Source: Nitrospirales bacterium
Lineage (GTDB): Bacteria > Nitrospirota > Nitrospiria > Nitrospirales > UBA8639
NCBI GenBank assembly: GCA_022825885.1
Contig: JAJDVY010000042.1
Span: forward strand, 1 to 64,000
Length of the DNA stretch: 64,000 nucleotides
Direction: 5' to 3'
Both the position numbers and the translations under genes were made by a program. The notes below the pieces were generated by a model. That model searched no databases. It was not told the origin of the DNA and saw only the letters and a list, made by a program, of their open reading frames with translations. Shown piece by piece: positions 1 to 64,000 of this stretch (the first letter of the stretch is position 1; each line of letters starts with the position of its first letter).

Positions 1-30
1 GTGGCTTCGTTTCAGATCAAGCCTGGGATT

Positions 31-65
31 CTGTCAACAAATGAGTGAACACATACAGGGATGAC
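31..65 (+). repeat. Interspersed repeat family B, copy 1
   Basis: About 35 bp reading roughly CTGTCAACAAATGAGTGAAC followed by ACATACAGGGATGAC. Related copies lie at 4835-4868 and 7444-7478, each in a spacer beside a gene end. The shared blocks are the CAACRAATG core and the terminal GGATGAY. Function unknown; it sits just downstream of the propeller gene that ends at 77. Confidence 0.55.
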
Positions 66-76
66 CGAACAGGAGG

Positions 77-1138
77 TCAGGGGACCCAGTCGGCGAGAAA
101 GACGTTGTATTCGTCCGGCTCTTTGGCATTGCGGTCGGAGACCCACACCAGGAGTTTGCCGTCCGGCGAAAACATCGGAAAGCTGTTGAAGCGGCCTTCA
201 ACGGTGACTTGTTCCAAGCCCGTGCCGTCGTCGTTCACCAGATGGAGGTGGAACGATGGCCGGCCTTGGGTTTGGGCGGCGGGACGCCCGCTCGACGTAA
301 AGATGATCCGGCGTCCGTCCGGATGGAAAAACGGCGCGAAATTGGAGGCGCCGTTTCGGGTCACCTGCTGTTTGCCCGACCCGTCGGCGTTCATGACGAA
401 CAGTTCGAGATTGCTCGATTCCATCAGGTTTTGGCTCAGTAATTCCCGGTAGGCTTCGCGTTCCTCCAGCGTGCCGGGATGCTGTGCCCGGTACACGATC
501 CGTTTGCTGTCCGGGGAGTAGAACGCCCCGCCGTCGTAGCCCACGTCGTCGGTGAGCCGCTTCAAGCCGGTTCCGTCGATGTTCATCGAATACAGGTCGA
601 TATCGCCGTCCCTCATCGACGTGAACACGATTTTTCTCCCATTGGGCGAGACGGTGGCTTCCGCATCGTATCCGGGCGAAAACGTGAGACGATGGAGTTC
701 ACGGCCATCCAGGCGCACGGAATAGATTTCATAGTCCTCCAGGGTCCACCGGTATTTGGGACCACGCTTGGGCTTGGGCGGACATTGCAATCCGGCCATA
801 TGCGTCGAGGCATACAGGATCCGCCGGCCGCCGGGGAAAAAGTACCCGCAGGTCGCAGCGCCGTATCCCGTACTCACCCGGCGCACGTTTTCGCCTTCCA
901 AATCCATCACGTACATCTGATAGCAGTCCCCGAGCGTTTGGCTGGCCGGATCTTTGGTGGATTGAAAAATCAAGCGCGACCCGTCAAAGGAAAAATAGGC
1001 TTCGGCATTTTTGCCGCCCGCGGTCAGTTGCCGGACGTTGCGCAAATGCCGCTCGCTGTTCCCCGCACCGGCCGGTTCGTCGGCACGGGCCGGCATTTCC
1101 GTGGCCAGGCTAAGACCGGCCAGCGTTACCAGGCCCAT
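77..1138 (-). CDS. TolB-like / PD40 beta-propeller secreted protein
   Basis: Predicted exported protein of 353 residues if started at the ATG at 1138. The first 20 residues are hydrophobic and end in an ARA-type signal peptidase site, although basic residues are lacking in front. The rest is a run of WD40-like PD40 blades with the recurring pattern 'SPDGxxIxFxSxRdGxxxLYxMxxDGtgxxxLT', as in TolB. Such proteins bind partners in the periplasm; no enzyme motif is visible. The frame stays open upstream to 1522 but there it reads repeat DNA (a six-residue HLPFRA-type repeat), so I prefer 1138. The original 5' end may have been displaced by repeat insertion. It follows the M1 peptidase gene in the same direction. 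Confidence 0.75.
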   Translation of the reverse strand: MGLVTLAGLSLATEMPARADEPAGAGNSERHLRNVRQLTAGGKNAEAYFSFDGSRLIFQSTKDPASQTLGDCYQMYVMDLEGENVRRVSTGYGAATCGYFFPGGRRILYASTHMAGLQCPPKPKRGPKYRWTLEDYEIYSVRLDGRELHRLTFSPGYDAEATVSPNGRKIVFTSMRDGDIDLYSMNIDGTGLKRLTDDVGYDGGAFYSPDSKRIVYRAQHPGTLEEREAYRELLSQNLMESSNLELFVMNADGSGKQQVTRNGASNFAPFFHPDGRRIIFTSSGRPAAQTQGRPSFHLHLVNDDGTGLEQVTVEGRFNSFPMFSPDGKLLVWVSDRNAKEPDEYNVFLADWVP

Positions 1139-1167
1139 GCACAGCCATGAAATACAGTGAAAGGCAC

Positions 1168-1260
1168 TGGATTCCCGATCAGGGCCTGTCCTTGACTCGA
1201 TCAAGGATCGGGGATGACAGAAGGCGGGGAAGCGGATTCCTCGCTTCGCTCGGAATGACA
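1168..1260 (+). repeat. Interspersed palindromic repeat pair (family A)
   Basis: Two units side by side: 1168-1220, carrying GATTCCCGATC ... GATCGGGGATGACAG arms, and 1234-1260, GGATTCCTCGCTTCGCTCGG then AATGACA. The first resembles the palindrome at 4788-4819, the second resembles 7335-7361 (opposite orientation) and 7392-7420. These look like mobile intergenic repeat units. They abut the tandem array that starts at 1252. Confidence 0.65.
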
Positions 1261-1495
1261 AATATGTTCGGAATGACAGATGTGCTCGGAATGGCAGATG
1301 TGCCCGGAATGGCAAATGTGCTCGGAATGGCAGATATGTTCGGAATGACAGATGTGCTCGGAATGGCAGATGTGCCCGGAATGGCAAATGTGCTCGGAAT
1401 GGCAGATGTGTTCGGAATGACAGATGTGCTCGGAATGACAAATGTGCTCGGAATGGCAGATGTGTTCGGAATGGCAGATGTGCCCGGAATGGCAG
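1252..1495 (+). repeat. 18-bp tandem repeat array, about 13.5 copies
   Basis: The unit is GGAATGRCARATRTGYYC, repeated with a strict 18-bp period 13 times plus a partial copy. Variant units (CTC, CCC, TTC endings; GACA or GGCA) follow a partly regular four-unit order, which suggests 72-bp higher-order duplication. The GGAATGACA at its edge is the terminus of the neighbouring interspersed repeat, so the array probably grew from it. Since 18 is divisible by three, all frames stay open through it, giving spurious reading frames on both strands. Confidence 0.9.
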
Positions 1496-1540
1496 GTTCC
1501 TGATGTCGTTGGCTGTTTTCACGGCAATTACAAGAGACGG

Positions 1541-3685
1541 TTAATGGTCCTGCAACGCAAGCGTGAGATCAGGCATGGGCGGAGCGAATGAGCCGCGCGC
1601 CGTGACCTTGCCGTTCTCAAACACAAGATAACTGTCCCATCCATAAAAAAACAACAACCGGGAAAGCCCGGACACGGCTTTTGGGGATACACCGAAGAAC
1701 ACCGTGCCCACGTGTCCGGGATGGTCGGGATTGGCGCAATTGACCAGCACGGCCACGTGGTCTCCCGAGTACGTCGTCCCCTGAATCGTGATGCCCTGTT
1801 CTTGCAGCCTGACCTGCGGACCACACCACCCGAGAATTTTGCCGGCCCATGGATTGGTTTGAGGATGGCCCATGGCCAACACCGATTGCGCCCCGACCGA
1901 AACGGTCCGTTCATCCAACCAGGCCGTGTCGTCGTTTTGCGATCGGATCCGGTCAAGCGCCGGCTGTAAGCCCCGTCGCTCGGGTTCCGGCGTACTCGAA
2001 GACAACAACACGGCTCGACGTGCGTCCGTGACCCATCCATTCAACATCGGGCTCATGACCCGGCGGTCGAGTCCGCGAAAGATCTCATACCCCGGATCGA
2101 GTTGCACGCGGAGGGGCTTGGCCGGAACCCACAGAGCCATGGTTTGTTCGTGTTCCCGAATATCCACCAAGGTGCGATACGCTTCCACTTGTTCCAACTG
2201 CACGACAACGGGAACGCGCAGGCGATAGACCCCGCCCTCTTGCGTGATCGTCAGGGAGACCCAATAGCCCGTTCGGGCGTCGGGCTCGGAACGCGCTTGA
2301 TCAACACGGAGGTGCGGCGCTCCTTTCCCGTGCACCCATTGGTTGAAGAACCAGGACAGATCTTTTCCCGACGCGTCTTCAAACACCTGCCGGAGTTGCG
2401 GCCAATCGGCGTATTCGCCCGAATAGCCGGCTATCAACGCGCGAACCGCCCGGAAAAAGTCCCGGTCCCCGAGTTCGCGCCGCAACAGGTGAAACACCAT
2501 GGCGGTCTTCTGGTATCCGATCGCATTATCCACGCGGTTCTCCTTGTGATGAAAGTTCACCACCGGATAGTCGTCGGCCGGCTGCACGTACAGATTGTAT
2601 TCCATGATCATCCGCTTGCGATGCGCACGCGCCTTGTCCTCACCCTCCGTCCGTTCGTCGTAATAGTAGTTCGCGAGATAGGTCGTCAGCCCTTCCACCC
2701 AATTGCCCGTTTCGAAATGATTATGGACCGAGTTCCCCAGCCAGGAATGCACGACTTCATGGCCCAGGGAATAGGGTTGGGTATAACCGCGCCGTATGAC
2801 CCGGCTACCCAACAACGTGAAGGACGGCAGGCCGATGCCGCTGGGAAAGAAATTTTCCACGACCGCGAACTTGGGAAAGGGATAGGGGCCGAGTCGTTTC
2901 GTGTACCACTCGAGATAGCGCGTCGCGGCGTCCACGTACTGATCCGCGACGTGCGCGTCCTCGGGAAACACGTACGTGGCGATTTCAACGTTATTCCACC
3001 GGGACGACCGTTTGACGAATCGATTCGCCGCCAGCGTCAGGGCTTCGGTTCGGGCGCGCACGTTCCATTCCGACGTCGCCGTGGTCTCTCCCTCCGCAAA
3101 CGAAACTTCCTGCCCATGCGTGACCGTTCGCCAGCCGGCCGGCACAGTGGCCGTGACGCGAAACGTGGCGAACGACCCGCGGACGTGAGGGTACCAAGAG
3201 GTTTCCGAGGTTAAATAAACGCCCTCTTCGCCGATGTATCCCAGGGTCCTGTCCGGTCGCACGAACCGCAGACCCGGCGACGACGTGGGCGCATCCCGGA
3301 TGCGACCGCGATACGCGATGCGCACGCTGGTTTCGCCGGACGGGGAAGACGGCTCCGGGAGACGAATTTTGATGGCGCGCGTCCATCCGGAAGCATCCGG
3401 TTTGTTGCCGGCTGAAGGCAAGTCCTCTTCCCAGAATGGTAACGGGCCGTGCGGCAAGACAATTTCTTCGATTTCCAAATCCTGGTTCAACTGCACGTGG
3501 AGGACTTGCCCGGCAGCCGCATGACCGGTCAAGCGGAGCGTATCGCGGGCGATGATCGTGTGACTCCCGGGCCGGAGTTCGACGTGCAAATCATGGTGCC
3601 GAACGGAGACGTCCCCGGCCTGCACGGTCAGGCCGGCGAGCAGACTGAGACCCCACGCGACTGCGACCGTCATGCCCAGCCTCAC
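1541..3685 (-). CDS. M1 family zinc aminopeptidase, secreted
   Basis: A 714-residue metallopeptidase of the gluzincin M1 family, likely acting outside the cytoplasm. A signal peptide occupies about residues 1-23 (hydrophobic core, then VQA-GD). The zinc site is HEVVH at 309-313 with the third ligand Glu about 332 in NWVEG, the HExxH-x18-E spacing of the family. The substrate-anchoring GxMEN motif is represented by the divergent VVENFFPSG about 25 residues before. A C-terminal beta-rich region follows. Its ATG overlaps the ftsY stop by 4 nt (ATGA), so translation is probably coupled to ftsY. Substrate unknown. Confidence 0.88.
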   Translation of the reverse strand: MRLGMTVAVAWGLSLLAGLTVQAGDVSVRHHDLHVELRPGSHTIIARDTLRLTGHAAAGQVLHVQLNQDLEIEEIVLPHGPLPFWEEDLPSAGNKPDASGWTRAIKIRLPEPSSPSGETSVRIAYRGRIRDAPTSSPGLRFVRPDRTLGYIGEEGVYLTSETSWYPHVRGSFATFRVTATVPAGWRTVTHGQEVSFAEGETTATSEWNVRARTEALTLAANRFVKRSSRWNNVEIATYVFPEDAHVADQYVDAATRYLEWYTKRLGPYPFPKFAVVENFFPSGIGLPSFTLLGSRVIRRGYTQPYSLGHEVVHSWLGNSVHNHFETGNWVEGLTTYLANYYYDERTEGEDKARAHRKRMIMEYNLYVQPADDYPVVNFHHKENRVDNAIGYQKTAMVFHLLRRELGDRDFFRAVRALIAGYSGEYADWPQLRQVFEDASGKDLSWFFNQWVHGKGAPHLRVDQARSEPDARTGYWVSLTITQEGGVYRLRVPVVVQLEQVEAYRTLVDIREHEQTMALWVPAKPLRVQLDPGYEIFRGLDRRVMSPMLNGWVTDARRAVLLSSSTPEPERRGLQPALDRIRSQNDDTAWLDERTVSVGAQSVLAMGHPQTNPWAGKILGWCGPQVRLQEQGITIQGTTYSGDHVAVLVNCANPDHPGHVGTVFFGVSPKAVSGLSRLLFFYGWDSYLVFENGKVTARGSFAPPMPDLTLALQDH

Positions 3686-4599
3686 GAAGGGTGAACCTCC
3701 AGCAGGGCCTCGACAAAGGCTTGCGCGTGAAAGTCCTGCAAATCTTCTTCCTGTTCGCCGATGCCGATCAAGCGTACCGGGATGCCCAATTCGCCGGCAA
3801 TCGCCACCACAACCCCGCCCTTGGCCGTCCCATCCAGCTTCGTGAGGACCAATCCCGTGACGCCGATGGCTTCGTGAAATTGTTTGGCCTGGGCCACGGC
3901 ATTTTGTCCGATGGTGCCGTCAAGCGTGAGCAACACTTCGTGGGGGGCGCCGGGATATTCACGATCGAGCACCCGTTTCATTTTTTTCAGTTCGTCCATC
4001 AAATTGACTTTCGTATGCAGCCGGCCGGCCGTGTCGATCAACATGACGTCCACGCCCCTGGCTTTCGCAGCCGCAAGCCCGTCGAACACCACGGCCGACG
4101 GGTCCGCCCCTTGCCGGTGTTTGATCACGTCGGCCCCGATTCGCTTGCCCCACACTTCCAACTGTTCGATCGCCGCGGCCCGGAAGGTATCCGCCGCCAC
4201 GAGCAGCGGGGTCAACCCCTGCTTGCGCAGCCGGCCGGCCAGTTTCGCCATACTCGTGGTTTTCCCCACGCCATTCACGCCCACCGCCAAAATCACGAAT
4301 GGTTTGGGGCCCGTTCTGATGAGTTCGTCCATGGGTTTCGATTCCACGGACGCCAAAATGTCCGCCATCGCCCGCTTCAATTCATGAATGGATTCCCGGG
4401 GATCTCCGCCCGCCGTTTCCCGAAGCCGCTCGATCAACCGGTCCGCCGTCCGAACGCCGACGTCCGCTCCCAACAACGAGGCTTCAACTTCCTCCAACAC
4501 CTCAGGGGCGAGGCCGCGTCCCAGCAATTGCATCAACGAACGCTCGACGCCTTTTCGCGTTTTCCCCAATCCTTCTTTCAGCCGATCCAGCCAGCCCAT
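3682..4599 (-). CDS. ftsY: Signal recognition particle receptor FtsY
   Basis: SRP receptor GTPase of 305 residues that docks ribosome-SRP complexes at the inner membrane. The NG domain is complete: the N helical bundle at 1-95, P-loop GVNGVGKTT at 107-115, DTAGR at 189-193 and [10 protein letters not shown] near 253-262. It is a short form: the acidic A domain of enterobacterial FtsY is absent and a short basic amphipathic N-terminus may take over membrane contact. It overlaps the downstream peptidase gene by 4 nt. Confidence 0.97.
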
Positions 4600-4878
4600 G
4601 AATTTTGCAATCTCCGTTTGCGTTGGTTTCCTGGTTGACGATTCTTCCGCTCACCCCGACCTTCCCTCTCCGGGGGCGAAAATTGTCAATGTTCACTCAT
4701 TCCCTTCGACAAGCTTCCTTCGACTTCGCTGTCGCTACGCTCAGGACAGGCGTTGACAGCATGACAGAAAGACAGCACCAAAGACGCTGGATCCCCGATC
4801 GTGGTCGGGGATGACAGAAGGAAACGGCGAAACGTGCCAACGAATGCCTGAACACGTACAAGGATGATGATTCACGCA
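4600..4878. repeat. Repeat-filled spacer between ybeY and ftsY
   Basis: This 279-bp spacer has no convincing gene. It carries a CTCACCCCGACCTTCCCTCT-type unit at 4650-4678 (compare 42198-42232), a TTCGACTTCGCTGTCGCTAC stretch near 4717-4745, a palindrome at 4788-4819 with arms ATCCCCGA/TCGGGGAT, and a family B copy at 4835-4868. It is a cluster of interspersed repeats inserted in an otherwise compact operon. Confidence 0.65.
4835..4868 (+). repeat. Interspersed repeat family B, copy 2
   Basis: TGCCAACGAATGCCTGAACA followed by CGTACAAGGATGAT, beside the 3' end of ybeY. It matches 31-65 closely (CAACRAATG, TGAACACRTACA, GGATGA). Confidence 0.55.
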
Positions 4879-5334
4879 TCAGGCTTCAACCACCAACGCC
4901 GGCAAGGGGGTGAGTTTTTCAAAAAGCTCCGTTTCCTTTCGTTCCATACGCCGGGCCTGCCGCCGGTTTTGCTCATGGTCGTAACCGGCCAAATGCAGCA
5001 CGCCGTGAATGAGCAATCGCAGAAGCTCTTCATCCAGGGAATGGTGGCGTGCTCTGGCCTGGCGCCTGGCCGTGGGAACAGAAATCACCACGTCCCCGAG
5101 CAGGGGAGCCATACCGGACCCGGCTTCCCGGTACGCAAACGCCAACACGTCCGTGGTTCGATCCATGTTCCGGTACGTCCGGTTCAACCGTCGCATCTTC
5201 GTCTCGCCGACCAACGCGATGCAGACTTCGGCCTCGGCCTCGTCAAGAAGCCGTAACAGTCTCCCGGCGACGCGGCGCAACGTCCCCTGACGAACCGACA
5301 CGCTTTTCAAGCGACATTGAATACTGACAGACAC
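4879..5334 (-). CDS. ybeY: Endoribonuclease YbeY (rRNA maturation factor)
   Basis: A 151-residue UPF0054 protein, a zinc-dependent RNase that takes part in 16S rRNA 3' processing and ribosome quality control. The signature HGxLHLxGYDH is present as HGVLHLAGYDH at 110-120, giving His110, His114 and His120 as metal ligands. Length is normal. The phoH gene lies directly upstream in the same direction, a pairing seen in many bacteria. Confidence 0.96.
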   Translation of the reverse strand: MSVSIQCRLKSVSVRQGTLRRVAGRLLRLLDEAEAEVCIALVGETKMRRLNRTYRNMDRTTDVLAFAYREAGSGMAPLLGDVVISVPTARRQARARHHSLDEELLRLLIHGVLHLAGYDHEQNRRQARRMERKETELFEKLTPLPALVVEA

Positions 5335-5386
5335 GAATCACGACGGGGAAAAGACGGTGTATCCGGGTTGCGAGGGGCAAACCCGT

Positions 5387-6385
5387 TCATTCGCCGGCTT
5401 TGGCCGACAGTCCACCCGTTCCGTTTCCATGTTGATTGTAGGCCTTGATGATCTCTTGCACCAAGCGATGCCGGACGACGTCGCGGTCCTGGAAGTAGAC
5501 GAACTTGATCCCGTCCACGTTTCGTAAAATTTCGGAAATCTGAATCAGCCCCGAGGGGCGGTCGGGCGGCAAATCGACTTGCGTAATATCTCCGGTCACG
5601 ACGGCTTTGGAATTGAAACCCAACCGCGTGAGAAACATCTTCATCTGTTCCGCCGTTGCATTCTGGGCTTCATCCAAAATGACAAAGGCATCGTTGAGTG
5701 TGCGCCCCCGCATGAACGCCAAGGGCGCCATTTCGATGTCTCCGCGCTCGATCAGACGATTCGCCCGCTCCACGTCCATCATGGCATACAAGGCATCATA
5801 CAACGGACGCAGGTACGGATGTACCTTGGCAAACATGTCGCCGGGGAGAAACCCCAATCGCTCACCGGCCTCCACGGCCGGGCGCGCCAGGACGATACGT
5901 TGCACTTCCTTTTTCGTCAGCGCCGCCAGCGCCATGGCCATGGCCATATACGTCTTGCCCGTTCCGGCCGGCCCAATGCCGATCACCAAGTCATGCTGCC
6001 GGATGGCCTGGAGATACATCTGTTGCGAGGGAGTCTTGGGAACGACCCACCCTTTGGGCGTGAGAACGTGAGCCGTATCCAGGAAGGACGACGTTTCGGG
6101 TTGGTCGGCTTCGGCAGCCTTGAGCGCCCGGGTCACGTCTTCCGATCGTAGTTGGCGCCGGCCGATCGTGCATTCGGCCAATTCACAGAGCAGCCCTTCG
6201 GCTCTGCCCACCGCTTCGGGCGGCCCTTCCAGCGTCACCTCATTGCCGCGGGCCGACACGCGCACGCGCAGGCCGTCTTCGATCAACCGGAGATGTAAAT
6301 CTCTCGGGCCAAACAGGTTGGGAAGATCGACCCCTTCACGAAGCGTGACTTTTTTCACGTAAGCATTTTGGTCCAAGGAAGACAC
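5387..6385 (-). CDS. PhoH family ATPase (PhoL/YbeZ type)
   Basis: A 332-residue PhoH-like protein. An N-terminal KH-like part (about 20-90) precedes the ATPase core with Walker A GPAGTGKT at 138-145 and Walker B VILDEAQN at 235-242. PhoH-family ATPases next to ybeY are thought to work as RNA helicase-like partners of YbeY. The gene lies between mutM and ybeY, all on the minus strand. Family is clear; the exact role is inferred from context. Confidence 0.93.
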   Translation of the reverse strand: MSSLDQNAYVKKVTLREGVDLPNLFGPRDLHLRLIEDGLRVRVSARGNEVTLEGPPEAVGRAEGLLCELAECTIGRRQLRSEDVTRALKAAEADQPETSSFLDTAHVLTPKGWVVPKTPSQQMYLQAIRQHDLVIGIGPAGTGKTYMAMAMALAALTKKEVQRIVLARPAVEAGERLGFLPGDMFAKVHPYLRPLYDALYAMMDVERANRLIERGDIEMAPLAFMRGRTLNDAFVILDEAQNATAEQMKMFLTRLGFNSKAVVTGDITQVDLPPDRPSGLIQISEILRNVDGIKFVYFQDRDVVRHRLVQEIIKAYNQHGNGTGGLSAKAGE

Positions 6386-6459
6386 AAGACAGGTCTGCGT
6401 ATTCTAGCAAAGGGGGCATGCCCTCACAAGAAAAAGATACGGAACTATGGTTCGTGCGC

Positions 6460-7296
6460 TTACCGCTTCTGGCATGTCGGACACACAAACGACGAGCGTT
6501 CATCCATGAGACCTTGAATTCGGGTCCCGCACACGTTTGGACAGCGCGCGCCCGTCTTTTGATACACCAGGTGCCGGCTCTGGAATTGTCCCGGTGTCCC
6601 ATCCGGCGCAACGAAGCTGCGAATCGACGAGCCGCCCATGGCAATCGCTTCTTCCAGGAGGCGTTGCATCGTTTCAAACAACCCGCGGAGTCTTCTCTTC
6701 GATAATCGACACCCGCGGGCGTACGGATGGATGCCCGACCGGAACAGCGCTTCATTGGCGTAGATATTCCCGATGCCGGCGATCCGGTGTTGATTCAGCA
6801 ACGCAGCCTTGATCCGGCCCCGGCAGGATTGAATCAAGTCCACGAACTCGTCACCGGTCATCGTGAACGGATCACGGCCGAAGCGCCGTTGGCGATAGGC
6901 TTTCCAGGCTTTCTGATCCAGGAGATACAGCCTGCCGAATCGACGGGCGTTCCAATACCACAACGTCCGCAAAGTCCGTTGCGGCCCGTTCGCCAGGCTC
7001 ATGGTCATATGCACGTGCTTCGTACTCGGGATCGCTTCCCGCGTGAACAGCAACAGGCCCGTCATTCCCAACTCCGCAACCACCACCCGTTTCCCGGCGC
7101 CTCGCTCACAGACCAGGACAACGCTCTTTCCATGCCGCTGCACCTCCGCGATGCGAGTGCCGGCATACCAGGAGAGCGATTCGACGCCTTGCCTGACGAT
7201 ATCTTCCCGTCCGACCCGTATATGATCAATCGTGGCTCCCGCCGCGGCTGCGTGCAGTTGTCGTCGAACCACTTCGGCTTCGGGCAGTTCCGGCAT
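6460..7296 (-). CDS. mutM: Formamidopyrimidine-DNA glycosylase MutM (Fpg)
   Basis: Base-excision repair glycosylase/AP lyase for 8-oxoguanine and formamidopyrimidines, 278 residues. The ATG at 7296 gives the mandatory MPELPE N-terminus (Pro2 nucleophile, Glu3) and has GGAGG six bases upstream, so the longer open frame to 7437 is rejected. The helix-two-turn-helix is visible (AGIGNIYANEALF). The C-terminal zinc finger is unusual: CPNVC...CPTC, so the second cysteine is one residue later than in the usual CxxC pattern, while the distance from the first to the third cysteine is kept. Confidence 0.96.
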   Translation of the reverse strand: MPELPEAEVVRRQLHAAAAGATIDHIRVGREDIVRQGVESLSWYAGTRIAEVQRHGKSVVLVCERGAGKRVVVAELGMTGLLLFTREAIPSTKHVHMTMSLANGPQRTLRTLWYWNARRFGRLYLLDQKAWKAYRQRRFGRDPFTMTGDEFVDLIQSCRGRIKAALLNQHRIAGIGNIYANEALFRSGIHPYARGCRLSKRRLRGLFETMQRLLEEAIAMGGSSIRSFVAPDGTPGQFQSRHLVYQKTGARCPNVCGTRIQGLMDERSSFVCPTCQKR

Positions 7297-7334
7297 CATG
7301 ATCCTCCGGCAAGGACGAGATATTGTATCCACTC

Positions 7335-7420
7335 TGTCATCCTGAGCGAAGCGAAGGATCTGCTTTTCAAGGCCTTTGGTTGTTGAACGAGAGATTCCTC
7401 GCTCCACTCGGAATGACAAT
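7335..7420 (+). repeat. Family A interspersed repeat units, copies near mutM
   Basis: 7335-7361 reads TGTCATCCTGAGCGAAGCGA then AGGATCT, and 7392-7420 carries ATTCCTCGCTCCACTCGGAA then TGACA. They are inversely oriented relatives of the unit at 1234-1260, so the pair could form a large hairpin. Confidence 0.6.
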
Positions 7421-7443
7421 TCCGGCGCGGCCAGCATCTCATT

Positions 7444-7478
7444 CTGTTAACGAATGACTGCTCATTTGCCAGGATGAC
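7444..7478 (+). repeat. Interspersed repeat family B, copy 3
   Basis: CTGTTAACGAATGACTGCTC followed by ATTTGCCAGGATGAC. It matches the block order of 31-65 and 4835-4868 (CTGTYAAC-RAATG ... CAGGGATGAC). Confidence 0.5.
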
Positions 7479-7553
7479 CGCTAATGACCGCTATGGTGGA
7501 GGGAGGTCCCGGTTCTGTCAACGAAATCGTGCATGCCTTCGCCTCCCTGGCGG

Positions 7554-7582
7554 TTGCGCGAACCCACCACGGCTTCTATACT
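7554..7582 (+). promoter_or_regulatory. Predicted sigma-70 promoter for the zinc-ribbon gene
   Basis: TTGCGC, a 17-bp spacer, then TATACT. Transcription would begin about 50 bp before the ATG at 7638. Confidence 0.45.
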
Positions 7583-7637
7583 GTTCTATACCGTCAGGAT
7601 AGCCACTGACGCCCCTTCACCAGGAAAGCAGGTGACG

Positions 7638-7997
7638 ATGTCCAGCCTCGATGTCCAATACGTTCAGGATCGGCTCACCCAAGCAAAGTGTGCGGTGTGC
7701 AAAAAGAGCCGGTTCGGCATCGACAGCCGTTCCATGAAAGAAGACGGGGAATGGAAAGGGATCTGCCTGGACTGTTTCTATCATTTTCCGATCTATACGG
7801 ATATGGAGTTTTATCTCCGCATCCAGCCCGACGTGCAATATTGGCTCAAGGAAATTTCCTGTCCCCTATGCAGCCATCGCGGCGTGACGCTCGATTTTCG
7901 CATTGTGATGTCCGTCCGGGAGTCACGCTATTTCGTGACCTGCGAGCATTGCCGGCATTCATTTACCGAACTGTCTTTTCTGGAGGTCTTCGAATAA
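7638..7997 (+). CDS. Small zinc-ribbon protein, function unknown
   Basis: A 119-residue cytoplasmic protein with four CxxC knuckles (CAVC, CLDC, CPLC, CEHC), enough for two structural zinc sites. No catalytic motif is visible. The ATG at 7638 is preceded by AGGAAAGCAGGTG and by a promoter at 7554-7582. The frame extends upstream to 7533, but those codons overlap the promoter. The small acidic gene at 8003 follows 5 bp downstream and is probably cotranscribed. I do not recognise the family. Confidence 0.7.
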   Translation: MSSLDVQYVQDRLTQAKCAVCKKSRFGIDSRSMKEDGEWKGICLDCFYHFPIYTDMEFYLRIQPDVQYWLKEISCPLCSHRGVTLDFRIVMSVRESRYFVTCEHCRHSFTELSFLEVFE

Positions 7998-8002
7998 CGC
8001 TC

Positions 8003-8191
8003 ATGAACGATTCCGAACCCTCCTCCACCCCACCACCAGACCCCGGGAAGGACGAGCCCAAAGCCAAGAAGGAACTCCACGTGGTCTCGGTTCCTCACGA
8101 CGACGACATGATTGCCCAGGAAATGGCTGAGCTCTTCGAAGAAGATGAAGTGACCCACCAACACGGAAGCACCGAGCCCGAAGGCGACTAG
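8003..8191 (+). CDS. Small acidic protein, function unknown
   Basis: A 62-residue protein rich in Asp, Glu and Pro (MNDSEPSSTPPP ... EPEGD). It starts 5 bp after the zinc-ribbon gene, with GGAGG at 7982-7986 about 16 bp upstream of the ATG, so translation may be coupled to its neighbour. The acidic ends look disordered; the middle stretch DMIAQEMAELFEED may form a helix. Confidence 0.5.
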   Translation: MNDSEPSSTPPPDPGKDEPKAKKELHVVSVPHDDDMIAQEMAELFEEDEVTHQHGSTEPEGD

Positions 8192-8216
8192 CGCGAAGGC
8201 AGGCACACGACCGGAA

Positions 8217-8999
8217 TCAATCCTTGGGGAACCACGGGATGAACGCATTGGTCGTGCGTTGATACTCCCGGTAGTCCTCGCCCCGACTGGCGACGGCCCG
8301 TGCTTCGGCCAAGGGAATGCCCGTCACCTTGAGCAAGGCGCCGATCATGACAACCGGGCCCACCAACGTCAGCCACCAGTCCGGCAATCCGATACTCATC
8401 ACGACGTAGGCACACCAAGACACGCCTTCAAAAAAATAATTGGGGTGCCGGGAATATCGCCACAGTCCCTGCCGGCAGGTTTTACCACGATTGCCGGGGT
8501 CTCGACGGAATCGATTCAATTGAGTATCCGCCACGGCTTCTCCCCCTACCCCAAGGGCCCAGACGACGACTCCCAGAATTTCCCACGCATGCCACGTGGG
8601 ATCGGGGTTCGACATCAGAACCAACAAAGGGACCGAGAAGACCGCGATGGCAACGGCCTGGCCTACGAAATACAGAAAGAAATAGAACCCGGACCGAGTC
8701 CCCCATTGCACACGAAGCGATTGGTACCGTTGATCTTCGACGGCGCCATGGATTCGGTTGGTCACAAGATACGAGGCGAGTCGAACCGCGTACACCGTCG
8801 CCATGGCGGCCACGACCAGGCGATGACTCAAGTCGCCCGTGGTCACAAGAGCGAAGCCAACGGCTGTCAGGCCGAACCCGGCGCAAAACCCCACGTCCGC
8901 CAGGGACGCGTTCCGGTGTCCCCATCGGTATGCCAGCCACCATCCCACCATCAAGGGCGTGGTCAGAAGCCAGGCCAATGCGGGAAGTTGCCAGTTCAC
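8217..8999 (-). CDS. DUF1295 membrane protein (steroid 5-alpha-reductase fold)
   Basis: A 260-residue integral membrane protein with about six or seven hydrophobic segments. The C-terminal RHPNYFFEGVSWCAY motif and the GLWRYSRHPNY block are the NADPH-binding signature shared by DUF1295, isoprenylcysteine methyltransferases and steroid 5-alpha-reductases. It is convergent with the small acidic gene. The substrate, probably a lipid, cannot be told from sequence. Confidence 0.85.
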   Translation of the reverse strand: MNWQLPALAWLLTTPLMVGWWLAYRWGHRNASLADVGFCAGFGLTAVGFALVTTGDLSHRLVVAAMATVYAVRLASYLVTNRIHGAVEDQRYQSLRVQWGTRSGFYFFLYFVGQAVAIAVFSVPLLVLMSNPDPTWHAWEILGVVVWALGVGGEAVADTQLNRFRRDPGNRGKTCRQGLWRYSRHPNYFFEGVSWCAYVVMSIGLPDWWLTLVGPVVMIGALLKVTGIPLAEARAVASRGEDYREYQRTTNAFIPWFPKD

Positions 9000-9069
9000 C
9001 GTCCCGGCGCTCTTTTCTCCGGTCGCGCGAGACGTCGCGGACCGTTGGATAACCCTGCCCCGCCGGATA

Positions 9070-9098
9070 TTGACCCCGGGAGGAGCCTTGTGTATGGT
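9070..9098 (+). promoter_or_regulatory. Predicted sigma-70 promoter
   Basis: TTGACC, 17-bp spacer, TATGGT. It lies just upstream of the small gene at 9126 and leaves a leader of about 20 nt containing its Shine-Dalgarno sequence. Confidence 0.45.
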
Positions 9099-9125
9099 GA
9101 GCCGCTACATTTGGGAGGTACGCTC

Positions 9126-9380
9126 ATGGATGATCAGCTCATGCAGGCCTACTTGGACATTGAACGTTCCATGCAACGCTATAATGAAGTCCTCGATCAA
9201 TATCTGATTGCTCTTCAATCCACGGAAGGCGCGGATGGCAAAAAACTCGAACGCATGACCGCCGGCACAAAGGCCATGAGAGACAGCAGCGGCATCTATC
9301 TGTCGTACGCGAAATTCGTGGCCTACGGCATGCCGGAGAGCGAAGATCTCATCGAAGAAGAGGACGACTTACAAGCCTGA
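9126..9380 (+). CDS. Small helical acidic protein, function unknown
   Basis: An 84-residue protein ([20 protein letters not shown] ... IEEEDDLQA) predicted to be largely alpha-helical with an acidic tail. The ATG has GGGAGGT at 9113-9119 and its own promoter at 9070-9098. A longer open frame upstream is antisense to the DUF1295 gene and is not coding. No family recognised. Confidence 0.65.
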
Positions 9381-9412
9381 TACGTGTGACGAGAGAGGAA
9401 AAGCAATGGTCA

Positions 9413-9489
9413 TGGTCGGGGCGAGCCGATTTGAACGGCCGACCTCTCGCACCCCAAGCGAGTGCGCTACCGGGCTGCGCCACGCCCCG
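9413..9489 (-). tRNA. tRNA-Pro (GGG anticodon)
   Basis: The reverse complement folds as a 77-nt cloverleaf. The acceptor CGGGGCG pairs with CGCCCCG, the discriminator is A and CCA is encoded. The anticodon stem CTCGC/GCGAG encloses the loop TTGGGGT, giving anticodon GGG. The T-loop reads TTCAAAT. It lies downstream of ihfA and the MerR gene on the same strand. Confidence 0.95.
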
Positions 9490-9548
9490 ACGATGATTCC
9501 ATGACTGCAGAAAGACCGGACCTCTTTATGGGCGGACATCCCGGTCTT

Positions 9549-9893
9549 CTACCGACTCGACGTATTCAAGATATCCAGGATGCCCTGGAGTTCTTCCCTG
9601 ATTTGCTGCACCTGTCCCACCGGAAGCGGCGCGTCCTCCCGGACGCGGCGCCGGCGACGCCAGTGCCGTTTGAGGCCCATGATCGTGTAGCCTTCCTCAT
9701 AGAGCATCCGTTTGATTTCCAGAACGACTTCGATCGTCTGTTTGTCATAGACCCGGTGCCGCCCCTGACTCTTTCTGGGACGAAGGAAGCTGAACTCGGA
9801 CTCCCAAAAGCGAAGCACGGAAGCCGGCAATTTCGTGATCGTACTGACTTCACCAATCTTATAAAACGCCTTGTCCGGGAACTTACTCGCCAT
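9549..9893 (-). CDS. MerR-type transcriptional regulator
   Basis: A 114-residue protein whose N-terminal 70 residues are a MerR winged helix-turn-helix (YKIGEVSTITKLPASVLRFW ... RKSQGRHRVYDKQTIEVVLE). It is followed by a very basic run (KRHWRRRRRVRED) and a short coiled tail with no ligand-binding domain, which is the short MerR form often found beside ihfA. I chose the ATG at 9893, with GGAGG ten bases upstream; a GTG at 9923 has no ribosome-binding site. It starts 40 bp after ihfA. Confidence 0.85.
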   Translation of the reverse strand: MASKFPDKAFYKIGEVSTITKLPASVLRFWESEFSFLRPRKSQGRHRVYDKQTIEVVLEIKRMLYEEGYTIMGLKRHWRRRRRVREDAPLPVGQVQQIREELQGILDILNTSSR

Positions 9894-9933
9894 GGGTACG
9901 GCGGCCTCCGTGGGCCGATGCACGAGGTTAGCC

Positions 9934-10209
9934 CTACGAATTCACGTCTCTTTTGAAGATTTGACTCGCTCGAAAGGTGACCACTCTTCGAGGGGTGATG
10001 GCAATTTCTTCGCCGGTTCGAGGGTTTCGCCCTTTACGCTCTCCTTTGCTCCGCACCATAAAATTTCCGAATCCCGCAATTTTGACCGATTCCCCTTTGC
10101 GTAGCACGTCCTTCATGCATTGCAGGACGTACTCCACCAAATCCATGGCCTCGGTTTTTGAAACGCCTACTTGTTCGCAGATATGATTGGCAATGTCGGC
10201 TTTACGCAT
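9934..10209 (-). CDS. ihfA: Integration host factor alpha / HU-family protein
   Basis: A 91-residue DNA-bending nucleoid protein. The N-terminal helices (MRKADIANHICEQVGVSKTEA) and the beta-arm with GFGNFMVRSKGERKGRNPRTGEEI are typical; the RNPRTGE tip carries the intercalating proline. The sequence is closer to IHF-alpha than to HU, but subunit identity is less certain than the family. It has a good promoter at 10262-10290. Confidence 0.9.
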   Translation of the reverse strand: MRKADIANHICEQVGVSKTEAMDLVEYVLQCMKDVLRKGESVKIAGFGNFMVRSKGERKGRNPRTGEEIAITPRRVVTFRASQIFKRDVNS

Positions 10210-10261
10210 GGTCCCCCACGGAGATCACTCATTTTTTCCACGAAGCAATTCCGGCCGCTGC

Positions 10262-10290
10262 AACGTATCGAGCGGGCATCTGATTGTCAA
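10262..10290 (-). promoter_or_regulatory. Predicted sigma-70 promoter for ihfA
   Basis: On the minus strand, TTGACA, 17-bp spacer, TACGTT, about 50 bp before the ihfA ATG. Confidence 0.55.
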
Positions 10291-10300
10291 CAACAGGGGA

Positions 10301-11899
10301 TCAACCCGTCCCCGACTCCACCGTCTCCCCGGGTCCGCTCTTCAGCAGCTTATATTCGATACTATCAGCCAAGGCCTGCCAACTGGCCTCGATGATATTC
10401 TCCGACACGCCCACCGTACCCCAGGTGCTTTTATGGTCGCCGGATTCAATCAGCACCCTGACCTTCGACCCGGTTCCATGGCTTCCCGCCAGCACCCGCA
10501 CTTTGTAGTCCAACAACCGGACCTCGTGGAGTTCGGGGTAGAACGTTTCAAGCGCTTTCCGTAAGGCATTATCCAGCGCATTGACGGGCCCGTCACCCTC
10601 GGCCGCGGTCTGTTCCACGGTCTGATTGACCTTCACTTTGACCGTGGCTTCGGTAATCGGCACCTCGTCGGCGTGCCGCTTCTCGACAATGACCCGCAAG
10701 CCCAACAGTTCGAACGAGGGACGATGCGTGCCCATCGCTTCCCGTACCAGTAACTCGAACGATCCTTCGGCGCCTTCGTATTGGTACCCGTCCCGTTCCA
10801 GGCTCTTGAGTTGAGCCAACAGTTCCTGGAGATGCGGATGGTCTTTGGAGAGGCTGAATCCCAGACTTTCCACCTTCCGGACCACGCCGCTTCGTCCGGT
10901 ATTGTCTGAAATCAGCACCCGTTGCCGGTTGCCCACCGATTCCGGCGCAACATGTTCGTACGTTTGGGCGTTTTTCTGGACGGCATGGATGTGGACGCCG
11001 CCCTTATGGGCGAACGCCGCGTCCCCGACGTACGGTTGCCGCTTGTTCGGGAGCAGGTTCGCAATTTCCGAAACGAAATTGGAGACGTTCCGGAGTTGCC
11101 GGATCCGGTCGCCGCCCAATGCCTCCGTCTGCATCTTCAATTCAAGATTAGCCAGCACGGAACAGAGATTGACGTTTCCGCATCGCTCTCCGATCCCATT
11201 GATGGTCCCCTGAACCTGCCGGGCGCCCTGTTGCACGGCCACCAGGGTATTCGCCACGGCCATTTCCGCGTCATTGTGCGCATGCATGCCCAAGGGCACG
11301 CGACACGTTTGCTTCACCTGCTCCCAGATCGATTGGACTTCCCACGGCATGGTGCCACCGTTGGTGTCACACAGAATGATCCGTTCGGCGCCACCGTCGG
11401 CTGCCGCTTGTATCGTCCGCATCGCATAGGCGGGATCGGCCTTGAACCCGTCAAAGAAATGTTCGGCGTCATAAAAGACCCGTTTGTCATGGGCGCGCAG
11501 GTACGCGACGGAATCCCTGATCAATTCGAGATTGGTTTCCAGGGCCGTGCCCAATGCCTCCGTGACGTGCAAGGTCCAACTTTTCCCGAAAATCGTGATG
11601 ACGCTGGTTTCCGCGGCCAAGAGCGCTTGAAGGTTGGCATCGGTCCCGGCTGACTGATTGGCCTTTCGTGTCGAGCCGAAGGCCACGATTTTCGCATGTT
11701 GCAGCGGAATCGCCCGGATGGTCTGAAAGAACTCGATATCCCGGGGGTTGGCACCGGGCCAGCCGCCTTCGATGAAATGGATGCCCAATTCATCGAGTTT
11801 CTGCGCAATGCGGACCTTGTCCTCAACCGAAAAACTGACGTCTTCGGCCTGGGCGCCGTCTCGAAGCGTGGTATCGTAGATTTCCAAATGATCCGTCAT
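10301..11899 (-). CDS. cimA: (R)-citramalate synthase
   Basis: A 532-residue member of the LeuA/homocitrate synthase family that condenses pyruvate with acetyl-CoA to citramalate, the threonine-independent start of isoleucine synthesis. The DTTLRDGAQAEDVSF motif opens a TIM barrel with HAHNDAEMAVANT metal ligands, and a C-terminal LeuA-type allosteric domain follows (about 390-510). The long GGWPGANPRD form is typical of CimA rather than LeuA. It ends the aminotransferase-hom-thrC-lysC cluster. The Shine-Dalgarno sequence GAAGGG can pair with an upstream CCCTTCG. Confidence 0.93.
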   Translation of the reverse strand: MTDHLEIYDTTLRDGAQAEDVSFSVEDKVRIAQKLDELGIHFIEGGWPGANPRDIEFFQTIRAIPLQHAKIVAFGSTRKANQSAGTDANLQALLAAETSVITIFGKSWTLHVTEALGTALETNLELIRDSVAYLRAHDKRVFYDAEHFFDGFKADPAYAMRTIQAAADGGAERIILCDTNGGTMPWEVQSIWEQVKQTCRVPLGMHAHNDAEMAVANTLVAVQQGARQVQGTINGIGERCGNVNLCSVLANLELKMQTEALGGDRIRQLRNVSNFVSEIANLLPNKRQPYVGDAAFAHKGGVHIHAVQKNAQTYEHVAPESVGNRQRVLISDNTGRSGVVRKVESLGFSLSKDHPHLQELLAQLKSLERDGYQYEGAEGSFELLVREAMGTHRPSFELLGLRVIVEKRHADEVPITEATVKVKVNQTVEQTAAEGDGPVNALDNALRKALETFYPELHEVRLLDYKVRVLAGSHGTGSKVRVLIESGDHKSTWGTVGVSENIIEASWQALADSIEYKLLKSGPGETVESGTG

Positions 11900-11905
11900 C
11901 GGATT

Positions 11906-11953
11906 CCCTTCGCCCCCGGCTTTCCATCGCCCGCAACACGCGACACCGAAGGG
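11906..11953 (-). promoter_or_regulatory. Inverted repeat that could mask the cimA ribosome-binding site
   Basis: The CCCTTCG of 11947-11953 and the CGAAGGG of 11906-11912 (read on the minus strand) form a 7-bp stem whose 3' arm contains the cimA Shine-Dalgarno sequence. The loop is 34 nt. Whether it forms is untested. Confidence 0.35.
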
Positions 11954-12001
11954 CTATCTCTGCGTACATACTCGAATCACGTTTTCTTTTTCAAGGCCTC
12001 T

Positions 12002-13243
12002 TCACACCGGTTCGGCGCGACCGGGTCCCTTGTCGAGTCCGAATTCCTCATGAAGGGCCCGCACGGCTTTCTCCACGTCCCGTTCATCCAGGACGCAGGA
12101 TATCTTGATCTCGGACGTGCTGATCATCATGATGTTGACTTTTTCGCGTGCGAGCGTTTGGAACATGCGAGACGCCACGCCCGAGTGGGATCGCATACCG
12201 ACTCCCACTAACGATACCTTGGCAATTTCTTCCTTGACTTCGACGGCTCCCGCGCCGATTTCCGCAGCCGTTTGCTTCACCAAGGCCATTGCGCGCGCCA
12301 GATCGCTCCGCGGAACCGTGAAGGAAATATCCGTCAGCGCATCCTGGTGGCTCACGTTCTGAATAATCATATCCACAACAATGGCTTGTTCCGCCACGAC
12401 GCCGAACAGGTTCGCCGCAATGCCCGGGCGATCCGGAACCCCCACCACGGTGATCTTGGCCTGGTTCCGGTCGCCCGTGACTCCGGACACCATGGCCTGT
12501 TCCATATCCACGTCTTCATGCGTCACAAGGGTGCCTTCTCCTTCCTGAAAACTGGATTTTACTTGTACCGGAACCCCGTATTTCGCTGCAAATTCAACGG
12601 AACGGGCTTGGAGGACCTTTGCCCCCAGACTCGCCAGTTCGAGCATTTCTTCATATGACAATTTCGGGATACGCCTGGCCGTGGACACCACGTTGGGATC
12701 GGTGGTGTACACACCGTCCACGTCGGTAAAAATCACGCACCGGTCAGCCTTCAACGTCGCGGCCAACGCCACGGCCGTCAAATCCGAGCCCCCTCTGCCG
12801 AGCGTGGTCACCTCCGAACGTTCGTTGACGCCCTGAAACCCGGCTACAATGGGCAGGACCCCTTGGTCAAGGGCCTGCCTGACGGGACCCGCCGTCACTT
12901 TCGCAATCCGGGCCCGCGTGTGCGAACTGTTGGTCATGATCCCGACCTGGCGACCGGTAAACGAACGGGCATTAATGCCGCGACTCCGCAGCTTCATCGC
13001 CAGCAGGGCAATGGTGACACGCTCTCCACAGGATAACAACATATCGAGCTCCCGGTCATCAGGCTGCGCGGTCATTTCATGGGCCAGCCGTAACAATCGA
13101 TCCGTCTCCCCGCTCATGGCGGAGACGACAACGACAACCTGGTTACCCGACTGATAGGTCTGTTCTATCAGTTCGGCAATCCGGTGGATTCGTTCAATGG
13201 TCCCAACGGACGTCCCGCCGAACTTTTCGACTAACAGTGCCAT
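12002..13243 (-). CDS. lysC: Aspartate kinase
   Basis: A 413-residue enzyme phosphorylating aspartate, the entry step for threonine, lysine and methionine. It starts MALLVEKFGGTSVG, the canonical N-terminus, followed by GRGGSDLTAVALAA and FTDVDGVYTTDP. Two C-terminal ACT domains (about 265-405) imply feedback control by amino acids. The ATG at 13243 fits the family; a GTG at 13291 overlapping the thrC stop by 4 nt (GTGA) is an alternative that would add a basic 16-residue leader. Confidence 0.95.
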   Translation of the reverse strand: MALLVEKFGGTSVGTIERIHRIAELIEQTYQSGNQVVVVVSAMSGETDRLLRLAHEMTAQPDDRELDMLLSCGERVTIALLAMKLRSRGINARSFTGRQVGIMTNSSHTRARIAKVTAGPVRQALDQGVLPIVAGFQGVNERSEVTTLGRGGSDLTAVALAATLKADRCVIFTDVDGVYTTDPNVVSTARRIPKLSYEEMLELASLGAKVLQARSVEFAAKYGVPVQVKSSFQEGEGTLVTHEDVDMEQAMVSGVTGDRNQAKITVVGVPDRPGIAANLFGVVAEQAIVVDMIIQNVSHQDALTDISFTVPRSDLARAMALVKQTAAEIGAGAVEVKEEIAKVSLVGVGMRSHSGVASRMFQTLAREKVNIMMISTSEIKISCVLDERDVEKAVRALHEEFGLDKGPGRAEPV

Positions 13244-13287
13244 CAGTGGCGCCTTTTTCTGCTTCTTTTGTCGCCGCGGTCTTGCGC

Positions 13288-14346
13288 TCACGACCGGAGC
13301 AAGGCAAGCACGTCTTCCCGTGTGGCTTTGACCGTCAGGGTTTTGGGTGAGATTTCCACGGCAATATCAGGGTCTTTCAGTCCGTGGCCGGTTAACGTGC
13401 ACACAACCGTGGCGCCTTCGGGCAATAACCCCGCCTGACTGCACTTGGTCAATCCGGCCACTGAGGCGGCGGAAGCGGGCTCGCAAAACACACCTTCTTC
13501 TTTGGCGAGCGCCTGGTAGGCTTCAAGAATTTCTTCATCCGTTACCATCCGGATCGCGCCGGCGGATTCCTCCACGGCCTGCTTGGCCAGTTTCCAACTT
13601 GCGGGATTGCCGATACGAATGGCCGTCGCCACGGTCTGGGGTTGTTCGACCACGTGGCCTCGAACGATCGGTGCCGCCCCTTTGGCCTGGAAACCCATCA
13701 TTTTCGGACATTCTGCGATCTGCCCCGCGATCCGGTATTCCTGATACCCTTTCCAATACGCCGAGATGTTGCCCGCGTTGCCCACCGGCAGACAATGGTA
13801 CGAGGGAGCGCGGCCCAACTGGTCACAGACTTCCAGGGCCGCGGTTTTTTGTCCTTCCAAGCGAAAGGGGTTTAACGAATTGACGAGTTCGAATTCCTCG
13901 TTCGCACACAAATCCTTGACGATTGACAGCGCCTGATCGAAATTGCCTTCGATTTGAATCACGATGGCCCCATGCGCCATGGCTTGGGCCAGCTTTCCCA
14001 ACGCCACTTTCCCGGCCGGCACCAGCACGTACACCGGCAGGCCCGCTCGTCCGCCATAAGCCGCAGCCGCAGCCGACGTATTGCCGGTGGACGCGCACAT
14101 CACGGCCCGCGCCTGTTTTTCCAATGCCTTGGATACCGCCAGGGTCATCCCTCGATCCTTGAACGAACCGGTGGGATTGGCTCCTTCGACTTTGAGATAC
14201 AGTTCGACGTGCGGGCAGATTCGCTTGGCCAGCCGGTTGGCTCGAATCAAAGGCGTGTTGCCTTCGCACAGGGTGACCACCGGCGTCTGTTCCGTCACCG
14301 GAAGAAACTTCCTGAATTCTTCTATGACTCCACGCCAAGGCATCAT
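13288..14346 (-). CDS. thrC: Threonine synthase
   Basis: A 352-residue fold-type II PLP enzyme converting O-phosphohomoserine to threonine. The PLP lysine is in NPTGSFKDRGMT near residue 60 and the phosphate-binding loop is GNAGNISAYWKGY near 188-200. Length matches the short bacterial/archaeal class. It lies between hom and lysC, so three steps of the pathway are cotranscribed. Confidence 0.95.
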   Translation of the reverse strand: MMPWRGVIEEFRKFLPVTEQTPVVTLCEGNTPLIRANRLAKRICPHVELYLKVEGANPTGSFKDRGMTLAVSKALEKQARAVMCASTGNTSAAAAAYGGRAGLPVYVLVPAGKVALGKLAQAMAHGAIVIQIEGNFDQALSIVKDLCANEEFELVNSLNPFRLEGQKTAALEVCDQLGRAPSYHCLPVGNAGNISAYWKGYQEYRIAGQIAECPKMMGFQAKGAAPIVRGHVVEQPQTVATAIRIGNPASWKLAKQAVEESAGAIRMVTDEEILEAYQALAKEEGVFCEPASAASVAGLTKCSQAGLLPEGATVVCTLTGHGLKDPDIAVEISPKTLTVKATREDVLALLRS

Positions 14347-14383
14347 CGCATTCTCTCACCGAAACAGAGGGGGGGCCTCCGCG

Positions 14384-15700
14384 TCATGATTCCTGATCCT
14401 CTACCCTGATGACCGTTACGGGCTCCGAAACCAGCGACGGCAGGTGATTGATTTCCCGGGTCGCGGTTTGCACCGAACGTTCCGAGGCGCGATGCGTCAT
14501 GATCACGACCGGAACCGTTTGACCTTCCCGCCGGCCCTGCTGCAACACGGACGCAATACTGATGGCATGATTGCCCAGGACGCCGGCAATCCTGGAAAGG
14601 ATCCCCGGCCGATCCGGCACCATACAGCGCAGGTAATAGCGGGTGGTCAATTCCTCCATCGGACGGATTCGGACCGGCACCCTGCCGTCCATTTGGAACG
14701 AAGTCGGCGGTACGCGCCCGCAGGCCTGCTTGCGCACGTTGCGGGCAATGTCGATGACGTCACTCACAACCGCGCTTCCCGTGGGCATTGACCCGGCCCC
14801 CTGCCCGTAAAACATGACGTCCCCCACGGCGTCGCCCACAATGTGAATGGCATTATAGACGCCATGCACCTGGGCCAAGGGCGCCGTATTGTCGATCATG
14901 GTGGGATGTACGCGCGCTTCGATTCCATCCTCGCCCCATTTCGCCACTCCCAGTAGTTTCACGGTCATCCCCAGCTCCGACGCGTAGCAAATGTCCAAAG
15001 CCGTCAGGCGTTGGATGCCTTCGGTATACATCTCCTTGACGTTGACGGGCGTGCCATAAGCCAGGCTGACCATGATGGCCAACTTGTGCGCGGAATCGAC
15101 GCCTTCGACATCGAACGTCGGGTCCGCTTCCGCATAGCCCGCGGCTTGCGCCTGCGCCAGGGCATCCTGAAACTCCCGACCCTCGCGTTTCATCTGGGTC
15201 AAAATGTAGTTGGAGGTGCCGTTCATGATCCCGGCCAGGGACGCGCAATGATTAGCCGCCAGACCTTCGGTCAACGCACGGAGAATCGGAATTCCTCCTC
15301 CCACGCTGGCCTCGAAGCCCACGTCCACGCCCGCGTGATGGGCCGCGGTAAAAACATCCTCGCCATGCACCGCCAACAAGGCTTTATTGGCGGTGACCAC
15401 GTGTTTGCCGTTGCCAATGGCTTCAAGCATGACGCGCTTTGCAAAATCATATCCGCCGACGGTTTCAATCACGATGTGGATGGACGGATCATTCAGGAGT
15501 CCGGGTAGATCCGTACCGAGGACGCCTTCGGGAAGCGCCACGCCACGGTCCGTCGTCACGTCAAGATCCACGATACGTTTCAAGCGCAGGGGGACGCCCA
15601 CCCGTCGCGCGATCAACTCGGCCTGGTTCACAAGGATTTTCGCGGCCCCGGACCCGACGGTGCCGAATCCGATCAGGCCTATTCCGATTTCGTTGTGCAT
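14384..15700 (-). CDS. hom: Homoserine dehydrogenase
   Basis: A 438-residue NAD(P)-dependent enzyme reducing aspartate semialdehyde to homoserine. The N-terminal Rossmann motif is [18 protein letters not shown], the catalytic domain holds the [10 protein letters not shown] and [17 protein letters not shown] motifs, and a C-terminal ACT domain (about 355-425) suggests threonine feedback. The start codon overlaps the upstream aminotransferase by 22 bp, so the two are surely cotranscribed. Confidence 0.96.
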
Positions 15701-16881
15701 GATTGCGTGTCCAGTTTCAACGCGGCCTTGATGCCACGAATGGCCTGATGGGTCCGATGTTCATTTTCGACCAATGCGAATCTCACGTATTCGTCGCCGC
15801 CCTCTCCGAATCCGATCCCCGGGGACACCGCCACTTTTCCTTCACGGAGCAGAAATTTTGAGAATTCCAGCGAGCCCATTCCCGCATACGCCGCGGGAAT
15901 GCGAGCCCACACGAACATCGTGGCTCGCGGATAGTCAACCCGCCAGCCGATTCGATTCAGGCCCGAGACCAACGCGTTCCGCCGGCTTTCGTATTGTTTC
16001 ACGACCGACGACACGCAATCCTGCGGTCCCGTGAGCGCGATGATACTGGCAATTTGAACGGGTTGGAACATCCCGTAATCCAAGTAACTCTTGATTTTCG
16101 TCAAAGCCCCGATGATCTCCCTGTTCCCGACACAGAATCCGACCCGCCAGCCCGGCATATTGTAGCTCTTGGATAACGAGTAAAATTCCACGCCGATTTC
16201 TTTCGCTTCCGGTACCTGCAGCAGGCTCGGCGCCCGATAGCCGTCGAAGACAATGTCCGCATAGGCCAGGTCGTGAATCACGTACAGATCGTGTTCACGC
16301 GCAAACGCCACGACTTTTTTGAAAAACTCCAAATCCACCACACTCGTGGTCGGGTTGTGGGGAAAACTAATGATCAGAGCTTTCGGCCTGGGTTGGCTTT
16401 GACGATACGCCCGCGTGAGGTTTTCAAAGAAATCTTCGGTGGGACCCAGATCGACGCCGCGTACTTCTCCGCCCGCAATAATCACGCTGTACATGTGAAT
16501 GGGATACGTCGGTGTAGGCGTCAGCACCACGTCGCCGGGCCCCAACATCGCGAGGACCAGATGCGACAGTCCCTCTTTGACTCCCAGCGTCACGATGGCT
16601 TCGGTCTCGGGATCAATGTCCACGTTGTAATGCCGGCCATACCAGGCACTGATGGCGTGGCGTAACCTCGTAATGCCACGAGACGCCGAATACCTGTGAT
16701 TTTTCCCTTTTTGAGCCGCTTCAACCAATTTCTCGACAATGTGGGGAGGGGTCGCTTGATCGGGGTTCCCCATCCCGAAGTCGATAATATCCTCGCCACG
16801 CTGCCGCGCCTGAATTTTGAGATCCTGGACTTGGCTGAAGACGTAGGGTGGAAGGCGTTGAATGCGAAAGAAGTTTTGCAT
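15679..16881 (-). CDS. Class I/II aminotransferase (AlaC/aspartate aminotransferase-like)
   Basis: A 400-residue fold-type I PLP aminotransferase. The PLP lysine lies in [15 protein letters not shown] near 233-247 and the N-terminal [13 protein letters not shown] motif is typical. The overall form resembles AlaC-type enzymes, which make alanine or glutamate pairs, and it is regularly found upstream of hom in this setting. Substrate is inferred only. It is the first gene of the operon, under the promoter at 16950-16978. Confidence 0.88.
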
Positions 16882-16949
16882 GGGTCAGCGGAACGCAACG
16901 ACTGTGTAGGGAAACGGCTCGCAACGATGAGTCATGATGATAACCCGTG

Positions 16950-16978
16950 ATTGTAGTAAAGGTCGAACGACCAGTCAA
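16950..16978 (-). promoter_or_regulatory. Promoter with internal dyad for the threonine operon
   Basis: On the minus strand, TTGACT, 17-bp spacer, TACAAT. The spacer contains GGTCGTTCGACC, a 5-bp inverted repeat with a 2-bp centre, so a repressor bound there would block RNA polymerase. Confidence 0.6.
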
Positions 16979-17063
16979 CGAAGGGCCTTGGTTTTCAGCT
17001 TTTTTCTTGACGCGAGGGAGAACGGCGGGACTCGCCTTCTCCGAGGTTGTCGATCATGGTTCA

Positions 17064-17092
17064 TTGCGACCCCTTGCCCGTTTTGCCATAAT
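17064..17092 (+). promoter_or_regulatory. Predicted sigma-70 promoter for pdxJ operon
   Basis: TTGCGA, 17-bp spacer, CATAAT, ending 44 bp before the pdxJ ATG. Confidence 0.45.
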
Positions 17093-17136
17093 GAAAAGCC
17101 AGAGGTTTTCACTTCCCACCTTTCAGATAGGGTATC

Positions 17137-17865
17137 ATGGCCAGACTCGGCGTCAATATCGACCACGTCGCCACTCTCCGGCAGGCCCGAGGCGGGCGTG
17201 AGCCGGACCCCATTGCCGCAGCGGTACTGGCTGACCTGGGCGGCGCCGACGGCTTGGTTGTGCATCTCCGTGAAGATCGTCGACACATCCAGGAACGGGA
17301 CCTGAAGTTGCTTCGGGACATTGCTCCTTCCACGTTGAATTTGGAAATGGCCGCGGACGACGAGACCGCGAAGATCGCGTTGTGCGTCCGGCCCGATAAA
17401 GTCACGCTGGTTCCTGAACGGCGACAGGAGTTGACCACCGAAGGCGGGCTTGCGGTGACGGAACACCGGAAGCGACTCACCACTTTCATCCGTCTCTTCC
17501 ACGACGCGCAGATTCCGGTCAGCGTGTTCATCGATCCTGACCATCGTCAAATCCGCGCCGCACATAAAGTAGGCGCCGAGGCCATCGAGCTACACACCGG
17601 CCCTTATGCCAACAGCCGGCATCCCCGGGAGATCAGGGAAGAGGTCGAAGCCCTTCAGCAGGGCGCGCGCTTCGCGCAGCAATTGGGACTGGAGGTGAAT
17701 GCCGGTCATGGGCTGACGTACCACAATATCCAGCGACTGACGGGCATTGCCGAAATTGTCGAATTCAACATCGGACACAGCATTATTTCCCGCGCGGTCC
17801 TGGTCGGCCTCGAACGGGCCGTCAAGGAAATGCGCGCCTTAATCCCGTCATCGCTCCGCCGTTAG
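17137..17865 (+). CDS. pdxJ: Pyridoxine 5'-phosphate synthase
   Basis: A 242-residue TIM-barrel enzyme making pyridoxine phosphate from deoxyxylulose phosphate and 3-amino-1-hydroxyacetone phosphate. The motif [17 protein letters not shown] at the N-terminus and [11 protein letters not shown] near 188-198 are diagnostic. It starts the pdxJ-nnrD-tsaE-mutS run. The acpS gene that often sits between pdxJ and nnrD is missing here: only 29 bp separate the genes. Confidence 0.97.
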
Positions 17866-17894
17866 ATGCCCGGCGCGTTCGTGCTTGGTTCGCC

Positions 17895-19460
17895 ATGAAA
17901 ATCGTCACCGCCCACCAGATGCGAGAACTCGACCGTCGCACCATCCAGGAGGCCGGCGTGTCCGGCAAGACGTTAATGGAGCGGGCAGGCGCCGGCGTGG
18001 TCTCAGCCATGGAAGAAACCTTCGGCAGCCTGAAGGGGAAAACCGTGACGGTCTTCTGCGGGAAAGGCAACAATGGAGGGGACGGATTCGTCGTCGCAAG
18101 ACTCCTGCGTCAAAGACGCAGTGACGTCCGGGTCTGCCTGCTTGCCCAAGCCCGGGATCTCAAGGGGGACGCCAAACTGATGCATCAACGCTTTATCAAA
18201 GGCGGCGGCCGGTCGAAGGTCTTGAGTGCTCCCTCCACGGACCACGTGCAACAGTTGGGCCGAGACAGCCACGTGCTGGTTGACGCGCTCCTGGGAACCG
18301 GCACGTCTTCACCGGTCACCGGCCCGTACCATGAGGCCATTCAGGCCATCAACGCCTCGGGGGCGCCCATTGTTGCAGTGGATCTCCCTTCCGGTATCGA
18401 TGCGGATACCGGAGAGACGCTAGGAACCGCGGTTCAAGCCGACCTGACGGTCACGTTCGGAAATCCCAAACTCGGGCTCTTTCTGGGAACTGGCATTGAC
18501 CACGCCGGCCGCCTTCATTGTGTCGATATCGGCATTCCGAGCCAATATGTCGAAGACCTGCGTCTTCCCATCGAGTTGCTGACTCCGGCCATGATCCGAC
18601 CGTGGCTGCCCAAGCGTCGGGCTTCTTCACACAAGGGCACGTTCGGGCACGCCGGGATCATTGCCGGCTCATCCGGAAAAAGCGGTGCCGCCACTCTGGC
18701 AGCCAAAGCGGCCCTCAGGGCAGGAGCCGGGCTCGTCACCGTCGCCACGCCGTCCAGTGTGCAAGCCATTGTGGCCTCAGGAACTCCGGAAGTCATGACC
18801 GTGCCGCTTCCTGAAACCATCGACCACACACTATCGCGACAAGCCCTGCCCCTGATGCAAACCTTTTTGCAATCGCGCAGTGCGACCGGCATCGGTCCCG
18901 GGCTTTCGACACAGGCTGAAACCGTTGACGTGGTTCGAACATTGATTGCCCAATGCGACCGGCCGCTGGTCATCGATGCCGACGCGTTAAACGCCTTGGT
19001 GGGCCAGACGAATCTCATCCGTTCACGCCCGATCTCCCCGATCCTGACTCCGCACCCCGGAGAAATGGCTCGGCTGCTTGAGGAATCGACGTCGGACGTG
19101 AACCGCAATCGTTTGGAGGTCGCCCGAGACTTTGCCCATACCCATTCGAGCATCGTGGTACTGAAGGGGGCACGAACGATCATGGCCCATCCTGATGGAG
19201 CGACGTCCATTTCACCGACTGGAAATCCTGGCATGGCCACTGCGGGCACGGGAGACGTACTCACCGGGATCCTGGCCGGGTTGCTGGCCCAAGGAGTCGC
19301 ACCATGGGAGGCGGCTCAAAGCGGCGTCTTTCTTCACGGCTTGGCCGGCGACCTCGCGGCTCACGCTTACGGATATCCCAGCTTGATGGCCGGCGACCTG
19401 TTGACCTACCTGCCACAAGCCATCACTCAAGTGCTTCATGCCAATGCCCCACTTCCGTGA
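17895..19460 (+). CDS. nnrD: Bifunctional NAD(P)H-hydrate epimerase/dehydratase
   Basis: A 521-residue metabolite repair enzyme restoring damaged NAD(P)H hydrates. The N-terminal YjeF_N epimerase domain spans about 1-215 (GNNGGDGFVVARLL, LPSGIDADTGE). The C-terminal ribokinase-like ADP-dependent dehydratase has HKGTFGHAGIIAGS, LTPHPGEMARLL and GTGDVLTGILAGLL with its catalytic Asp. The tsaE reading frame follows at once. Confidence 0.95.
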   Translation: MKIVTAHQMRELDRRTIQEAGVSGKTLMERAGAGVVSAMEETFGSLKGKTVTVFCGKGNNGGDGFVVARLLRQRRSDVRVCLLAQARDLKGDAKLMHQRFIKGGGRSKVLSAPSTDHVQQLGRDSHVLVDALLGTGTSSPVTGPYHEAIQAINASGAPIVAVDLPSGIDADTGETLGTAVQADLTVTFGNPKLGLFLGTGIDHAGRLHCVDIGIPSQYVEDLRLPIELLTPAMIRPWLPKRRASSHKGTFGHAGIIAGSSGKSGAATLAAKAALRAGAGLVTVATPSSVQAIVASGTPEVMTVPLPETIDHTLSRQALPLMQTFLQSRSATGIGPGLSTQAETVDVVRTLIAQCDRPLVIDADALNALVGQTNLIRSRPISPILTPHPGEMARLLEESTSDVNRNRLEVARDFAHTHSSIVVLKGARTIMAHPDGATSISPTGNPGMATAGTGDVLTGILAGLLAQGVAPWEAAQSGVFLHGLAGDLAAHAYGYPSLMAGDLLTYLPQAITQVLHANAPLP

Positions 19461-19477
19461 AACCGTTCCCTGACCAT

Positions 19478-19969
19478 ATGACCGTGACACACGCGGACCC
19501 CTGGACCTTGTCCCTTCGATCGCCGTCGCACACCGAGGAATTCGGCTCGACCATCGGTCGTCGTCTACAGAGGGGCGACGTGATCACGCTCATCGGTGAG
19601 TTGGGATCAGGGAAAACGACGTTCGTCCGCGGCGTCGCCTTGGGTACGGGATTCAACCCCCACCTCGTGAGTAGTCCGACGTTTACCGTCATCCAGGAAT
19701 ACACCGGCCCCCTCACGCTTGCTCACGTGGACCTGTATCGGCTCGAACAGCCGCGGGAGTTGGCTGACACGGGATTGGCCGAATATATGAACGGAGACTT
19801 CATTGTCCTGATTGAATGGGCTGACCGGCTACCTGCCTCGTGGGTGCCCGATGACCATCTTTCCGTTCATTTTTTCCATTCGAGGAAAACCGCCCGTCGT
19901 GCGAACGTTCAGGCTTTCGGACCGCGAAGCCGCCATCTTCTCCACTCGATCATGTCGGACAAAAGGTAG
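19478..19969 (+). CDS. tsaE: tRNA threonylcarbamoyladenosine ATPase TsaE
   Basis: A 163-residue P-loop protein of the TsaB-TsaD-TsaE complex that makes t6A37 in tRNAs. Walker A is GELGSGKTTF, followed by SSPTFTVIQEY and HVDLYRL with the conserved Asp, and the LIEWADR block. I chose the ATG at 19478; an in-frame GTG at 19457 overlaps the nnrD stop (GTGA) and could be the coupled start. MutS begins 7 bp after the stop. Confidence 0.93.
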   Translation: MTVTHADPWTLSLRSPSHTEEFGSTIGRRLQRGDVITLIGELGSGKTTFVRGVALGTGFNPHLVSSPTFTVIQEYTGPLTLAHVDLYRLEQPRELADTGLAEYMNGDFIVLIEWADRLPASWVPDDHLSVHFFHSRKTARRANVQAFGPRSRHLLHSIMSDKR

Positions 19970-19976
19970 CCGCCTC

Positions 19977-22610
19977 ATGGGTCAATCCGAACTGAAACCC
20001 CTGCTGAAACAATATTGGGACATCAAACGACAGTACCCGCAGACGATTGTGTTCTTTCGAGTGGGTGATTTTTATGAAATGTTTGACGAGGACGCGAAGG
20101 AAGCCGCTGCCTTGCTCAACATCGCTTTGACAAGCAGGGACAAGAACAGCGCCAACCCCGTTCCTCTCTGTGGAGTGCCGTACCATGCGGCGACGAGCTA
20201 TCTGGCCAAGTTGCTGAAAGCCGGAAAAACCGTGGCGCTCTGCGAACAGGTCGAAGACCCCAAATCGGCCAAGGGTCTGGTCAAACGAGAGGTCGTCCGA
20301 CTCTATACCCCCGGCACGATTTTCGACGATGAGTTGCTGGACGCCAAGGAGGCCAACTTCCTGGCGGCCTTATCCGTTCAACGCGAACCGGTCCATTCAC
20401 GTTATAGTTTTGGAATGGCCTCGATCGATCTGTCCACCGGACAATTTCTCATTGCGGAATTTTCCGGGGAACACAGCCGGGACTCGATGCTGGATGAACT
20501 CATCCGCCTCGGCCCCCAGGAAGTCCTTATCCCGGACAAAACGGAACTCCTCGCCCTCGACCGGCTCCTGGAACCCCTGCGGTTACCTCGCGTGACGGCA
20601 CAACCGTCCGCCTGTTTTGAATCGGAGACTTCGCAGGAGATCCTCCTGGCCCATTTCGAGGTTGACCACGTGGACGCGCTCGGCCTCTCCGCAGCGGGTC
20701 CCGGGGTCCAAGCCGGTGGGTGCATCCTGCGTTATCTGAAACAGACCCAACCCACCCTGGCGCACCACCACATCCAGAAACCGGAACTCCTGGAACCCGC
20801 GCGGGAAATGCACCTGGACGCCATGACCATGCGTAACCTGGAACTGATCCAGCCCTTGCATCCGGAGCAACCACGCGCCACCTTGCTGTCGGTTCTCGAT
20901 CATACGGTTACGGCCATGGGATGCCGGCTGTTACGGCAGTGGATCGTTCGTCCCCTGATTGACGGCGAAGCCATTCAACGTCGTCTCAATGCAGTCTCCG
21001 TTTTCATGAACAACCTGAAACTTCGGCTGCACGTTCGTTCATTCTTCAAGGACCTGCATGACCTTGAGCGGTTGAGCAGCCGCGTCGTCATGGGAACGGC
21101 CACTCCGCGAGACCTTCTTCGCTTAAAGGAATCCCTGGTCATAGTCCCTCAACTCTTTCAACTCTTCGACGGCATGACCGATCCTCTTCTCAACTCCGTC
21201 TTGCAGCGCTGGGATGCGCTTGCCGACGTCACCGCGCTGATCGAGAACTCCATTGATCCCAAAACGCCGGGTTCCGTCAAAGAGAGCCCGATCTTTCAGG
21301 ACGGTGTCGACCCCACCATCGACGAGTTGCGCACGATAAGCCGGGACGGCGTGCAATGGTTGACCGATCTGGAGCAACGCGAACGGGAGCGGAGCGGCAT
21401 TGACTCGCTCAAGATCAAATACAACCACATACACGGATACTATTTCGAGGTGACGAAGGCGAACCTGTCGCGTGTGCCGGAATATTTTCGACGGCGGCAA
21501 ACACTCGTCAATGCCGAGCGGTATACAACCGAAGACCTCGAACGGATTGAAGCCCAACTATCCGGGGCCAATGAGAAGTTGCGACGCGCCGAACAGGAAC
21601 GTTTTCAGGCGATGCTGCAAACCCTGTCCGGCCACGTGTTCCGAATTCAAAGAATGGCCAAACACCTGGCCCTGCTCGACGTGCTCTCGACTTTCGCGGA
21701 GGTCGCATCCAGGAATCGCTACGTCAAACCCGACATCCACGACGGAGGTATCATCTTCATCAAAAATGGACGTCATCCGGTGGTTGAACAATTCGACTTG
21801 CCGGAAGGGTTCATCCCCAATGATTCCTACCTGGACTTCGACGCGCATCGTTTATTGTTGCTGACCGGCCCCAACATGGCGGGGAAAAGCACCTTTTTAC
21901 GTCAAACCGGGCTAATCGTTCTCATGGCACATATGGGGTGTTTTGTGCCTGCCTCCGAAGCGAAGATCGGGGTCATTGATCGATTGTTTACCCGGGTGGG
22001 AGCTTCCGATAATTTGGCCTTCGGGTTGAGCACCTTTATGGTGGAAATGCTTGAAACCGCCAAAATTTTGCATGGGGCCACGTCTCGCAGCCTCATCCTC
22101 CTGGATGAAATAGGGCGGGGAACCAGTACCTATGATGGATTGAGCCTGGCTTGGGCAATTGCCGAACACGTTCAGGACCGACGGGTCCTCGGGGCCAGGA
22201 CCCTCTTTGCCACCCACTATCATGAAATGACGGATTTGGAGAAGTTTCGTGAGGGCGTCCAGAACCTTACCGTTGCGGTAAAAGAGGACAAGGACCAAGT
22301 GATCTTTCTAAGAAAGATCACTCCGGGGAAAGCCGCCCGCAGTTATGGTATCCACGTGGGAAAACTCGCCGGCTTACCCTCCACCCTCATCGGCCGAGCC
22401 GAAGAAGTATTGGCCCAATTGGAACAAGAGGCGTCTGCCGAAAATATGAACAACCGGATTCATCAAAGGGACCCTGACCCCATGGGTTCCCCATCTCCCC
22501 AACCCCATCCTCTGATTGAAGAAATCAAGCAGTTGGAACTCTTTTCCATGACTCCACTTGAAGCGTTAAACAGGTTGGCGGATATTCAAAAACGTCTTGA
22601 TGCGGAATAA
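19977..22610 (+). CDS. mutS: DNA mismatch repair protein MutS
   Basis: An 877-residue mismatch-recognition ATPase. The mismatch wedge F-x-E is Phe32-Tyr33-Glu34 in GDFYEMF. The core and clamp domains precede the ABC ATPase with Walker A GPNMAGKS at 631-638, the ST(F)MVEM signature and ILLDEIGRGTSTYDG. The C-terminal ELFSMTPLEALNRLADIQ segment resembles the beta-clamp/tetramer tail. The frame stays open upstream, but that part is tsaE in another frame. A terminator follows at once. Confidence 0.97.
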   Translation: MGQSELKPLLKQYWDIKRQYPQTIVFFRVGDFYEMFDEDAKEAAALLNIALTSRDKNSANPVPLCGVPYHAATSYLAKLLKAGKTVALCEQVEDPKSAKGLVKREVVRLYTPGTIFDDELLDAKEANFLAALSVQREPVHSRYSFGMASIDLSTGQFLIAEFSGEHSRDSMLDELIRLGPQEVLIPDKTELLALDRLLEPLRLPRVTAQPSACFESETSQEILLAHFEVDHVDALGLSAAGPGVQAGGCILRYLKQTQPTLAHHHIQKPELLEPAREMHLDAMTMRNLELIQPLHPEQPRATLLSVLDHTVTAMGCRLLRQWIVRPLIDGEAIQRRLNAVSVFMNNLKLRLHVRSFFKDLHDLERLSSRVVMGTATPRDLLRLKESLVIVPQLFQLFDGMTDPLLNSVLQRWDALADVTALIENSIDPKTPGSVKESPIFQDGVDPTIDELRTISRDGVQWLTDLEQRERERSGIDSLKIKYNHIHGYYFEVTKANLSRVPEYFRRRQTLVNAERYTTEDLERIEAQLSGANEKLRRAEQERFQAMLQTLSGHVFRIQRMAKHLALLDVLSTFAEVASRNRYVKPDIHDGGIIFIKNGRHPVVEQFDLPEGFIPNDSYLDFDAHRLLLLTGPNMAGKSTFLRQTGLIVLMAHMGCFVPASEAKIGVIDRLFTRVGASDNLAFGLSTFMVEMLETAKILHGATSRSLILLDEIGRGTSTYDGLSLAWAIAEHVQDRRVLGARTLFATHYHEMTDLEKFREGVQNLTVAVKEDKDQVIFLRKITPGKAARSYGIHVGKLAGLPSTLIGRAEEVLAQLEQEASAENMNNRIHQRDPDPMGSPSPQPHPLIEEIKQLELFSMTPLEALNRLADIQKRLDAE

Positions 22611-22612
22611 AA

Positions 22613-22646
22613 AAAGGGCAGGACCCTAAAAAAGGTCCTGCCCTTT
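22613..22646. terminator. Bidirectional intrinsic terminator
   Basis: A 13-bp perfect stem AAAGGGCAGGACC/GGTCCTGCCCTTT with an 8-nt loop, just after mutS and 24 bp beyond the convergent secreted-protein gene. The minus-strand tail is TTTTTTA, so termination should be stronger for that gene. Confidence 0.92.
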
Positions 22647-22669
22647 CGTGTTTGAATAAAGCTTTTTTC

Positions 22670-23323
22670 TTATTGCAATGAAGCTCCGAACTTGCCTTCC
22701 TTTGTCCCCTTGGAGGTATGGGGGGCTTGGTTGGAGTACGGAATAAATCCAGAAATCGGACCCACGCCCGGGACCATCACGTCGTATTGCATTTTCTTGT
22801 TTTGAGCCCAGCTATTGTTGTCGATGGAATCCACAACGCTGATTGCCCGCAGGCTATGAATGCTTCGTGGCTTGTCCGGCGTACCGGCCACTTCAGGAAC
22901 TTCCTTAACCGAAGACACAATACGATGATTCTGCTCGGTCTCCTGAATGACGAGTTCGACCAAGGTATACTTGGAAGGTTCGGTTCCACTCATCACTGCT
23001 TGGCTGTGCGAGCCTTTGCCCAAGGCCACCAGTTTTTGCCAGACACCGTCATCTTTCGGGTACACTTTCAAATTCTTCCCTGGGAAATACTTCTGCCAAT
23101 AATACCCACTCTCGGCATTGCCGCCAAACACGGCGATGTTGACCCAAGCGGCTTTGTCATACGGGTCGGTCACCGCAACCCGCCCATGCACGGTGGTCGG
23201 CTTGCTGAGATCGCCCCACTCAAACCGTTCCTGGAACGCTTCGATGGCAAGCGCACTGGAGGCCATGCAACCCACCACGATCAAGGCAGTTAAAACTGCT
23301 AACCCTGATTTCCCAATTTTCAT
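22670..23323 (-). CDS. Secreted protein of unknown function (217 aa)
   Basis: The N-terminus MKIGKSGLAVLTALIVVG is a Sec signal. Cleavage after ASSALA (about residue 26) is likely, although VVGC at 16-19 is also a weak lipobox. The mature part is beta-rich (TVHGRVAVTDPYDKAAWVNI, YTLVELVIQE) with no enzyme motif and many charged residues. The ribosome-binding site is GAGGAGGAAGGA. It sits 78 bp after a second secreted-protein gene in the same direction and ends at a strong terminator. Family not recognised. Confidence 0.75.
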   Translation of the reverse strand: MKIGKSGLAVLTALIVVGCMASSALAIEAFQERFEWGDLSKPTTVHGRVAVTDPYDKAAWVNIAVFGGNAESGYYWQKYFPGKNLKVYPKDDGVWQKLVALGKGSHSQAVMSGTEPSKYTLVELVIQETEQNHRIVSSVKEVPEVAGTPDKPRSIHSLRAISVVDSIDNNSWAQNKKMQYDVMVPGVGPISGFIPYSNQAPHTSKGTKEGKFGASLQ

Positions 23324-23401
23324 GATTCCTTCCTCCTCAATTAAGCGCTAAAAATTTTTGAATGAATTCTTTTCGATATCTCAAGTATCAAATTCGTCAG
23401 T

Positions 23402-23950
23402 TTACTCGCCAGCGAGAACCTTGAAGCCCGTGACGGTGTTGCCATCGAGTTGCACTTCCATGGCGACCAAATTTTGCGACGCGTCGGTCAATTGTTTCAT
23501 CAGAGCGGAATCTTTCACCCGTAACCGCACCGTTGTTTGCGGATTGTACCATCCGGCATAGGGATTATTGCGATCTTCGCCGCCTTGATACCCCCACGCA
23601 CAGCACACGAACAGCGGATCAGGAATGGCCACGTTCCGGTCATCGGAAGCCCGACCAAGGGGGTCACCGGCTTCGCCGGGGTTACTGGTATTCCAATATT
23701 GAATGCCAAAAAGAATTTCTCCTGCCGGATTATCGGCCCAATGAGCATACACGCGACCCTTCAAGCTTGCGGGTGCGGTCCCTTTGAGGGACATGTCGCC
23801 GATCGTGGCTACCTCATCCGGATTACCACTACATTTCTTGTTGCTAGAACAGGGGCCCTTTTGGGCATCGGCCAGACCGATGAAGCCAACGAGCATCAGA
23901 CCTGCAGCCAGCATTCCCACTACACCCCCACGGAAAAATGACTTCTTCAT
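23402..23950 (-). CDS. Secreted protein of unknown function (182 aa)
   Basis: The signal peptide MKKSFFRGGVVGMLAAGLML continues to LADA, with cleavage near residue 29. The mature protein starts with a cysteine pair (KGPCSSNKKCSG) and has another (FVCCAWGY), so disulfides are likely in the periplasm. A GRVYAHWADNPAGEILFGIQ stretch resembles the GRVAVTDPYDKAAWVNIAVF stretch of the neighbour, which hints at a shared fold. The ribosome-binding site is AAGGAGGGGG. Promoter candidate at 23999-24027. Confidence 0.75.
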   Translation of the reverse strand: MKKSFFRGGVVGMLAAGLMLVGFIGLADAQKGPCSSNKKCSGNPDEVATIGDMSLKGTAPASLKGRVYAHWADNPAGEILFGIQYWNTSNPGEAGDPLGRASDDRNVAIPDPLFVCCAWGYQGGEDRNNPYAGWYNPQTTVRLRVKDSALMKQLTDASQNLVAMEVQLDGNTVTGFKVLAGE

Positions 23951-23998
23951 TTCCCCCTCCTTTACTTAGGATGACATAATAAAAATAACGACTCGTAC

Positions 23999-24027
23999 TT
24001 TTTAACCAAAAACCGTTTCAATTGCAA
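23999..24027 (-). promoter_or_regulatory. Predicted promoter for the secreted-protein pair
   Basis: On the minus strand, TTGCAA, 17-bp spacer, TAAAAA, in an AT-rich spacer about 50 bp before the ATG at 23950. Confidence 0.4.
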
Positions 24028-24168
24028 CGAAAAATCATTGCCCCTTATTCCCCAACACTTCAGGGGCCATTCGACCCTTACAACCTTCTCGCTTTTAATC
24101 AGAATGGCCCATGCTACTCATCCCGTTGCAAGTTGTCAAGAGTCTTTCCAGAGAAAATTTGCGGGTTT

Positions 24169-25446
24169 TCACGCCTGCGCAAGAAATTTTTCCTGGAAGG
24201 GCTCCGGGGACACGGGTCCCAACGCCGTCACGGACAATGAACCAAAATCCAAAAGCTCCCGGCCGATGGACTGCACGTCCTGTACGGACACGCGATCAAT
24301 GGCAGCCACGAGTTCCCGGAGGGAAACGTATCGTCCTTGCGCGAGTTCGTCCTTGGCCAACTTGTTCATACGCCCGTAGGTCCCTTCCAGCCCAAGCATC
24401 AAAATCCCTTTTAATTGGTTTTTGGTTCGCTCCAATTCTTGTGGGGCGGGACCACGTTTTTGCAACTTCTTGATTTCCCGACAGACCACGTCCACCACTG
24501 AAGGCGCCTCTTTGGCCCCGCTCGCCGCATAAATGGTCAGCACCCCTCCGTCTGAAAAGCTCGACAATTGGGAATAGATCGTATACGCCAGACCGCGTTT
24601 CTCCCGAATTTCCTGGAAGAGCCGGGAACTCATCCCTCCCCCAAGCAGGGCGTTCAGCGAATATGCCGCGTATCGGGCCGGATGGGCCACGGGCAACCCC
24701 CTGAACCCCAGACAGACATGGACCTGCTCCAACCGTTTCTGATGGACCATGATCCCTCCCCGAACGCGAGGCGGCTTCTGCCGTTGCGTACCATTCTCTT
24801 CATGACCGGCGGGCTTCCACGCTCCAAACGCAGCCTGGAGCAGGGCCTCGACCTTCTTCACCTCAAAATTCCCCGCCACCGCTATCACGGTTTTCTCCGG
24901 ACGATACTGTTCCTCCAGATAGTGAAGCAGGTCGCGTCGTTGCATGCGCTTCATCGTGGCCTGATCACCCAGAATCGAACGCCCCAGGGGATGCCCTCGC
25001 AACACCTGCTTGGCATGCAGTTCCTGCACAAAATCTTCCGGATCGTCCCGAACCGTTCGAATTTCCTCCAGCACGACCTGTTTTTCCCGTTCGATTTCCT
25101 TGCGGTCAAAACGGGAGTGATGGAAGAGATCGGCCAAGAGGTCGATCGCCTGTTCGATTTGTTGGTCCAACACTTTGATGTACAGGGTGGTGGTTTCATG
25201 CGTGGTAAAGGCATTCATTTCTCCGCCCAGGCTGTCGATTTCGTGTGAAATCTGCGTGGCGGACCGGCGGCGCGTGCCTTTGAACATCATGTGTTCAAGG
25301 AAGTGGGCAAACCCCTTTTGCCGGGGTCCTTCATCCCTGGTGCCGACGTTTTCCCAGACACTGATGGCGACGGACTTGAGCGAGGGCATTCGCTCCATGA
25401 CCACACGAACGCCGTTATCGAGGACGGTCTTGCGCGTCCACGTCAT
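24169..25446 (-). CDS. M16 family zinc peptidase (processing protease-like)
   Basis: A 425-residue inverzincin. The zinc motif HxxEH is HFLEH at 48-52, with the downstream Glu in the ETTTLYIKVL...FDRKEIEREKQVVLEEI region. An N-terminal active M16 domain and a C-terminal inactive half (about 175-425) are both present. The ATG at 25446 gives the usual TVLDNGVRVVMERMPSLKSV start. It follows pnp, a common arrangement (pnp-M16). Substrates are probably peptides; localisation is cytoplasmic as no signal is seen. Confidence 0.93.
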   Translation of the reverse strand: MTWTRKTVLDNGVRVVMERMPSLKSVAISVWENVGTRDEGPRQKGFAHFLEHMMFKGTRRRSATQISHEIDSLGGEMNAFTTHETTTLYIKVLDQQIEQAIDLLADLFHHSRFDRKEIEREKQVVLEEIRTVRDDPEDFVQELHAKQVLRGHPLGRSILGDQATMKRMQRRDLLHYLEEQYRPEKTVIAVAGNFEVKKVEALLQAAFGAWKPAGHEENGTQRQKPPRVRGGIMVHQKRLEQVHVCLGFRGLPVAHPARYAAYSLNALLGGGMSSRLFQEIREKRGLAYTIYSQLSSFSDGGVLTIYAASGAKEAPSVVDVVCREIKKLQKRGPAPQELERTKNQLKGILMLGLEGTYGRMNKLAKDELAQGRYVSLRELVAAIDRVSVQDVQSIGRELLDFGSLSVTALGPVSPEPFQEKFLAQA

Positions 25447-25535
25447 GTTTGCACTTCCCCAGATTGAAGTGGCAGCAGTGGGCAACAATGGTCTGCCAGG
25501 ATACCCGTCACAGGCCGATCAAACAGGCCTTCTTA

Positions 25536-27638
25536 CTAGGGCGCGGCAGGAGGCTGCTCCGATTCCACGAGCGCCTCTTTCCGGCTCAAACGAATTTTGC
25601 CCTGTTTGTCGATTTCCAGGACTTTGACCAGGACCTGTTCCCCTTCCGCCAGTTCATCGGCCACGGATTTGACTCGATGTTCGGCCAATTGGGAAATATG
25701 CACCAAGCCATCGATGTTGGGTAAAATCTCGACGAAGGCGCCAAAATCGACGATCTTCCGGACGGTCCCGAGATAGGTTTTCCCCACGACCGCTTCCTCC
25801 GTCAACCGGTTGATCATGTCTATCGCCTGCCGGGCCGACGCTTCGTCCACCGACGCAATCGTCACCAAGCCCGTATCGTCGACGTTGACCTTGACCCCGC
25901 ATTCCGCAATGATGCCGCGGATGACTTTCCCCCCCGGTCCGATGACGTCCCGAATCTTGTCGGGTTTGATCTGAATCGTATAAATGCGAGGCGCATGGGG
26001 CGCCAGGGACTCCCGAGGCGATGAAAGCGAGGCCTGCATTTTTTCCAAAATGTGGAGCCGGCCAGCTTTGGCCTGCTCGAGGGCCTGCCGCATCAAGTCA
26101 ATCGTGATCCCTTCGATTTTGATATCCATCTGGAGCGCGGTCACGCCCGTTCGGGTCCCCGTCACTTTGAAATCCATATCGCCCAGATGATCTTCGAGTC
26201 CGAGAATATCCGACAAAATCAGAACCCGGTCGCCGTCCTTGATAAGCCCCATGGCAATACCCGCCACGGGTTCCTTGATGGGAACGCCGGCGTCCATCAT
26301 GGCCAAGGTGCCTCCGCACACCGTGGCCATGGAGGACGAGCCGTTGGACTCCAAAATGTCCGACACGATGCGAATGGTATAGGGAAACGCCTCTCTGTCC
26401 GGCAGCACCGACTTCAACGCACGCTCCGCCAGTTTCCCGTGTCCGACTTCGCGTCGACCGGGCGACCGCAAAGGCCGGGCTTCTCCCACGCTGAATGGAG
26501 GGAAATTATAATGGAGCATGAAATTGCGGAAATATTCGCCCTCAAGCGCGTCGATGCGTTGCTCATCGTCCGAAGTTCCCAGCGTGACGACGGCCAGGCT
26601 TTGGGTTTCTCCTCTGGTGAACAGGGCGGAGCCATGCGTACGCGGCAACAGACTCGTTTCACACGTAATGGGCCGGATATCGGACGGGCCCCGGCCATCG
26701 GCTCGGACCTGTTTTTCCAGAATCATGTCGCGGACTTCACGATATTCCACGTCATGATAGACCTCCTTGACTTGCCGGCCACGCACAGGATCCTCTTCGC
26801 CCAGCTTGTCAACCGCGTCGGCCAGAACCTGGTCCAACCGTTCTTGCCGGTCGTTCTTGTTCGCAATGAGCACGGCCTCTCGAATCGGGCCGGCCACCAA
26901 TTCGCGCACCTGTCCTTCCAACTCTTCACTGACCGGTTCAACCGGCACGACCCGTTTGGTCCGCCCCACCAGCGATTGCAACTCGACGATTTTCGCCACG
27001 ATCTTCTTGATTTCCGAATGGGCCAACGCCAGCGCATCCAGTAATATGGATTCGGACAACCCATTCGCCCCGGATTCCACCATCATGATCGCGTCCGCAG
27101 TACCGGCGACAACCAAATCAAGTTCACCGTTCTGAATTTCCTGCATATTGGGGTTGACCACGAATTGGCCGTTTATGTGTCCGATTCTGACGCCGGCCAA
27201 CGGGCCGCCAAAGGGAATATCGGAGATCGTCAGCGCGGCGGAGGCCGCGGTAATGCCCACGACTTCCGAGGTCATCGATTGGTCCACCGAGAGCACCGAC
27301 GCGATGACTTGCGTCTCATAATAAAACCGCTCCGGGATCAAGGGACGAATCGGCCGGTCAATGAGCCGGCTCGTCAGGGTTTCTTTTTCCGACGGAGCCC
27401 CTTCCCGCTTGAAATATCCTCCCGGAATTTTTCCGGCCGAATACGCTTTTTCCTGATAATTCACCGTAAGCGGTAAAAAATCCGTGTCCGGCTTCAACGT
27501 CTTGGACGCCACGGCCGTCGCCAAGACCACGGTGTCCCCATAGGAGGCCAACACGGCCCCATCGGCCAGTTTGGCCATTCGCCCCGTCTCCAACCTCAAT
27601 GTCCGTCCCGCTATCTCCACTTCAACTGCTTGCACCAT
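25536..27638 (-). CDS. pnp: Polyribonucleotide nucleotidyltransferase (PNPase)
   Basis: A 700-residue phosphorolytic 3'-5' exoribonuclease of RNA decay. Two RNase PH domains flank a helical linker (RPIRPLIPERFYYETQ in the first; SNGSSSMATVCGG and the catalytic DMDFKVTGT in the second). The C-terminus has a KH domain (KIRDVIGPGGKVIRGI) and an S1 domain (GKTYLGTVRKIVDFGAFVEI). The ribosome-binding site is AAGGAGAG. It follows rpsO as in most bacteria. Confidence 0.98.
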   Translation of the reverse strand: MVQAVEVEIAGRTLRLETGRMAKLADGAVLASYGDTVVLATAVASKTLKPDTDFLPLTVNYQEKAYSAGKIPGGYFKREGAPSEKETLTSRLIDRPIRPLIPERFYYETQVIASVLSVDQSMTSEVVGITAASAALTISDIPFGGPLAGVRIGHINGQFVVNPNMQEIQNGELDLVVAGTADAIMMVESGANGLSESILLDALALAHSEIKKIVAKIVELQSLVGRTKRVVPVEPVSEELEGQVRELVAGPIREAVLIANKNDRQERLDQVLADAVDKLGEEDPVRGRQVKEVYHDVEYREVRDMILEKQVRADGRGPSDIRPITCETSLLPRTHGSALFTRGETQSLAVVTLGTSDDEQRIDALEGEYFRNFMLHYNFPPFSVGEARPLRSPGRREVGHGKLAERALKSVLPDREAFPYTIRIVSDILESNGSSSMATVCGGTLAMMDAGVPIKEPVAGIAMGLIKDGDRVLILSDILGLEDHLGDMDFKVTGTRTGVTALQMDIKIEGITIDLMRQALEQAKAGRLHILEKMQASLSSPRESLAPHAPRIYTIQIKPDKIRDVIGPGGKVIRGIIAECGVKVNVDDTGLVTIASVDEASARQAIDMINRLTEEAVVGKTYLGTVRKIVDFGAFVEILPNIDGLVHISQLAEHRVKSVADELAEGEQVLVKVLEIDKQGKIRLSRKEALVESEQPPAAP

Positions 27639-27702
27639 GTACTTCTCTCCTTTTTGCCTTATTTCCTTCTTCCCTTCATCACGCCAGGGTAGAAACGGCG
27701 TG

Positions 27703-27972
27703 TCATTTCCTCAGCCCTAATTTGCCGAGCAAGGCGCGATAGCGCCCGACGTCTTTTCGATGCAAATAATCCAACAGACGTCGTCGCAGGCTCACCATTT
27801 TGAGCAATCCGTGTCGCGAATGATGATCCTTTTTATGTGTGCGCAAATGGTCGGTTAAATAGCTGATACGATTCGTCAACAAGGCAATTTGCACCTCCGA
27901 CGAACCCGTATCCCGTTCATGTGCCCGATGTTGTTGCACGATATCCGATTTTGCTTCCTTAACTGCCGTCAT
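27703..27972 (-). CDS. rpsO: 30S ribosomal protein S15
   Basis: An 89-residue S15 with the [20 protein letters not shown] and [20 protein letters not shown] helices that contact 16S rRNA. Its ATG overlaps the truB stop by 4 nt and also has a strong AAGGAGG. Confidence 0.98.
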
Positions 27973-29000
27973 ACCAACCTCCTTTTTCCTTCTTTCAGTG
28001 TTCTCGTTTCATGAAACGGGAGTGACGTCTCAGCAAACACTTTGATCATCCGTAGTTGATGTTTTGGCACGTCCGACGTTGATGGGGCCCATTGGCCGAG
28101 GGCCAGTAATCGCCCCATATCGTCTTTCACCCGAATCAACGTCTCGACGGAGGTCTCTCGCTGATCCTCCGGCCACAGGACCGGGTCTGAAACGGGCGCC
28201 CCATTCAAGACCTTCTCGACCATGGCGGGCTCAACGACCACTGCCGGAAGATCGGTCAACGCTTCGTCGAGACTCAGAAACACCTCCGGGTGCTCGAACA
28301 GATCATCGACCCGTCCGATGTCATCGAGCGGCCACGCCCGGTCAAGGCGAAACGGTCCCACGCGACTGCGTGTCAATCGGCTCAGGTGCCCCCCCACACC
28401 CAACACCCGGCCGATATCCGCACACAACGTGCGAATGTACGTGCCCTTGGAACAGCGAACCCGAAGCGTGACGTAGGGTAAGAACAACGTCCGGACCTCA
28501 ATGTGATAAATGGTCACGGGCCGTGCCTGACGCTCAACCGTTTTGCCTGCACGAGCCGCTTTATACAGCGGTTGTCCTCCGATTTTGACCGCCGAATACA
28601 TGGGCGGTACCTGCTGCTGTTCACCGTAAAATTGCGCAACCGCTTCGCGAATGGTCTCGGGACGGAGCCCTTGGACGGGACGTTCCCGCACAATGGCGCC
28701 CGTGGCGTCCTGAGTCGTGGTCTCCTGCCCCAGACGCAAGACGGCCTCGTATTCTTTGTCCCAATGGACAAGAAAGGCCGAGAGTCTCGTCCCTTTCCCC
28801 AGCAAGACGGGAAGCACGCCAGTAGCTTCGGGGTCCAAGGTCCCCGCATGCCCGACTTTACGAACCCGGAGAAGACGTCGAACCTTGGCCACAACGTCGT
28901 GCGACGTCCACCCGGCAGGCTTCAAGACGTTCAATACGCCATGCGGCACAGCCGATGTCACCTGTCGGACCGAAACACCGTCAAGCCGGTCGACCGTCAT
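27969..29000 (-). CDS. truB: tRNA pseudouridine-55 synthase
   Basis: A 343-residue enzyme making pseudouridine 55 in the tRNA T-loop. The catalytic Asp lies in [14 protein letters not shown] near 55-68, with [16 protein letters not shown] and [15 protein letters not shown] following. The C-terminal extension (about 240-343) is PUA-like. Start overlaps the rbfA stop by 4 nt. Confidence 0.97.
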
Positions 29001-29407
29001 GCCTGGCCCTCATCCCCGGATTCGCCCCACCCGGTCACCTCGTGTCCCGAGTCATCCTCGGGGAGTACGGCATCAAGAAGCCGGTCGATCTTGTCCGCTC
29101 GTGAGCCGCTCGAGTCGAACCAGAATGACACTTCCGGCGTATAGCGCAACTCCAAGCGCCGGCCCAATTCCAACCGAACGAAGCCGGACGCATTGTCGAG
29201 AATCTTACCGACGGTTTCCGCTTCATCGTTGTTCCCCAACAAGGACACGTAGACGTAGGCTTTCCGCAGATCGTTGTTCATCTCCACGTCGGTGACCGTC
29301 ACGAACCGGAGCCGGGGGTCCTTGCATTTTCTGGCAAGAATGTCCGCAACCTCCATCCTGATTTGATCAGCCACCCTGACTGATCGCTTATACGCCGGTT
29401 TCGACAC
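28997..29407 (-). CDS. rbfA: Ribosome-binding factor A
   Basis: A 136-residue KH-fold assembly factor for the 30S subunit (KRSVRVADQIRMEVADILAR, VTDVEMNNDLRKAYVYVS). GTG start. The acidic C-terminal tail (EDDSGHEVTGWGESGDE) is a lineage extension. Confidence 0.95.
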   Translation of the reverse strand: MSKPAYKRSVRVADQIRMEVADILARKCKDPRLRFVTVTDVEMNNDLRKAYVYVSLLGNNDEAETVGKILDNASGFVRLELGRRLELRYTPEVSFWFDSSGSRADKIDRLLDAVLPEDDSGHEVTGWGESGDEGQA

Positions 29408-29429
29408 GACACTCGCGCTTCTTCCCGCC

Positions 29430-29711
29430 CTACAAGAGTTCGATGCGAAAATCGAGCAACTCCAACGTGGGAGTGGCCCGAATCATATTGATCGCTTGAT
29501 CGAGCACACGATTCACGTGACTCGATTCATTTGCAATACAGGCAATGCCCAACACGGCTCGTTGCCAGAGATCATGATCGCCAAGTTCGGCCACCGACAC
29601 CTTGAACGTCCTGCACAGACGCGCTTTGAGGCCGGACAGAATCTGACGCTTCGATTTCAGCGAATGCCCTTCGGGAAAATGCAATTCTATCCGACAAACG
29701 CCAACCACCAT
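29430..29711 (-). CDS. DUF503 protein (YlxP-like)
   Basis: A 93-residue ferredoxin-like small protein with the GHSLKSKRQILSGLKARL signature. YlxP-type genes lie between infB and rbfA in many genomes and are thought to aid ribosome maturation. Same order here. Confidence 0.92.
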   Translation of the reverse strand: MVVGVCRIELHFPEGHSLKSKRQILSGLKARLCRTFKVSVAELGDHDLWQRAVLGIACIANESSHVNRVLDQAINMIRATPTLELLDFRIELL

Positions 29712-29766
29712 CGGTTTTCAGCACGACGCGCGACATCCATGACTCAAGCCGGCCATGCCACAGGCA

Positions 29767-32313
29767 TTACAATTTAGCCGTCTCTTTATCAAAGACGTAC
29801 GCTTCAATCACGTCACCGGCTTTAATATCATTGAAGTTTTCAATGCCGATCCCGCACTCGTACCCTTGCTGCACTTCCCGCACGTCGTCTTTAAAGCGCC
29901 GTAACGAGCCCAATTTGCCTTCATAGACGATCACACTGTCCCGCAACAAGCGAACGCCCTCACTCGCGCGGGCAATGTGCCCGTTCGTGACGTAACAGCC
30001 TGCGATTGAGCCGACTTTGGGGATCGAAAAGACCTGTCGAACCTCCGCGCGTCCCAACACGCGTTCCGTGAAGGTCGGCTCCAGCAATCCCTCGGCCGCG
30101 GCTTTCACGTCTGCGATCGCATTATAAATGATGGTATGGAGCCGGACCTCCACGCCCTCGCGTTCGGCGAGCGCCGTGGCTTTGGGGTCCGGACGTATGT
30201 GAAATCCAACCACCAGCGCTTTCGACGCAGACGCCAGCAACACGTCCGATTCGGTGATCCCTCCCACGCCCCGATGAATAATCTGCACCTTGACGCTATC
30301 GGAGGAAATCTTGGCGATTGATTCGCACAAGGCCCCGACTGACCCTTGGGCATCCGCTTTCACCAGCACCGCCAGTTCCTTCCTGTCCAACTCCTGACCC
30401 TGGGCAAACAAGGCATCCAACGTGAGCCGGCTCGGGCCGGTCCCAAGTTCCGCCGTCCGCCGCTTTTGATGCCGGGACTCGGCGATCTCGCGGGCCACCC
30501 GCTCATCTTTCACGACGACTAATTGATCGCCTGCCGCCGGCAATCCCAACAAACCAATCACCTCCACGGGGGTAGAGGCCCCGGCCTCACGGACTTTCTT
30601 CCCGTCGTGCGACACCAGTGCGCGGACGCGGCCGCTGGTCGCCCCCACCACGTACGCGGCTCCGACCTTCAACGTTCCACTTTGGACCAGGACGGTAGCC
30701 ACGGGACCACGGCCTCGGTCCAACTTGGCCTCCAAGACGACTCCCTTGGTGGGCTGGGTCACGTCCGTCTTCAATTCCATGACCTCGGCTTGCAGCAGCA
30801 ACATCTCCAATAACGTGTCCAGTCCCTGTTTTTCTTTCGCCGACACTTCCACGTAGATCGTCTGTCCGCCCCAGGATTCGGGAACAAGACCCTGTTCCGA
30901 CAGGCTCTGCTTGATTCGATCCGGATTGGCTCCAGGCTTATCGATCTTGTTGACGGCCACCACAATGGAGACTCCGGCGGCCTGCGCATGATTTGCGGCC
31001 TCAAGGGTTTGCGGCATGACGCCGTCGTCCGCGGCAACGACCAAGACCACGATATCGGTGACTTGCGCCCCGCGTGCTCTCATGGCCGTAAACGCTTCGT
31101 GACCGGGGGTATCCAGAAAGGTCACGCTTTTCTCCCCCACCTGCACGGCGTAGGCTCCGATATGTTGCGTGATGCCCCCTGCCTCCTGTTGCGTGACCTT
31201 CGTCTGACGAATCGCATCGAGCAACGACGTTTTCCCATGATCCACGTGCCCCATAATCGTCACCACCGGAGCCCGGGGCGCAAATTGTGAGTCGGTCGTC
31301 GGCTCAAGCATTTCTTCCAACAATGCTTCACCTTCTTTTTCCGTCTGAATCTCAACCTGAATCCCGAGTCCTTCGGCAATCAGCACGCCGGCATCCAGAT
31401 TCATGGGTTGATTCAGCGTAAGACCGACGCCCATTTCCATTAACTTGCGAATCACGTCCGCCGCCCGGATTCCCAGATGTTCCGCAAACTCTTTCACCGT
31501 CATGCCAGATGACAGTTTGACGGTCTTTCGTCTGGGTTTCGTGATTTCGGTCGGCGTGGCCGAAGGGACGTGACGAGAACGTTCTTCCCGTCTGAGGGTA
31601 GGAAGGGGACGAAGATCCTGCCAGCGAGCCGCATCTTCATAGATCTCGGCAAAGAGGTCTTCATCACGCGGTTTCCCGGCCTTCCGACTCTTTTTTGATT
31701 TCTCCTCTTCCTTGACCTTCTTGGACTCATCAACCGTTTGCTCAGGATGCGTGGTGACCGGCTCACCGGCCACGACGGGCGGGGCTTTGTCTTCGATCGA
31801 CGGGACAGCGTCGGGAAGCGTTGCTTCAGCAGCCAAGGCCTGCGTGATGGCTGCAACTTCGGGCGGCTCATCGGGCACACCCACCGGTTCCACGGGTTCG
31901 CTCTTGGCAATCACGGCACTGATGCCGTCTTCCGAAGACGCTTCTTGAGCCTCGGAGTCGGAAGAAAGGGGAACTTCTGTTTTTCGCCGCTTGATTAAGA
32001 TGTGTTTTTTCTCGGGTTTGCGAACCTCCTCTTCGGCAGCCTTTTCCTTTTCCCGAGCGGCTTGGCCGCGTCCCTTGGCAGGCAAAGCCGACGGAGGTTT
32101 TGCGGTTTTACCGGGTTTGTAGGAACCGGTGGCCTTCTTCCGCCTGAGCATCTGCGGGTCCGACTTGCCCGAAAGCGCTTTCAAGGCTTTCTGGAGGTCC
32201 TCCTCGCTCAAGGCATTGCTATGGGAGGAGACGGCAATCCCCAGTTTACCCAGTTCGGCAATCAGGACCTTGCTTTCCTTGCCCAGCTTTTTGGCTAATT
32301 CATAAACTCGCAT
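29767..32313 (-). CDS. infB: Translation initiation factor IF-2
   Basis: An 848-residue GTPase placing initiator tRNA on the 30S subunit. The N-terminal IF2_N helices ([20 protein letters not shown]) are followed by a long charged, proline-rich linker (about 50-230) and a second IF2_N ([16 protein letters not shown]). The G domain begins GHVDHGKT at 355-362, with DTPGHE and NKID, and domains II-IV follow. The linker is the variable part of the family. Confidence 0.98.
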
Positions 32314-32322
32314 CGTGATTCG

Positions 32323-33537
32323 TTACGCGGACGCCTCTCCTGACTCAACCGCCTCGTCGGACTTCGCCTCGAGTTCTTGACCCGCCTCCCCGTCGCCCGC
32401 CGGAGCCGACGACGGCTTTTCCGTACCGGCTCCCTGTTCTAACTGCGCCGCGGTTTCCTCGGCCAAGGCGGCTTTTATTTCCCGTTCCCGCTCGAGTTTT
32501 TCTTTTTCATATTCACTCACGCTGATGATATCGATTTTCCACCCGGTCAATTTGGCGGCGAGTCGGACGTTTTGCCCGTTTTTGCCGATGGCCAGCGATA
32601 ATTGCGAATCCGCCACCACCACCAGGGCCGCCTTTTTCTCCTCATCGATCCCGACTTTCTCGATGGAGGCCGGGTTCAACGCTTCGCCGATAAACACGCG
32701 GGGGTCCGTGGTCCACGGGATGATGTCGATCTTTTCTCCCTTGAGTTCCCGCACGATGGCCTGAACGCGGGACCCCTTAATTCCCACACAGGCGCCAACC
32801 GGATCCACGGCTTTATCCCTGGAGAACACGGCAATCTTGGTTCGATCCCCGGGTTCACGCACCACCTCTTTGATCTCCAGAATTTTTTCCGTGACCTCCG
32901 GCACCTCCAATTGAAAGAGTTTGACCACGAACTGCGGATGCGCACGGGACAGGATCACCTGGACGTCTTTCGGGGTCCGGCGCACTTCCAACAACAACGC
33001 TCGAACACGGTCGCCCCGACGGTGAACTTCACGGGGAATTTGTTCATGAACGGGCAATACGGCTTCGGTCTTTCCGATTTCCACCAGGTAGTTCCGGCGT
33101 TCCTGCCCAAGAATGATGCCGTGCACCAAATCTCCTTCTCGTTTCGAGTATTCCCTCTCGACCGCCTCCCACGTGGCTTCCCGGACTTTTTGACAGATGA
33201 CCTGTTTCGCAGCCTGCGCCGCGATTCTCCCGAATTCCTCGACGTCAATGAGCGAGCCGATCTCATCGCCCAATTCAGCCTCTCCATCAATGGCCCGCGC
33301 CTCCTCCAGAGAAATCTGGGCATTCGTATCGGTAATCTGATCCGCAATGGTCTTCAATGAGACAATGGAAATTTCCCCGGTTTCCGGATCGATTTGGACC
33401 TGAATATTCTCGTTGTTGCCATACCGCTTCTTCGCCGCGGTCAGCAGCGCAGATTCCACGGCCGCAAGCACCCGATGTTTATCGATGCCTTTTTCACGTC
33501 CCACCTGTTCGATGACTGCCATCAGTTCACGCTTCAT
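32323..33537 (-). CDS. nusA: Transcription termination/antitermination factor NusA
   Basis: A 404-residue RNA polymerase-binding factor. The NusA N-terminal domain (MKRELMAVIEQVGREKGIDK), S1 domain (VHGIILGQERRNYLVEIG) and two KH domains (GACVGIKGSRVQAIVREL; LSLAIGKNGQNVRLAAKLTG) are all present. The E. coli C-terminal acidic repeats are absent, as usual outside Proteobacteria; a Glu/Ala-rich tail replaces them. ATG at 33537 has GAGGGG upstream; the longer frame starts at a TTG. Confidence 0.97.
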   Translation of the reverse strand: MKRELMAVIEQVGREKGIDKHRVLAAVESALLTAAKKRYGNNENIQVQIDPETGEISIVSLKTIADQITDTNAQISLEEARAIDGEAELGDEIGSLIDVEEFGRIAAQAAKQVICQKVREATWEAVEREYSKREGDLVHGIILGQERRNYLVEIGKTEAVLPVHEQIPREVHRRGDRVRALLLEVRRTPKDVQVILSRAHPQFVVKLFQLEVPEVTEKILEIKEVVREPGDRTKIAVFSRDKAVDPVGACVGIKGSRVQAIVRELKGEKIDIIPWTTDPRVFIGEALNPASIEKVGIDEEKKAALVVVADSQLSLAIGKNGQNVRLAAKLTGWKIDIISVSEYEKEKLEREREIKAALAEETAAQLEQGAGTEKPSSAPAGDGEAGQELEAKSDEAVESGEASA

Positions 33538-33608
33538 AGCCGCCCCTCTTCGTGCTGACCCGCAATCGGCCTCAAACCCGACTACGTCCCCCTCTTTCAA
33601 GTCCTCCG

Positions 33609-34082
33609 TTACCAGTCAATGTCACGTTTGGCCCGAACGATGGCATCCCACTCAAGATCCACCCGTCGATGCGTCTGCGATTTTCGCACCGGCACCTGCA
33701 GGGTAATGCCTCGATCAGCGACCTCAATCAACTGACCGACAACCACTCCTTTTCCCTGAACGGGGGCCTGGACCTTGACTCGAATGTTCAGGCCAACCGC
33801 CTGATCATAGTCCTTTCGCTGTTTCAGCGGGCGATCAAGACCCGGGGATGACACCTCGAGACGATAGGCGTGAGGAACCGGATCGGCCACGTCAAGCGCT
33901 CGACCGAGCGAATGGTGAAACTGCTCACAATCCTGAATCCCGATGCCCCCTTCTTTTTCCACGAACACCCGCACAATAGTTTTGGCTCCCTTGCCGTGAC
34001 ACTCGACTTCAACAATGTCAAGGCAGAGGGCGTTGGCAATCGGCTCGGCGATACGCTGAACCTGGCTCTCCAGCCCATTCAT
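33609..34082 (-). CDS. rimP: Ribosome maturation factor RimP
   Basis: A 157-residue two-domain factor for 30S assembly (IANALCLDIVEVECHGKG, DCEQFHHSLGRALDV, YRLEVSSPGLDRPLK). The ATG at 34082 gives the family N-terminus; the frame upstream runs through a terminator and tRNA spacer and is not coding. First gene of the nusA-infB operon. Confidence 0.95.
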   Translation of the reverse strand: MNGLESQVQRIAEPIANALCLDIVEVECHGKGAKTIVRVFVEKEGGIGIQDCEQFHHSLGRALDVADPVPHAYRLEVSSPGLDRPLKQRKDYDQAVGLNIRVKVQAPVQGKGVVVGQLIEVADRGITLQVPVRKSQTHRRVDLEWDAIVRAKRDIDW

Positions 34083-34131
34083 ATCCGCAATTTCACGCCT
34101 TCCGGAATGATCTCCAAGAGAACAACAATGC

Positions 34132-34158
34132 AAAAAAAAGTGGGCTCCCGCCCACTTT
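34132..34158 (-). terminator. Intrinsic terminator between tRNA-Lys and rimP
   Basis: On the minus strand the stem AAAGTGGGC/GCCCACTTT with a 4-nt loop is followed by a run of eight T. It would stop transcripts leaving tRNA-Lys 50 bp before rimP, so partial read-through could set rimP-nusA expression. Confidence 0.85.
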
Positions 34159-34316
34159 ACTGTCAAGACCTTAGCATTTCTCCTGACCGAAGGCAAGATA
34201 GGCATCCTTCCGCCAGGCATAGGCTCTTGCCGCCGCCCGCTCATCCTCCGCAAGACGCCGACACATTGGGACGATGGAATGCCGGAACAGCAGGAGACTT
34301 GTCGCTTCGTCATAAA

Positions 34317-34392
34317 TGGTGAGCCGCCTCGGGCTCGAACCGAGGGCCCTCGCCTTAAAAGGGCGATGCTCTGCCAACTGAGCTAGCGGCTC
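34317..34392 (-). tRNA. tRNA-Lys (TTT anticodon)
   Basis: The reverse complement folds as a 76-nt cloverleaf. The acceptor GAGCCGC pairs with GCGGCTC, the discriminator is A and CCA is encoded. The anticodon stem TCGCC/GGCGA holds the loop CTTTTAA, giving TTT, and the T-arm is CTCGG-TTCGAGC-CCGAG. Confidence 0.96.
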
Positions 34393-34473
34393 ACCTGCGC
34401 CGGATGCTAACAACCGCTCCCGGGGTTGTCAAACGGTGGAGCCTTCACGGGATCAACCATGGCGCCGTCATGA

Positions 34474-35802
34474 TCAGGCACTGATTTTGGAAAGCTTGGT
34501 CCGCGGACGCGTCTGCGTCATGGGATTCTTCAGCATGATCGTATGTTCCCGATGAGAACCCGTGGAGATGACATCGATCCGGCACGACGTCAGGACTTCG
34601 ATGCGCCTCAAATACCGCTTGGCCTCAGCCGGCAACGCCTTATAGGACGTCGAGCCGGTCGTTGTGCCTCTCCATCCCGGGAGCACTTCATACACGGGTT
34701 CGCACTGCGCGAGGATACGCGAATCGATGGGCATCTCGCGATGAAGTTTTCCCTGATGGCGATACCCGATTGCTATCTTCAGTTCTCCCACTCCATCCAG
34801 GACGTCCAGTTTCGTCACCGCCAGGGACGTGCAGCCGTTCACCCGGACCGCGTAACGCAACAACACGGCATCCAACCAGCCACACCGACGGGCCCTGCCC
34901 GTGGTTGCGCCAAATTCCTGTCCGCGCTCCTGCAATCCACTACCCACGTCATCGGATAATTCCGTGGGAAACGGCCCGCCGCCCACGCGCGTGGTATAGG
35001 CTTTGGTGACGCCCAGTACCGCGTCGATTCTCGTCGGCCCCACACCTCCTCCGGTACACGCGCCGCCGGCACAGGCATTGGACGAGGTCACAAAAGGATA
35101 CGTCCCCAGATCCACGTCCAAGTGCGTTCCCTGAGCCCCTTCAAAAAGCACACGCCGCCCGCTTTCCATGGCCTTGTGAATGAGCATGGAATCATCCGTC
35201 ATGTAAGGAGACAGACGCTGAGCATAGGCCAGATATTCTTCACACATGCGATCGGCCTGAAACCCGCGCACGCCGTAGACGTGCCGGAGAAAACTGTTGA
35301 TTTCGACTAAATTCCTCTCCACTTTGTCCCGAAATCCTTCGGGATCGAGCAAATCTCCCATCCGAATCCCGATACGCGCCATTTTATCCACGTAAGCCGG
35401 GCCGATTCCCTTACCGGTGGTGCCGATCCGGCGAGCGCCTTTGGCCTTTTCCGCAGCTTTGTCGATGGCTTTGTGATACGGCATGATCAGATGCGCACGC
35501 TGGCTGATGGCAAAATTCCGCCCGACCCTGATACCTTGGACCGCTAATTGATCCAGTTCTGCGATCAAGGCCCCGGGGTCGATGACCACGCCGTTTCCCA
35601 GGATACACTGTTTTCCCCGGGACAGAATCCCGGATGGAATCAAGTGAAACACGAACGTGCCTTTTTTCGTGACAACCGTATGCCCGGCATTGGAGCCGCC
35701 CTGGAACCGCACGATAAGATCCGCCTCCCGAGCCAGGATATCGACGATTTTCCCCTTCCCTTCATCCCCCCATTGGGATCCGATGACGACCAAATTTCCC
35801 AT
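34474..35802 (-). CDS. purA: Adenylosuccinate synthetase
   Basis: A 442-residue GTP-dependent enzyme converting IMP and aspartate to adenylosuccinate. The P-loop-like GSQWGDEGKGKIVD is at 8-21, with FQGGSNAGHTVV and the C-terminal GTP-base motif (STGSHREHTI) present. ATG at 35802 gives the standard MGNLVVIGSQWGDEG start. A consensus promoter (35875-35903) and a hairpin-T7 leader precede it. Confidence 0.97.
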   Translation of the reverse strand: MGNLVVIGSQWGDEGKGKIVDILAREADLIVRFQGGSNAGHTVVTKKGTFVFHLIPSGILSRGKQCILGNGVVIDPGALIAELDQLAVQGIRVGRNFAISQRAHLIMPYHKAIDKAAEKAKGARRIGTTGKGIGPAYVDKMARIGIRMGDLLDPEGFRDKVERNLVEINSFLRHVYGVRGFQADRMCEEYLAYAQRLSPYMTDDSMLIHKAMESGRRVLFEGAQGTHLDVDLGTYPFVTSSNACAGGACTGGGVGPTRIDAVLGVTKAYTTRVGGGPFPTELSDDVGSGLQERGQEFGATTGRARRCGWLDAVLLRYAVRVNGCTSLAVTKLDVLDGVGELKIAIGYRHQGKLHREMPIDSRILAQCEPVYEVLPGWRGTTTGSTSYKALPAEAKRYLRRIEVLTSCRIDVISTGSHREHTIMLKNPMTQTRPRTKLSKISA

Positions 35803-35839
35803 ATATCCAGCCTTTTCCGGAAAATAGTCACAAAAAAAG

Positions 35840-35875
35840 GGCCCGGCCAACCTGACGCCAGAGCCCATTGAATGA
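35840..35875 (-). promoter_or_regulatory. Attenuator-like hairpin in the purA leader
   Basis: On the minus strand, GGGCTC...GGGCCC arms (six pairs, one G-U) are followed directly by seven T. They lie just after the predicted transcription start and about 40 nt before the purA ATG. An alternative CTG-GCGT-CAG hairpin sits inside the loop. This could be a leader attenuator. Confidence 0.45.
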
Positions 35876-35903
35876 TCCTAGGCCCCCCTTCCTGATTTGT
35901 CAA
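35875..35903 (-). promoter_or_regulatory. Consensus sigma-70 promoter of purA
   Basis: On the minus strand, TTGACA, 17-bp spacer, TAGGAT. Confidence 0.7.
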
Positions 35904-36006
35904 TAGCATGGCCGAGCATTTGGACGGGCACTTGGCCCCATCCCTGCATGATCGCATGAGGCATCCCGGTCCGGTTACCGTTGGACCAAGGACCGCGAAA
36001 TTGAAT

Positions 36007-36792
36007 TTACTGGTAGCTTTCCTGATCGGTGGGAAACTTCTGACACTCCACCTCTTCCTTGAAACACCGCAGGGCTTGGAGGGCATCGGCTTTGAGGTGG
36101 GCGTAGGGTTTGACGAATTTCGGAACGAACTCGTCAAACAAGCCGAGCAGATCATACAGGACCAGGACCTGGCCATCGCAATGGGGGCCCGCCCCGATCC
36201 CGATGGTGGGAATGGAGACCGCTTGGGTCATGGATTGCGCCAGGGTCGCGGGTATCGCCTCCAGAACCAAGGCAAAAGCCCCGGCCGTTTCCAGTGCCAT
36301 GGCATCGTCAAGCAATGCTTCGGCTTGGATGGCTTCTCTCCCTTGCACTTTGTATCCGCCGAAACGGTTCACGGATTGCGGCGTCATACCGAGATGACCC
36401 ATCACCGGAATACCCACGGTGGTCAGGGCGCGGACCCGGTCCACCATGGCGCCGCCGCCTTCCAGTTTCACGGCCATGGCTCCCGCCTGGATCAGGCGAC
36501 CCGCGTTGTGAATGGCCCGTTCCTCGCTGACCTGGTAACTCATGAACGGCATATCAGCGATAACCAGGGCCTGCTGCCGGCTTTGAGCCACCAGCCGGGT
36601 GTGATACACCATGTCGTCCATGGTGACCGACAACGTGTCCGGTTTTCCCTGGACCACGACGCCCAGCGAATCGCCGACCAGAATGACGTCAATGCCGGCC
36701 TGCTCGATGATATGAGTGAACAGCGCATCGCAGGCCGTCACGACCACCAGTTTTTTCTTCCCCTTCTGGTTTTGAAATTCCGGGACCGTCAT
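36007..36792 (-). CDS. panB: 3-methyl-2-oxobutanoate hydroxymethyltransferase
   Basis: A 261-residue TIM-barrel enzyme of pantothenate synthesis that uses methylene-tetrahydrofolate to make ketopantoate. The motifs VVTACDALFTHIIEQAGIDVILVGDSLG and YHTRLV, with metal ligands in GDSLG and KLEGGG, are as expected. Its ATG shares one base with the metF stop (TGATG). Placement with folD and metF puts three one-carbon enzymes in one transcript. Confidence 0.96.
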   Translation of the reverse strand: MTVPEFQNQKGKKKLVVVTACDALFTHIIEQAGIDVILVGDSLGVVVQGKPDTLSVTMDDMVYHTRLVAQSRQQALVIADMPFMSYQVSEERAIHNAGRLIQAGAMAVKLEGGGAMVDRVRALTTVGIPVMGHLGMTPQSVNRFGGYKVQGREAIQAEALLDDAMALETAGAFALVLEAIPATLAQSMTQAVSIPTIGIGAGPHCDGQVLVLYDLLGLFDEFVPKFVKPYAHLKADALQALRCFKEEVECQKFPTDQESYQ

Positions 36793-37676
36793 CAGTTCAA
36801 CTCGGCCTTTCGGATGATCTCGGACAATCGATGCGCCAACCGGCCGGCCATGAGGTGTACACCATCACAGAAAGGACGAACGGCTCGAATGGTTCGCACC
36901 GCAATTTCAACCCCGGCTTCGGACACATGCGCGTCCCCGGCGTTCCGCAGCTCCAGCAGCACCTCGTCGGGCACGTCGATGCCCGGCACGTGCGCGTTGA
37001 CGTATTCTGCCATTTTTACCGACCGGAGTACCAGGACCCCCGCCAACACCTTGCAGGAATAGGGACGCACGGCTTCCATGAAAGATTGAATGACCTTCGC
37101 CGAAAAGATGGGTTGCGTCTGAAAAAATTCCGCGCCGGCGTTGACCTTGGCCTCAAATTTTTTGTGCAGGAGTTCAACGGGTTCGACGCCGGGAGCCACG
37201 GCTCCGCCGATAACGAACGCGGTCCGTCCTTCCAACGCGTTGCCGGCCAGATCCCGTCCCTCATTGAGTTCCCGCACCGCGTGCATGAGTTGCACGGTAT
37301 CCAGGTCGAACACCGGCCTGGCATCCTTGTGATCGCCGGCGCCCGGGCTGTCACCGGTCAGGCACAGCACGTTCCGGATCCCGAGCACGTGCGCGCCCAG
37401 GAGATCCGATTGCAGGCCGAGCCGGTTCCGATCCCGGCAGGTGAGTTGGAGCACGGGGTCATGCCCCTGTTCATACAGCAGGCGGGCCACGGCCACCGGA
37501 CTCGCGCGCATCACCGCAGCGGCGTTATCAGGCACGTTGATCCCGTGCACGCGCCCGCTCAACGACTTGGCGGTCTCGAGCAGTTCCGACACGTCCGTCC
37601 CTTTCGGGGGGTTCAACTCGACGGTCACGGCAAACTGGCCTTGGGCCAACGTGTGTTGCAACGTGCGGGGCGTCAT
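36792..37676 (-). CDS. metF: Methylenetetrahydrofolate reductase family protein
   Basis: A 294-residue TIM-barrel flavoenzyme reducing methylene-THF to methyl-THF. Family blocks ELNPPKGTDVSELLETA, LTCRDRNRLGLQSDLLGA and ITRN-like NVLCLTGDSPGAGDH are visible, along with GAEFFQTQPIF. The ATG at 37676 was chosen for the family N-terminus; upstream codons overlap folD. Form resembles the short acetogen-type MetF. Confidence 0.9.
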   Translation of the reverse strand: MTPRTLQHTLAQGQFAVTVELNPPKGTDVSELLETAKSLSGRVHGINVPDNAAAVMRASPVAVARLLYEQGHDPVLQLTCRDRNRLGLQSDLLGAHVLGIRNVLCLTGDSPGAGDHKDARPVFDLDTVQLMHAVRELNEGRDLAGNALEGRTAFVIGGAVAPGVEPVELLHKKFEAKVNAGAEFFQTQPIFSAKVIQSFMEAVRPYSCKVLAGVLVLRSVKMAEYVNAHVPGIDVPDEVLLELRNAGDAHVSEAGVEIAVRTIRAVRPFCDGVHLMAGRLAHRLSEIIRKAELN

Positions 37677-37699
37677 GGCATGGATCAAAACGGCTCCAC

Positions 37700-38554
37700 T
37701 CAAGGAGCCGTTCGCCTGGCTCCTTCCAGCGTGTTCGCCAATAGCATGGCAATGGTCATGGGTCCCACGCCTCCGGGCACGGGGGAAATCCATCCGGCGC
37801 GTTCACGCACCGGCTCGAAATCCACGTCGCCGACCAGCCGGCCGTCATCGAGTCGATTGATGCCCACGTCGAGCACGATGGCCCCGTCTTTCACCATGTC
37901 GCGTGTGACGAACCGGGGTTTGCCGATCGCGGCCACCAGAATATCGGCTGCCCTGCAGACCGCGGGCAGGTCCTTGGTCCGGGAATGACACATGGTCACG
38001 GTGGCATGCTGATGCAGGAGAAGCATGGCCACGGGCTTTCCCACGATATTGCTGCGACCGACCACGACGGCCTTTTTCCCGGCAATGGGTTCGCCGGTGG
38101 ATTCGATCATGCGGATTACCCCTTTGGGCGTACAGGGGACAAATACCGGCTCCCCCGCGACTAACCGGCCGATATTGTACGGATGAAAACCATCGACGTC
38201 CTTGTCGGGGTCGATGGCATTGAGAACGGCCTGACCCTCAATGTGCGCCGGTAAGGGAAGCTGTACCAAAATCCCATGCACCCTGGGGTCCGCGTTCAAC
38301 TGAGCAACGAGGGTCAACAACTCAGCCTGGCTGGTCTCCGCGGACAAATGATGATCGGCCACGTACAGGCCGGCGGTATCGCAGGCCTTCTTTTTATTAC
38401 GAACGTAGACCGCGGAGGCCGGATCGTCGCCGACCAACACCACGGCCAAACCCGGGCGAACGCCGGTTCCGGCTTCAAGAGCTTGCACGTCCCGGCCAAT
38501 GCCGTTCCGGATGTCCTGCGCCAAGTTTTTCCCATCAATGAGTTGAGCCGCCAC
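37700..38554 (-). CDS. folD: Methylene-THF dehydrogenase / methenyl-THF cyclohydrolase
   Basis: A 284-residue bifunctional folate enzyme. The YVRNKKKACDTAG helix carries the catalytic Lys, VQLPLPAHI and the NADP-binding VVGRSNIVGKPVAMLLL are canonical. The GTG at 38554 has AAGGAGG five bases upstream; the ATG overlapping it is out of frame. First gene of folD-metF-panB. Confidence 0.96.
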   Translation of the reverse strand: MAAQLIDGKNLAQDIRNGIGRDVQALEAGTGVRPGLAVVLVGDDPASAVYVRNKKKACDTAGLYVADHHLSAETSQAELLTLVAQLNADPRVHGILVQLPLPAHIEGQAVLNAIDPDKDVDGFHPYNIGRLVAGEPVFVPCTPKGVIRMIESTGEPIAGKKAVVVGRSNIVGKPVAMLLLHQHATVTMCHSRTKDLPAVCRAADILVAAIGKPRFVTRDMVKDGAIVLDVGINRLDDGRLVGDVDFEPVRERAGWISPVPGGVGPMTIAMLLANTLEGARRTAP

Positions 38555-38736
38555 ATCGTCCTCCTTAACGTGGAAGGGAATCATTTACGCGTCACGCTAC
38601 GATAACAGGGGCTGAAAATTCCCGTCAATTAAGGAGCCCGTAGGTCAGGCGCTCCGCTGGCTTCGTTCAGAACCTATCCAGCAAGCGCATGGATCTTGAC
38701 TGCTCCGGACAACGAAGGCTCTAGCCTTACCCAATA

Positions 38737-38765
38737 TTGTATGACGTCGTCATACATGTTAGAAT
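38737..38765 (+). promoter_or_regulatory. Toxin-antitoxin promoter
   Basis: TTGTAT, 17-bp spacer, TAGAAT, ending 24 bp before the antitoxin ATG. The palindrome at 38738-38756 covers the -35 box and half the spacer. Confidence 0.6.
38738..38756 (+). promoter_or_regulatory. Palindromic operator of the toxin-antitoxin pair
   Basis: TGTATGACGTCGTCATACA is a perfect 9-bp inverted repeat around one base. Its position over the promoter fits autorepression by the ribbon-helix-helix antitoxin. Confidence 0.7.
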
Positions 38766-38789
38766 GAGTCTCCCTACAGGAGATCGCTG

Positions 38790-39050
38790 ATGCGAATCAA
38801 TGCCAGACTGGATGATGTCCGCGCTGAAAAACTGAAACAACTCCGATCACTGACGCGACTCGGCGTAAGCGAAATCGTGAAGCGCGCCATAGATCTTTTG
38901 CATCGGCAACAGGCCGGGCGGTCACGGGAAAAACTCGATGCCTTGTTGTCGAGCGATTTCGTGGGTTGCGCCGAAGGCCCGGAAGACCTGGCCAGCCGAT
39001 ACAAGCAGTATCTGACACGGGATCTCGAAAACAAACATGGTGCTGACTGA
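38790..39050 (+). CDS. Ribbon-helix-helix antitoxin (CopG-like)
   Basis: An 86-residue protein whose first 45 residues form a ribbon-helix-helix (MRINARLDDVRAEKLKQL as the ribbon and first helix, then VSEIVKRAIDLLHRQQ). The C-terminal part (LLSSDFVGCAEGPEDLASRY) probably wraps the toxin. AGGAG precedes the ATG. It overlaps the PIN toxin gene by 14 bp. The promoter-operator lies 24-50 bp upstream. Confidence 0.85.
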   Translation: MRINARLDDVRAEKLKQLRSLTRLGVSEIVKRAIDLLHRQQAGRSREKLDALLSSDFVGCAEGPEDLASRYKQYLTRDLENKHGAD

Positions 39051-39456
39051 TACCGGTTACTGGCTTGCGTTGGCCAATGCCCGGGACCGCTGGCACGAGG
39101 CCGCGGTCGCGGCCAGCCAGCGCCTCGACGAAACGCTCGTCGTCACGTGGCCGGTCGTGACCGAAACCTGTTACCTCATGCTCACGCGACTGGGCGTGCA
39201 AGCGGAGTTGCGCTTCGTCGAGCAAGTGTCGAGAAACGTGAGTATTCATGAAATCGGGCAGGAACATCTCGGCGCGATCCGTGCGTTGATGGAACAATAC
39301 GCGCGTCTGCCCATGGATTTGGCAGACGCCTCGCTTGTCCTCGCGGCAACTCAGCTTGGGGAAGGCCGCATTCTCTCCACGGACCGCCGCGACTTCGATA
39401 CCTATCGCTGGAAGGACACGGAACTGTTTCACAACCTGTTGGAGAATTGGGATTGA
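39037..39456 (+). CDS. PIN-domain ribonuclease toxin (VapC-like)
   Basis: A 139-residue PIN domain. The acidic metal-binding residues are Asp5 (VLTDTGYW), Glu in VVTETCY, Asp in MDLADASLV and Asp in STDRRDF. VapC toxins cut tRNA or rRNA; the target here is unknown. It overlaps the antitoxin reading frame by 14 bp and is on the opposite strand to the neighbouring operons. Confidence 0.87.
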   Translation: MVLTDTGYWLALANARDRWHEAAVAASQRLDETLVVTWPVVTETCYLMLTRLGVQAELRFVEQVSRNVSIHEIGQEHLGAIRALMEQYARLPMDLADASLVLAATQLGEGRILSTDRRDFDTYRWKDTELFHNLLENWD

Positions 39457-39654
39457 TGCTAGACGACGTACATCTCGATAAAATTGACGAATGGCTAATC
39501 CGGGCGATGCTCAATCCCTAATCAACCTCTATCGATAGCACACGAAGTTCAATGGGATAAAACACAGGAGGTCATAGGCACGAAAGCCTCATGCCGCCAT
39601 GCTAACTTCATTATTGCCGCGTGACTTCTGATCAGTTTGCCCTGGTAAGCTTCC

Positions 39655-39686
39655 AAATGCCAAGTGGCAACTACCACTTGGCATTT
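39655..39686. terminator. Inverted repeat, probable terminator
   Basis: A perfect 13-bp stem AAATGCCAAGTGG/CCACTTGGCATTT with a 6-nt loop in the spacer between the convergent toxin and lipoprotein genes. T-rich sequence follows on the plus strand (TTTGTCTTTGTG). Confidence 0.75.
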
Positions 39687-39732
39687 GTCTTTGTGTCTCC
39701 TCTCTACACTGACTTGTTGAGTGAGCCAATCG

Positions 39733-40845
39733 TTACTCGAATCGTTCTGTCGCGCCATAAAAGGCACCTGTAAAAACCGCCTCACTGCCACCAGATGTTG
39801 CCATATACCCTGCATTTGTCCCGGCGACTGCCCGAGGACTTCCGTCTGCATCATTCACGTTGGAAAATCGGCCGCCCCAGGATCCCACTGAATCCGTAAT
39901 GTTTTGCGTGGGATTTGTTACCCTGACGCCAGATCCGGCAAATGTGCCACTTTGACTGATCGGCACAGACCCGAGATGAACGCGGTATAAGGTCGGGATA
40001 AGGTTTGGCTCAAAAGAGGTCTGGCCATTTGGGAAAAGCCCGGAAACATTATAAAAATCCACATTGTCAATCAGCCCATTAATACTATTTCTATCAAAAT
40101 TAGCAAAAAGTTGTATCCTACCCTGATATTGCCCGTTTTCAATCGTTCCCCTTGGCGCAATCTGGTCTACACCTGCAACCCCCACGTAAAGGCCGCCGGC
40201 CCGACCAGTGTATGTTGCTATCCCCGTCGCCGGAAGACTAAGCGCTACGTCTTCAAAGGCTGGTCCATCGACAAAGGCCCCAATTTCAAAATTCAACGCA
40301 TCATCGACATACATCCAATACCCACCAGCCACATAGTCCGTAAAATCAGCATTGGACCATTCAATCGCAACACCTACGGTCACATCACGACCAACAATCG
40401 TACCATCAATCGCAGGGCGATTTGCGACTAGATTTTCTGATGGGTCATACGTCACTACATCAAACACATTGTCACGATTGGTATCCAATGAAAACGAACT
40501 TCCATTGTGGCGACTTACATGAAGCGTAAATCGATTTCCAGTAAAACTGGTCTCGATACTTCGAACAGCAGCTAGACGAGGGCTGTAGAAATTTTGCGCA
40601 ACACTGCCAAAGACGGGGCCACTTGTACGGCGAATCAGATCTGCTAGCGACCCACCCAGTGGATTTGCTGTGGTTCCACCGCGCATTTGATTTCCACTGA
40701 AAGCTGTTTGTGGTGGCATTGGTATCATTGGCTCAGGCACCATTCCCATTGGGGCACCGCTACTGTTTCCTCCCCCTCCCCCGCCACACGCACTCAGCAA
40801 CAATCCAACTGTAAGCACCATTGCGCCAATGCGTAAAAACTCCAT
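39733..40845 (-). CDS. TbpB-like surface lipoprotein
   Basis: A 370-residue lipoprotein. The signal peptide ends in LLSAC (lipobox Cys20), followed by a Gly/Ser/Pro/Met-rich flexible linker. The C-terminal half has the transferrin-binding protein beta-barrel hallmarks: ATYTGRAGGLYVG, GRIQLFANFDRNSINGLID, SGTFAGSGV, GSWGGRF and VFTGAFYGA. Such barrels occur in surface lipoproteins that bind host or environmental ligands, often iron-related; the ligand here is unknown. AGGAGG lies seven bases before ATG 40845. A structured leader and promoter precede it. GC is lower than the surroundings. Confidence 0.82.
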   Translation of the reverse strand: MEFLRIGAMVLTVGLLLSACGGGGGGNSSGAPMGMVPEPMIPMPPQTAFSGNQMRGGTTANPLGGSLADLIRRTSGPVFGSVAQNFYSPRLAAVRSIETSFTGNRFTLHVSRHNGSSFSLDTNRDNVFDVVTYDPSENLVANRPAIDGTIVGRDVTVGVAIEWSNADFTDYVAGGYWMYVDDALNFEIGAFVDGPAFEDVALSLPATGIATYTGRAGGLYVGVAGVDQIAPRGTIENGQYQGRIQLFANFDRNSINGLIDNVDFYNVSGLFPNGQTSFEPNLIPTLYRVHLGSVPISQSGTFAGSGVRVTNPTQNITDSVGSWGGRFSNVNDADGSPRAVAGTNAGYMATSGGSEAVFTGAFYGATERFE

Positions 40846-40907
40846 GCTGTACCTCCTAAAAAGTGAAGATGGATAAAGCCACCCGACCAGACATAGGCCG
40901 GGCCGGC

Positions 40908-41047
40908 CCATCTCTCTAGGCGATACAGGTATCCCTGCGTATTTACTGGTTGGCGTATCCTCGGCTCCGACTGGGAGCGACCCAGGCTAACCGAGACAGT
41001 TCTTGTATTTCACAGGCAACCCGACAATGGGCAACCTAGAGAGATGG
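40908..41047 (-). ncRNA. Structured 5' leader RNA, class unknown
   Basis: Read on the minus strand, the 140-nt element opens with CCATCTCTCTAGG and closes with CCTAGAGAGATGG, a perfect 13-bp terminal stem. Inside are CTCGG/CCGAG enclosing CTGGG-TCGCT-CCCAG, and GATAC/GTATC enclosing CAGG-GATA-CCTG, giving a multi-branch junction. The predicted promoter at 41056-41084 would start the transcript right at the terminal stem. The end lies 62 nt before the lipoprotein ATG. CCATCTT at 40866-40872, just ahead of the ribosome-binding site, can pair with the 3' arm of the terminal stem, a possible switch. No known riboswitch class recognised. Confidence 0.6.
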
Positions 41048-41055
41048 ACAAAGAG

Positions 41056-41084
41056 AGATTAGTAGACAGCGAGAGGAGTGTCAA
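41056..41084 (-). promoter_or_regulatory. Consensus promoter of leader RNA and lipoprotein
   Basis: On the minus strand, TTGACA, 17-bp spacer, TAATCT. The start point would fall at about 41049, two bases before the terminal stem of the leader. Confidence 0.7.
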
Positions 41085-41142
41085 TCGTAAATTAAAAAGT
41101 TAGGCGTGCTGACTAATGGTTGTAACTCCCGCAAGCATCCAC

Positions 41143-41170
41143 TTGACAAGGACAAATGTCAGCTTATGGT
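41143..41170 (+). promoter_or_regulatory. Predicted promoter for the DUF2971-like gene
   Basis: TTGACA, 16-bp spacer, TATGGT, about 85 bp before the GTG at 41262. Confidence 0.4.
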
Positions 41171-41261
41171 CGCTACAAGGAGAAATTGCGCTATAGACTT
41201 TATTGACAGCATAATTGAGGCGTGATTTTTACCTTGCGTCAGAGAAGAAAGGAGGGGCTTA

Positions 41262-42125
41262 GTGGACATTAACGCATTTGAGCAAGCAGAAGCTGGATGT
41301 GAAATCGCGCAACACATAAGCAAAGCAATGAAGACCCACGAGGAGCACGAAATTCTGGGCGATGAAGAAAGAGCCAGCCTGGAGAAGATTCACACACGAC
41401 TTGAGAACGTTTGCTCGAAAAAAATTCAAGAAATGACAGCTATGCCCTACCAAGACTGTGTGAAATTGTGGGACTATCAAAAGGGGCTGGCTAAGCTCAA
41501 ATGGTATAGTGATGAGATGCGTGCAGGCAATCCCAAACCGCCGACTCTCTTTAGGTGTGTTGATAAATACCCCGCCGCGGAGAATCACTTGACAGGTAAA
41601 CTTTGGTTCCAGTCACTCCCGCATTTTCGAAACATCAAGGGCGCAGGGAAAGACGTCTCAGAAGGTATCGGTTCTTACGCATTGCCCGATGGAAGAATCT
41701 GCCGAGACGTTAACGACGAGAACCCGACCGCCTTTATTCTGAGCTTTGGTGAACAAGCGGAATCAGTGAAGGAGTTTGGAGAATATTGTTTGGAGGTACG
41801 GAACCCATTGGAACTGAAGAGACGTGTGGAAGAACGTCTGTGTCCCGGAAGCCGAGTGGAATGGCAAAAAATTAAATACGACAAGGTCATGGATAAAGAC
41901 AACAAGGTCATGCAGCTTGAGACCAACCCCAGTCCTACTGAAAGCTGGGATCTCATGTACTACTCGAAGCCTGAGACATTTGCTGACGAAAAGGAATGGC
42001 GGTTGGTGATTTTCCTCCCAATGCGGTTGCTCAATGAGACATTTAAGTTGCACGTTGGAAACTTGATGGATGTCTTCCATCTGGTTGATCTTCGATATCA
42101 AGAGAAGCACAAAGATGGTGACTGA
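41262..42125 (+). CDS. DUF2971-like protein, function unknown
   Basis: A 287-residue soluble protein with a GTG start and GGAGGGG about 10 bases upstream. An N-terminal helical part (1-85) precedes a region with DUF2971 traits: an opening LFRCVDKYPAAENHLTGKLW block, a FILSFGE strand, and the closing YYSKPETFADEKEWRLVIFL block. DUF2971 genes are often found in accessory and defence loci, but the biochemical role is unknown. The gene is visibly lower in GC than its neighbours, which suggests transfer. Family assignment is by motif impression only. Confidence 0.6.
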   Translation: MDINAFEQAEAGCEIAQHISKAMKTHEEHEILGDEERASLEKIHTRLENVCSKKIQEMTAMPYQDCVKLWDYQKGLAKLKWYSDEMRAGNPKPPTLFRCVDKYPAAENHLTGKLWFQSLPHFRNIKGAGKDVSEGIGSYALPDGRICRDVNDENPTAFILSFGEQAESVKEFGEYCLEVRNPLELKRRVEERLCPGSRVEWQKIKYDKVMDKDNKVMQLETNPSPTESWDLMYYSKPETFADEKEWRLVIFLPMRLLNETFKLHVGNLMDVFHLVDLRYQEKHKDGD

Positions 42126-42197
42126 TCCACTGCCTTGACACCCCCCAAGGGGTGCCGTAGCATGCCGCTGTGAGTCACCTTTTTGCCTGCCAATATC

Positions 42198-42232
42198 TCC
42201 CTCACCCCAACCCTCTCCCAGAGGGAGAGGGA
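42198..42232 (+). repeat. Interspersed palindromic repeat (PHPNPLPEGEG type)
   Basis: TCCCTCACCCCAACCCTCTC then CCAGAGGGAGAGGGA, with a perfect 9-bp palindrome CCCTCTCCC/GGGAGAGGG at 42211-42231. This unit is widespread in bacterial spacers; its right arm supplies purine-rich sequence just before the GTG at 42233. A degenerate relative lies at 4650-4678. Confidence 0.75.
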
Positions 42233-43216
42233 GTGAAGGAGGCCCGGCAACCGTGCTCGTTCCGGACACTGTTCCGCGCCGTCGCCGTGCTTCTGTTTCT
42301 TGGTTGGTGGCCTTTGTCGGCGTTGGCCAACCCCATCAGCCAGTTGAGCAGCCCCCAATCCTTTATCGCGCACCCATCGGGCGAAGGCTATTTCATTGCC
42401 AATGCCAATGGCGAACCGGGCACAGCCGACAATAACGGGTTCATCTCGAAACTCGATCAGGACGGCAACCTGCTGGACCGCCACTTCATTCAAGGCGGCC
42501 GGGGCGACACGACCCTGCATTCCCCTCACGGCATGGGGATCGCCGGGGACACACTCTACGTGGCCGATATCACCGTGATTCGCGGATTTCACGTGCAGTC
42601 GGGCACACCCACGGTGACTGTCTCCCTGCATCCATTTCACGTCGAGGCGTTGACGGATCTGATCGCCGACGGCAGCGGGCAACTGTACGTCCTAGACACG
42701 GCCGGAAACGCCGTGTACCGGATTGACCCTCAACACGACTTCGAGGTGTCCCTCTATCTCCAACACGAGGACATGGGATCGCCGCGCGGACTGGCCGTTC
42801 ACCCGCGGTCCGGCCGGCTCTGGATCGCCAGCCTCGACAACGGGAACGTGATGGAAATTGCGGAAGACCGCACCATGACCGAGGTCATTTCCAATTCGTT
42901 TTTTACCGGCAAATTTCGCAATTTAAGCGGGCTCGACTTTGATCGATTCGGCAGCCTGTACCTGTCCGACATGACAGCAGGAAAAATCTGGCGGGTCCAG
43001 CCGGACCATTCCATGCAGGTCATTGCCGAGTTTCTGATCTCGCCGTCTTCCGTCAAAATCGACCGCCGGAACCATATGATCCTGGTCCCTTATTTGTACG
43101 CCGATGGAGCCGAGATCAACGGCCTGGAGCAGCCGACCAATACCGGCCAACGGAAACGCAAGCGGACGCTCTCCGATTACGGGCTGGGCTGGTTGGAAGG
43201 AGACGAGAAACAGTGA
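42233..43216 (+). CDS. NHL/SMP-30-like beta-propeller, exported
   Basis: A 327-residue protein with a signal peptide (FRTLFRAVAVLLFLGWWPLS then ALA) and about five to six propeller blades (GLAVHPRSGRLWIASLDNGN, GLDFDRFGSLYLSDMTAGKI, DGSGQLYVLDTAGNAVYRID). Blades of this kind bind ligands or hydrolyse lactones; no metal triad could be fixed by eye. The frame runs up to a GTG at 42170, but those codons translate an interspersed repeat (PHPNPLPEGEG), so I prefer GTG 42233. The next gene overlaps by 4 nt. Confidence 0.75.
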   Translation: MKEARQPCSFRTLFRAVAVLLFLGWWPLSALANPISQLSSPQSFIAHPSGEGYFIANANGEPGTADNNGFISKLDQDGNLLDRHFIQGGRGDTTLHSPHGMGIAGDTLYVADITVIRGFHVQSGTPTVTVSLHPFHVEALTDLIADGSGQLYVLDTAGNAVYRIDPQHDFEVSLYLQHEDMGSPRGLAVHPRSGRLWIASLDNGNVMEIAEDRTMTEVISNSFFTGKFRNLSGLDFDRFGSLYLSDMTAGKIWRVQPDHSMQVIAEFLISPSSVKIDRRNHMILVPYLYADGAEINGLEQPTNTGQRKRKRTLSDYGLGWLEGDEKQ

Positions 43217-43875
43217 GCAAGTGCGTTTACTGCCAGGAACGAAAAGGCAAGCGTCCCTGCCCGGCGTTGAGCGGCCCCATTTGCAGCCAATGCTGCGGGA
43301 CGCACCGGGTCGTCAGTATTGCGTGCCATTCCGATTGCGTCTATCTGGATACCAACGTGGAATATCAACAAAAACGCGTCGGGGATCAATTTGAACAGGA
43401 ACGGCGCGCCTTCTACAGGGATCTGCTTGAACAATCCGGAGACAAGGCCGCAGAAATGTTTTACTTTCTGGAAGCCGTGACGTTCAAACATTTCCAAGCG
43501 AGGACCGACGGACAGGATGGAGAGATCATCGCGGCCATCCAGGCGTTGCGTCGATCCTTCAGCCCGATCCACGTACCCGAAGGGATGTCCCCTCCCTTTA
43601 CCGAAGCCCTCAAGAAAGAATACCAAGCCTTCATGGAGGGCGAAAAACCCGACACCCAACTCGTGAGTGAGGTGCTGGATCGCGGCCTGACGTTTATTTC
43701 AGAATTTTCGGGAACCGGGCTCCGGTCCAATCGCTTTCTCAGCGGGCTGATCGGGTTCCTCAAAAGCCGTCATCCCGACGTGGCCGAGAAACTGACCAAA
43801 CTCGGCACGACGGGCGGACGCATCATCCTGCCGGGCAGCGCCCCAATGGAAGATCAGCCAAATCCTCTCGGCTAA
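43213..43875 (+). CDS. Cysteine-rich zinc-binding protein, function unknown
   Basis: A 220-residue protein opening with eight cysteines and a histidine in 45 residues (KCVYCQERKGKRPCP, ICSQCCGTHR, ACHSDC), a likely two-zinc module. A helical part follows (about 50-215). The start is a GTG overlapping the propeller stop by 4 nt (GTGA), so it is translationally coupled. Family not recognised by name; it looks cytoplasmic, while its partner is exported. Confidence 0.72.
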   Translation: MSKCVYCQERKGKRPCPALSGPICSQCCGTHRVVSIACHSDCVYLDTNVEYQQKRVGDQFEQERRAFYRDLLEQSGDKAAEMFYFLEAVTFKHFQARTDGQDGEIIAAIQALRRSFSPIHVPEGMSPPFTEALKKEYQAFMEGEKPDTQLVSEVLDRGLTFISEFSGTGLRSNRFLSGLIGFLKSRHPDVAEKLTKLGTTGGRIILPGSAPMEDQPNPLG

Positions 43876-43895
43876 GCACCGGCCCGCTGCCTGCC

Positions 43896-44498
43896 CTATT
43901 TCACCTCGACGGTCATTTCGATGCGTTCCAAGGGATTGTCTTTCGGATCCCGTGGTTGACTGACGATTTTGTCAGCCACCTCCATGCCCTTCACCACCTC
44001 GCCAAACACCGTGTACTGGCCGTCCAGAAACGAGGCGTTGTCTACGACGATGAAAAACTGGGAACCGGCGCTATCGGGGTCGGCCGATCGAGCCGCGGAC
44101 ACGATGCCCCGTTCATGCGGAATCCGGTTGAACTCGGCGGGCACGGTATAGCCCGGGCCTCCCATGCCATAGAGATGCCGCTTGCTCGGATCTTTGGTGT
44201 TGGGATCGCCACCCTGAATCATGAAGCCGGGAATCACCCGGTGAAAGATCGTCCCGTTATAAAACCCTTTTTTGGCCAAACCCAAAAAGCTTTCCACGTG
44301 CTTGGGCGCCAACTCCGGGAAAAACACCAGTTCCATTTGACCAAACTTGGTGGTGATGACCGCTCGAGGCGCCTTGCCCTCCGCCACCGGCAGGGCCTGC
44401 GGATTCCCGGCCAGGACAGGTTCCCCGGTGACTCCCGCCAGGAAAGCCACGACTCCCATTACCCACAGGACTTTTTTTACCGCACGCAATCCGATCAT
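43896..44498 (-). CDS. Peptidyl-prolyl cis-trans isomerase (cyclophilin), exported
   Basis: A 200-residue protein with a signal peptide (KKVLWVMGVVAFLAGVTG, cleavage near VLAG) and a cyclophilin domain (FHRVIPGFMIQGGDP, GSQFFIV, FLDGQYTVFGEVVKGMEV). The catalytic Arg is in FHRVI and the Gln-Phe-Phe pocket is intact. It should act in the periplasm. Last gene of the fab-rnc run. Confidence 0.94.
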   Translation of the reverse strand: MIGLRAVKKVLWVMGVVAFLAGVTGEPVLAGNPQALPVAEGKAPRAVITTKFGQMELVFFPELAPKHVESFLGLAKKGFYNGTIFHRVIPGFMIQGGDPNTKDPSKRHLYGMGGPGYTVPAEFNRIPHERGIVSAARSADPDSAGSQFFIVVDNASFLDGQYTVFGEVVKGMEVADKIVSQPRDPKDNPLERIEMTVEVK

Positions 44499-44527
44499 TC
44501 CTTCATCCTCCTGATTGTGTTGTGTTC

Positions 44528-45304
44528 TCAGATGCTACCCGTGAACCCCTGACCCGCGTTACTGGCAGACTGGAGTTGTTCGAGTGCCTGTTTAGCTGCT
44601 TGCTGTTCCGCCACTTTCTTGCTCTGCCCCTTCCCGCTTCCACGGCATTGTTGTTCAATTTCCACCGTGACCTCAAATGTTTTTTGATGATCAGGCCCCG
44701 ATTCTTCGACCACGGCATACACGGGCAGCACATGTAGGTGACGTTGACACCATTCCTGCAATTGACTTTTATAGTCCCGCCTGAACACCGCGAGATCATC
44801 CTGGTGCAAGGCTTCAAGTTGCGCGTCAAGGACCCGTAACGTAAACGTCCTGGCCGCGGTCAGCCCGCCATCCAGATAGACGGCCCCAATCACGGCCTCC
44901 AACGCGTTTGCCAACAGCGACACCTTGGCTCTGCCCTTGGTGCGTTCTTCTCCGCGACCCAGACGGAGCATGTCGCCGAGGCGCAAGCGCCGCGCGGCGT
45001 CCGCCAGCGCGAGCCGTCCCACGAGCCGGGCCCGGATTTGCGACAAATCCCCTTCAGCCAACTCCGGAAAGGTTTCCGCCAAATACTCACTCACGATCAA
45101 CCCCAACACCGCATCGCCTAAAAACTCGAGGCGTTCATTCTGTTTGTCCGCCGAAGAGGGGTCCTCTTGAAGGTGGGAACGATGCGTCAACGCCTCTTTC
45201 AATAACGCGAGTTCGCGAAACTCATACGGAAGTCGTTGCTGCGCTTCCTCAGACACCTTCGTGCTCTTTTTCCGTTGGTGGGGTCCGGCCGACGTCGAAC
45301 GCAC
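44528..45304 (-). CDS. rnc: Ribonuclease III
   Basis: A 258-residue double-strand-specific RNase. The signature NERLEFLGDAVLGLIV near 57-72 carries the catalytic acids, the second set is ALEAVIGAVYLDGG near 135, and a C-terminal dsRNA-binding domain follows (YKSQLQEWCQ...KKVAEQQAAKQALEQL). The GTG start abuts the fabF stop codon. Genes fabF-rnc adjacent are common. Confidence 0.97.
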   Translation of the reverse strand: MRSTSAGPHQRKKSTKVSEEAQQRLPYEFRELALLKEALTHRSHLQEDPSSADKQNERLEFLGDAVLGLIVSEYLAETFPELAEGDLSQIRARLVGRLALADAARRLRLGDMLRLGRGEERTKGRAKVSLLANALEAVIGAVYLDGGLTAARTFTLRVLDAQLEALHQDDLAVFRRDYKSQLQEWCQRHLHVLPVYAVVEESGPDHQKTFEVTVEIEQQCRGSGKGQSKKVAEQQAAKQALEQLQSASNAGQGFTGSI

Positions 45305-46570
45305 CTAGACTTCCCGGCTCCCCCGTGTGGACTTGATGACCAGACAGGCATTCACTCCGCCAAAGCCAAAGGCATTTGAAAGCACTGCGTCGATGGCCAC
45401 GCGGCGGGCTTGCCCGGGAATATAATCAAGATCGCAGTCGGGATCAGCATTCTCCAGGTTGATCGTCGGCGGCAGGACGCCGTGATACAACGCGAGGGTG
45501 GTCACGACGGCTTCGACTCCGCCGGCCGCTCCCAACAGGTGGCCCAGCATGGATTTCGTCGAACTCACCGGCAACCGGGCGGCATGGTCTCTGAATACGG
45601 TTTTGATCGCCTGCGTTTCAACTGTATCCGCAAAGGTGGAGGTCGCATGGGCGTTCACGTATCCGATCGCAGTTTTCGGAATCCCCGCGTCACCAATGGC
45701 CTTCTCGATGCAATCCACGGCCCCGGCCCCGTCATCCGGGGGGGCGGTGATGTGAAAAGCGTCGCTGGTCATTGCATAACCGGCCAGTTCTCCGTACAGT
45801 TTGGCGCCGCGCCGTTGCGCGTGCTCCAATTCTTCCAACACCAGCACGCCGGCGCCTTCTCCGATCACGAACCCGTCACGGTCCCGGTCAAACGGACGAC
45901 TCGCCCGTTGCGGGTCGTCATTACGACGCGATAACGCTTTCGCGGCGGCAAAGCCCGCAAGGGCCAACGGACAAATCGTGGACTCGGTTCCGCCAGCCAA
46001 CATCACGTCCGCTTCCCCACGTTGAATAATCCGGTAGGCGTCTCCAATGCAATGATTCCCCGTGGCACAAGCCGTCACGGCACACGAATTCGGGCCCTTG
46101 GCCCCAAACCGGATCGCCACCTGGCCCGAAGCCAAATTGACGATGACCATCGGGATGAAGAACGGGCTGACGCGCCCCGGCCCTTTGTCCTGGAGTACCT
46201 TGTGATACTGCTCAATGGCCGGCAGACCACCGATGCCCGCCCCGATATAGACCCCGACCCGTTCAGCCGTATCGGGTGCGATCGTGAGTCCCGCGTCATC
46301 CACCGCCTCCTGGCTCGCGGCCACGGCGTACTGGATGAACGTATCCATTTTCTTGATTTCTTTTTTTTCGATGTACTCAGCCGGGTCGAAGTCCTTGACT
46401 TCGGCCGCAATCCGGCAGGGATAACCGGACGCATCAAAGCGCGTGATGGGACCGATTCCCGACTGCCCGGCACACACCGCGTGCCAAGTCTTGTCGACAC
46501 CGACTCCCAGGGGAGTCACGGCTCCCAGGCCGGTGATGACCACGCGCCGACGGGGGGGATACTCGGTCAT
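45305..46570 (-). CDS. fabF: Beta-ketoacyl-ACP synthase II
   Basis: A 421-residue elongating condensing enzyme. The active-site Cys is in TACATGNHCIGDAYR (near 167-168), the His pair in NAHATSTFADTVE and KSMLGHLLGAAG, and the C-terminal NAFGFGGVNACLV is intact. Follows acpP by 12 bp. Confidence 0.98.
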   Translation of the reverse strand: MTEYPPRRRVVITGLGAVTPLGVGVDKTWHAVCAGQSGIGPITRFDASGYPCRIAAEVKDFDPAEYIEKKEIKKMDTFIQYAVAASQEAVDDAGLTIAPDTAERVGVYIGAGIGGLPAIEQYHKVLQDKGPGRVSPFFIPMVIVNLASGQVAIRFGAKGPNSCAVTACATGNHCIGDAYRIIQRGEADVMLAGGTESTICPLALAGFAAAKALSRRNDDPQRASRPFDRDRDGFVIGEGAGVLVLEELEHAQRRGAKLYGELAGYAMTSDAFHITAPPDDGAGAVDCIEKAIGDAGIPKTAIGYVNAHATSTFADTVETQAIKTVFRDHAARLPVSSTKSMLGHLLGAAGGVEAVVTTLALYHGVLPPTINLENADPDCDLDYIPGQARRVAIDAVLSNAFGFGGVNACLVIKSTRGSREV

Positions 46571-46582
46571 GAGCGCCGTGGA

Positions 46583-46813
46583 TCAGGTTTTTTCTTTGAT
46601 ATACTCGATGGCTTGGGAAACTTTTTGAATTTTTTCCGCGTCTTCATCGGGAATTTCCACGTCGAATTCTTCCTCAAGCGCCATCACCAGTTCAACCGTA
46701 TCCAAAGAGTCGGCCCCCAAATCCTCGACAAAGGATGCGTCGGGCACGACGTCCTCTTCTTCCACACCCAATTGTTCTGCAATGATCTTTCGAATACGTT
46801 CTTCAGCGGCCAT
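46583..46813 (-). CDS. acpP: Acyl carrier protein
   Basis: A 76-residue acidic carrier protein. The phosphopantetheine serine is in [16 protein letters not shown] near Ser37. ATG at 46813; AGGAGG lies about 12 bases upstream and would also fit the in-frame ATG at 46825. Confidence 0.97.
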
Positions 46814-46857
46814 CGACCTTCGCACCTCCTGTTAAACAATAGACATCATTCACCCTG

Positions 46858-47598
46858 TTACGCCATGTGCATCCCGCCATTCACGTGCAATACCTGTCCG
46901 GTGATATACCCCGCGGCGTCCGATGCCAGAAACCGGACGGCTTCCGCCACCTCGGCGGGTTGGCCCAATCGACCAAGAGGAATCTGTTGCCCTAACGTGT
47001 CCCTGACCTCCTGATTCAAGGTCCGGGTCATCGCCGTGTCGATAAACCCAGGGGCCACCGCGTTCACCGTGATGTTCCGGCTCGCGTATTCGCGAGCGAC
47101 GGATTTCGTCAACCCGATGACCGCGGCTTTCGACGCGGCGTAATTCGCCTGCCCCGCGTTCCCGATCGCCCCCACGATCGAGGCCATGTTAATAATCCGG
47201 CCTGATCGCTGTTTGGTCATGGGACCCAGAATCGCCTTGGTACAATAAAACGTCCCGGTGAGATTGACTTGGAGGACGGCGTTCCAATCCTCTTCTTTCA
47301 TGCGCATGATCAACCCGTCACGGGTAATGCCCGCATTATTGACCAACACGTCCACACGTCCCCATTCCTTCATCACGTGATCGACCATCCCCTTGACGGC
47401 TTCCCATTGCGCCACGTTGGCCGACAACGCCAGCCCCCGACCTCGCTGACGTTCCACCAATTGCAGTGTGCCGGCACACCGGTCGGCTTCCAGATCCACC
47501 ACGGCTACGTCGGCTCCGGCTTTCGCAAAACATTCCGCAATGGCTTGCCCGATGCCTTGTGCCGCGCCCGTCACAATGGTTTTTTTTCCCTCCAGCAC
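46858..47598 (-). CDS. fabG: 3-oxoacyl-ACP reductase
   Basis: A 246-residue SDR. Cofactor motif TGAAQGIGQAIAEC, NNAG at about 89-92, catalytic Ser in INMASIVG and Tyr-x3-Lys in YAASKAAVIG, with VAPGFIDTAMT following. GTG start. Confidence 0.97.
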   Translation of the reverse strand: MLEGKKTIVTGAAQGIGQAIAECFAKAGADVAVVDLEADRCAGTLQLVERQRGRGLALSANVAQWEAVKGMVDHVMKEWGRVDVLVNNAGITRDGLIMRMKEEDWNAVLQVNLTGTFYCTKAILGPMTKQRSGRIINMASIVGAIGNAGQANYAASKAAVIGLTKSVAREYASRNITVNAVAPGFIDTAMTRTLNQEVRDTLGQQIPLGRLGQPAEVAEAVRFLASDAAGYITGQVLHVNGGMHMA

Positions 47599-47637
47599 GT
47601 TGCCCCCGTTCTTCTGTTGCGGAACTGCGTCTTACCG

Positions 47638-48573
47638 TCAATGACGTATGGCCGTCAAGGTCTTTTCCAAGGACTCCGGGTCCTGAATATGATGTAATGC
47701 CGCCTCCGGCACGATACGCTTGGCGACCCGCGTCAACACCATCCCCGGCCCGATTTCAATAAACGTCCGCATGCCCTGCTCCCACATCGCCCGAATCGTG
47801 TGCTCCCATAACACGGGGGAAGGTAACTGGAGAATGAGGGAACGACGCACTTCTTCGGCGCGGACCAACGGGCGCGCCTCAACGTTGTTATAGAGCGGCA
47901 CGGTCAAATCGGAAAGTTGCACCGCGTGAACGTGCGGGGCCAGCCGGTCCGCTGCAGGCTGCATCAAGGACGTATGAACCGGCACGCTTACGGGCAAGGG
48001 AATGGATTTCCGGCACCCTTGCACTTTGGCTAATTCGATGGCCCGTTCCACCGCGGCTTTTTCACCCGCGATCACCACCTGCCCCGGAGAGTTGAAATTG
48101 GCCGCGGCCACGACGCCCACCGATTGCGCCTCGCGACAAATGTCCTTGACCACCTCCCCTGCCAACCCCAGGATCGCGACCACCAACCCGCTCCCTGATG
48201 GGACCGCCCTTTCCATGTACCGCGCCCGTTTATGCACCAACGCCACGGCGTCCGGAAACGACAGCCCACCTGCGGCCACGATGGCCGAATATTCGCCCAA
48301 ACTGTGCCCCGCCACCGCGGAGGGCTGAAGACGCGCATCCAAGGCCCGCCAGGCGATGAGGCTCGTCACCAGCAACGCGGGTTGGGTATATTCCGTTCGA
48401 TTGAGTTGTTCCGCCGGCCCGTCAAAACACAGAGCCTGAAGGTCATACCCCAAGATCGAGTTGGCCTCCTCAAACAAGGCCATGAGTTGCGGATACGCCT
48501 CACGCCACGCTTGCCCCATCCCGACGGCCTGGGAGCCCTGACCGGGAAACAGGAATGCGATTGGGTCGGACAT
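47638..48573 (-). CDS. fabD: Malonyl-CoA:ACP transacylase
   Basis: A 311-residue transacylase loading malonyl onto ACP. The oxyanion motif FPGQGSQAVGMG, the nucleophile in AGHSLGEYSA (GHSLG) and the catalytic His in PVSVPVHTSLMQ are all present. ATG at 48573 chosen for the family N-terminus. Confidence 0.97.
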   Translation of the reverse strand: MSDPIAFLFPGQGSQAVGMGQAWREAYPQLMALFEEANSILGYDLQALCFDGPAEQLNRTEYTQPALLVTSLIAWRALDARLQPSAVAGHSLGEYSAIVAAGGLSFPDAVALVHKRARYMERAVPSGSGLVVAILGLAGEVVKDICREAQSVGVVAAANFNSPGQVVIAGEKAAVERAIELAKVQGCRKSIPLPVSVPVHTSLMQPAADRLAPHVHAVQLSDLTVPLYNNVEARPLVRAEEVRRSLILQLPSPVLWEHTIRAMWEQGMRTFIEIGPGMVLTRVAKRIVPEAALHHIQDPESLEKTLTAIRH

Positions 48574-48651
48574 AGACAGGTAAGGTATGAGTGAAACCGT
48601 CGGTAAAGTCAACGGCTAAAAACGCCGGATGCCGGAACCGATCAGGGGAAG

Positions 48652-49461
48652 TCAGTCAACGATGAACTCTCCTCCATCCACACAGATGACGTTGCCGGTC
48701 ATCCAATGCGACTTGGGATGACTGAACAAGCCGATGGCCTCCGCCACGTCCTGCGGCGTGGTCAGGCGGCCCGAGGGATTCTTCCGCTGGGCCATGGCGA
48801 TCATGTCGTCCGAGCCTGGAATTTTCCGCAAAGCCGGCGTATCAGTAACACCGGCCATGATCGCATTTGCCGTAATCCCCATGGGAGCCAATTCAAGTGC
48901 GAGTTGGCGAAGGTGGGATTCCAGAGCCGCTTTCGCCGCGGATACCGCTCCATAGGTGGACCATACCCGCGCGCCCCCCGCACTGGTCATCGCAAAAATC
49001 CGTCCGCCGTGACCCATGAGTCCCCGCGCGAGCAACTCCTGCACCCAATACACCAAACTGTTGGCCATGACATCCAGCGTCATATCGACCTGGGCTTTGC
49101 TCACGGCATCGGCACGCGTGTCGGTGATAAACCGTCTCAGCGTTCCGAAGGCCAGGGAATGGAGAAAGACGCGAATCGTCGCCTGATCCCCATGCGCCTG
49201 GAATCTGGCTTCAACGGCGTCCACGACGTCGCGACGCTTCTCCGCGTCCGCCGCGTTGACGTTGAAAAAGAGGGCTTCCCTGCCGCGGGCATGGATTTCC
49301 GCCACGAGACGGTCCACGTCCGGGAGGGTCGATTTTCGATCCAAATGCACCCCCACGATATTCATGCCGAGCGCCGCCAACTCCAGAGCCACGGCCCTGC
49401 CGAATCCGCTCGAGGCGCCCAAGACTAACGCCCATTCTCCTGGTCTTTCATCCGTCGCCAT
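48652..49461 (-). CDS. Enoyl-ACP reductase-like SDR (FabI/FabL type)
   Basis: A 269-residue SDR in the fatty-acid cluster. The cofactor motif is GASSGFGRAVA. The catalytic Tyr and Lys are spaced as Tyr-x6-Lys (YGAVSAAK), which is the FabI/FabL spacing and not the Tyr-x3-Lys of FabG-like reductases. FLHSLAFGTLRRF occupies the place of the FabI substrate loop. Together with the cluster (fabH, fabD, fabG, acpP, fabF) this makes the final reduction step of elongation the best guess. Confidence 0.78.
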   Translation of the reverse strand: MATDERPGEWALVLGASSGFGRAVALELAALGMNIVGVHLDRKSTLPDVDRLVAEIHARGREALFFNVNAADAEKRRDVVDAVEARFQAHGDQATIRVFLHSLAFGTLRRFITDTRADAVSKAQVDMTLDVMANSLVYWVQELLARGLMGHGGRIFAMTSAGGARVWSTYGAVSAAKAALESHLRQLALELAPMGITANAIMAGVTDTPALRKIPGSDDMIAMAQRKNPSGRLTTPQDVAEAIGLFSHPKSHWMTGNVICVDGGEFIVD

Positions 49462-49473
49462 GCTCGATCCTTT

Positions 49474-50448
49474 CTACCATCGCATCACCCCCGAGGCCCA
49501 CGTGAGACCCGCCCCAAATGCCGCCATCACCACCAGACTTCCTTCACGGATCGTTCCGTTTTTGACGGCTTCGTCCAATGCCAGGGGAATTGACGCAGCC
49601 GAGGTATTGCCGTACCGGTCGACGTTGATCATGATCCGGTCCAAAGGCAACCCGATGCGTTGCCCGACGGCCCGTAAAATGCGGATGTTGGCCTGGTGGG
49701 GAACCAGGCAATCGATGTCGTCAATGCCGAACCCTTGCGCCGCAACAGCCTCCCGTATGGCTTCTTCCATCGTTTTGACGGCAATCTTGAAGGTTTCATT
49801 GCCGCGCATTTTGACGCAATGCAGACGTTCGGCCAAGACGCGTTCCGACGGAGGAAGACTTGACCCTCCGCCCGGCACGCAAATCAAATCGGAGAACCGC
49901 CCGTCCGCGTGCAAATGGAGAGCGAGGATTCCCCGGTCTTCGTCCGTCCGGCCCAGCACCACGGCGCCCGCTCCATCTCCGAAGAGGACACAGGTATTCC
50001 GGTCCGTCCAATCCGTGATGGAAGACATGACTTCCGACCCGATGACCAGCACGTACCTGTGCCCGGTCCGCACAAAGGCGTCGGCCACGGACAGGCCGTA
50101 CACAAACCCGCAGCACGCCGCGGAAATATCGCAGGCAGCGGCCTTGACGGCGCCAAGCCGGTGTTGAATCAGGGACGCGGTGGACGGGAGAGGGGAATCT
50201 CCGGTGCAGGTGGCCACCAGAATCAGGTCGAGTTGGGCCGCCTGGACCTTGGCGTCAGCCAACGCCTGCTGTGCCGCCAGCACGCCGAGATCCGAACAGG
50301 CTTCGCCGGGGGCGGCCAGACGTCGCTCGCGAATGCCCGTGCGTTCCACGATCCAGGCATCCGACGTCTCCACCATGGCTTCGAGATCGGCGTTGGTCAG
50401 AACCTGTTTGGGAGCATAGGACCCCGTCCCGAGTATCCGACTTCTCAT
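49474..50448 (-). CDS. fabH: Beta-ketoacyl-ACP synthase III
   Basis: A 324-residue priming condensing enzyme. Cys in AACDISAACCGFVYG near 112, His in LVPHQANIRI near 245 and Asn in YGNTSAASIP near 275 form the triad. Its ATG overlaps the plsX stop by 4 nt. Confidence 0.97.
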   Translation of the reverse strand: MRSRILGTGSYAPKQVLTNADLEAMVETSDAWIVERTGIRERRLAAPGEACSDLGVLAAQQALADAKVQAAQLDLILVATCTGDSPLPSTASLIQHRLGAVKAAACDISAACCGFVYGLSVADAFVRTGHRYVLVIGSEVMSSITDWTDRNTCVLFGDGAGAVVLGRTDEDRGILALHLHADGRFSDLICVPGGGSSLPPSERVLAERLHCVKMRGNETFKIAVKTMEEAIREAVAAQGFGIDDIDCLVPHQANIRILRAVGQRIGLPLDRIMINVDRYGNTSAASIPLALDEAVKNGTIREGSLVVMAAFGAGLTWASGVMRW

Positions 50449-51476
50449 TCACAGGCCATTTGCGGGCTGGACGTCATCGAGGAGGTCAGGTTTTCGCCAA
50501 TATCGCGCCGGATCAGGTCGATCAGCCGGCCTTCGGCCAAAGCATTCGCTCGCCTGATGGCGTTTTTAATGGCCTTGGCCGAGGACCGGCCATGACAGAT
50601 CATGCAAACCCCATTCACGCCCAAAAGCGGGGCGCCGCCGAACTCGGCGTAATCCGTCCGTCGTTTCAATCGCATGAGCGGGCCCGTCATGAAGGCCAAC
50701 GACAAGCGGCCCAAGGTTGAATTCATCACTTCACTCATGAGGATTTTTTTCATGGCATCGGCCAAGCCTTCGGAGATTTTCAGCGACACGTTCCCCAGAA
50801 ACCCGTCACAGACGATCACGTCGGCTGTCCCGCTATAGACGTCCTTGCCTTCGACGTTTCCGATAAAGTTCAAGGAACTTTCCCTGAGCAGGCGAAAGGC
50901 CTCTTTGGTCACTTCATTCCCTTTGGTGGCTTCCTCCCCGATACTGAGGAGTCCCACGCGAGGCTGCGCGATCTCCATGAGGTGTTTGGCATACTCATGG
51001 CCCATAATGGCAAACTGATGCAACTGTTGAGCGGAGCAATCGACCGTCGCCCCGACGTCCAACATGATGGCCGTCCCCCGTATGGTCGGCAAGGTGGCCG
51101 CAATCGCCGGTCGCTCAACACCCTTGATGGTCCCGAGCAGAAAAAAAGCCGACACCATGGCGGCGCCCGTGTTGCCGGCGCTCACCACCGCCTGGGCTTC
51201 GCCGGTCTTGACCAGACCGGTCGCAACCCAAATGGACGAATCGCGTTTTTTTCGCGCGACTTGCGTGGGAGATTCATGCATATCCACCGTTTGGGAAGCA
51301 TGGTGGACCGTCAAACGGGGGTCCATGCACTGCACGCGTTCCAATTCCGAGCGGAGTGAGTCTTTGTGACCGACGAGGATTAATTCGACGTCAAGCTCTT
51401 TGAGGGCTTGGAGGGCGCCTTCGACGATGGGACTCAGACCGTGGTCCCCGCCCATGGCATCAACAGCAATTTTCAT
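50445..51476 (-). CDS. plsX: Phosphate acyltransferase PlsX
   Basis: A 343-residue enzyme making acyl-phosphate from acyl-ACP for phospholipid synthesis. Motifs MKIAVDAMGGDHGLSPIVEG and SAGNTGAAMVSA are diagnostic. Follows rpmF in the conserved yceD-rpmF-plsX-fabH order. Confidence 0.97.
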   Translation of the reverse strand: MKIAVDAMGGDHGLSPIVEGALQALKELDVELILVGHKDSLRSELERVQCMDPRLTVHHASQTVDMHESPTQVARKKRDSSIWVATGLVKTGEAQAVVSAGNTGAAMVSAFFLLGTIKGVERPAIAATLPTIRGTAIMLDVGATVDCSAQQLHQFAIMGHEYAKHLMEIAQPRVGLLSIGEEATKGNEVTKEAFRLLRESSLNFIGNVEGKDVYSGTADVIVCDGFLGNVSLKISEGLADAMKKILMSEVMNSTLGRLSLAFMTGPLMRLKRRTDYAEFGGAPLLGVNGVCMICHGRSSAKAIKNAIRRANALAEGRLIDLIRRDIGENLTSSMTSSPQMACE

Positions 51477-51554
51477 GAATCGTGCGCCGGCCTCCCATCA
51501 GGAGGGTGGTGTCAAAACCGTGCAAGGCACCGCCGATTCCGGATCAGTGCGTCC

Positions 51555-51737
51555 CTAGCTTTCCTGAATCGCGATGACCGCTATCCGTTTGTAGTAACCG
51601 CACGACAGGCAGGTCCGATGAGGCAACATACGTTCGTGACATTGAGGACAAATGGAAAAACTCGGCATGCCGAGCTTTTTATGCGTGCGCCGTTTATCCC
51701 GCCTGGATTTGGAATGTCGATGTTTGGGATTTGCCAT
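51555..51737 (-). CDS. rpmF: 50S ribosomal protein L32
   Basis: A 60-residue zinc-binding (C+) L32: CPQC and CLSC knuckles, with the basic N-terminus [20 protein letters not shown]. Confidence 0.98.
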
Positions 51738-51791
51738 TGTGTTCTCCTCACGTCACGGAAACGACCCGCACTCGTCTATTCTACGCGTCAC

Positions 51792-52349
51792 TCACGCCAA
51801 CGGTTTCTGTGACTGTTTGAAGGCCGCTTGCAGGACCGCAAAGGGAGATCCCGTTTTGACCTCCTTGCACCCGCACCCCTGCACGTTCATATTTTGCCCG
51901 CACACCTGACATAGACCTTGACACCCCTCTGAACAGAGAGGCTGCATCGGGATGGACAGAATGAGTTGTTCACGAAGCATCTCTTGCAATTCAATCCGTT
52001 GTTCAACCACGGAATGGCAGTCCGTCTCTTCAGCCCTCGAATCCTCGTGGACGGCTTTCGCTCCTTTCGACTGCCGCCGCCCTGGATCATGATACACGGC
52101 CCGAAACGAAAGCTCCGCCGGCGTGGCAAACGTTTCAAGACAACGGACGCATTCATGGAGCAGCAAGCCGTTCAGCTCGCCCTCCACCAGAAAATTTATC
52201 TCTTGGGCGTGGACCGTCGCCGTCAACGCAAGGACATCTTGTATGCCGGGATCGTTTTCGTCTAGCTGCAAGTCCTCTTTCCCGACGACGCAGGTGATAC
52301 GCGTGCCTTCCGCAGGAACATCTTTTACACTCAAGCTGAGCGAGGCCAC
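51792..52349 (-). CDS. DUF177 protein (YceD), 23S rRNA accumulation factor
   Basis: A 185-residue YceD-like protein with CVRCLETFATP and the cysteine-rich tail CSEGCQGLCQVCGQNMN. It lies upstream of rpmF, the conserved partner. It is thought to bind 23S rRNA. Confidence 0.9.
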   Translation of the reverse strand: MASLSLSVKDVPAEGTRITCVVGKEDLQLDENDPGIQDVLALTATVHAQEINFLVEGELNGLLLHECVRCLETFATPAELSFRAVYHDPGRRQSKGAKAVHEDSRAEETDCHSVVEQRIELQEMLREQLILSIPMQPLCSEGCQGLCQVCGQNMNVQGCGCKEVKTGSPFAVLQAAFKQSQKPLA

Positions 52350-52417
52350 GTTCCCCGGACCTCCTTTAACACGGGAATGCAGACGCGAACCGCACTGTCA
52401 CGTCGTCAATCCCGGCC

Positions 52418-52645
52418 TTACCGCTCTTCGGCAAAAGCCAATAAGGCTATACTGCGGGCACGTTTGATCGCAATCGTGAGCTTTCGCTGGCAGCGCATAC
52501 AATTCCCCGATATCCGCCTCGGGATAATGCGTCCACGTTCCGTCAAAAAATTACGCAACAGGTTCAGATCCTTATAATCCAAGGGCGTGTTCTCGTGGCA
52601 AAACCGGCAAACGCGCCGTCGCTGAAAAAGCCTCCCTCGTTCCAC
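52418..52645 (-). CDS. rpsR: 30S ribosomal protein S18
   Basis: A 75-residue zinc-type S18 with CRFC and CMRC. The usual following gene rplI is absent; yceD follows instead. Confidence 0.97.
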
Positions 52646-52671
52646 GTGTCTGTTCTCCTCGTATGCGAGAT

Positions 52672-53082
52672 TTATGCGTACTCTTCGGACTCGTATGAAT
52701 GATCGTGCGGATAATCGTCTTCTCCCCCTCCGGGCTCACCGGCGTGACTTTGCTTTTTGGGGCCAAATGTCACCGACTGCGCCACGACCTCATGTTTGCT
52801 TCGTCGTTGTCCGTCTTCCGTTTCCCACCGCCGTTGTTGGAGCCGACCATCGATAATAGCAACGTCGCCTTTACTCAAATATTGGCCACAATGCTCGGCT
52901 TGCTTGCCAAAAACCACGATATCAACGAAACAGACTTCCTCTTTCTGATCATCGGCCTTTCGAAACCGACGATTCACCGCCAAACCGAAATTGGCGACGG
53001 GGGTTCCGCTGGGGGTGTATCGAAGTTCAGGGTTTCGTGTCAGATTCCCGATGAGAATGATCTTATTGAACCCCACCACCAT
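52672..53082 (-). CDS. ssb: Single-stranded DNA-binding protein
   Basis: A 136-residue SSB with the OB-fold [20 protein letters not shown]...[11 protein letters not shown]. The ATG at 53082 has GGAGAG upstream. The tail is acidic but ends SYESEEYA, lacking the canonical DDIPF tip that recruits partner proteins. It overlaps rpsF by 20 bp, the standard rpsF-ssb-rpsR order. Confidence 0.94.
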
Positions 53083-53410
53083 CGGACTCTCCCTGTTCAG
53101 CCGCAACCGCTTGGAACGCTTCCTCTTCCACGCGCACGGTCAAGAACTTGATGACCGAGTCTTCCAATCGATAGAGCCGTTCCAGTTCACTCACCACGTT
53201 CTCTTGCGCCGATTCAAACTGTAGAAGGATGTAGGTGCCGCGCCGGTCATGCTTGATTTCATAGGCGAGCTTCTTTTTTCCCCAATTCTCGGCTTTCACG
53301 AGCGTCGCCCCGTGTTTCGTCAACACGGTTTTCATCTTTTCGATCACTGCCTCGGCTTCATCATCGGCCAACGACGAACGCAAAATAAATATTGATTCAT
53401 AACATGCCAT
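53063..53410 (-). CDS. rpsF: 30S ribosomal protein S6
   Basis: A 115-residue S6 (YESIFILRSSLADDE, NWGKKKLAYEIKHDRRGTYI, RLEDSVIKFLTVRV). The C-terminal tail is Glu/Gly rich. A promoter candidate lies at 53483-53511. Confidence 0.97.
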   Translation of the reverse strand: MACYESIFILRSSLADDEAEAVIEKMKTVLTKHGATLVKAENWGKKKLAYEIKHDRRGTYILLQFESAQENVVSELERLYRLEDSVIKFLTVRVEEEAFQAVAAEQGESDGGGVQ

Positions 53411-53482
53411 ACCGCACCCCTACCCTCTCTCTGAAAAATCCCGATTGGTCACCTTTCACCAGCTTCGTGACAAGGGAAAGCA

Positions 53483-53511
53483 CGGTATCACAGGGGAAAA
53501 TGTACTGTCAA
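53483..53511 (-). promoter_or_regulatory. Predicted promoter for rpsF operon
   Basis: On the minus strand, TTGACA, 17-bp spacer, ATACCG with an extended TGTG before it. The leader to rpsF is about 70 nt and can form a TTGTCAC/GTGAC-CAA hairpin. Confidence 0.4.
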
Positions 53512-53554
53512 ACCGCGTCTCCTCGCGGGTCCTGCGTTCTTGCCCGTTCACGGC

Positions 53555-54142
53555 TTATGCCGGCAAACGGCGATTAAAACGATTCATCGCTTCCTGCACG
53601 TCGTGCGTCACGAGACAGGCCAATCCTTCAACCGCCCGGGCCAGAACGGGTTGCAGGTCTTCCCACTCCGCAGGCGTAAACGGAGCCAACACGTAATCGG
53701 CGGGGCTCACTTCCGGCGCCGGACGGCCTATCCCGATTTTCAAACGAACGAAGGCTTCGGTTCCCAAGGCCATTACGATGGACCGTAAGCCGTTATGTCC
53801 TCCCGTTCCCCCTCCGGGCCTGATGCGCAGACATCCGCTGGGCAAATCCAAATCATCATGGACCACGATCACGTCACGCGCTTGGACGTCATGCGCCGTC
53901 ACGAGTTCCTCCACGGCCTCACCGGACATATTCATAAACGTGGCAGGCAACGCAAGCACAACGGGGTGACCATGGATTCGACCGACACCCCGTTGCGTGA
54001 GGCCATTGTCGCGTAACGGAATCGACCACTCGACCGCCGCTCGAGCCACGACCCGCTGCCCAACGTTGTGACGAGTCACCGCATACTCAACGCCAGGATT
54101 CCCGAGTCCGACAATGACGCGCCGGTTATTTGGAGGGTTCAC
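53555..54142 (-). CDS. pth: Peptidyl-tRNA hydrolase
   Basis: A 195-residue hydrolase recycling peptidyl-tRNA. VGLGNPGVEYAVTRHNVG holds the catalytic His, with FMNMSGEAV, VVHDDLDLPSG and GGTGGHNGLRS. The GTG at 54142 overlaps rplY by 17 bp; further upstream codons are inside rplY. Confidence 0.95.
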   Translation of the reverse strand: MNPPNNRRVIVGLGNPGVEYAVTRHNVGQRVVARAAVEWSIPLRDNGLTQRGVGRIHGHPVVLALPATFMNMSGEAVEELVTAHDVQARDVIVVHDDLDLPSGCLRIRPGGGTGGHNGLRSIVMALGTEAFVRLKIGIGRPAPEVSPADYVLAPFTPAEWEDLQPVLARAVEGLACLVTHDVQEAMNRFNRRLPA

Positions 54143-54812
54143 TGGGTGTGGCAGGAGCCGCAGGCGCTTCGGCAGCACGTTCGGGGCCGGAAACTTCGGC
54201 GGCCGGCGCCGCTTCCGACGTCAGCATGGCGGACAATTTTTCCTCTGAAATCGGCACGGTCACGTTGACGACCATCCCCTCGGGATCGTCCAGAATTTTA
54301 ATGCCCTCGCTGGCCTGCAGATCACGGACGTGAATGCCCTGATTGATTCCCAAGGCCGATGCGTCCACGTCGATTTGGTCGGGAATGACGTTGGGCAGGC
54401 ATTCGATATGCAATTCTCTCATCGGTTGATTCACCACGCCCTTGTCACGTTTGACGCCAATGGGCACCCCCCCCGTGATATGGACCGGGACTTTCACGCG
54501 AACCGGCTTATCCATCGATACTTCCAACAAATCCACGTGCAAGAGCGATCCATCCAGAGGGTCCTTTTGCACGTCTTGAATGACGGCAGTTCGTTGTTGT
54601 GCCTGTTCGTCCCCTTGAATCGTCAAGGAGATGAGCCCCGTACTTCCGGCCTGAGTTACCAGGATATGCTGAATCGACTTGGGGTCAAGTTGGATCAACC
54701 GCGACGTCCCTTGTCCGTACAGCACGGCGGGGATCTGTCCGTTACGGCGGATTTGACGGGCCGCCCCTTTTCCGGATTGCGTTCTCATTGTTGCTTCAGC
54801 CACGAACTCCAT
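54126..54812 (-). CDS. rplY: 50S ribosomal protein L25 (general stress CTC form)
   Basis: A 228-residue two-domain L25/TL5 protein binding 5S rRNA (GKGAARQIRRNGQIPAVLYG N-terminal, then the beta domain). The C-terminal extension is Ala/Pro/Glu rich. Confidence 0.95.
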   Translation of the reverse strand: MEFVAEATMRTQSGKGAARQIRRNGQIPAVLYGQGTSRLIQLDPKSIQHILVTQAGSTGLISLTIQGDEQAQQRTAVIQDVQKDPLDGSLLHVDLLEVSMDKPVRVKVPVHITGGVPIGVKRDKGVVNQPMRELHIECLPNVIPDQIDVDASALGINQGIHVRDLQASEGIKILDDPEGMVVNVTVPISEEKLSAMLTSEAAPAAEVSGPERAAEAPAAPATPSEPSK

Positions 54813-54933
54813 AGTGCTCCTTTGCGTCTTCTCCCCCCGGTCTCAGCGCCGATGTCCTTCGCCGATCACCGGGACCACCGGGACTCCCCCGATGGCTTCA
54901 GGCGGCTACCGTACAAGCCTGTTCATCAAATAA

Positions 54934-55875
54934 TCAGTCGAATAACGACGTGACTGACTGCTCCTTGTGGATTCGCTTGATAGCTTCCCCCAGAAGGGGA
55001 GCCACTGACAGGATCCGGATTTTCGAACATACCTGATCTTTGCCCTGTAGGGCAATCGAATTTGTGGCCACCACTTGCGCCAGCGCGGATTGTTCAATCC
55101 GTTCGATTGCGGGACCGGACAACACTGGATGAGTGCATACGCCCCAAACCATGGAGGCCCCTTTCTCTACGCAGGCATTGGCCGTTTCCACGATCGTGCC
55201 GGCCGTATCGATCATATCATCCAGCAATAAGACGTGGCGGCCCTGTACGTCTCCGATAATATTCATGACTTGCGCCTGATTGGGCCCTTCCCGGCGCTTA
55301 TCGACGATCGCCAGGTTCGCTTCCAACCGTTTGGCAAACGCCCTGGCGCGTTCGACCCCGCCGGCATCCGGCGACACCACGGCCACGTCCTGCAAGTGAC
55401 TTTTCTTGACGTAATCCAACAGGACCGGCCTGGCATACAGATGGTCTACCGGGATATTGAAAAACCCTTGAATGGGCCCCGCGTGCAAATCCATGGTCAA
55501 CACTCGATGCGCCCCCGCCGTGGTAATCAGATCAGCCATCAGCTTGGCGCTGATCGGCACCCGTGGCTGGTCTTTTCGATCCTGGCGTGCATAGCCGAAG
55601 TACGGAATCACGGCCGTAATCCGGTAAGCGGAGGACCGCTTCAACGCATCCAACATGATCAACAGTTCCATGACGGACGTATTGACCGGGTGACAACAGG
55701 ATTGAATGACGAAGACGTCCGCACCTCGCACGTTTTCCTCGACTTTGACGCGGATTTCACCATCGCTGAAGGTCGAAACCACCGCCCGAGACAGCGGCAC
55801 GCCCATATAGTCGCTCATCTCGTTGGTCAGAAGCGGGTTGGAGTTTCCAGCAAACAGTTTCAGGTCATCGGTCAT
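54934..55875 (-). CDS. prs: Ribose-phosphate pyrophosphokinase
   Basis: A 313-residue PRPP synthase. FSDGEIRVKVEENVRG, YFGYARQDRKDQPR, DLHAGPIQGFF and the PRPP loop VLLLDDMIDTAGTI are present. A near-consensus promoter lies at 55966-55994 within the ispE 3' end. Confidence 0.97.
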   Translation of the reverse strand: MTDDLKLFAGNSNPLLTNEMSDYMGVPLSRAVVSTFSDGEIRVKVEENVRGADVFVIQSCCHPVNTSVMELLIMLDALKRSSAYRITAVIPYFGYARQDRKDQPRVPISAKLMADLITTAGAHRVLTMDLHAGPIQGFFNIPVDHLYARPVLLDYVKKSHLQDVAVVSPDAGGVERARAFAKRLEANLAIVDKRREGPNQAQVMNIIGDVQGRHVLLLDDMIDTAGTIVETANACVEKGASMVWGVCTHPVLSGPAIERIEQSALAQVVATNSIALQGKDQVCSKIRILSVAPLLGEAIKRIHKEQSVTSLFD

Positions 55876-55965
55876 GGGCGCTATTCCAGTGTGCGAAGTT
55901 TGTCCCAGCGGTCTTTAGCGGAGATCCGGATTAAGAGAAGACGGGAGCGAATCCTGGACCGGTAC

Positions 55966-55994
55966 TATTTAGGGCATCCTCATATGGTTGTCAA
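55966..55994 (-). promoter_or_regulatory. Near-consensus promoter of prs
   Basis: On the minus strand, TTGACA, 17-bp spacer, TAAATA. The -35 box overlaps the ispE stop codon. Confidence 0.65.
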
Positions 55995-56956
55995 CAACCT
56001 GACTGTTTCGCACTGGTCTTGCCGGCCGCGTCAGAAGATGGTATCCCGGCTTTCGAGGTCCGCTCCAATACACCACCCTGGAGAGAAGGGACGACGGCAA
56101 CCCAATACTCCGGGCTCTCGGCAAACACCGCTTTGGCACGGATGGCCTCGGCCTGCTCTTGAAACACGCCGAACATGGTTGCTCCGCTGCCCGATAATAG
56201 CGCCCCTTCCGCTCCCATCGTCAATAATGCGCTCTTGATATCGGCCAATGCGGGATAGTCGTCGAATAGCGCCGCCTCAAAATCATTCTCCATCCGCGCC
56301 AGGATGCCGCGCCAGGACACGATAGACGCCCGTTCAATCGATTCCAAGGCTTCGGGCAGGACGGGAATCGTCTGCCGCACCTCATCCAGACGTCTGAACG
56401 CCTGAGCCGTGTTGATCGGAAACCCCGGATTCACCAGCACGATCCACCGGACGCCGTCCAGAGTTTTTGGAATCATCCGTTGGCCCCAGCCATGCACCAC
56501 GGCGGTCGGCGATTCCATGAAAAAGGGCACGTCGCTCCCCAGAGTCTGCCCCAGAGCGGCCATGTCGCCGGTGGTCCAGCCGAGATCCAACAGACGATTG
56601 AGGCCCATAATCGTCGCCGCGGCGTCACTGCTCCCGCCGCCTAACCCCGCCTCCACCGGAATCTTCTTGACCAACTTCAAGGCCACCCCCGTGGAGACAC
56701 CCGCCCGTTGCAACACCAGTTCGGCTGCGCGATACGCCAGATTGCCGGTCGGCACCGGCAGGGTCTTCTCCGAACACTCAAGATGAAGCCCTTCAAACGC
56801 GTCAGTGACACGAATCGTCAACTCATCCGTCACCCCGACCGTTTGCATGAACGACCACAGGGCATGATACCCATCGGGCCGTCGATCAAAAATCTTGAGA
56901 ATGAGGTTGACCTTGGCCGGTGGATGCACCAGCAGGGACCGGTCCACGCTACCCAT
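55991..56956 (-). CDS. ispE: 4-diphosphocytidyl-methylerythritol kinase
   Basis: A 321-residue GHMP kinase of the MEP isoprenoid pathway. The N-terminal PPAKVNLILKIFDRRPDGYH, the ATP loop PVEAGLGGGSSDAAATI near 98 and LLSGSGATMFGVF are diagnostic. Confidence 0.96.
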   Translation of the reverse strand: MGSVDRSLLVHPPAKVNLILKIFDRRPDGYHALWSFMQTVGVTDELTIRVTDAFEGLHLECSEKTLPVPTGNLAYRAAELVLQRAGVSTGVALKLVKKIPVEAGLGGGSSDAAATIMGLNRLLDLGWTTGDMAALGQTLGSDVPFFMESPTAVVHGWGQRMIPKTLDGVRWIVLVNPGFPINTAQAFRRLDEVRQTIPVLPEALESIERASIVSWRGILARMENDFEAALFDDYPALADIKSALLTMGAEGALLSGSGATMFGVFQEQAEAIRAKAVFAESPEYWVAVVPSLQGGVLERTSKAGIPSSDAAGKTSAKQSGC

Positions 56957-57020
56957 GAGGTACTCTTAGCAATCCGCCCGGCTCGTCCGCAACAACGTGA
57001 CAGCTTCTATCCTCAGGCGA

Positions 57021-58232
57021 TCAGTCGAATACGGAGGGCATCTGAAAAATCGGCAGATACATGGCCACGACAATAAACCCGATGCCGATCCCCAATACGA
57101 CGATCATCAGCGGCTCCAGGACCGCGGTGAACGCGGCAACATCGCGGTCCACTTCACGCTCATAGAGGTCGGCGACGTTTCCCAAGGCCGTATCGAGACT
57201 GCCCGTGGCCTCACCGACCCCGACCATGTTGGAGACCAGACGGGGAAACATTCCAGATCGTTCCAGCGGGTCGGCCAGCGTGTGACCTTCGCGAATACTC
57301 GAACGGGCTTCCTCCAACGCCCAGGCCATAAGCTGTAACCCTGACACCTTTTGGGCAATTTCCAGACTGCGCAAGATAGGCACGCCGCTTCCCAGGAGCA
57401 CACTGAGCGTCCGCGCGACGTGAACCACGGCCACGTTTCGCCGCAGTTTCCCCAGCAACGGGAGACGAAGCACGACGTGTTCGATCATCCGTTGCCCGGA
57501 CCGGGTTTTCGCCCACAGGCGTCCTCCTATGCCCATACCGATCATTCCGATGAGTGCCGACACCCATTGCTCCTGGAGCCATCGACTCAACGCCAGCACG
57601 ACGGCCGTGGGCCAAGGCAGCGCGTCGCCCCAATCGGCAAACATGGTGGCGAACATGGGGATCACCCAAATGAGCAACACCCAGAGCACGAGCAAGGCCA
57701 CACTCACCACCAGCAGGGGATAGGCCAACGCCAGCTTCACCTGTTGCCTGAGCCGTACCACTTTATCCAAGTGCACGGCCAACCGGCCGAACGTCTTATC
57801 CAGGGTTCCACTTTCCTCCCCGGCCTCAACCATACTCACGTACCAGGGCGTGAACACCGTGGGGTGCCCCTGAAGCGCATCGGCCAGCGATGATCCCGAC
57901 TCCACCTTCTGCTTCACCGCACGGAGTACCGCTTGGAAGGCCGGAGCCGACGTTTGCGTCGCCAGCATGTCGAGGCTCTGCACAAGGGGAACTCCGGCAT
58001 TGATCAAGGCTTCGAGTTGATAGGTCACGACCATCACGTCGTTTTGAGAGACGCGGGCCGTTCCCGGGAATGACCACCCTTCGATGGAGCGTGAGGATTT
58101 TTCCCGGATACGGGTTACATACAGATCTTGCCGGCGGAGAGCCCGCAGGGCGGCGTCTTGGTCCACGGCCTCCAGTTCTCCCTGCCGGGCTCCACCCTGG
58201 CGGGTTTTCACGCGATATACGAACGTCGGCAT
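57021..58232 (-). CDS. Type II secretion/type IV pilus inner-membrane protein (GspF/PilC)
   Basis: A 403-residue protein with two GspF domains (about 70-190 and 270-395) and three membrane segments (ALAYPLLVVSVALLVLWVLL; a second near 220; a C-terminal LMIVVLGIGIGFIVVAMYLP). It forms the platform for pilin or pseudopilin assembly. The ATG at 58232 gives MPTFVYRVKTRQG; a TTG at 58277 overlapping the ATPase stop is the alternative. Confidence 0.93.
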   Translation of the reverse strand: MPTFVYRVKTRQGGARQGELEAVDQDAALRALRRQDLYVTRIREKSSRSIEGWSFPGTARVSQNDVMVVTYQLEALINAGVPLVQSLDMLATQTSAPAFQAVLRAVKQKVESGSSLADALQGHPTVFTPWYVSMVEAGEESGTLDKTFGRLAVHLDKVVRLRQQVKLALAYPLLVVSVALLVLWVLLIWVIPMFATMFADWGDALPWPTAVVLALSRWLQEQWVSALIGMIGMGIGGRLWAKTRSGQRMIEHVVLRLPLLGKLRRNVAVVHVARTLSVLLGSGVPILRSLEIAQKVSGLQLMAWALEEARSSIREGHTLADPLERSGMFPRLVSNMVGVGEATGSLDTALGNVADLYEREVDRDVAAFTAVLEPLMIVVLGIGIGFIVVAMYLPIFQMPSVFD

Positions 58233-58273
58233 GATCAAGTGCGGCTCAAGGAACCGGCTTTCTCCTTCCGAAG

Positions 58274-60088
58274 TCAATCCTCGGTGGATACACTCACCAC
58301 CTCTTCAATCGTCGTGAGACCTTGCTTGATTTTGTCCAATCCACTTCGTCGAATGGTTTTCAAGCCGTCGGCCAGTGCTTGTTGCTTGAGTTGATCGGCG
58401 GTCTGGCGTTCAAGAGTCCGCGATCGAAAACGCTCGGAGATTGGCAAGACCTCAAACAGACCGATACGGCCTTTATAGCCTGTTCCATGACACGTGGTAC
58501 AGCCCTGCCCGCGTACCGGCACGAGGGCCGGCGTCTCCGCGTCGGTGAATCCCAACTCGCGAAGCTGTTCCCTCGAAAAACGATCGTCCGGCCGGGGACA
58601 ATCAGGGCAGATCCGACGCACAAGCCGCTGCGCCACGATGACACTGACCGACGACGCCACCATAAAGGGATCGACACCCATGTCGAGCAACCGCGTCACC
58701 GCCCGAACCGCATCATGGGTATGCAACGTGGACAACACCCGATGCCCGGTCAAGGCAGCCCGGATCGCAATTTGCGCGGTTTCCAAGTCACGGACCTCGC
58801 CGACCATCATGATATCCGGGTCCTGCCGCAGAAACGCCCTCAGGATCTGCGCAAACCCCAGACCGATCTCTTCCTTGATCTGGACTTGCGTGAGACCGGT
58901 GAAATGATATTCCACCGGATCTTCGACCGTGACGATATTCACGTCAGGCGTGTTCAACACTTGCAGCGCCGAATACAGCGTCGTGGTCTTTCCGCTCCCC
59001 GTCGGTCCGGTCACCAGGATCATCCCATGCGGGCGTTCCAGGGCCGCGAGAAAGGTCTCAGCATCGTTCGCATCCAACCCCAAGGCCGGCAGATCGACCA
59101 GTTGACCGGCCCGGTTCAGCAACCGAAGCACGGCTTTCTCCCCGTGCAGGGAAGGCAGCACCGAAAGGCGAACGTCAATGGTCCGTTGCGATCCCAACTC
59201 CAACGTCAGGCGTCCATCCTGCGGAAGACGGCGTTCGGCGATATCCAGATGCGAAAGAATCTTGAGCCGAGAGATCACGGCGTTCCGCAACCCCAGGGAA
59301 TAGGTCATCGCCGTATGCAGCACACCGTCCAGCCGGAACCGCACGCGCACCGCGCTCTCGCAGGGTTCCAAATGCACGTCACTCACGCCCGTGCCGGCCG
59401 CACGATCGAGAATCGTCTGCACCAACCGGGCGACGGGAGATTCCTCTTCCACCAACGCCTCGGCACCTGCTTCCGGCTGCGCGTACCGCAGGCTCGACGA
59501 CGCCTTGTCCAACAACGACGTCATCTCCTCGGATTGCAGGATTGAATCAACGGTGTGGACGCGGAACCCGGTTTCGCTGGAATGGAAGGATACGGGGGCA
59601 GAGGCAGGGTCGTCAGGCGTGTTCGCCGGCGTGGATGAGCCGTCGCGTCGATTCCCATCCTGCCCCTGGTACAACGCCTGCACGCATTGACGGATGTCGG
59701 CTTCCAGCGCAATCACCGGAACCACTTGCAACCCGGTACGAAACCGGACCTCATCCAACACGTGCAGGTTGGCCGGGTCAGCCAGGGCAACCGTCAATCG
59801 CCGGCCGACTTGATTCACCGGCACAGCCATGTGTTGGCGGGCCCAAGCCTCGGGAACGAAATTCGCGATCTGCGGAGAAACGTCGGTAGGGAAGGGATGC
59901 GCCGTGGCCAATCCATACTGCTGGCCCAGAAACTTCAGTAACGTTTCTTCGGAAATAACGCGCCGTTCACAGAGAATTTGCCCGAGGGGTTGGCGGGTCT
60001 CCTGCTGTCGAGTCAACGCTTCTCGTAATTGCACAGAGGTCACACATCCGGCATCAAGCAGTAATTGACCCAGCCGGGTATGCAGCAT
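58274..60088 (-). CDS. Type II secretion/type IV pilus ATPase (GspE/PilB)
   Basis: A 604-residue assembly ATPase. The N-terminal MshEN/GspE_N domain (RLGQLLLDAGCVTSVQLREA) is a known c-di-GMP-binding fold in relatives. Walker A GPTGSGKTT starts at residue 361. The zinc tetracysteine is CPDC...CTTCHGTGYKGR. No pilin, prepilin peptidase or secretin gene lies beside this ATPase-platform pair. Confidence 0.93.
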   Translation of the reverse strand: MLHTRLGQLLLDAGCVTSVQLREALTRQQETRQPLGQILCERRVISEETLLKFLGQQYGLATAHPFPTDVSPQIANFVPEAWARQHMAVPVNQVGRRLTVALADPANLHVLDEVRFRTGLQVVPVIALEADIRQCVQALYQGQDGNRRDGSSTPANTPDDPASAPVSFHSSETGFRVHTVDSILQSEEMTSLLDKASSSLRYAQPEAGAEALVEEESPVARLVQTILDRAAGTGVSDVHLEPCESAVRVRFRLDGVLHTAMTYSLGLRNAVISRLKILSHLDIAERRLPQDGRLTLELGSQRTIDVRLSVLPSLHGEKAVLRLLNRAGQLVDLPALGLDANDAETFLAALERPHGMILVTGPTGSGKTTTLYSALQVLNTPDVNIVTVEDPVEYHFTGLTQVQIKEEIGLGFAQILRAFLRQDPDIMMVGEVRDLETAQIAIRAALTGHRVLSTLHTHDAVRAVTRLLDMGVDPFMVASSVSVIVAQRLVRRICPDCPRPDDRFSREQLRELGFTDAETPALVPVRGQGCTTCHGTGYKGRIGLFEVLPISERFRSRTLERQTADQLKQQALADGLKTIRRSGLDKIKQGLTTIEEVVSVSTED

Positions 60089-60116
60089 AAGACCCCACCA
60101 CGAAACGCGGAATTCC

Positions 60117-60725
60117 TTACGAATTCTCTGCGTTGTTCAACTGACTCACTCCGCGGAAAATATAATGCATGCCGGAAAGGACGGTCAGCAGACTCATTGT
60201 CAATAACAGGGGGAACAGCAGAACGGGGTTCAGACCTTGGGAAATCAAGGCAAGGACCAGGATCATATAGCTCACCTGAAACAGGGTCGTGGCCTTACCC
60301 AACACCGTGGGCGAGGCATCGATGACCGTACTGGTCAGGTGGGCCAACAGCGTGCCGGTGAGCAAAATCGCATCACGACTCACCACTAGGATAACGCTCC
60401 ACACCGGCACCATGTCCAAAAAAGAAAACGTCACAAACGTCGTCATAAGTAACAGCTTATCCGCCAGTGGGTCGAGATAGGCCCCAAACCGCGTTTTCTG
60501 ATTCGCCATACGGGCGATCGTGCCGTCCAGAGCATCGGTCAGCGCCGCGATTATCAGCGTCACCAAGGCATACTCCACGTGCTCGTAGATCAATAACCCG
60601 ACAATGAGCGGGATCAACAAGATCCGGAGTATGGTGAGACTATTCGGGATGTTCAGCGGGACCACGCCACCAATAGAGAAACGGGCATCCATGACATCCG
60701 GAGCTGATCCTTGTTTGGAAATCAC
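60117..60725 (-). CDS. pgsA: CDP-diacylglycerol-glycerol-3-phosphate phosphatidyltransferase
   Basis: A 202-residue membrane enzyme of phosphatidylglycerol synthesis. The CDP-alcohol motif DALDGTIARMANQKTRFGAY then LDPLAD gives the D-G-x2-A-R-x8-G-x3-D-x3-D pattern. GTG at 60725 has GGAGG six bases upstream, better than the ATG at 60692. Confidence 0.94.
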   Translation of the reverse strand: MISKQGSAPDVMDARFSIGGVVPLNIPNSLTILRILLIPLIVGLLIYEHVEYALVTLIIAALTDALDGTIARMANQKTRFGAYLDPLADKLLLMTTFVTFSFLDMVPVWSVILVVSRDAILLTGTLLAHLTSTVIDASPTVLGKATTLFQVSYMILVLALISQGLNPVLLFPLLLTMSLLTVLSGMHYIFRGVSQLNNAENS

Positions 60726-60747
60726 GGTCAACCTCCTTAGTGAAACA

Positions 60748-60776
60748 AGACTAAGGGTGAGACGTGAGTAAGTCAA
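60748..60776 (-). promoter_or_regulatory. Predicted promoter of pgsA
   Basis: On the minus strand, TTGACT, 17-bp spacer, TAGTCT, 23 bp before the GTG start. Confidence 0.5.
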
Positions 60777-60839
60777 CTGAAACACAACCATTGTGCTCAG
60801 GCCTGAAGCGTTGAGCGCAAACCCGACCGCATGGCATGG

Positions 60840-60869
60840 TTGAAGGTTCCAGTTGTCCCTCCCTATAAT
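60840..60869 (+). promoter_or_regulatory. Predicted promoter with perfect -10 box
   Basis: TTGAAG, 18-bp spacer, TATAAT. An upstream ATG of the following frame lies inside this -10 box, so translation should begin later, at 60907. Confidence 0.55.
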
Positions 60870-60906
60870 GGCCGCCTATGAAAATGAACCGAAAGGATCC
60901 ATCCGC

Positions 60907-61221
60907 ATGAGTACCTTACCGTTATCGTTCCGGTTACGAAACGCCGTCATCGAGAAGCACCAGTTGGAGGGCACCGATCCCAGCGATCGCTATTTTAACC
61001 GCCTTGTGCCGGTCACACACGTCAATCGCGGCTACACGGCCACGATGACCTACGAAGCCCTCGTAACGGAAAGCCGTGTTCACCAGACCGTGGGCGGCGC
61101 CATTACGGACATCGTGGACAAGCTTCGTCACTTGGGCTTTACGCACATGCGGACGCGGTTGAATTTCAAGGGTCAAAAATATCTCGCCGAAAAAGAATCA
61201 TGGGTTGAGTATCCCGACTGA
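60907..61221 (+). CDS. Small conserved-looking protein, function unknown
   Basis: A 104-residue soluble protein (MSTLPLSFRLRNAVIEKHQL ... WVEYPD) with mixed alpha/beta character and no signal or metal motif. The ATG at 60907 is preceded by AAAGGATCC and by the TATAAT promoter. It is alone, divergent from pgsA. Not recognised. Confidence 0.68.
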   Translation: MSTLPLSFRLRNAVIEKHQLEGTDPSDRYFNRLVPVTHVNRGYTATMTYEALVTESRVHQTVGGAITDIVDKLRHLGFTHMRTRLNFKGQKYLAEKESWVEYPD

Positions 61222-61265
61222 CCTCTTTCCTTCCCGCACGGGTTGCGCACGGCATCCCCCGGCCC

Positions 61266-62471
61266 TTACCTCTCGCCCCATTCCTGATAGATGGCGTCGT
61301 GGATCTGCGGACGGAACGCCTTGATGGCCGTATTCGTCCGGGTCGGATTCACGCGATTGGACAAAATAATCACCTCAAGGTCACAGGACGGATCAATCCA
61401 GAGAGACGTGCCCGTAAACCCCACGTGCCCGAACGCCCGTGACGAAAACCTCGTACCCGAGGATGAGGGGGCAGAAGGGGTATCCCATCCCAGACCCCAA
61501 GAAAAGGGATCTGATTGGCGATCGGTAAACTGTTTCGCAAGAGCGGCACTCAATACGCCATTCCGACCTTGTACCGCCTGAAGCCACGCGGCTGAAAGTT
61601 GGCCGACGGCGTGAGCCGTACCGAACAGTCCGGCGTGCCCGGCGCAGCCTCCCAACGCATGAGCGTTTTCATCATGCACTTCTCCGCAAAGCAAACGATT
61701 TCTCCAAAGGTCCCATTCCGTGGGGACGATGTGCGTTGAATCCTCCGTTATCGCTTCCTCACGGCTGAGAAACGCCAAAGACGAAATGCCCAGAGGCTCA
61801 TAGACTCTCCGCCGGCAATACGCAGCCAAGGACGCCCCCGCACACCGTTCGACGACCGCGCCAAGCACCATGAAACCCACGTCGCTGTACAAACTTTGAC
61901 TGCCCGGCCGATAGACAATTGGTTCACACGCGACGGCGTTCAGCAACGCGTGGATGCGTTGTCGTCGTTCTGTTTCATTCCGGGGCGGCAACCCCGAGGG
62001 CGCCAATTGTTCAAAATAAGGCCGCCAAGCCGGCAATCCCGCTCGATGTGAGAGCAGTTGCCGGAGATCGACGCCGGCGAACGGACTCCCCCGCAACTCA
62101 TCCGCCCATTGAGACACGGGCTGATCCAAGTGCAGGTGTCCATCCTGGACCAAACACAACACGGCCGTGCTCGTGGCCAGTGGTTTGGTTAAGGAAGCCA
62201 AGTCATAGATCGACTCCAGGCGGACCGGCCGGTCGTCGGGTGGAACTCCCTGAGTTCCCACGGCTTCGTGAAAGACGACGGTTCCGCGAGACCTCACCAG
62301 AGCCACCGCACCCGGGAACACTTTTTCGTTGACGGCCAGTCGAAAGGCCCGGCGGATGGCACTCATGCGAACGTGAGCCAGCGGCCTCCTTGTCGCCGTG
62401 GCGAACCCCATGTCAGCGTGGTGCGACAAGCGTCGTCGTGAAAGCGCATGGAGACAATCCTTCGTCGTCAA
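61266..62471 (-). CDS. Beta-lactamase-fold serine hydrolase (class C-like)
   Basis: A 401-residue penicillin-binding/esterase-type hydrolase. The SxxK nucleophile motif is SLTK (DLASLTKPLATST) and the second motif is YSD (SLYSDVGFMVLG). C-terminally HVGFTGTSLWIDP replaces the KTG-like block. No convincing signal peptide. Start uncertain: TTG at 62471 overlaps the yggT stop (TTGA); ATGs at 62411 or 62366 are possible. Substrate unknown. Confidence 0.87.
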   Translation of the reverse strand: MTTKDCLHALSRRRLSHHADMGFATATRRPLAHVRMSAIRRAFRLAVNEKVFPGAVALVRSRGTVVFHEAVGTQGVPPDDRPVRLESIYDLASLTKPLATSTAVLCLVQDGHLHLDQPVSQWADELRGSPFAGVDLRQLLSHRAGLPAWRPYFEQLAPSGLPPRNETERRQRIHALLNAVACEPIVYRPGSQSLYSDVGFMVLGAVVERCAGASLAAYCRRRVYEPLGISSLAFLSREEAITEDSTHIVPTEWDLWRNRLLCGEVHDENAHALGGCAGHAGLFGTAHAVGQLSAAWLQAVQGRNGVLSAALAKQFTDRQSDPFSWGLGWDTPSAPSSSGTRFSSRAFGHVGFTGTSLWIDPSCDLEVIILSNRVNPTRTNTAIKAFRPQIHDAIYQEWGER

Positions 62472-62764
62472 TGCAACCTCAAACCGATGTCCCGAATGGT
62501 TTGCACCACGGCATATTGCAGAAACATAATCAGTAAAATAGCCAAAATGGGCGAGACATCAATGCCGCCGAGGATACCCACCCTGCGTCTGATGACGATC
62601 AGGACAGGGTCGGTCGCCTTGGCGAGAAACTGAACGATCGGATTCCACGGATCAGGATTCACCCACGATATCAGGGCCCGGACGATGATCAGCCACATAT
62701 ACAGAAACAGGACCGTATCCAAGACATAGGCCAGCCCCTGGAAAATATTACCTGCGACGAACAT
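62468..62764 (-). CDS. YggT family membrane protein
   Basis: A 98-residue protein with two YggT hydrophobic segments (VLDTVLFLYMWLIIVRALIS and SPILAILLIMFLQYAV) and the SWVNPDPWNP motif. It follows yggS, the usual partner. Confidence 0.92.
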   Translation of the reverse strand: MFVAGNIFQGLAYVLDTVLFLYMWLIIVRALISWVNPDPWNPIVQFLAKATDPVLIVIRRRVGILGGIDVSPILAILLIMFLQYAVVQTIRDIGLRLH

Positions 62765-62866
62765 GGTCCCCTCTCCTCATAACGTACGGCGCTTTCCGTG
62801 TTTCATTCCGTTTACCGGAAGAAGAACGCGCATTGATGATTGCCGCGCGTGCATCGTTTCGACAAG

Positions 62867-63574
62867 TCACAGGACCGGCTGCCGTCGCGCCCCGAACAGC
62901 GCGGTGCCGACACGCACCAACGTCGCGCCTTCTTCCACCGCAATTTCAAAATCATTGGACATGCCCATGGAAAGTTCGTGCATGTGGACCCGCTGCAACG
63001 GCAGACGGCTGATCCGTTCGGCCAAATGTTTGAGTCGTTGAAAATACGGCCGCGTTCGTTCGGGGTCAGGATTCCACGGAGGCACGGTCATGAGCCCTTG
63101 CACGCACACGGACGGAAAGGCATCAATTTGCGAGACAGCCGACGGCAACGCGTCGGGCGAAAACCCGCCCTTGGATTCTTCGCCTCCAACATTGACCTCG
63201 AGCAGGATGGCTTGGGGGGTGTGCCGTTCATGCGCCCGTCGCTGAATGTCCTCGGCCTGCTCCAGGGATTCCACGGAATGAATGAGATTGAATCGCCCTA
63301 CCAGCCATTTGAGTTTTCGTCGCTGAAGCCGGCCGATAAAGTGCCACTCCACGTCCCCACGTTCACCCACCGCCTGCATCTTGGCCTCTGCTTCCTGCCA
63401 GCGATTTTCTCCGCAGATGGTCAAACCGGCCCGGATGGCATCAAGAACCCGTGGCGCTTCGACGTATTTCGTCGCCGCCACCAATCGGACGGCAGACGGG
63501 TCCCGCCCTGCGCGTTCCGCTGCGCGACGAATCCGATCTCGTGTCGTCTGAATCTTCGTCGAGAGGTCCTTCAA
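62867..63574 (-). CDS. PLP homeostasis protein YggS/PROSC
   Basis: A 235-residue PLP-binding single-domain barrel. The PLP Lys is in LVAATKYVEAP, followed by GENRWQEAEAK and WHFIGRLQRRKLKWLV, and ends in ELSMGMSNDFEIAVEEGATL then VRVGTALFG. TTG at 63574 has AAGGA seven bases upstream and gives the usual length; a TTG at 63640 would add 22 residues. Confidence 0.92.
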   Translation of the reverse strand: MKDLSTKIQTTRDRIRRAAERAGRDPSAVRLVAATKYVEAPRVLDAIRAGLTICGENRWQEAEAKMQAVGERGDVEWHFIGRLQRRKLKWLVGRFNLIHSVESLEQAEDIQRRAHERHTPQAILLEVNVGGEESKGGFSPDALPSAVSQIDAFPSVCVQGLMTVPPWNPDPERTRPYFQRLKHLAERISRLPLQRVHMHELSMGMSNDFEIAVEEGATLVRVGTALFGARRQPVL

Positions 63575-63662
63575 CGGTACGTCCTTGAAAACGCGGTCCC
63601 CAGGATACGTCGACAGCCAGGACGCTCTGATTGACGGCAATGGGGGGATCCATGGCCATCAA

Positions 63663-64000
63663 TCAGAGCGTCCTCAACATAATTCCGCTGACCATATTCC
63701 CATGCACCTTTCCTTCCCGACGATAGGAAAAAAACAAATCCGGTCGACAGATCGTGCAGAGATCCACGGCATGGATATGGTCTTCGGCAAGACCGAGAGA
63801 CACGGCCTGCCATTGAATGAATTTTTTCAAATCCAACCGGCCGGTCCCGGGACCGGTTCGTCTGAGGGTGGTCGAGTCATCGCGCACATCCGGCGGCAAT
63901 TGGTCGATCACCGGCGTATCGACTTCATAACAACATGGTCCGGCCGAAGGTCCGATCTCCACGTGAAGCGAGGTCAAGCTGGCGTCGAATCGTTCCATCA
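63663..64000 (-). CDS. PgeF/YfiH (laccase-domain) protein, 5' part cut off by window
   Basis: The C-terminal 112 or so residues of a multicopper-polyphenol-oxidase-like family protein: EIGPSAGPCCYEV and the closing DLCTICRPDLFFSYRREGKV are signatures, with the conserved Cys. Family members are purine nucleoside phosphorylase/peptidoglycan-editing factors. The gene continues past 64000, and yggS follows it. Confidence 0.88.
   Translation of the reverse strand, partial: MERFDASLTSLHVEIGPSAGPCCYEVDTPVIDQLPPDVRDDSTTLRRTGPGTGRLDLKKFIQWQAVSLGLAEDHIHAVDLCTICRPDLFFSYRREGKVHGNMVSGIMLRTL

Follow-up and report, generated by a model that had tools for sequence, protein, structure and literature searches.

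A pseudoknotted leader RNA related to sRNA-Xcc1 as a candidate translational switch in sponge symbionts and other bacteria

A lipoprotein gene on the minus strand of a Nitrospirales contig (JAJDVY010000042.1; the window is the whole stretch analysed, positions 1 to 64,000, that is 64,000 nt) is preceded by a structured leader, which raises the question of what this RNA controls and to which family it belongs. An earlier note, made from the sequence alone, had proposed a structured cis-acting leader, and this proposal is now strongly supported by covariation, promoter position, the spacing to the Shine-Dalgarno (SD) sequence and start codon, and complementarity to the ribosome-binding site (RBS). 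Inspection of the minus-strand leader (41049-40846) reveals the promoter TTGACA-17-TAATCT, the perfect terminal stem, the hairpin CTCGG..CTGGG-TCGCT-CCCAG..CCGAG and the pre-SD strand CCATCTT that could compete for the terminal stem, all as described in that note, upstream of an ATG at 40845 (Table 1). A further hairpin, GATAC..CAGG-GATA-CCTG..GTATC, does not hold as a family feature: its CAGG belongs to helix P2, as the 3' strand opposite CCTGTG, and the CCTGTATC insertion is limited to a few copies. The window leader folds with z = -3.46, and none of 200 shuffled versions folds as well.

Table 1. Features of the leader and of its gene, in window coordinates
Feature	Coordinates	Strand	Basis or remark
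Sigma70-like promoter TTGACA-N17-TAATCT	41056..41084	-	sequence; -10 position conserved in family
Predicted +1, at 5' end of P1a	~41049	-	
P1a, 5' arm of terminal stem TCCATCTCTCTAGG	41035..41048	-	compensatory changes throughout
PKa, 5' pseudoknot strand GTCGGGTTG	41017..41025	-	9 contiguous pairs with PKb
P2a CCTGTG	41011..41016	-	covaries with P2b
Core internal loop, conserved 5' half AAATACAAGA (family: GAAUACAANA)	41001..41010	-	near-invariant columns
P3a ACT	40998..41000	-	ACU/AGU to GCC/GGU exchange with P3b
P4 hairpin, length variable, apical GGGUCGCUCCC	40960..40995	-	missing in some relatives
P3b (AGT) and conserved 3' core-loop half AAATA	40940..40948	-	conservation, covariation
P2b CGCAGG	40934..40939	-	covaries with P2a
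Anti-RBS segment TGTATCGCCTAGAGAGATGG (junction J2/1 and P1b)	40908..40927	-	pairs with P1a or RBS
P1b, 3' arm of terminal stem CCTAGAGAGATGGG	40907..40920	-	compensatory changes
PKb, 3' pseudoknot strand CGGCCCGGC	40897..40905	-	pairing and covariation with PKa
Alternative hairpin P5, CCCGGCC (part of PKb) with GGTCGGG	40882..40902	-	by eye and predicted fold
Strand 3 CCATCTT, P1a mimic, pairs with P1b	40866..40872	-	family-wide P1b:leader complementarity excess
Shine-Dalgarno AGGAGG	40852..40857	-	sequence
Regulated gene, 370-aa lipoprotein (LLSAC lipobox), weakly Slam/TbpB-like	39733..40845	-	

Covariation or statistics establish P1, P2, P3, the pseudoknot, the position of the promoter and the complementarity of P1b to the RBS. 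The host genome contains a second copy, and blastn recovered relatives from nine genomes of the genus, bin75 in GTDB, which corresponds to Ca. Nitrosymbion, nitrite oxidisers living in symbiosis chiefly with sponges (PMC11812461). A covariance model built from 15 copies (R1; R2 denotes a broader model) gave 45 matches spread over 13 of the 14 genus genomes; with it, the host genome shows six copies. In the 15 genus copies, 8 of the 14 pairs of the terminal stem show a compensatory change. Compensatory stem changes among homologues were the support that the earlier note had looked to, and among 22 sequences used in no model both-sided changes are found in 22 of 23 modelled pairs. For these held-out sequences the covariation of P1/P2/P3 is 0.919 against 0.247 when shuffled, with 95.5% of cells paired, in an alignment fitted to the model structure, which favours the score (slid controls gave 0.07-0.14); for 101 sequences the values are 0.575 and 0.174.

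The comparison further reveals a 9-bp H-type pseudoknot that the earlier note had lacked (GUCGGGUUG with CGGCCCGGC in the window). This pairing, GUCGGGUCG with CGGCCCGGC, is part of neither model; it spans nine contiguous positions (0-8), each paired in 84-100% of cases, and stops sharply at both ends. Its last two positions covary: position 8 is G-C in 114, A-U in 21 and U-A in 15 copies, and position 7, in a later and mostly alphaproteobacterial set, is C-G in 12, G-C in 4 and U-A in 3. By eye and in the predicted fold, part of PKb can pair with the downstream GGTCGGG arm, and the resulting hairpin P5 would compete with the pseudoknot. P4 can shrink to a tetraloop, with short versions in L115, L122 and L151. 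An apical motif, GGGUNGCUCCC / GGGUUGAUCNCC, recurs on the variable P4 of most copies (window 40970-40985) and possibly makes a tertiary contact.

In 70% of 193 copies, compared to 8% for a control region, a sigma70-like -10 element (TA...T) falls within the 16 nt upstream of the RNA, and the median distance from PKb to the start codon, as assigned by a simple heuristic ORF/SD rule, is 47 nt. The earlier note had also envisaged two exclusive folds, one of them near the RBS, and these gain support copy by copy. In the window the anti-RBS segment forms a duplex of -22.7 kcal/mol with its own RBS (TGTATC-GCCTAGA-GAGATGG with CCATCTT..TTTAGG-A-GGTACA), covering the SD and the spacer. Among 192 copies, exact complementarity of P1b to its own leader reaches at least 8 nt in 19%, compared to 1.6% of swapped leaders, and at least 9 nt in 10.4%, compared to 0.4%; the duplex energies are likewise lower in own than in swapped pairs (p = 5e-10). 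The unpaired probability of the SD, computed for 145 copies, is 0.43 if the arm is held and 0.30 if the copy's own arm is free, compared to 0.40 if the arm of another copy takes its place; for the window copy it falls from 0.48 with the arm held to 0.12 with its own arm free. The SD-masking match is clear in many copies, though in fewer than half. Given that P1b is complementary to the RBS of its own leader, the aptamer-like fold and the RBS-masking fold are mutually exclusive copy by copy, and this masking, together with the fixed place of the -10 element 5' of P1, points to a switch acting on translation. Two features expected of a riboswitch are found here: a conserved aptamer-like domain in the 5' leader (by covariation, promoter and SD spacing) and an expression platform that, by computation, excludes it.

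In total the family comprises well over 200 copies in at least ten phyla, most carriers being metagenome-assembled genomes (MAGs). When 84,980 species representatives were scanned for the exact core, 117 contigs matched, every one of them from a MAG, with record labels from Pseudomonadota, Nitrospirota, Binatota, Acidobacteriota, Gemmatimonadota, Rhodothermota, Latescibacterota, Verrucomicrobiota, Chloroflexota, Poribacteria and others. Where their source could be traced (MEX2, IP30, the long-read OX/OY and one Verrucomicrobiota assembly being excluded) these contigs come from sponges, and two from the coral Porites lutea. All 50 carrier genomes tested hold between 1 and 16 copies. R2 matches occur in 18/288 other Alphaproteobacteria, 2/273 Gammaproteobacteria, 11/246 Acidobacteriota and 22/63 genomes from the phylum of the carrier G253; none was seen in 197 genomes from the phylum of one Binatia MAG, nor in other genomes of the order (222 searched with R1, 219 with R2). 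One of the 18 alphaproteobacterial genomes is complete (2,753,527 bp), and by its size we take it to be the free-living SAR116 strain IMCC1322; the short leader of the SAR116 type is about 110 nt long. Given the R2 matches in these other alphaproteobacterial and further genomes, the RNA is not restricted to sponges; an exclusive association with sponges was considered and dropped, the exact-core pattern being biased. It is nevertheless strikingly common in sponge and coral symbionts. Viral contigs of IMG/VR gave no exact-core match, and phages gave no blastn match to the P1-bearing core. In a tree of the RNA the taxonomic labels are partly clustered, those of gammaproteobacteria not, and the 115 columns are too few to time transfers.

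Several copies have unusual surroundings. In two loci divergent copies stand back to back, each facing its own gene (L087 3513-3905, L177 3595-3956), and in L130 (6376-6560) an apparent tandem, partly overlapping second copy lies just upstream of the element. One genome (G006) has near-identical copies with identical 5' flanks (C11 and C33, and contig ends of C29, C54 and C74), which indicates a recent duplication. A Binatia MAG contig, jk18x40bins.50 (L194 1-7305; L283 301-456), holds a 157-bit copy of the Nitrosymbion type; since that sample series also yielded a Nitrosymbion MAG, this contig may be a misbinned Nitrosymbion contig, and would otherwise represent a recent transfer.

For the most part the genes downstream of the RNA code for surface or secreted proteins: 76% encode a hydrophobic N-terminus and 32% a lipobox, compared to 37% and 4% of other genes. 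Their products include weakly TbpB/Slam-like lipoproteins, GT25/GT8/GT2 glycosyltransferases, ankyrin and LRR proteins, subtilases, metallopeptidases, CsgG-like proteins and outer-membrane barrels; in the host genome the regulon consists of five lipoproteins and one GT8 glycosyltransferase. The TbpB-like character first assigned to the window lipoprotein stands only in weak form: the protein has no Pfam match and its NCBIfam slam_lipo match (E 1.2e-4) is below the cut-off, while six regulon proteins match TbpB_B_D (best 2.4e-7). A search for relatives of solved structure found none, and the AlphaFold model of the window lipoprotein (mean pLDDT 52) is too poor for a fold search. A 37% identical homologue lies under the same RNA in an alphaproteobacterium, which is compatible with transfer of the RNA and the lipoprotein gene together. 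The lipoprotein gene adjoins a VapBC-like toxin-antitoxin pair (window 38790-39453, plus strand), two small adjacent ORFs whose products are ribbon-helix-helix-like (E 0.0018) and of the PIN-domain type (E 1e-8), respectively. Given that the same RNA also precedes glycosyltransferases, proteases, ankyrin/LRR and CsgG-like proteins, the earlier suggestion of a ligand or metal tied to the lipoprotein is unsupported; deducing a ligand from the lipoprotein was rejected for the same diversity of the regulon.

In light of these observations, we propose that the element is probably a cis-acting RNA that controls translation, most likely an orphan riboswitch combining a sensing domain and an expression platform. 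Transcription would start at P1a. In one predicted fold P1a pairs with P1b, P2 and P3 enclose the core loop (GAAUACAANA / GAAUA) and the 9-bp pseudoknot locks the 3' end. In the other, P1b and the preceding junction would pair with the leader over and just 5' of the SD, while a further copy of the PKa sequence downstream would take up part of PKb, and these pairings would hide the RBS. A small molecule might bind the core, favour the aptamer fold, free the RBS and turn translation on. We lean modestly towards this ligand-ON direction over the opposite sign. In the unconstrained minimum-energy fold of the window leader P1 is already formed (-90.1 kcal/mol, compared to -81.5 with P1a blocked, the pseudoknot not being counted), so that the RBS-hiding fold is not the default at equilibrium and a ligand-ON model needs kinetic or co-transcriptional competition; OFF logic, in which the trigger weakens P1, is possible.

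The main alternative keeps the same cis switch and replaces the small molecule with an RNA-binding protein, temperature or translation itself as the trigger. The diverse regulon, which has no common pathway and points to no metabolite, counts against the ligand and for such a trigger, as does the lack of matches to known aptamers, and the core could be bound by a protein. We regard this alternative as rather unlikely, given that an internal loop kept near-invariant and a pseudoknot kept locked across at least ten phyla would sooner be expected of an aptamer, and that a cognate protein would need to be shared by all carrier phyla and phages. The candidate riboswitch also resembles known systems in its layout. 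The SAM-II and preQ1 classes are H-type pseudoknot riboswitches that control translation, and like them the window RNA has a pseudoknot adjoining the RBS and mutually exclusive folds; it differs in its core loop and P1/pseudoknot arrangement, with no Rfam sequence or topology match. The c-di-GMP riboswitch classes have a broad regulon of surface genes, and the likeness lies in several dispersed copies per genome before adhesins, lipoproteins and secreted proteins, again with no sequence relation.

Whether the RNA is a new class, as the earlier note had proposed, receives a divided answer. The Infernal scan against Rfam that it had called for gave no match of the window copy to any known class even at E<=10, and our literature searches found no earlier description of this family as a riboswitch candidate; divergent members, in contrast, link it to sRNA-Xcc1 (RF02221), which Rfam types as 'sRNA'. 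Short alphaproteobacterial copies match RF02221 at the element in permissive Rfam scans, and the models form a chain from R1 through R2 and the alphaproteobacterial copies to RF02221 (E 6e-7), with R2 also finding the Aaphi23 leader at E 6e-5. The best P1-bearing relative, L295, scores 50.3 bits (E 6e-7, in a permissive scan of two loci), just below the RF02221 gathering score of 53 bits, and the window copy does not score with that model. Both branches share a homologous core (GAAUACAANAC..GGAAUA, AAUACAA), P2, P3 and the closing helix GUCGGG..CCCGAC, and both lie 5' of a gene with a segment between P2 and the closing helix that is complementary to the RBS. They differ in how this segment is held: in RF02221 it folds into a local hairpin that follows P2 and precedes the 3' closing strand, whereas in the window branch that hairpin is absent and the segment pairs with the 5' arm P1a, so that the closing helix becomes a pseudoknot. 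They differ also in regulon, phage antirepressors and SymE on the one side and surface proteins on the other. The best reading of this comparison is that the window RNA represents a new, longer, pseudoknotted and P1-bearing branch of a large superfamily entered in Rfam as sRNA-Xcc1.

The context of RF02221 itself bears on how that superfamily works. Eleven phage or plasmid members score 62.9-86.1 bits, and seven of the nine with gene annotation immediately precede a gene or operon of the Ant, KilA-N, BRO or Bro-N antirepressor type, the other two a gene with no assigned function. A stretch like the Rac-SA53 leader is present in 159 of 5,426 E. coli genomes, with fuller matches at antirepressor genes. 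The loop of the P2/closing-helix hairpin is complementary to the RBS in all eight testable leaders, compared to 21% of swapped pairs (p = 2e-5). RF02221 leaders with such an RBS-complementary loop (L306-L308, L310-L313, L316) precede phage antirepressor-type genes (Ant, KilA-N, BRO), L308 being the Rac-type antA/antB leader. The placement of RF02221 leaders at such genes suggests that prophage induction is controlled at translation. In 13 Xanthomonas species sRNA-Xcc1 lies upstream of symE in integron cassettes (2025 survey, PMC12444791). From this gene context, the RBS complementarity and the symE placement, sRNA-Xcc1 looks like a cis-leader rather than a trans-acting RNA, a role that we did not find recognised in the literature. 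That the family acts in trans, with gene adjacency incidental, would accord with the 88-nt sRNA-Xcc1 that was cloned, seen on Northern blots and mapped at its ends (PMC2996969), and with the title of Chen et al. 2011, as cited in PMC12444791, which describes it as trans-acting. Such a reading is very improbable, given that in most copies an SD and a start codon follow at a short and constant distance, that the complementarity to the RBS is specific to each copy's own leader, and that Rfam members stand immediately upstream of antirepressor genes; processing or early termination of a leader may account for the short RNA.

Two further readings concern the structure itself. The leader might simply stabilise the mRNA and never switch, consistent with a stable P1 fold being the minimum-energy fold, and this we hold to be hardly probable, as neither the conserved core loop nor the selected P1b:RBS complementarity is needed for stability. 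A mobile or recombination element, such as a MITE with 13-bp inverted repeats or an integron attC site, would fit the inverted-repeat ends, the multiple copies, the near-identical pairs such as C11 and C33 of G006 and the integron cassettes of sRNA-Xcc1 (PMC12444791), and is of negligible probability because the arms vary between copies yet stay complementary, with the promoter on one side and the SD/ATG on the other at fixed spacing.

A cis-acting, RBS-masking switch that is probably an orphan riboswitch thus remains our preferred reading, and it unites unannotated leaders of many phyla into one testable candidate. It also implies that an RNA family listed in genome annotations as a virulence sRNA acting in trans would instead be a cis switch at ribosome-binding sites. 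More tentatively, and with a little more doubt than belief, sRNA-Xcc1 and the pseudoknotted branch could form a single ligand-sensing riboswitch superfamily answering one shared signal, at phage antirepressor genes and at genes for surface and secreted proteins of marine symbionts from many phyla. If one signal does drive both, its ligand would reveal a signal common to phages and host-associated bacteria.
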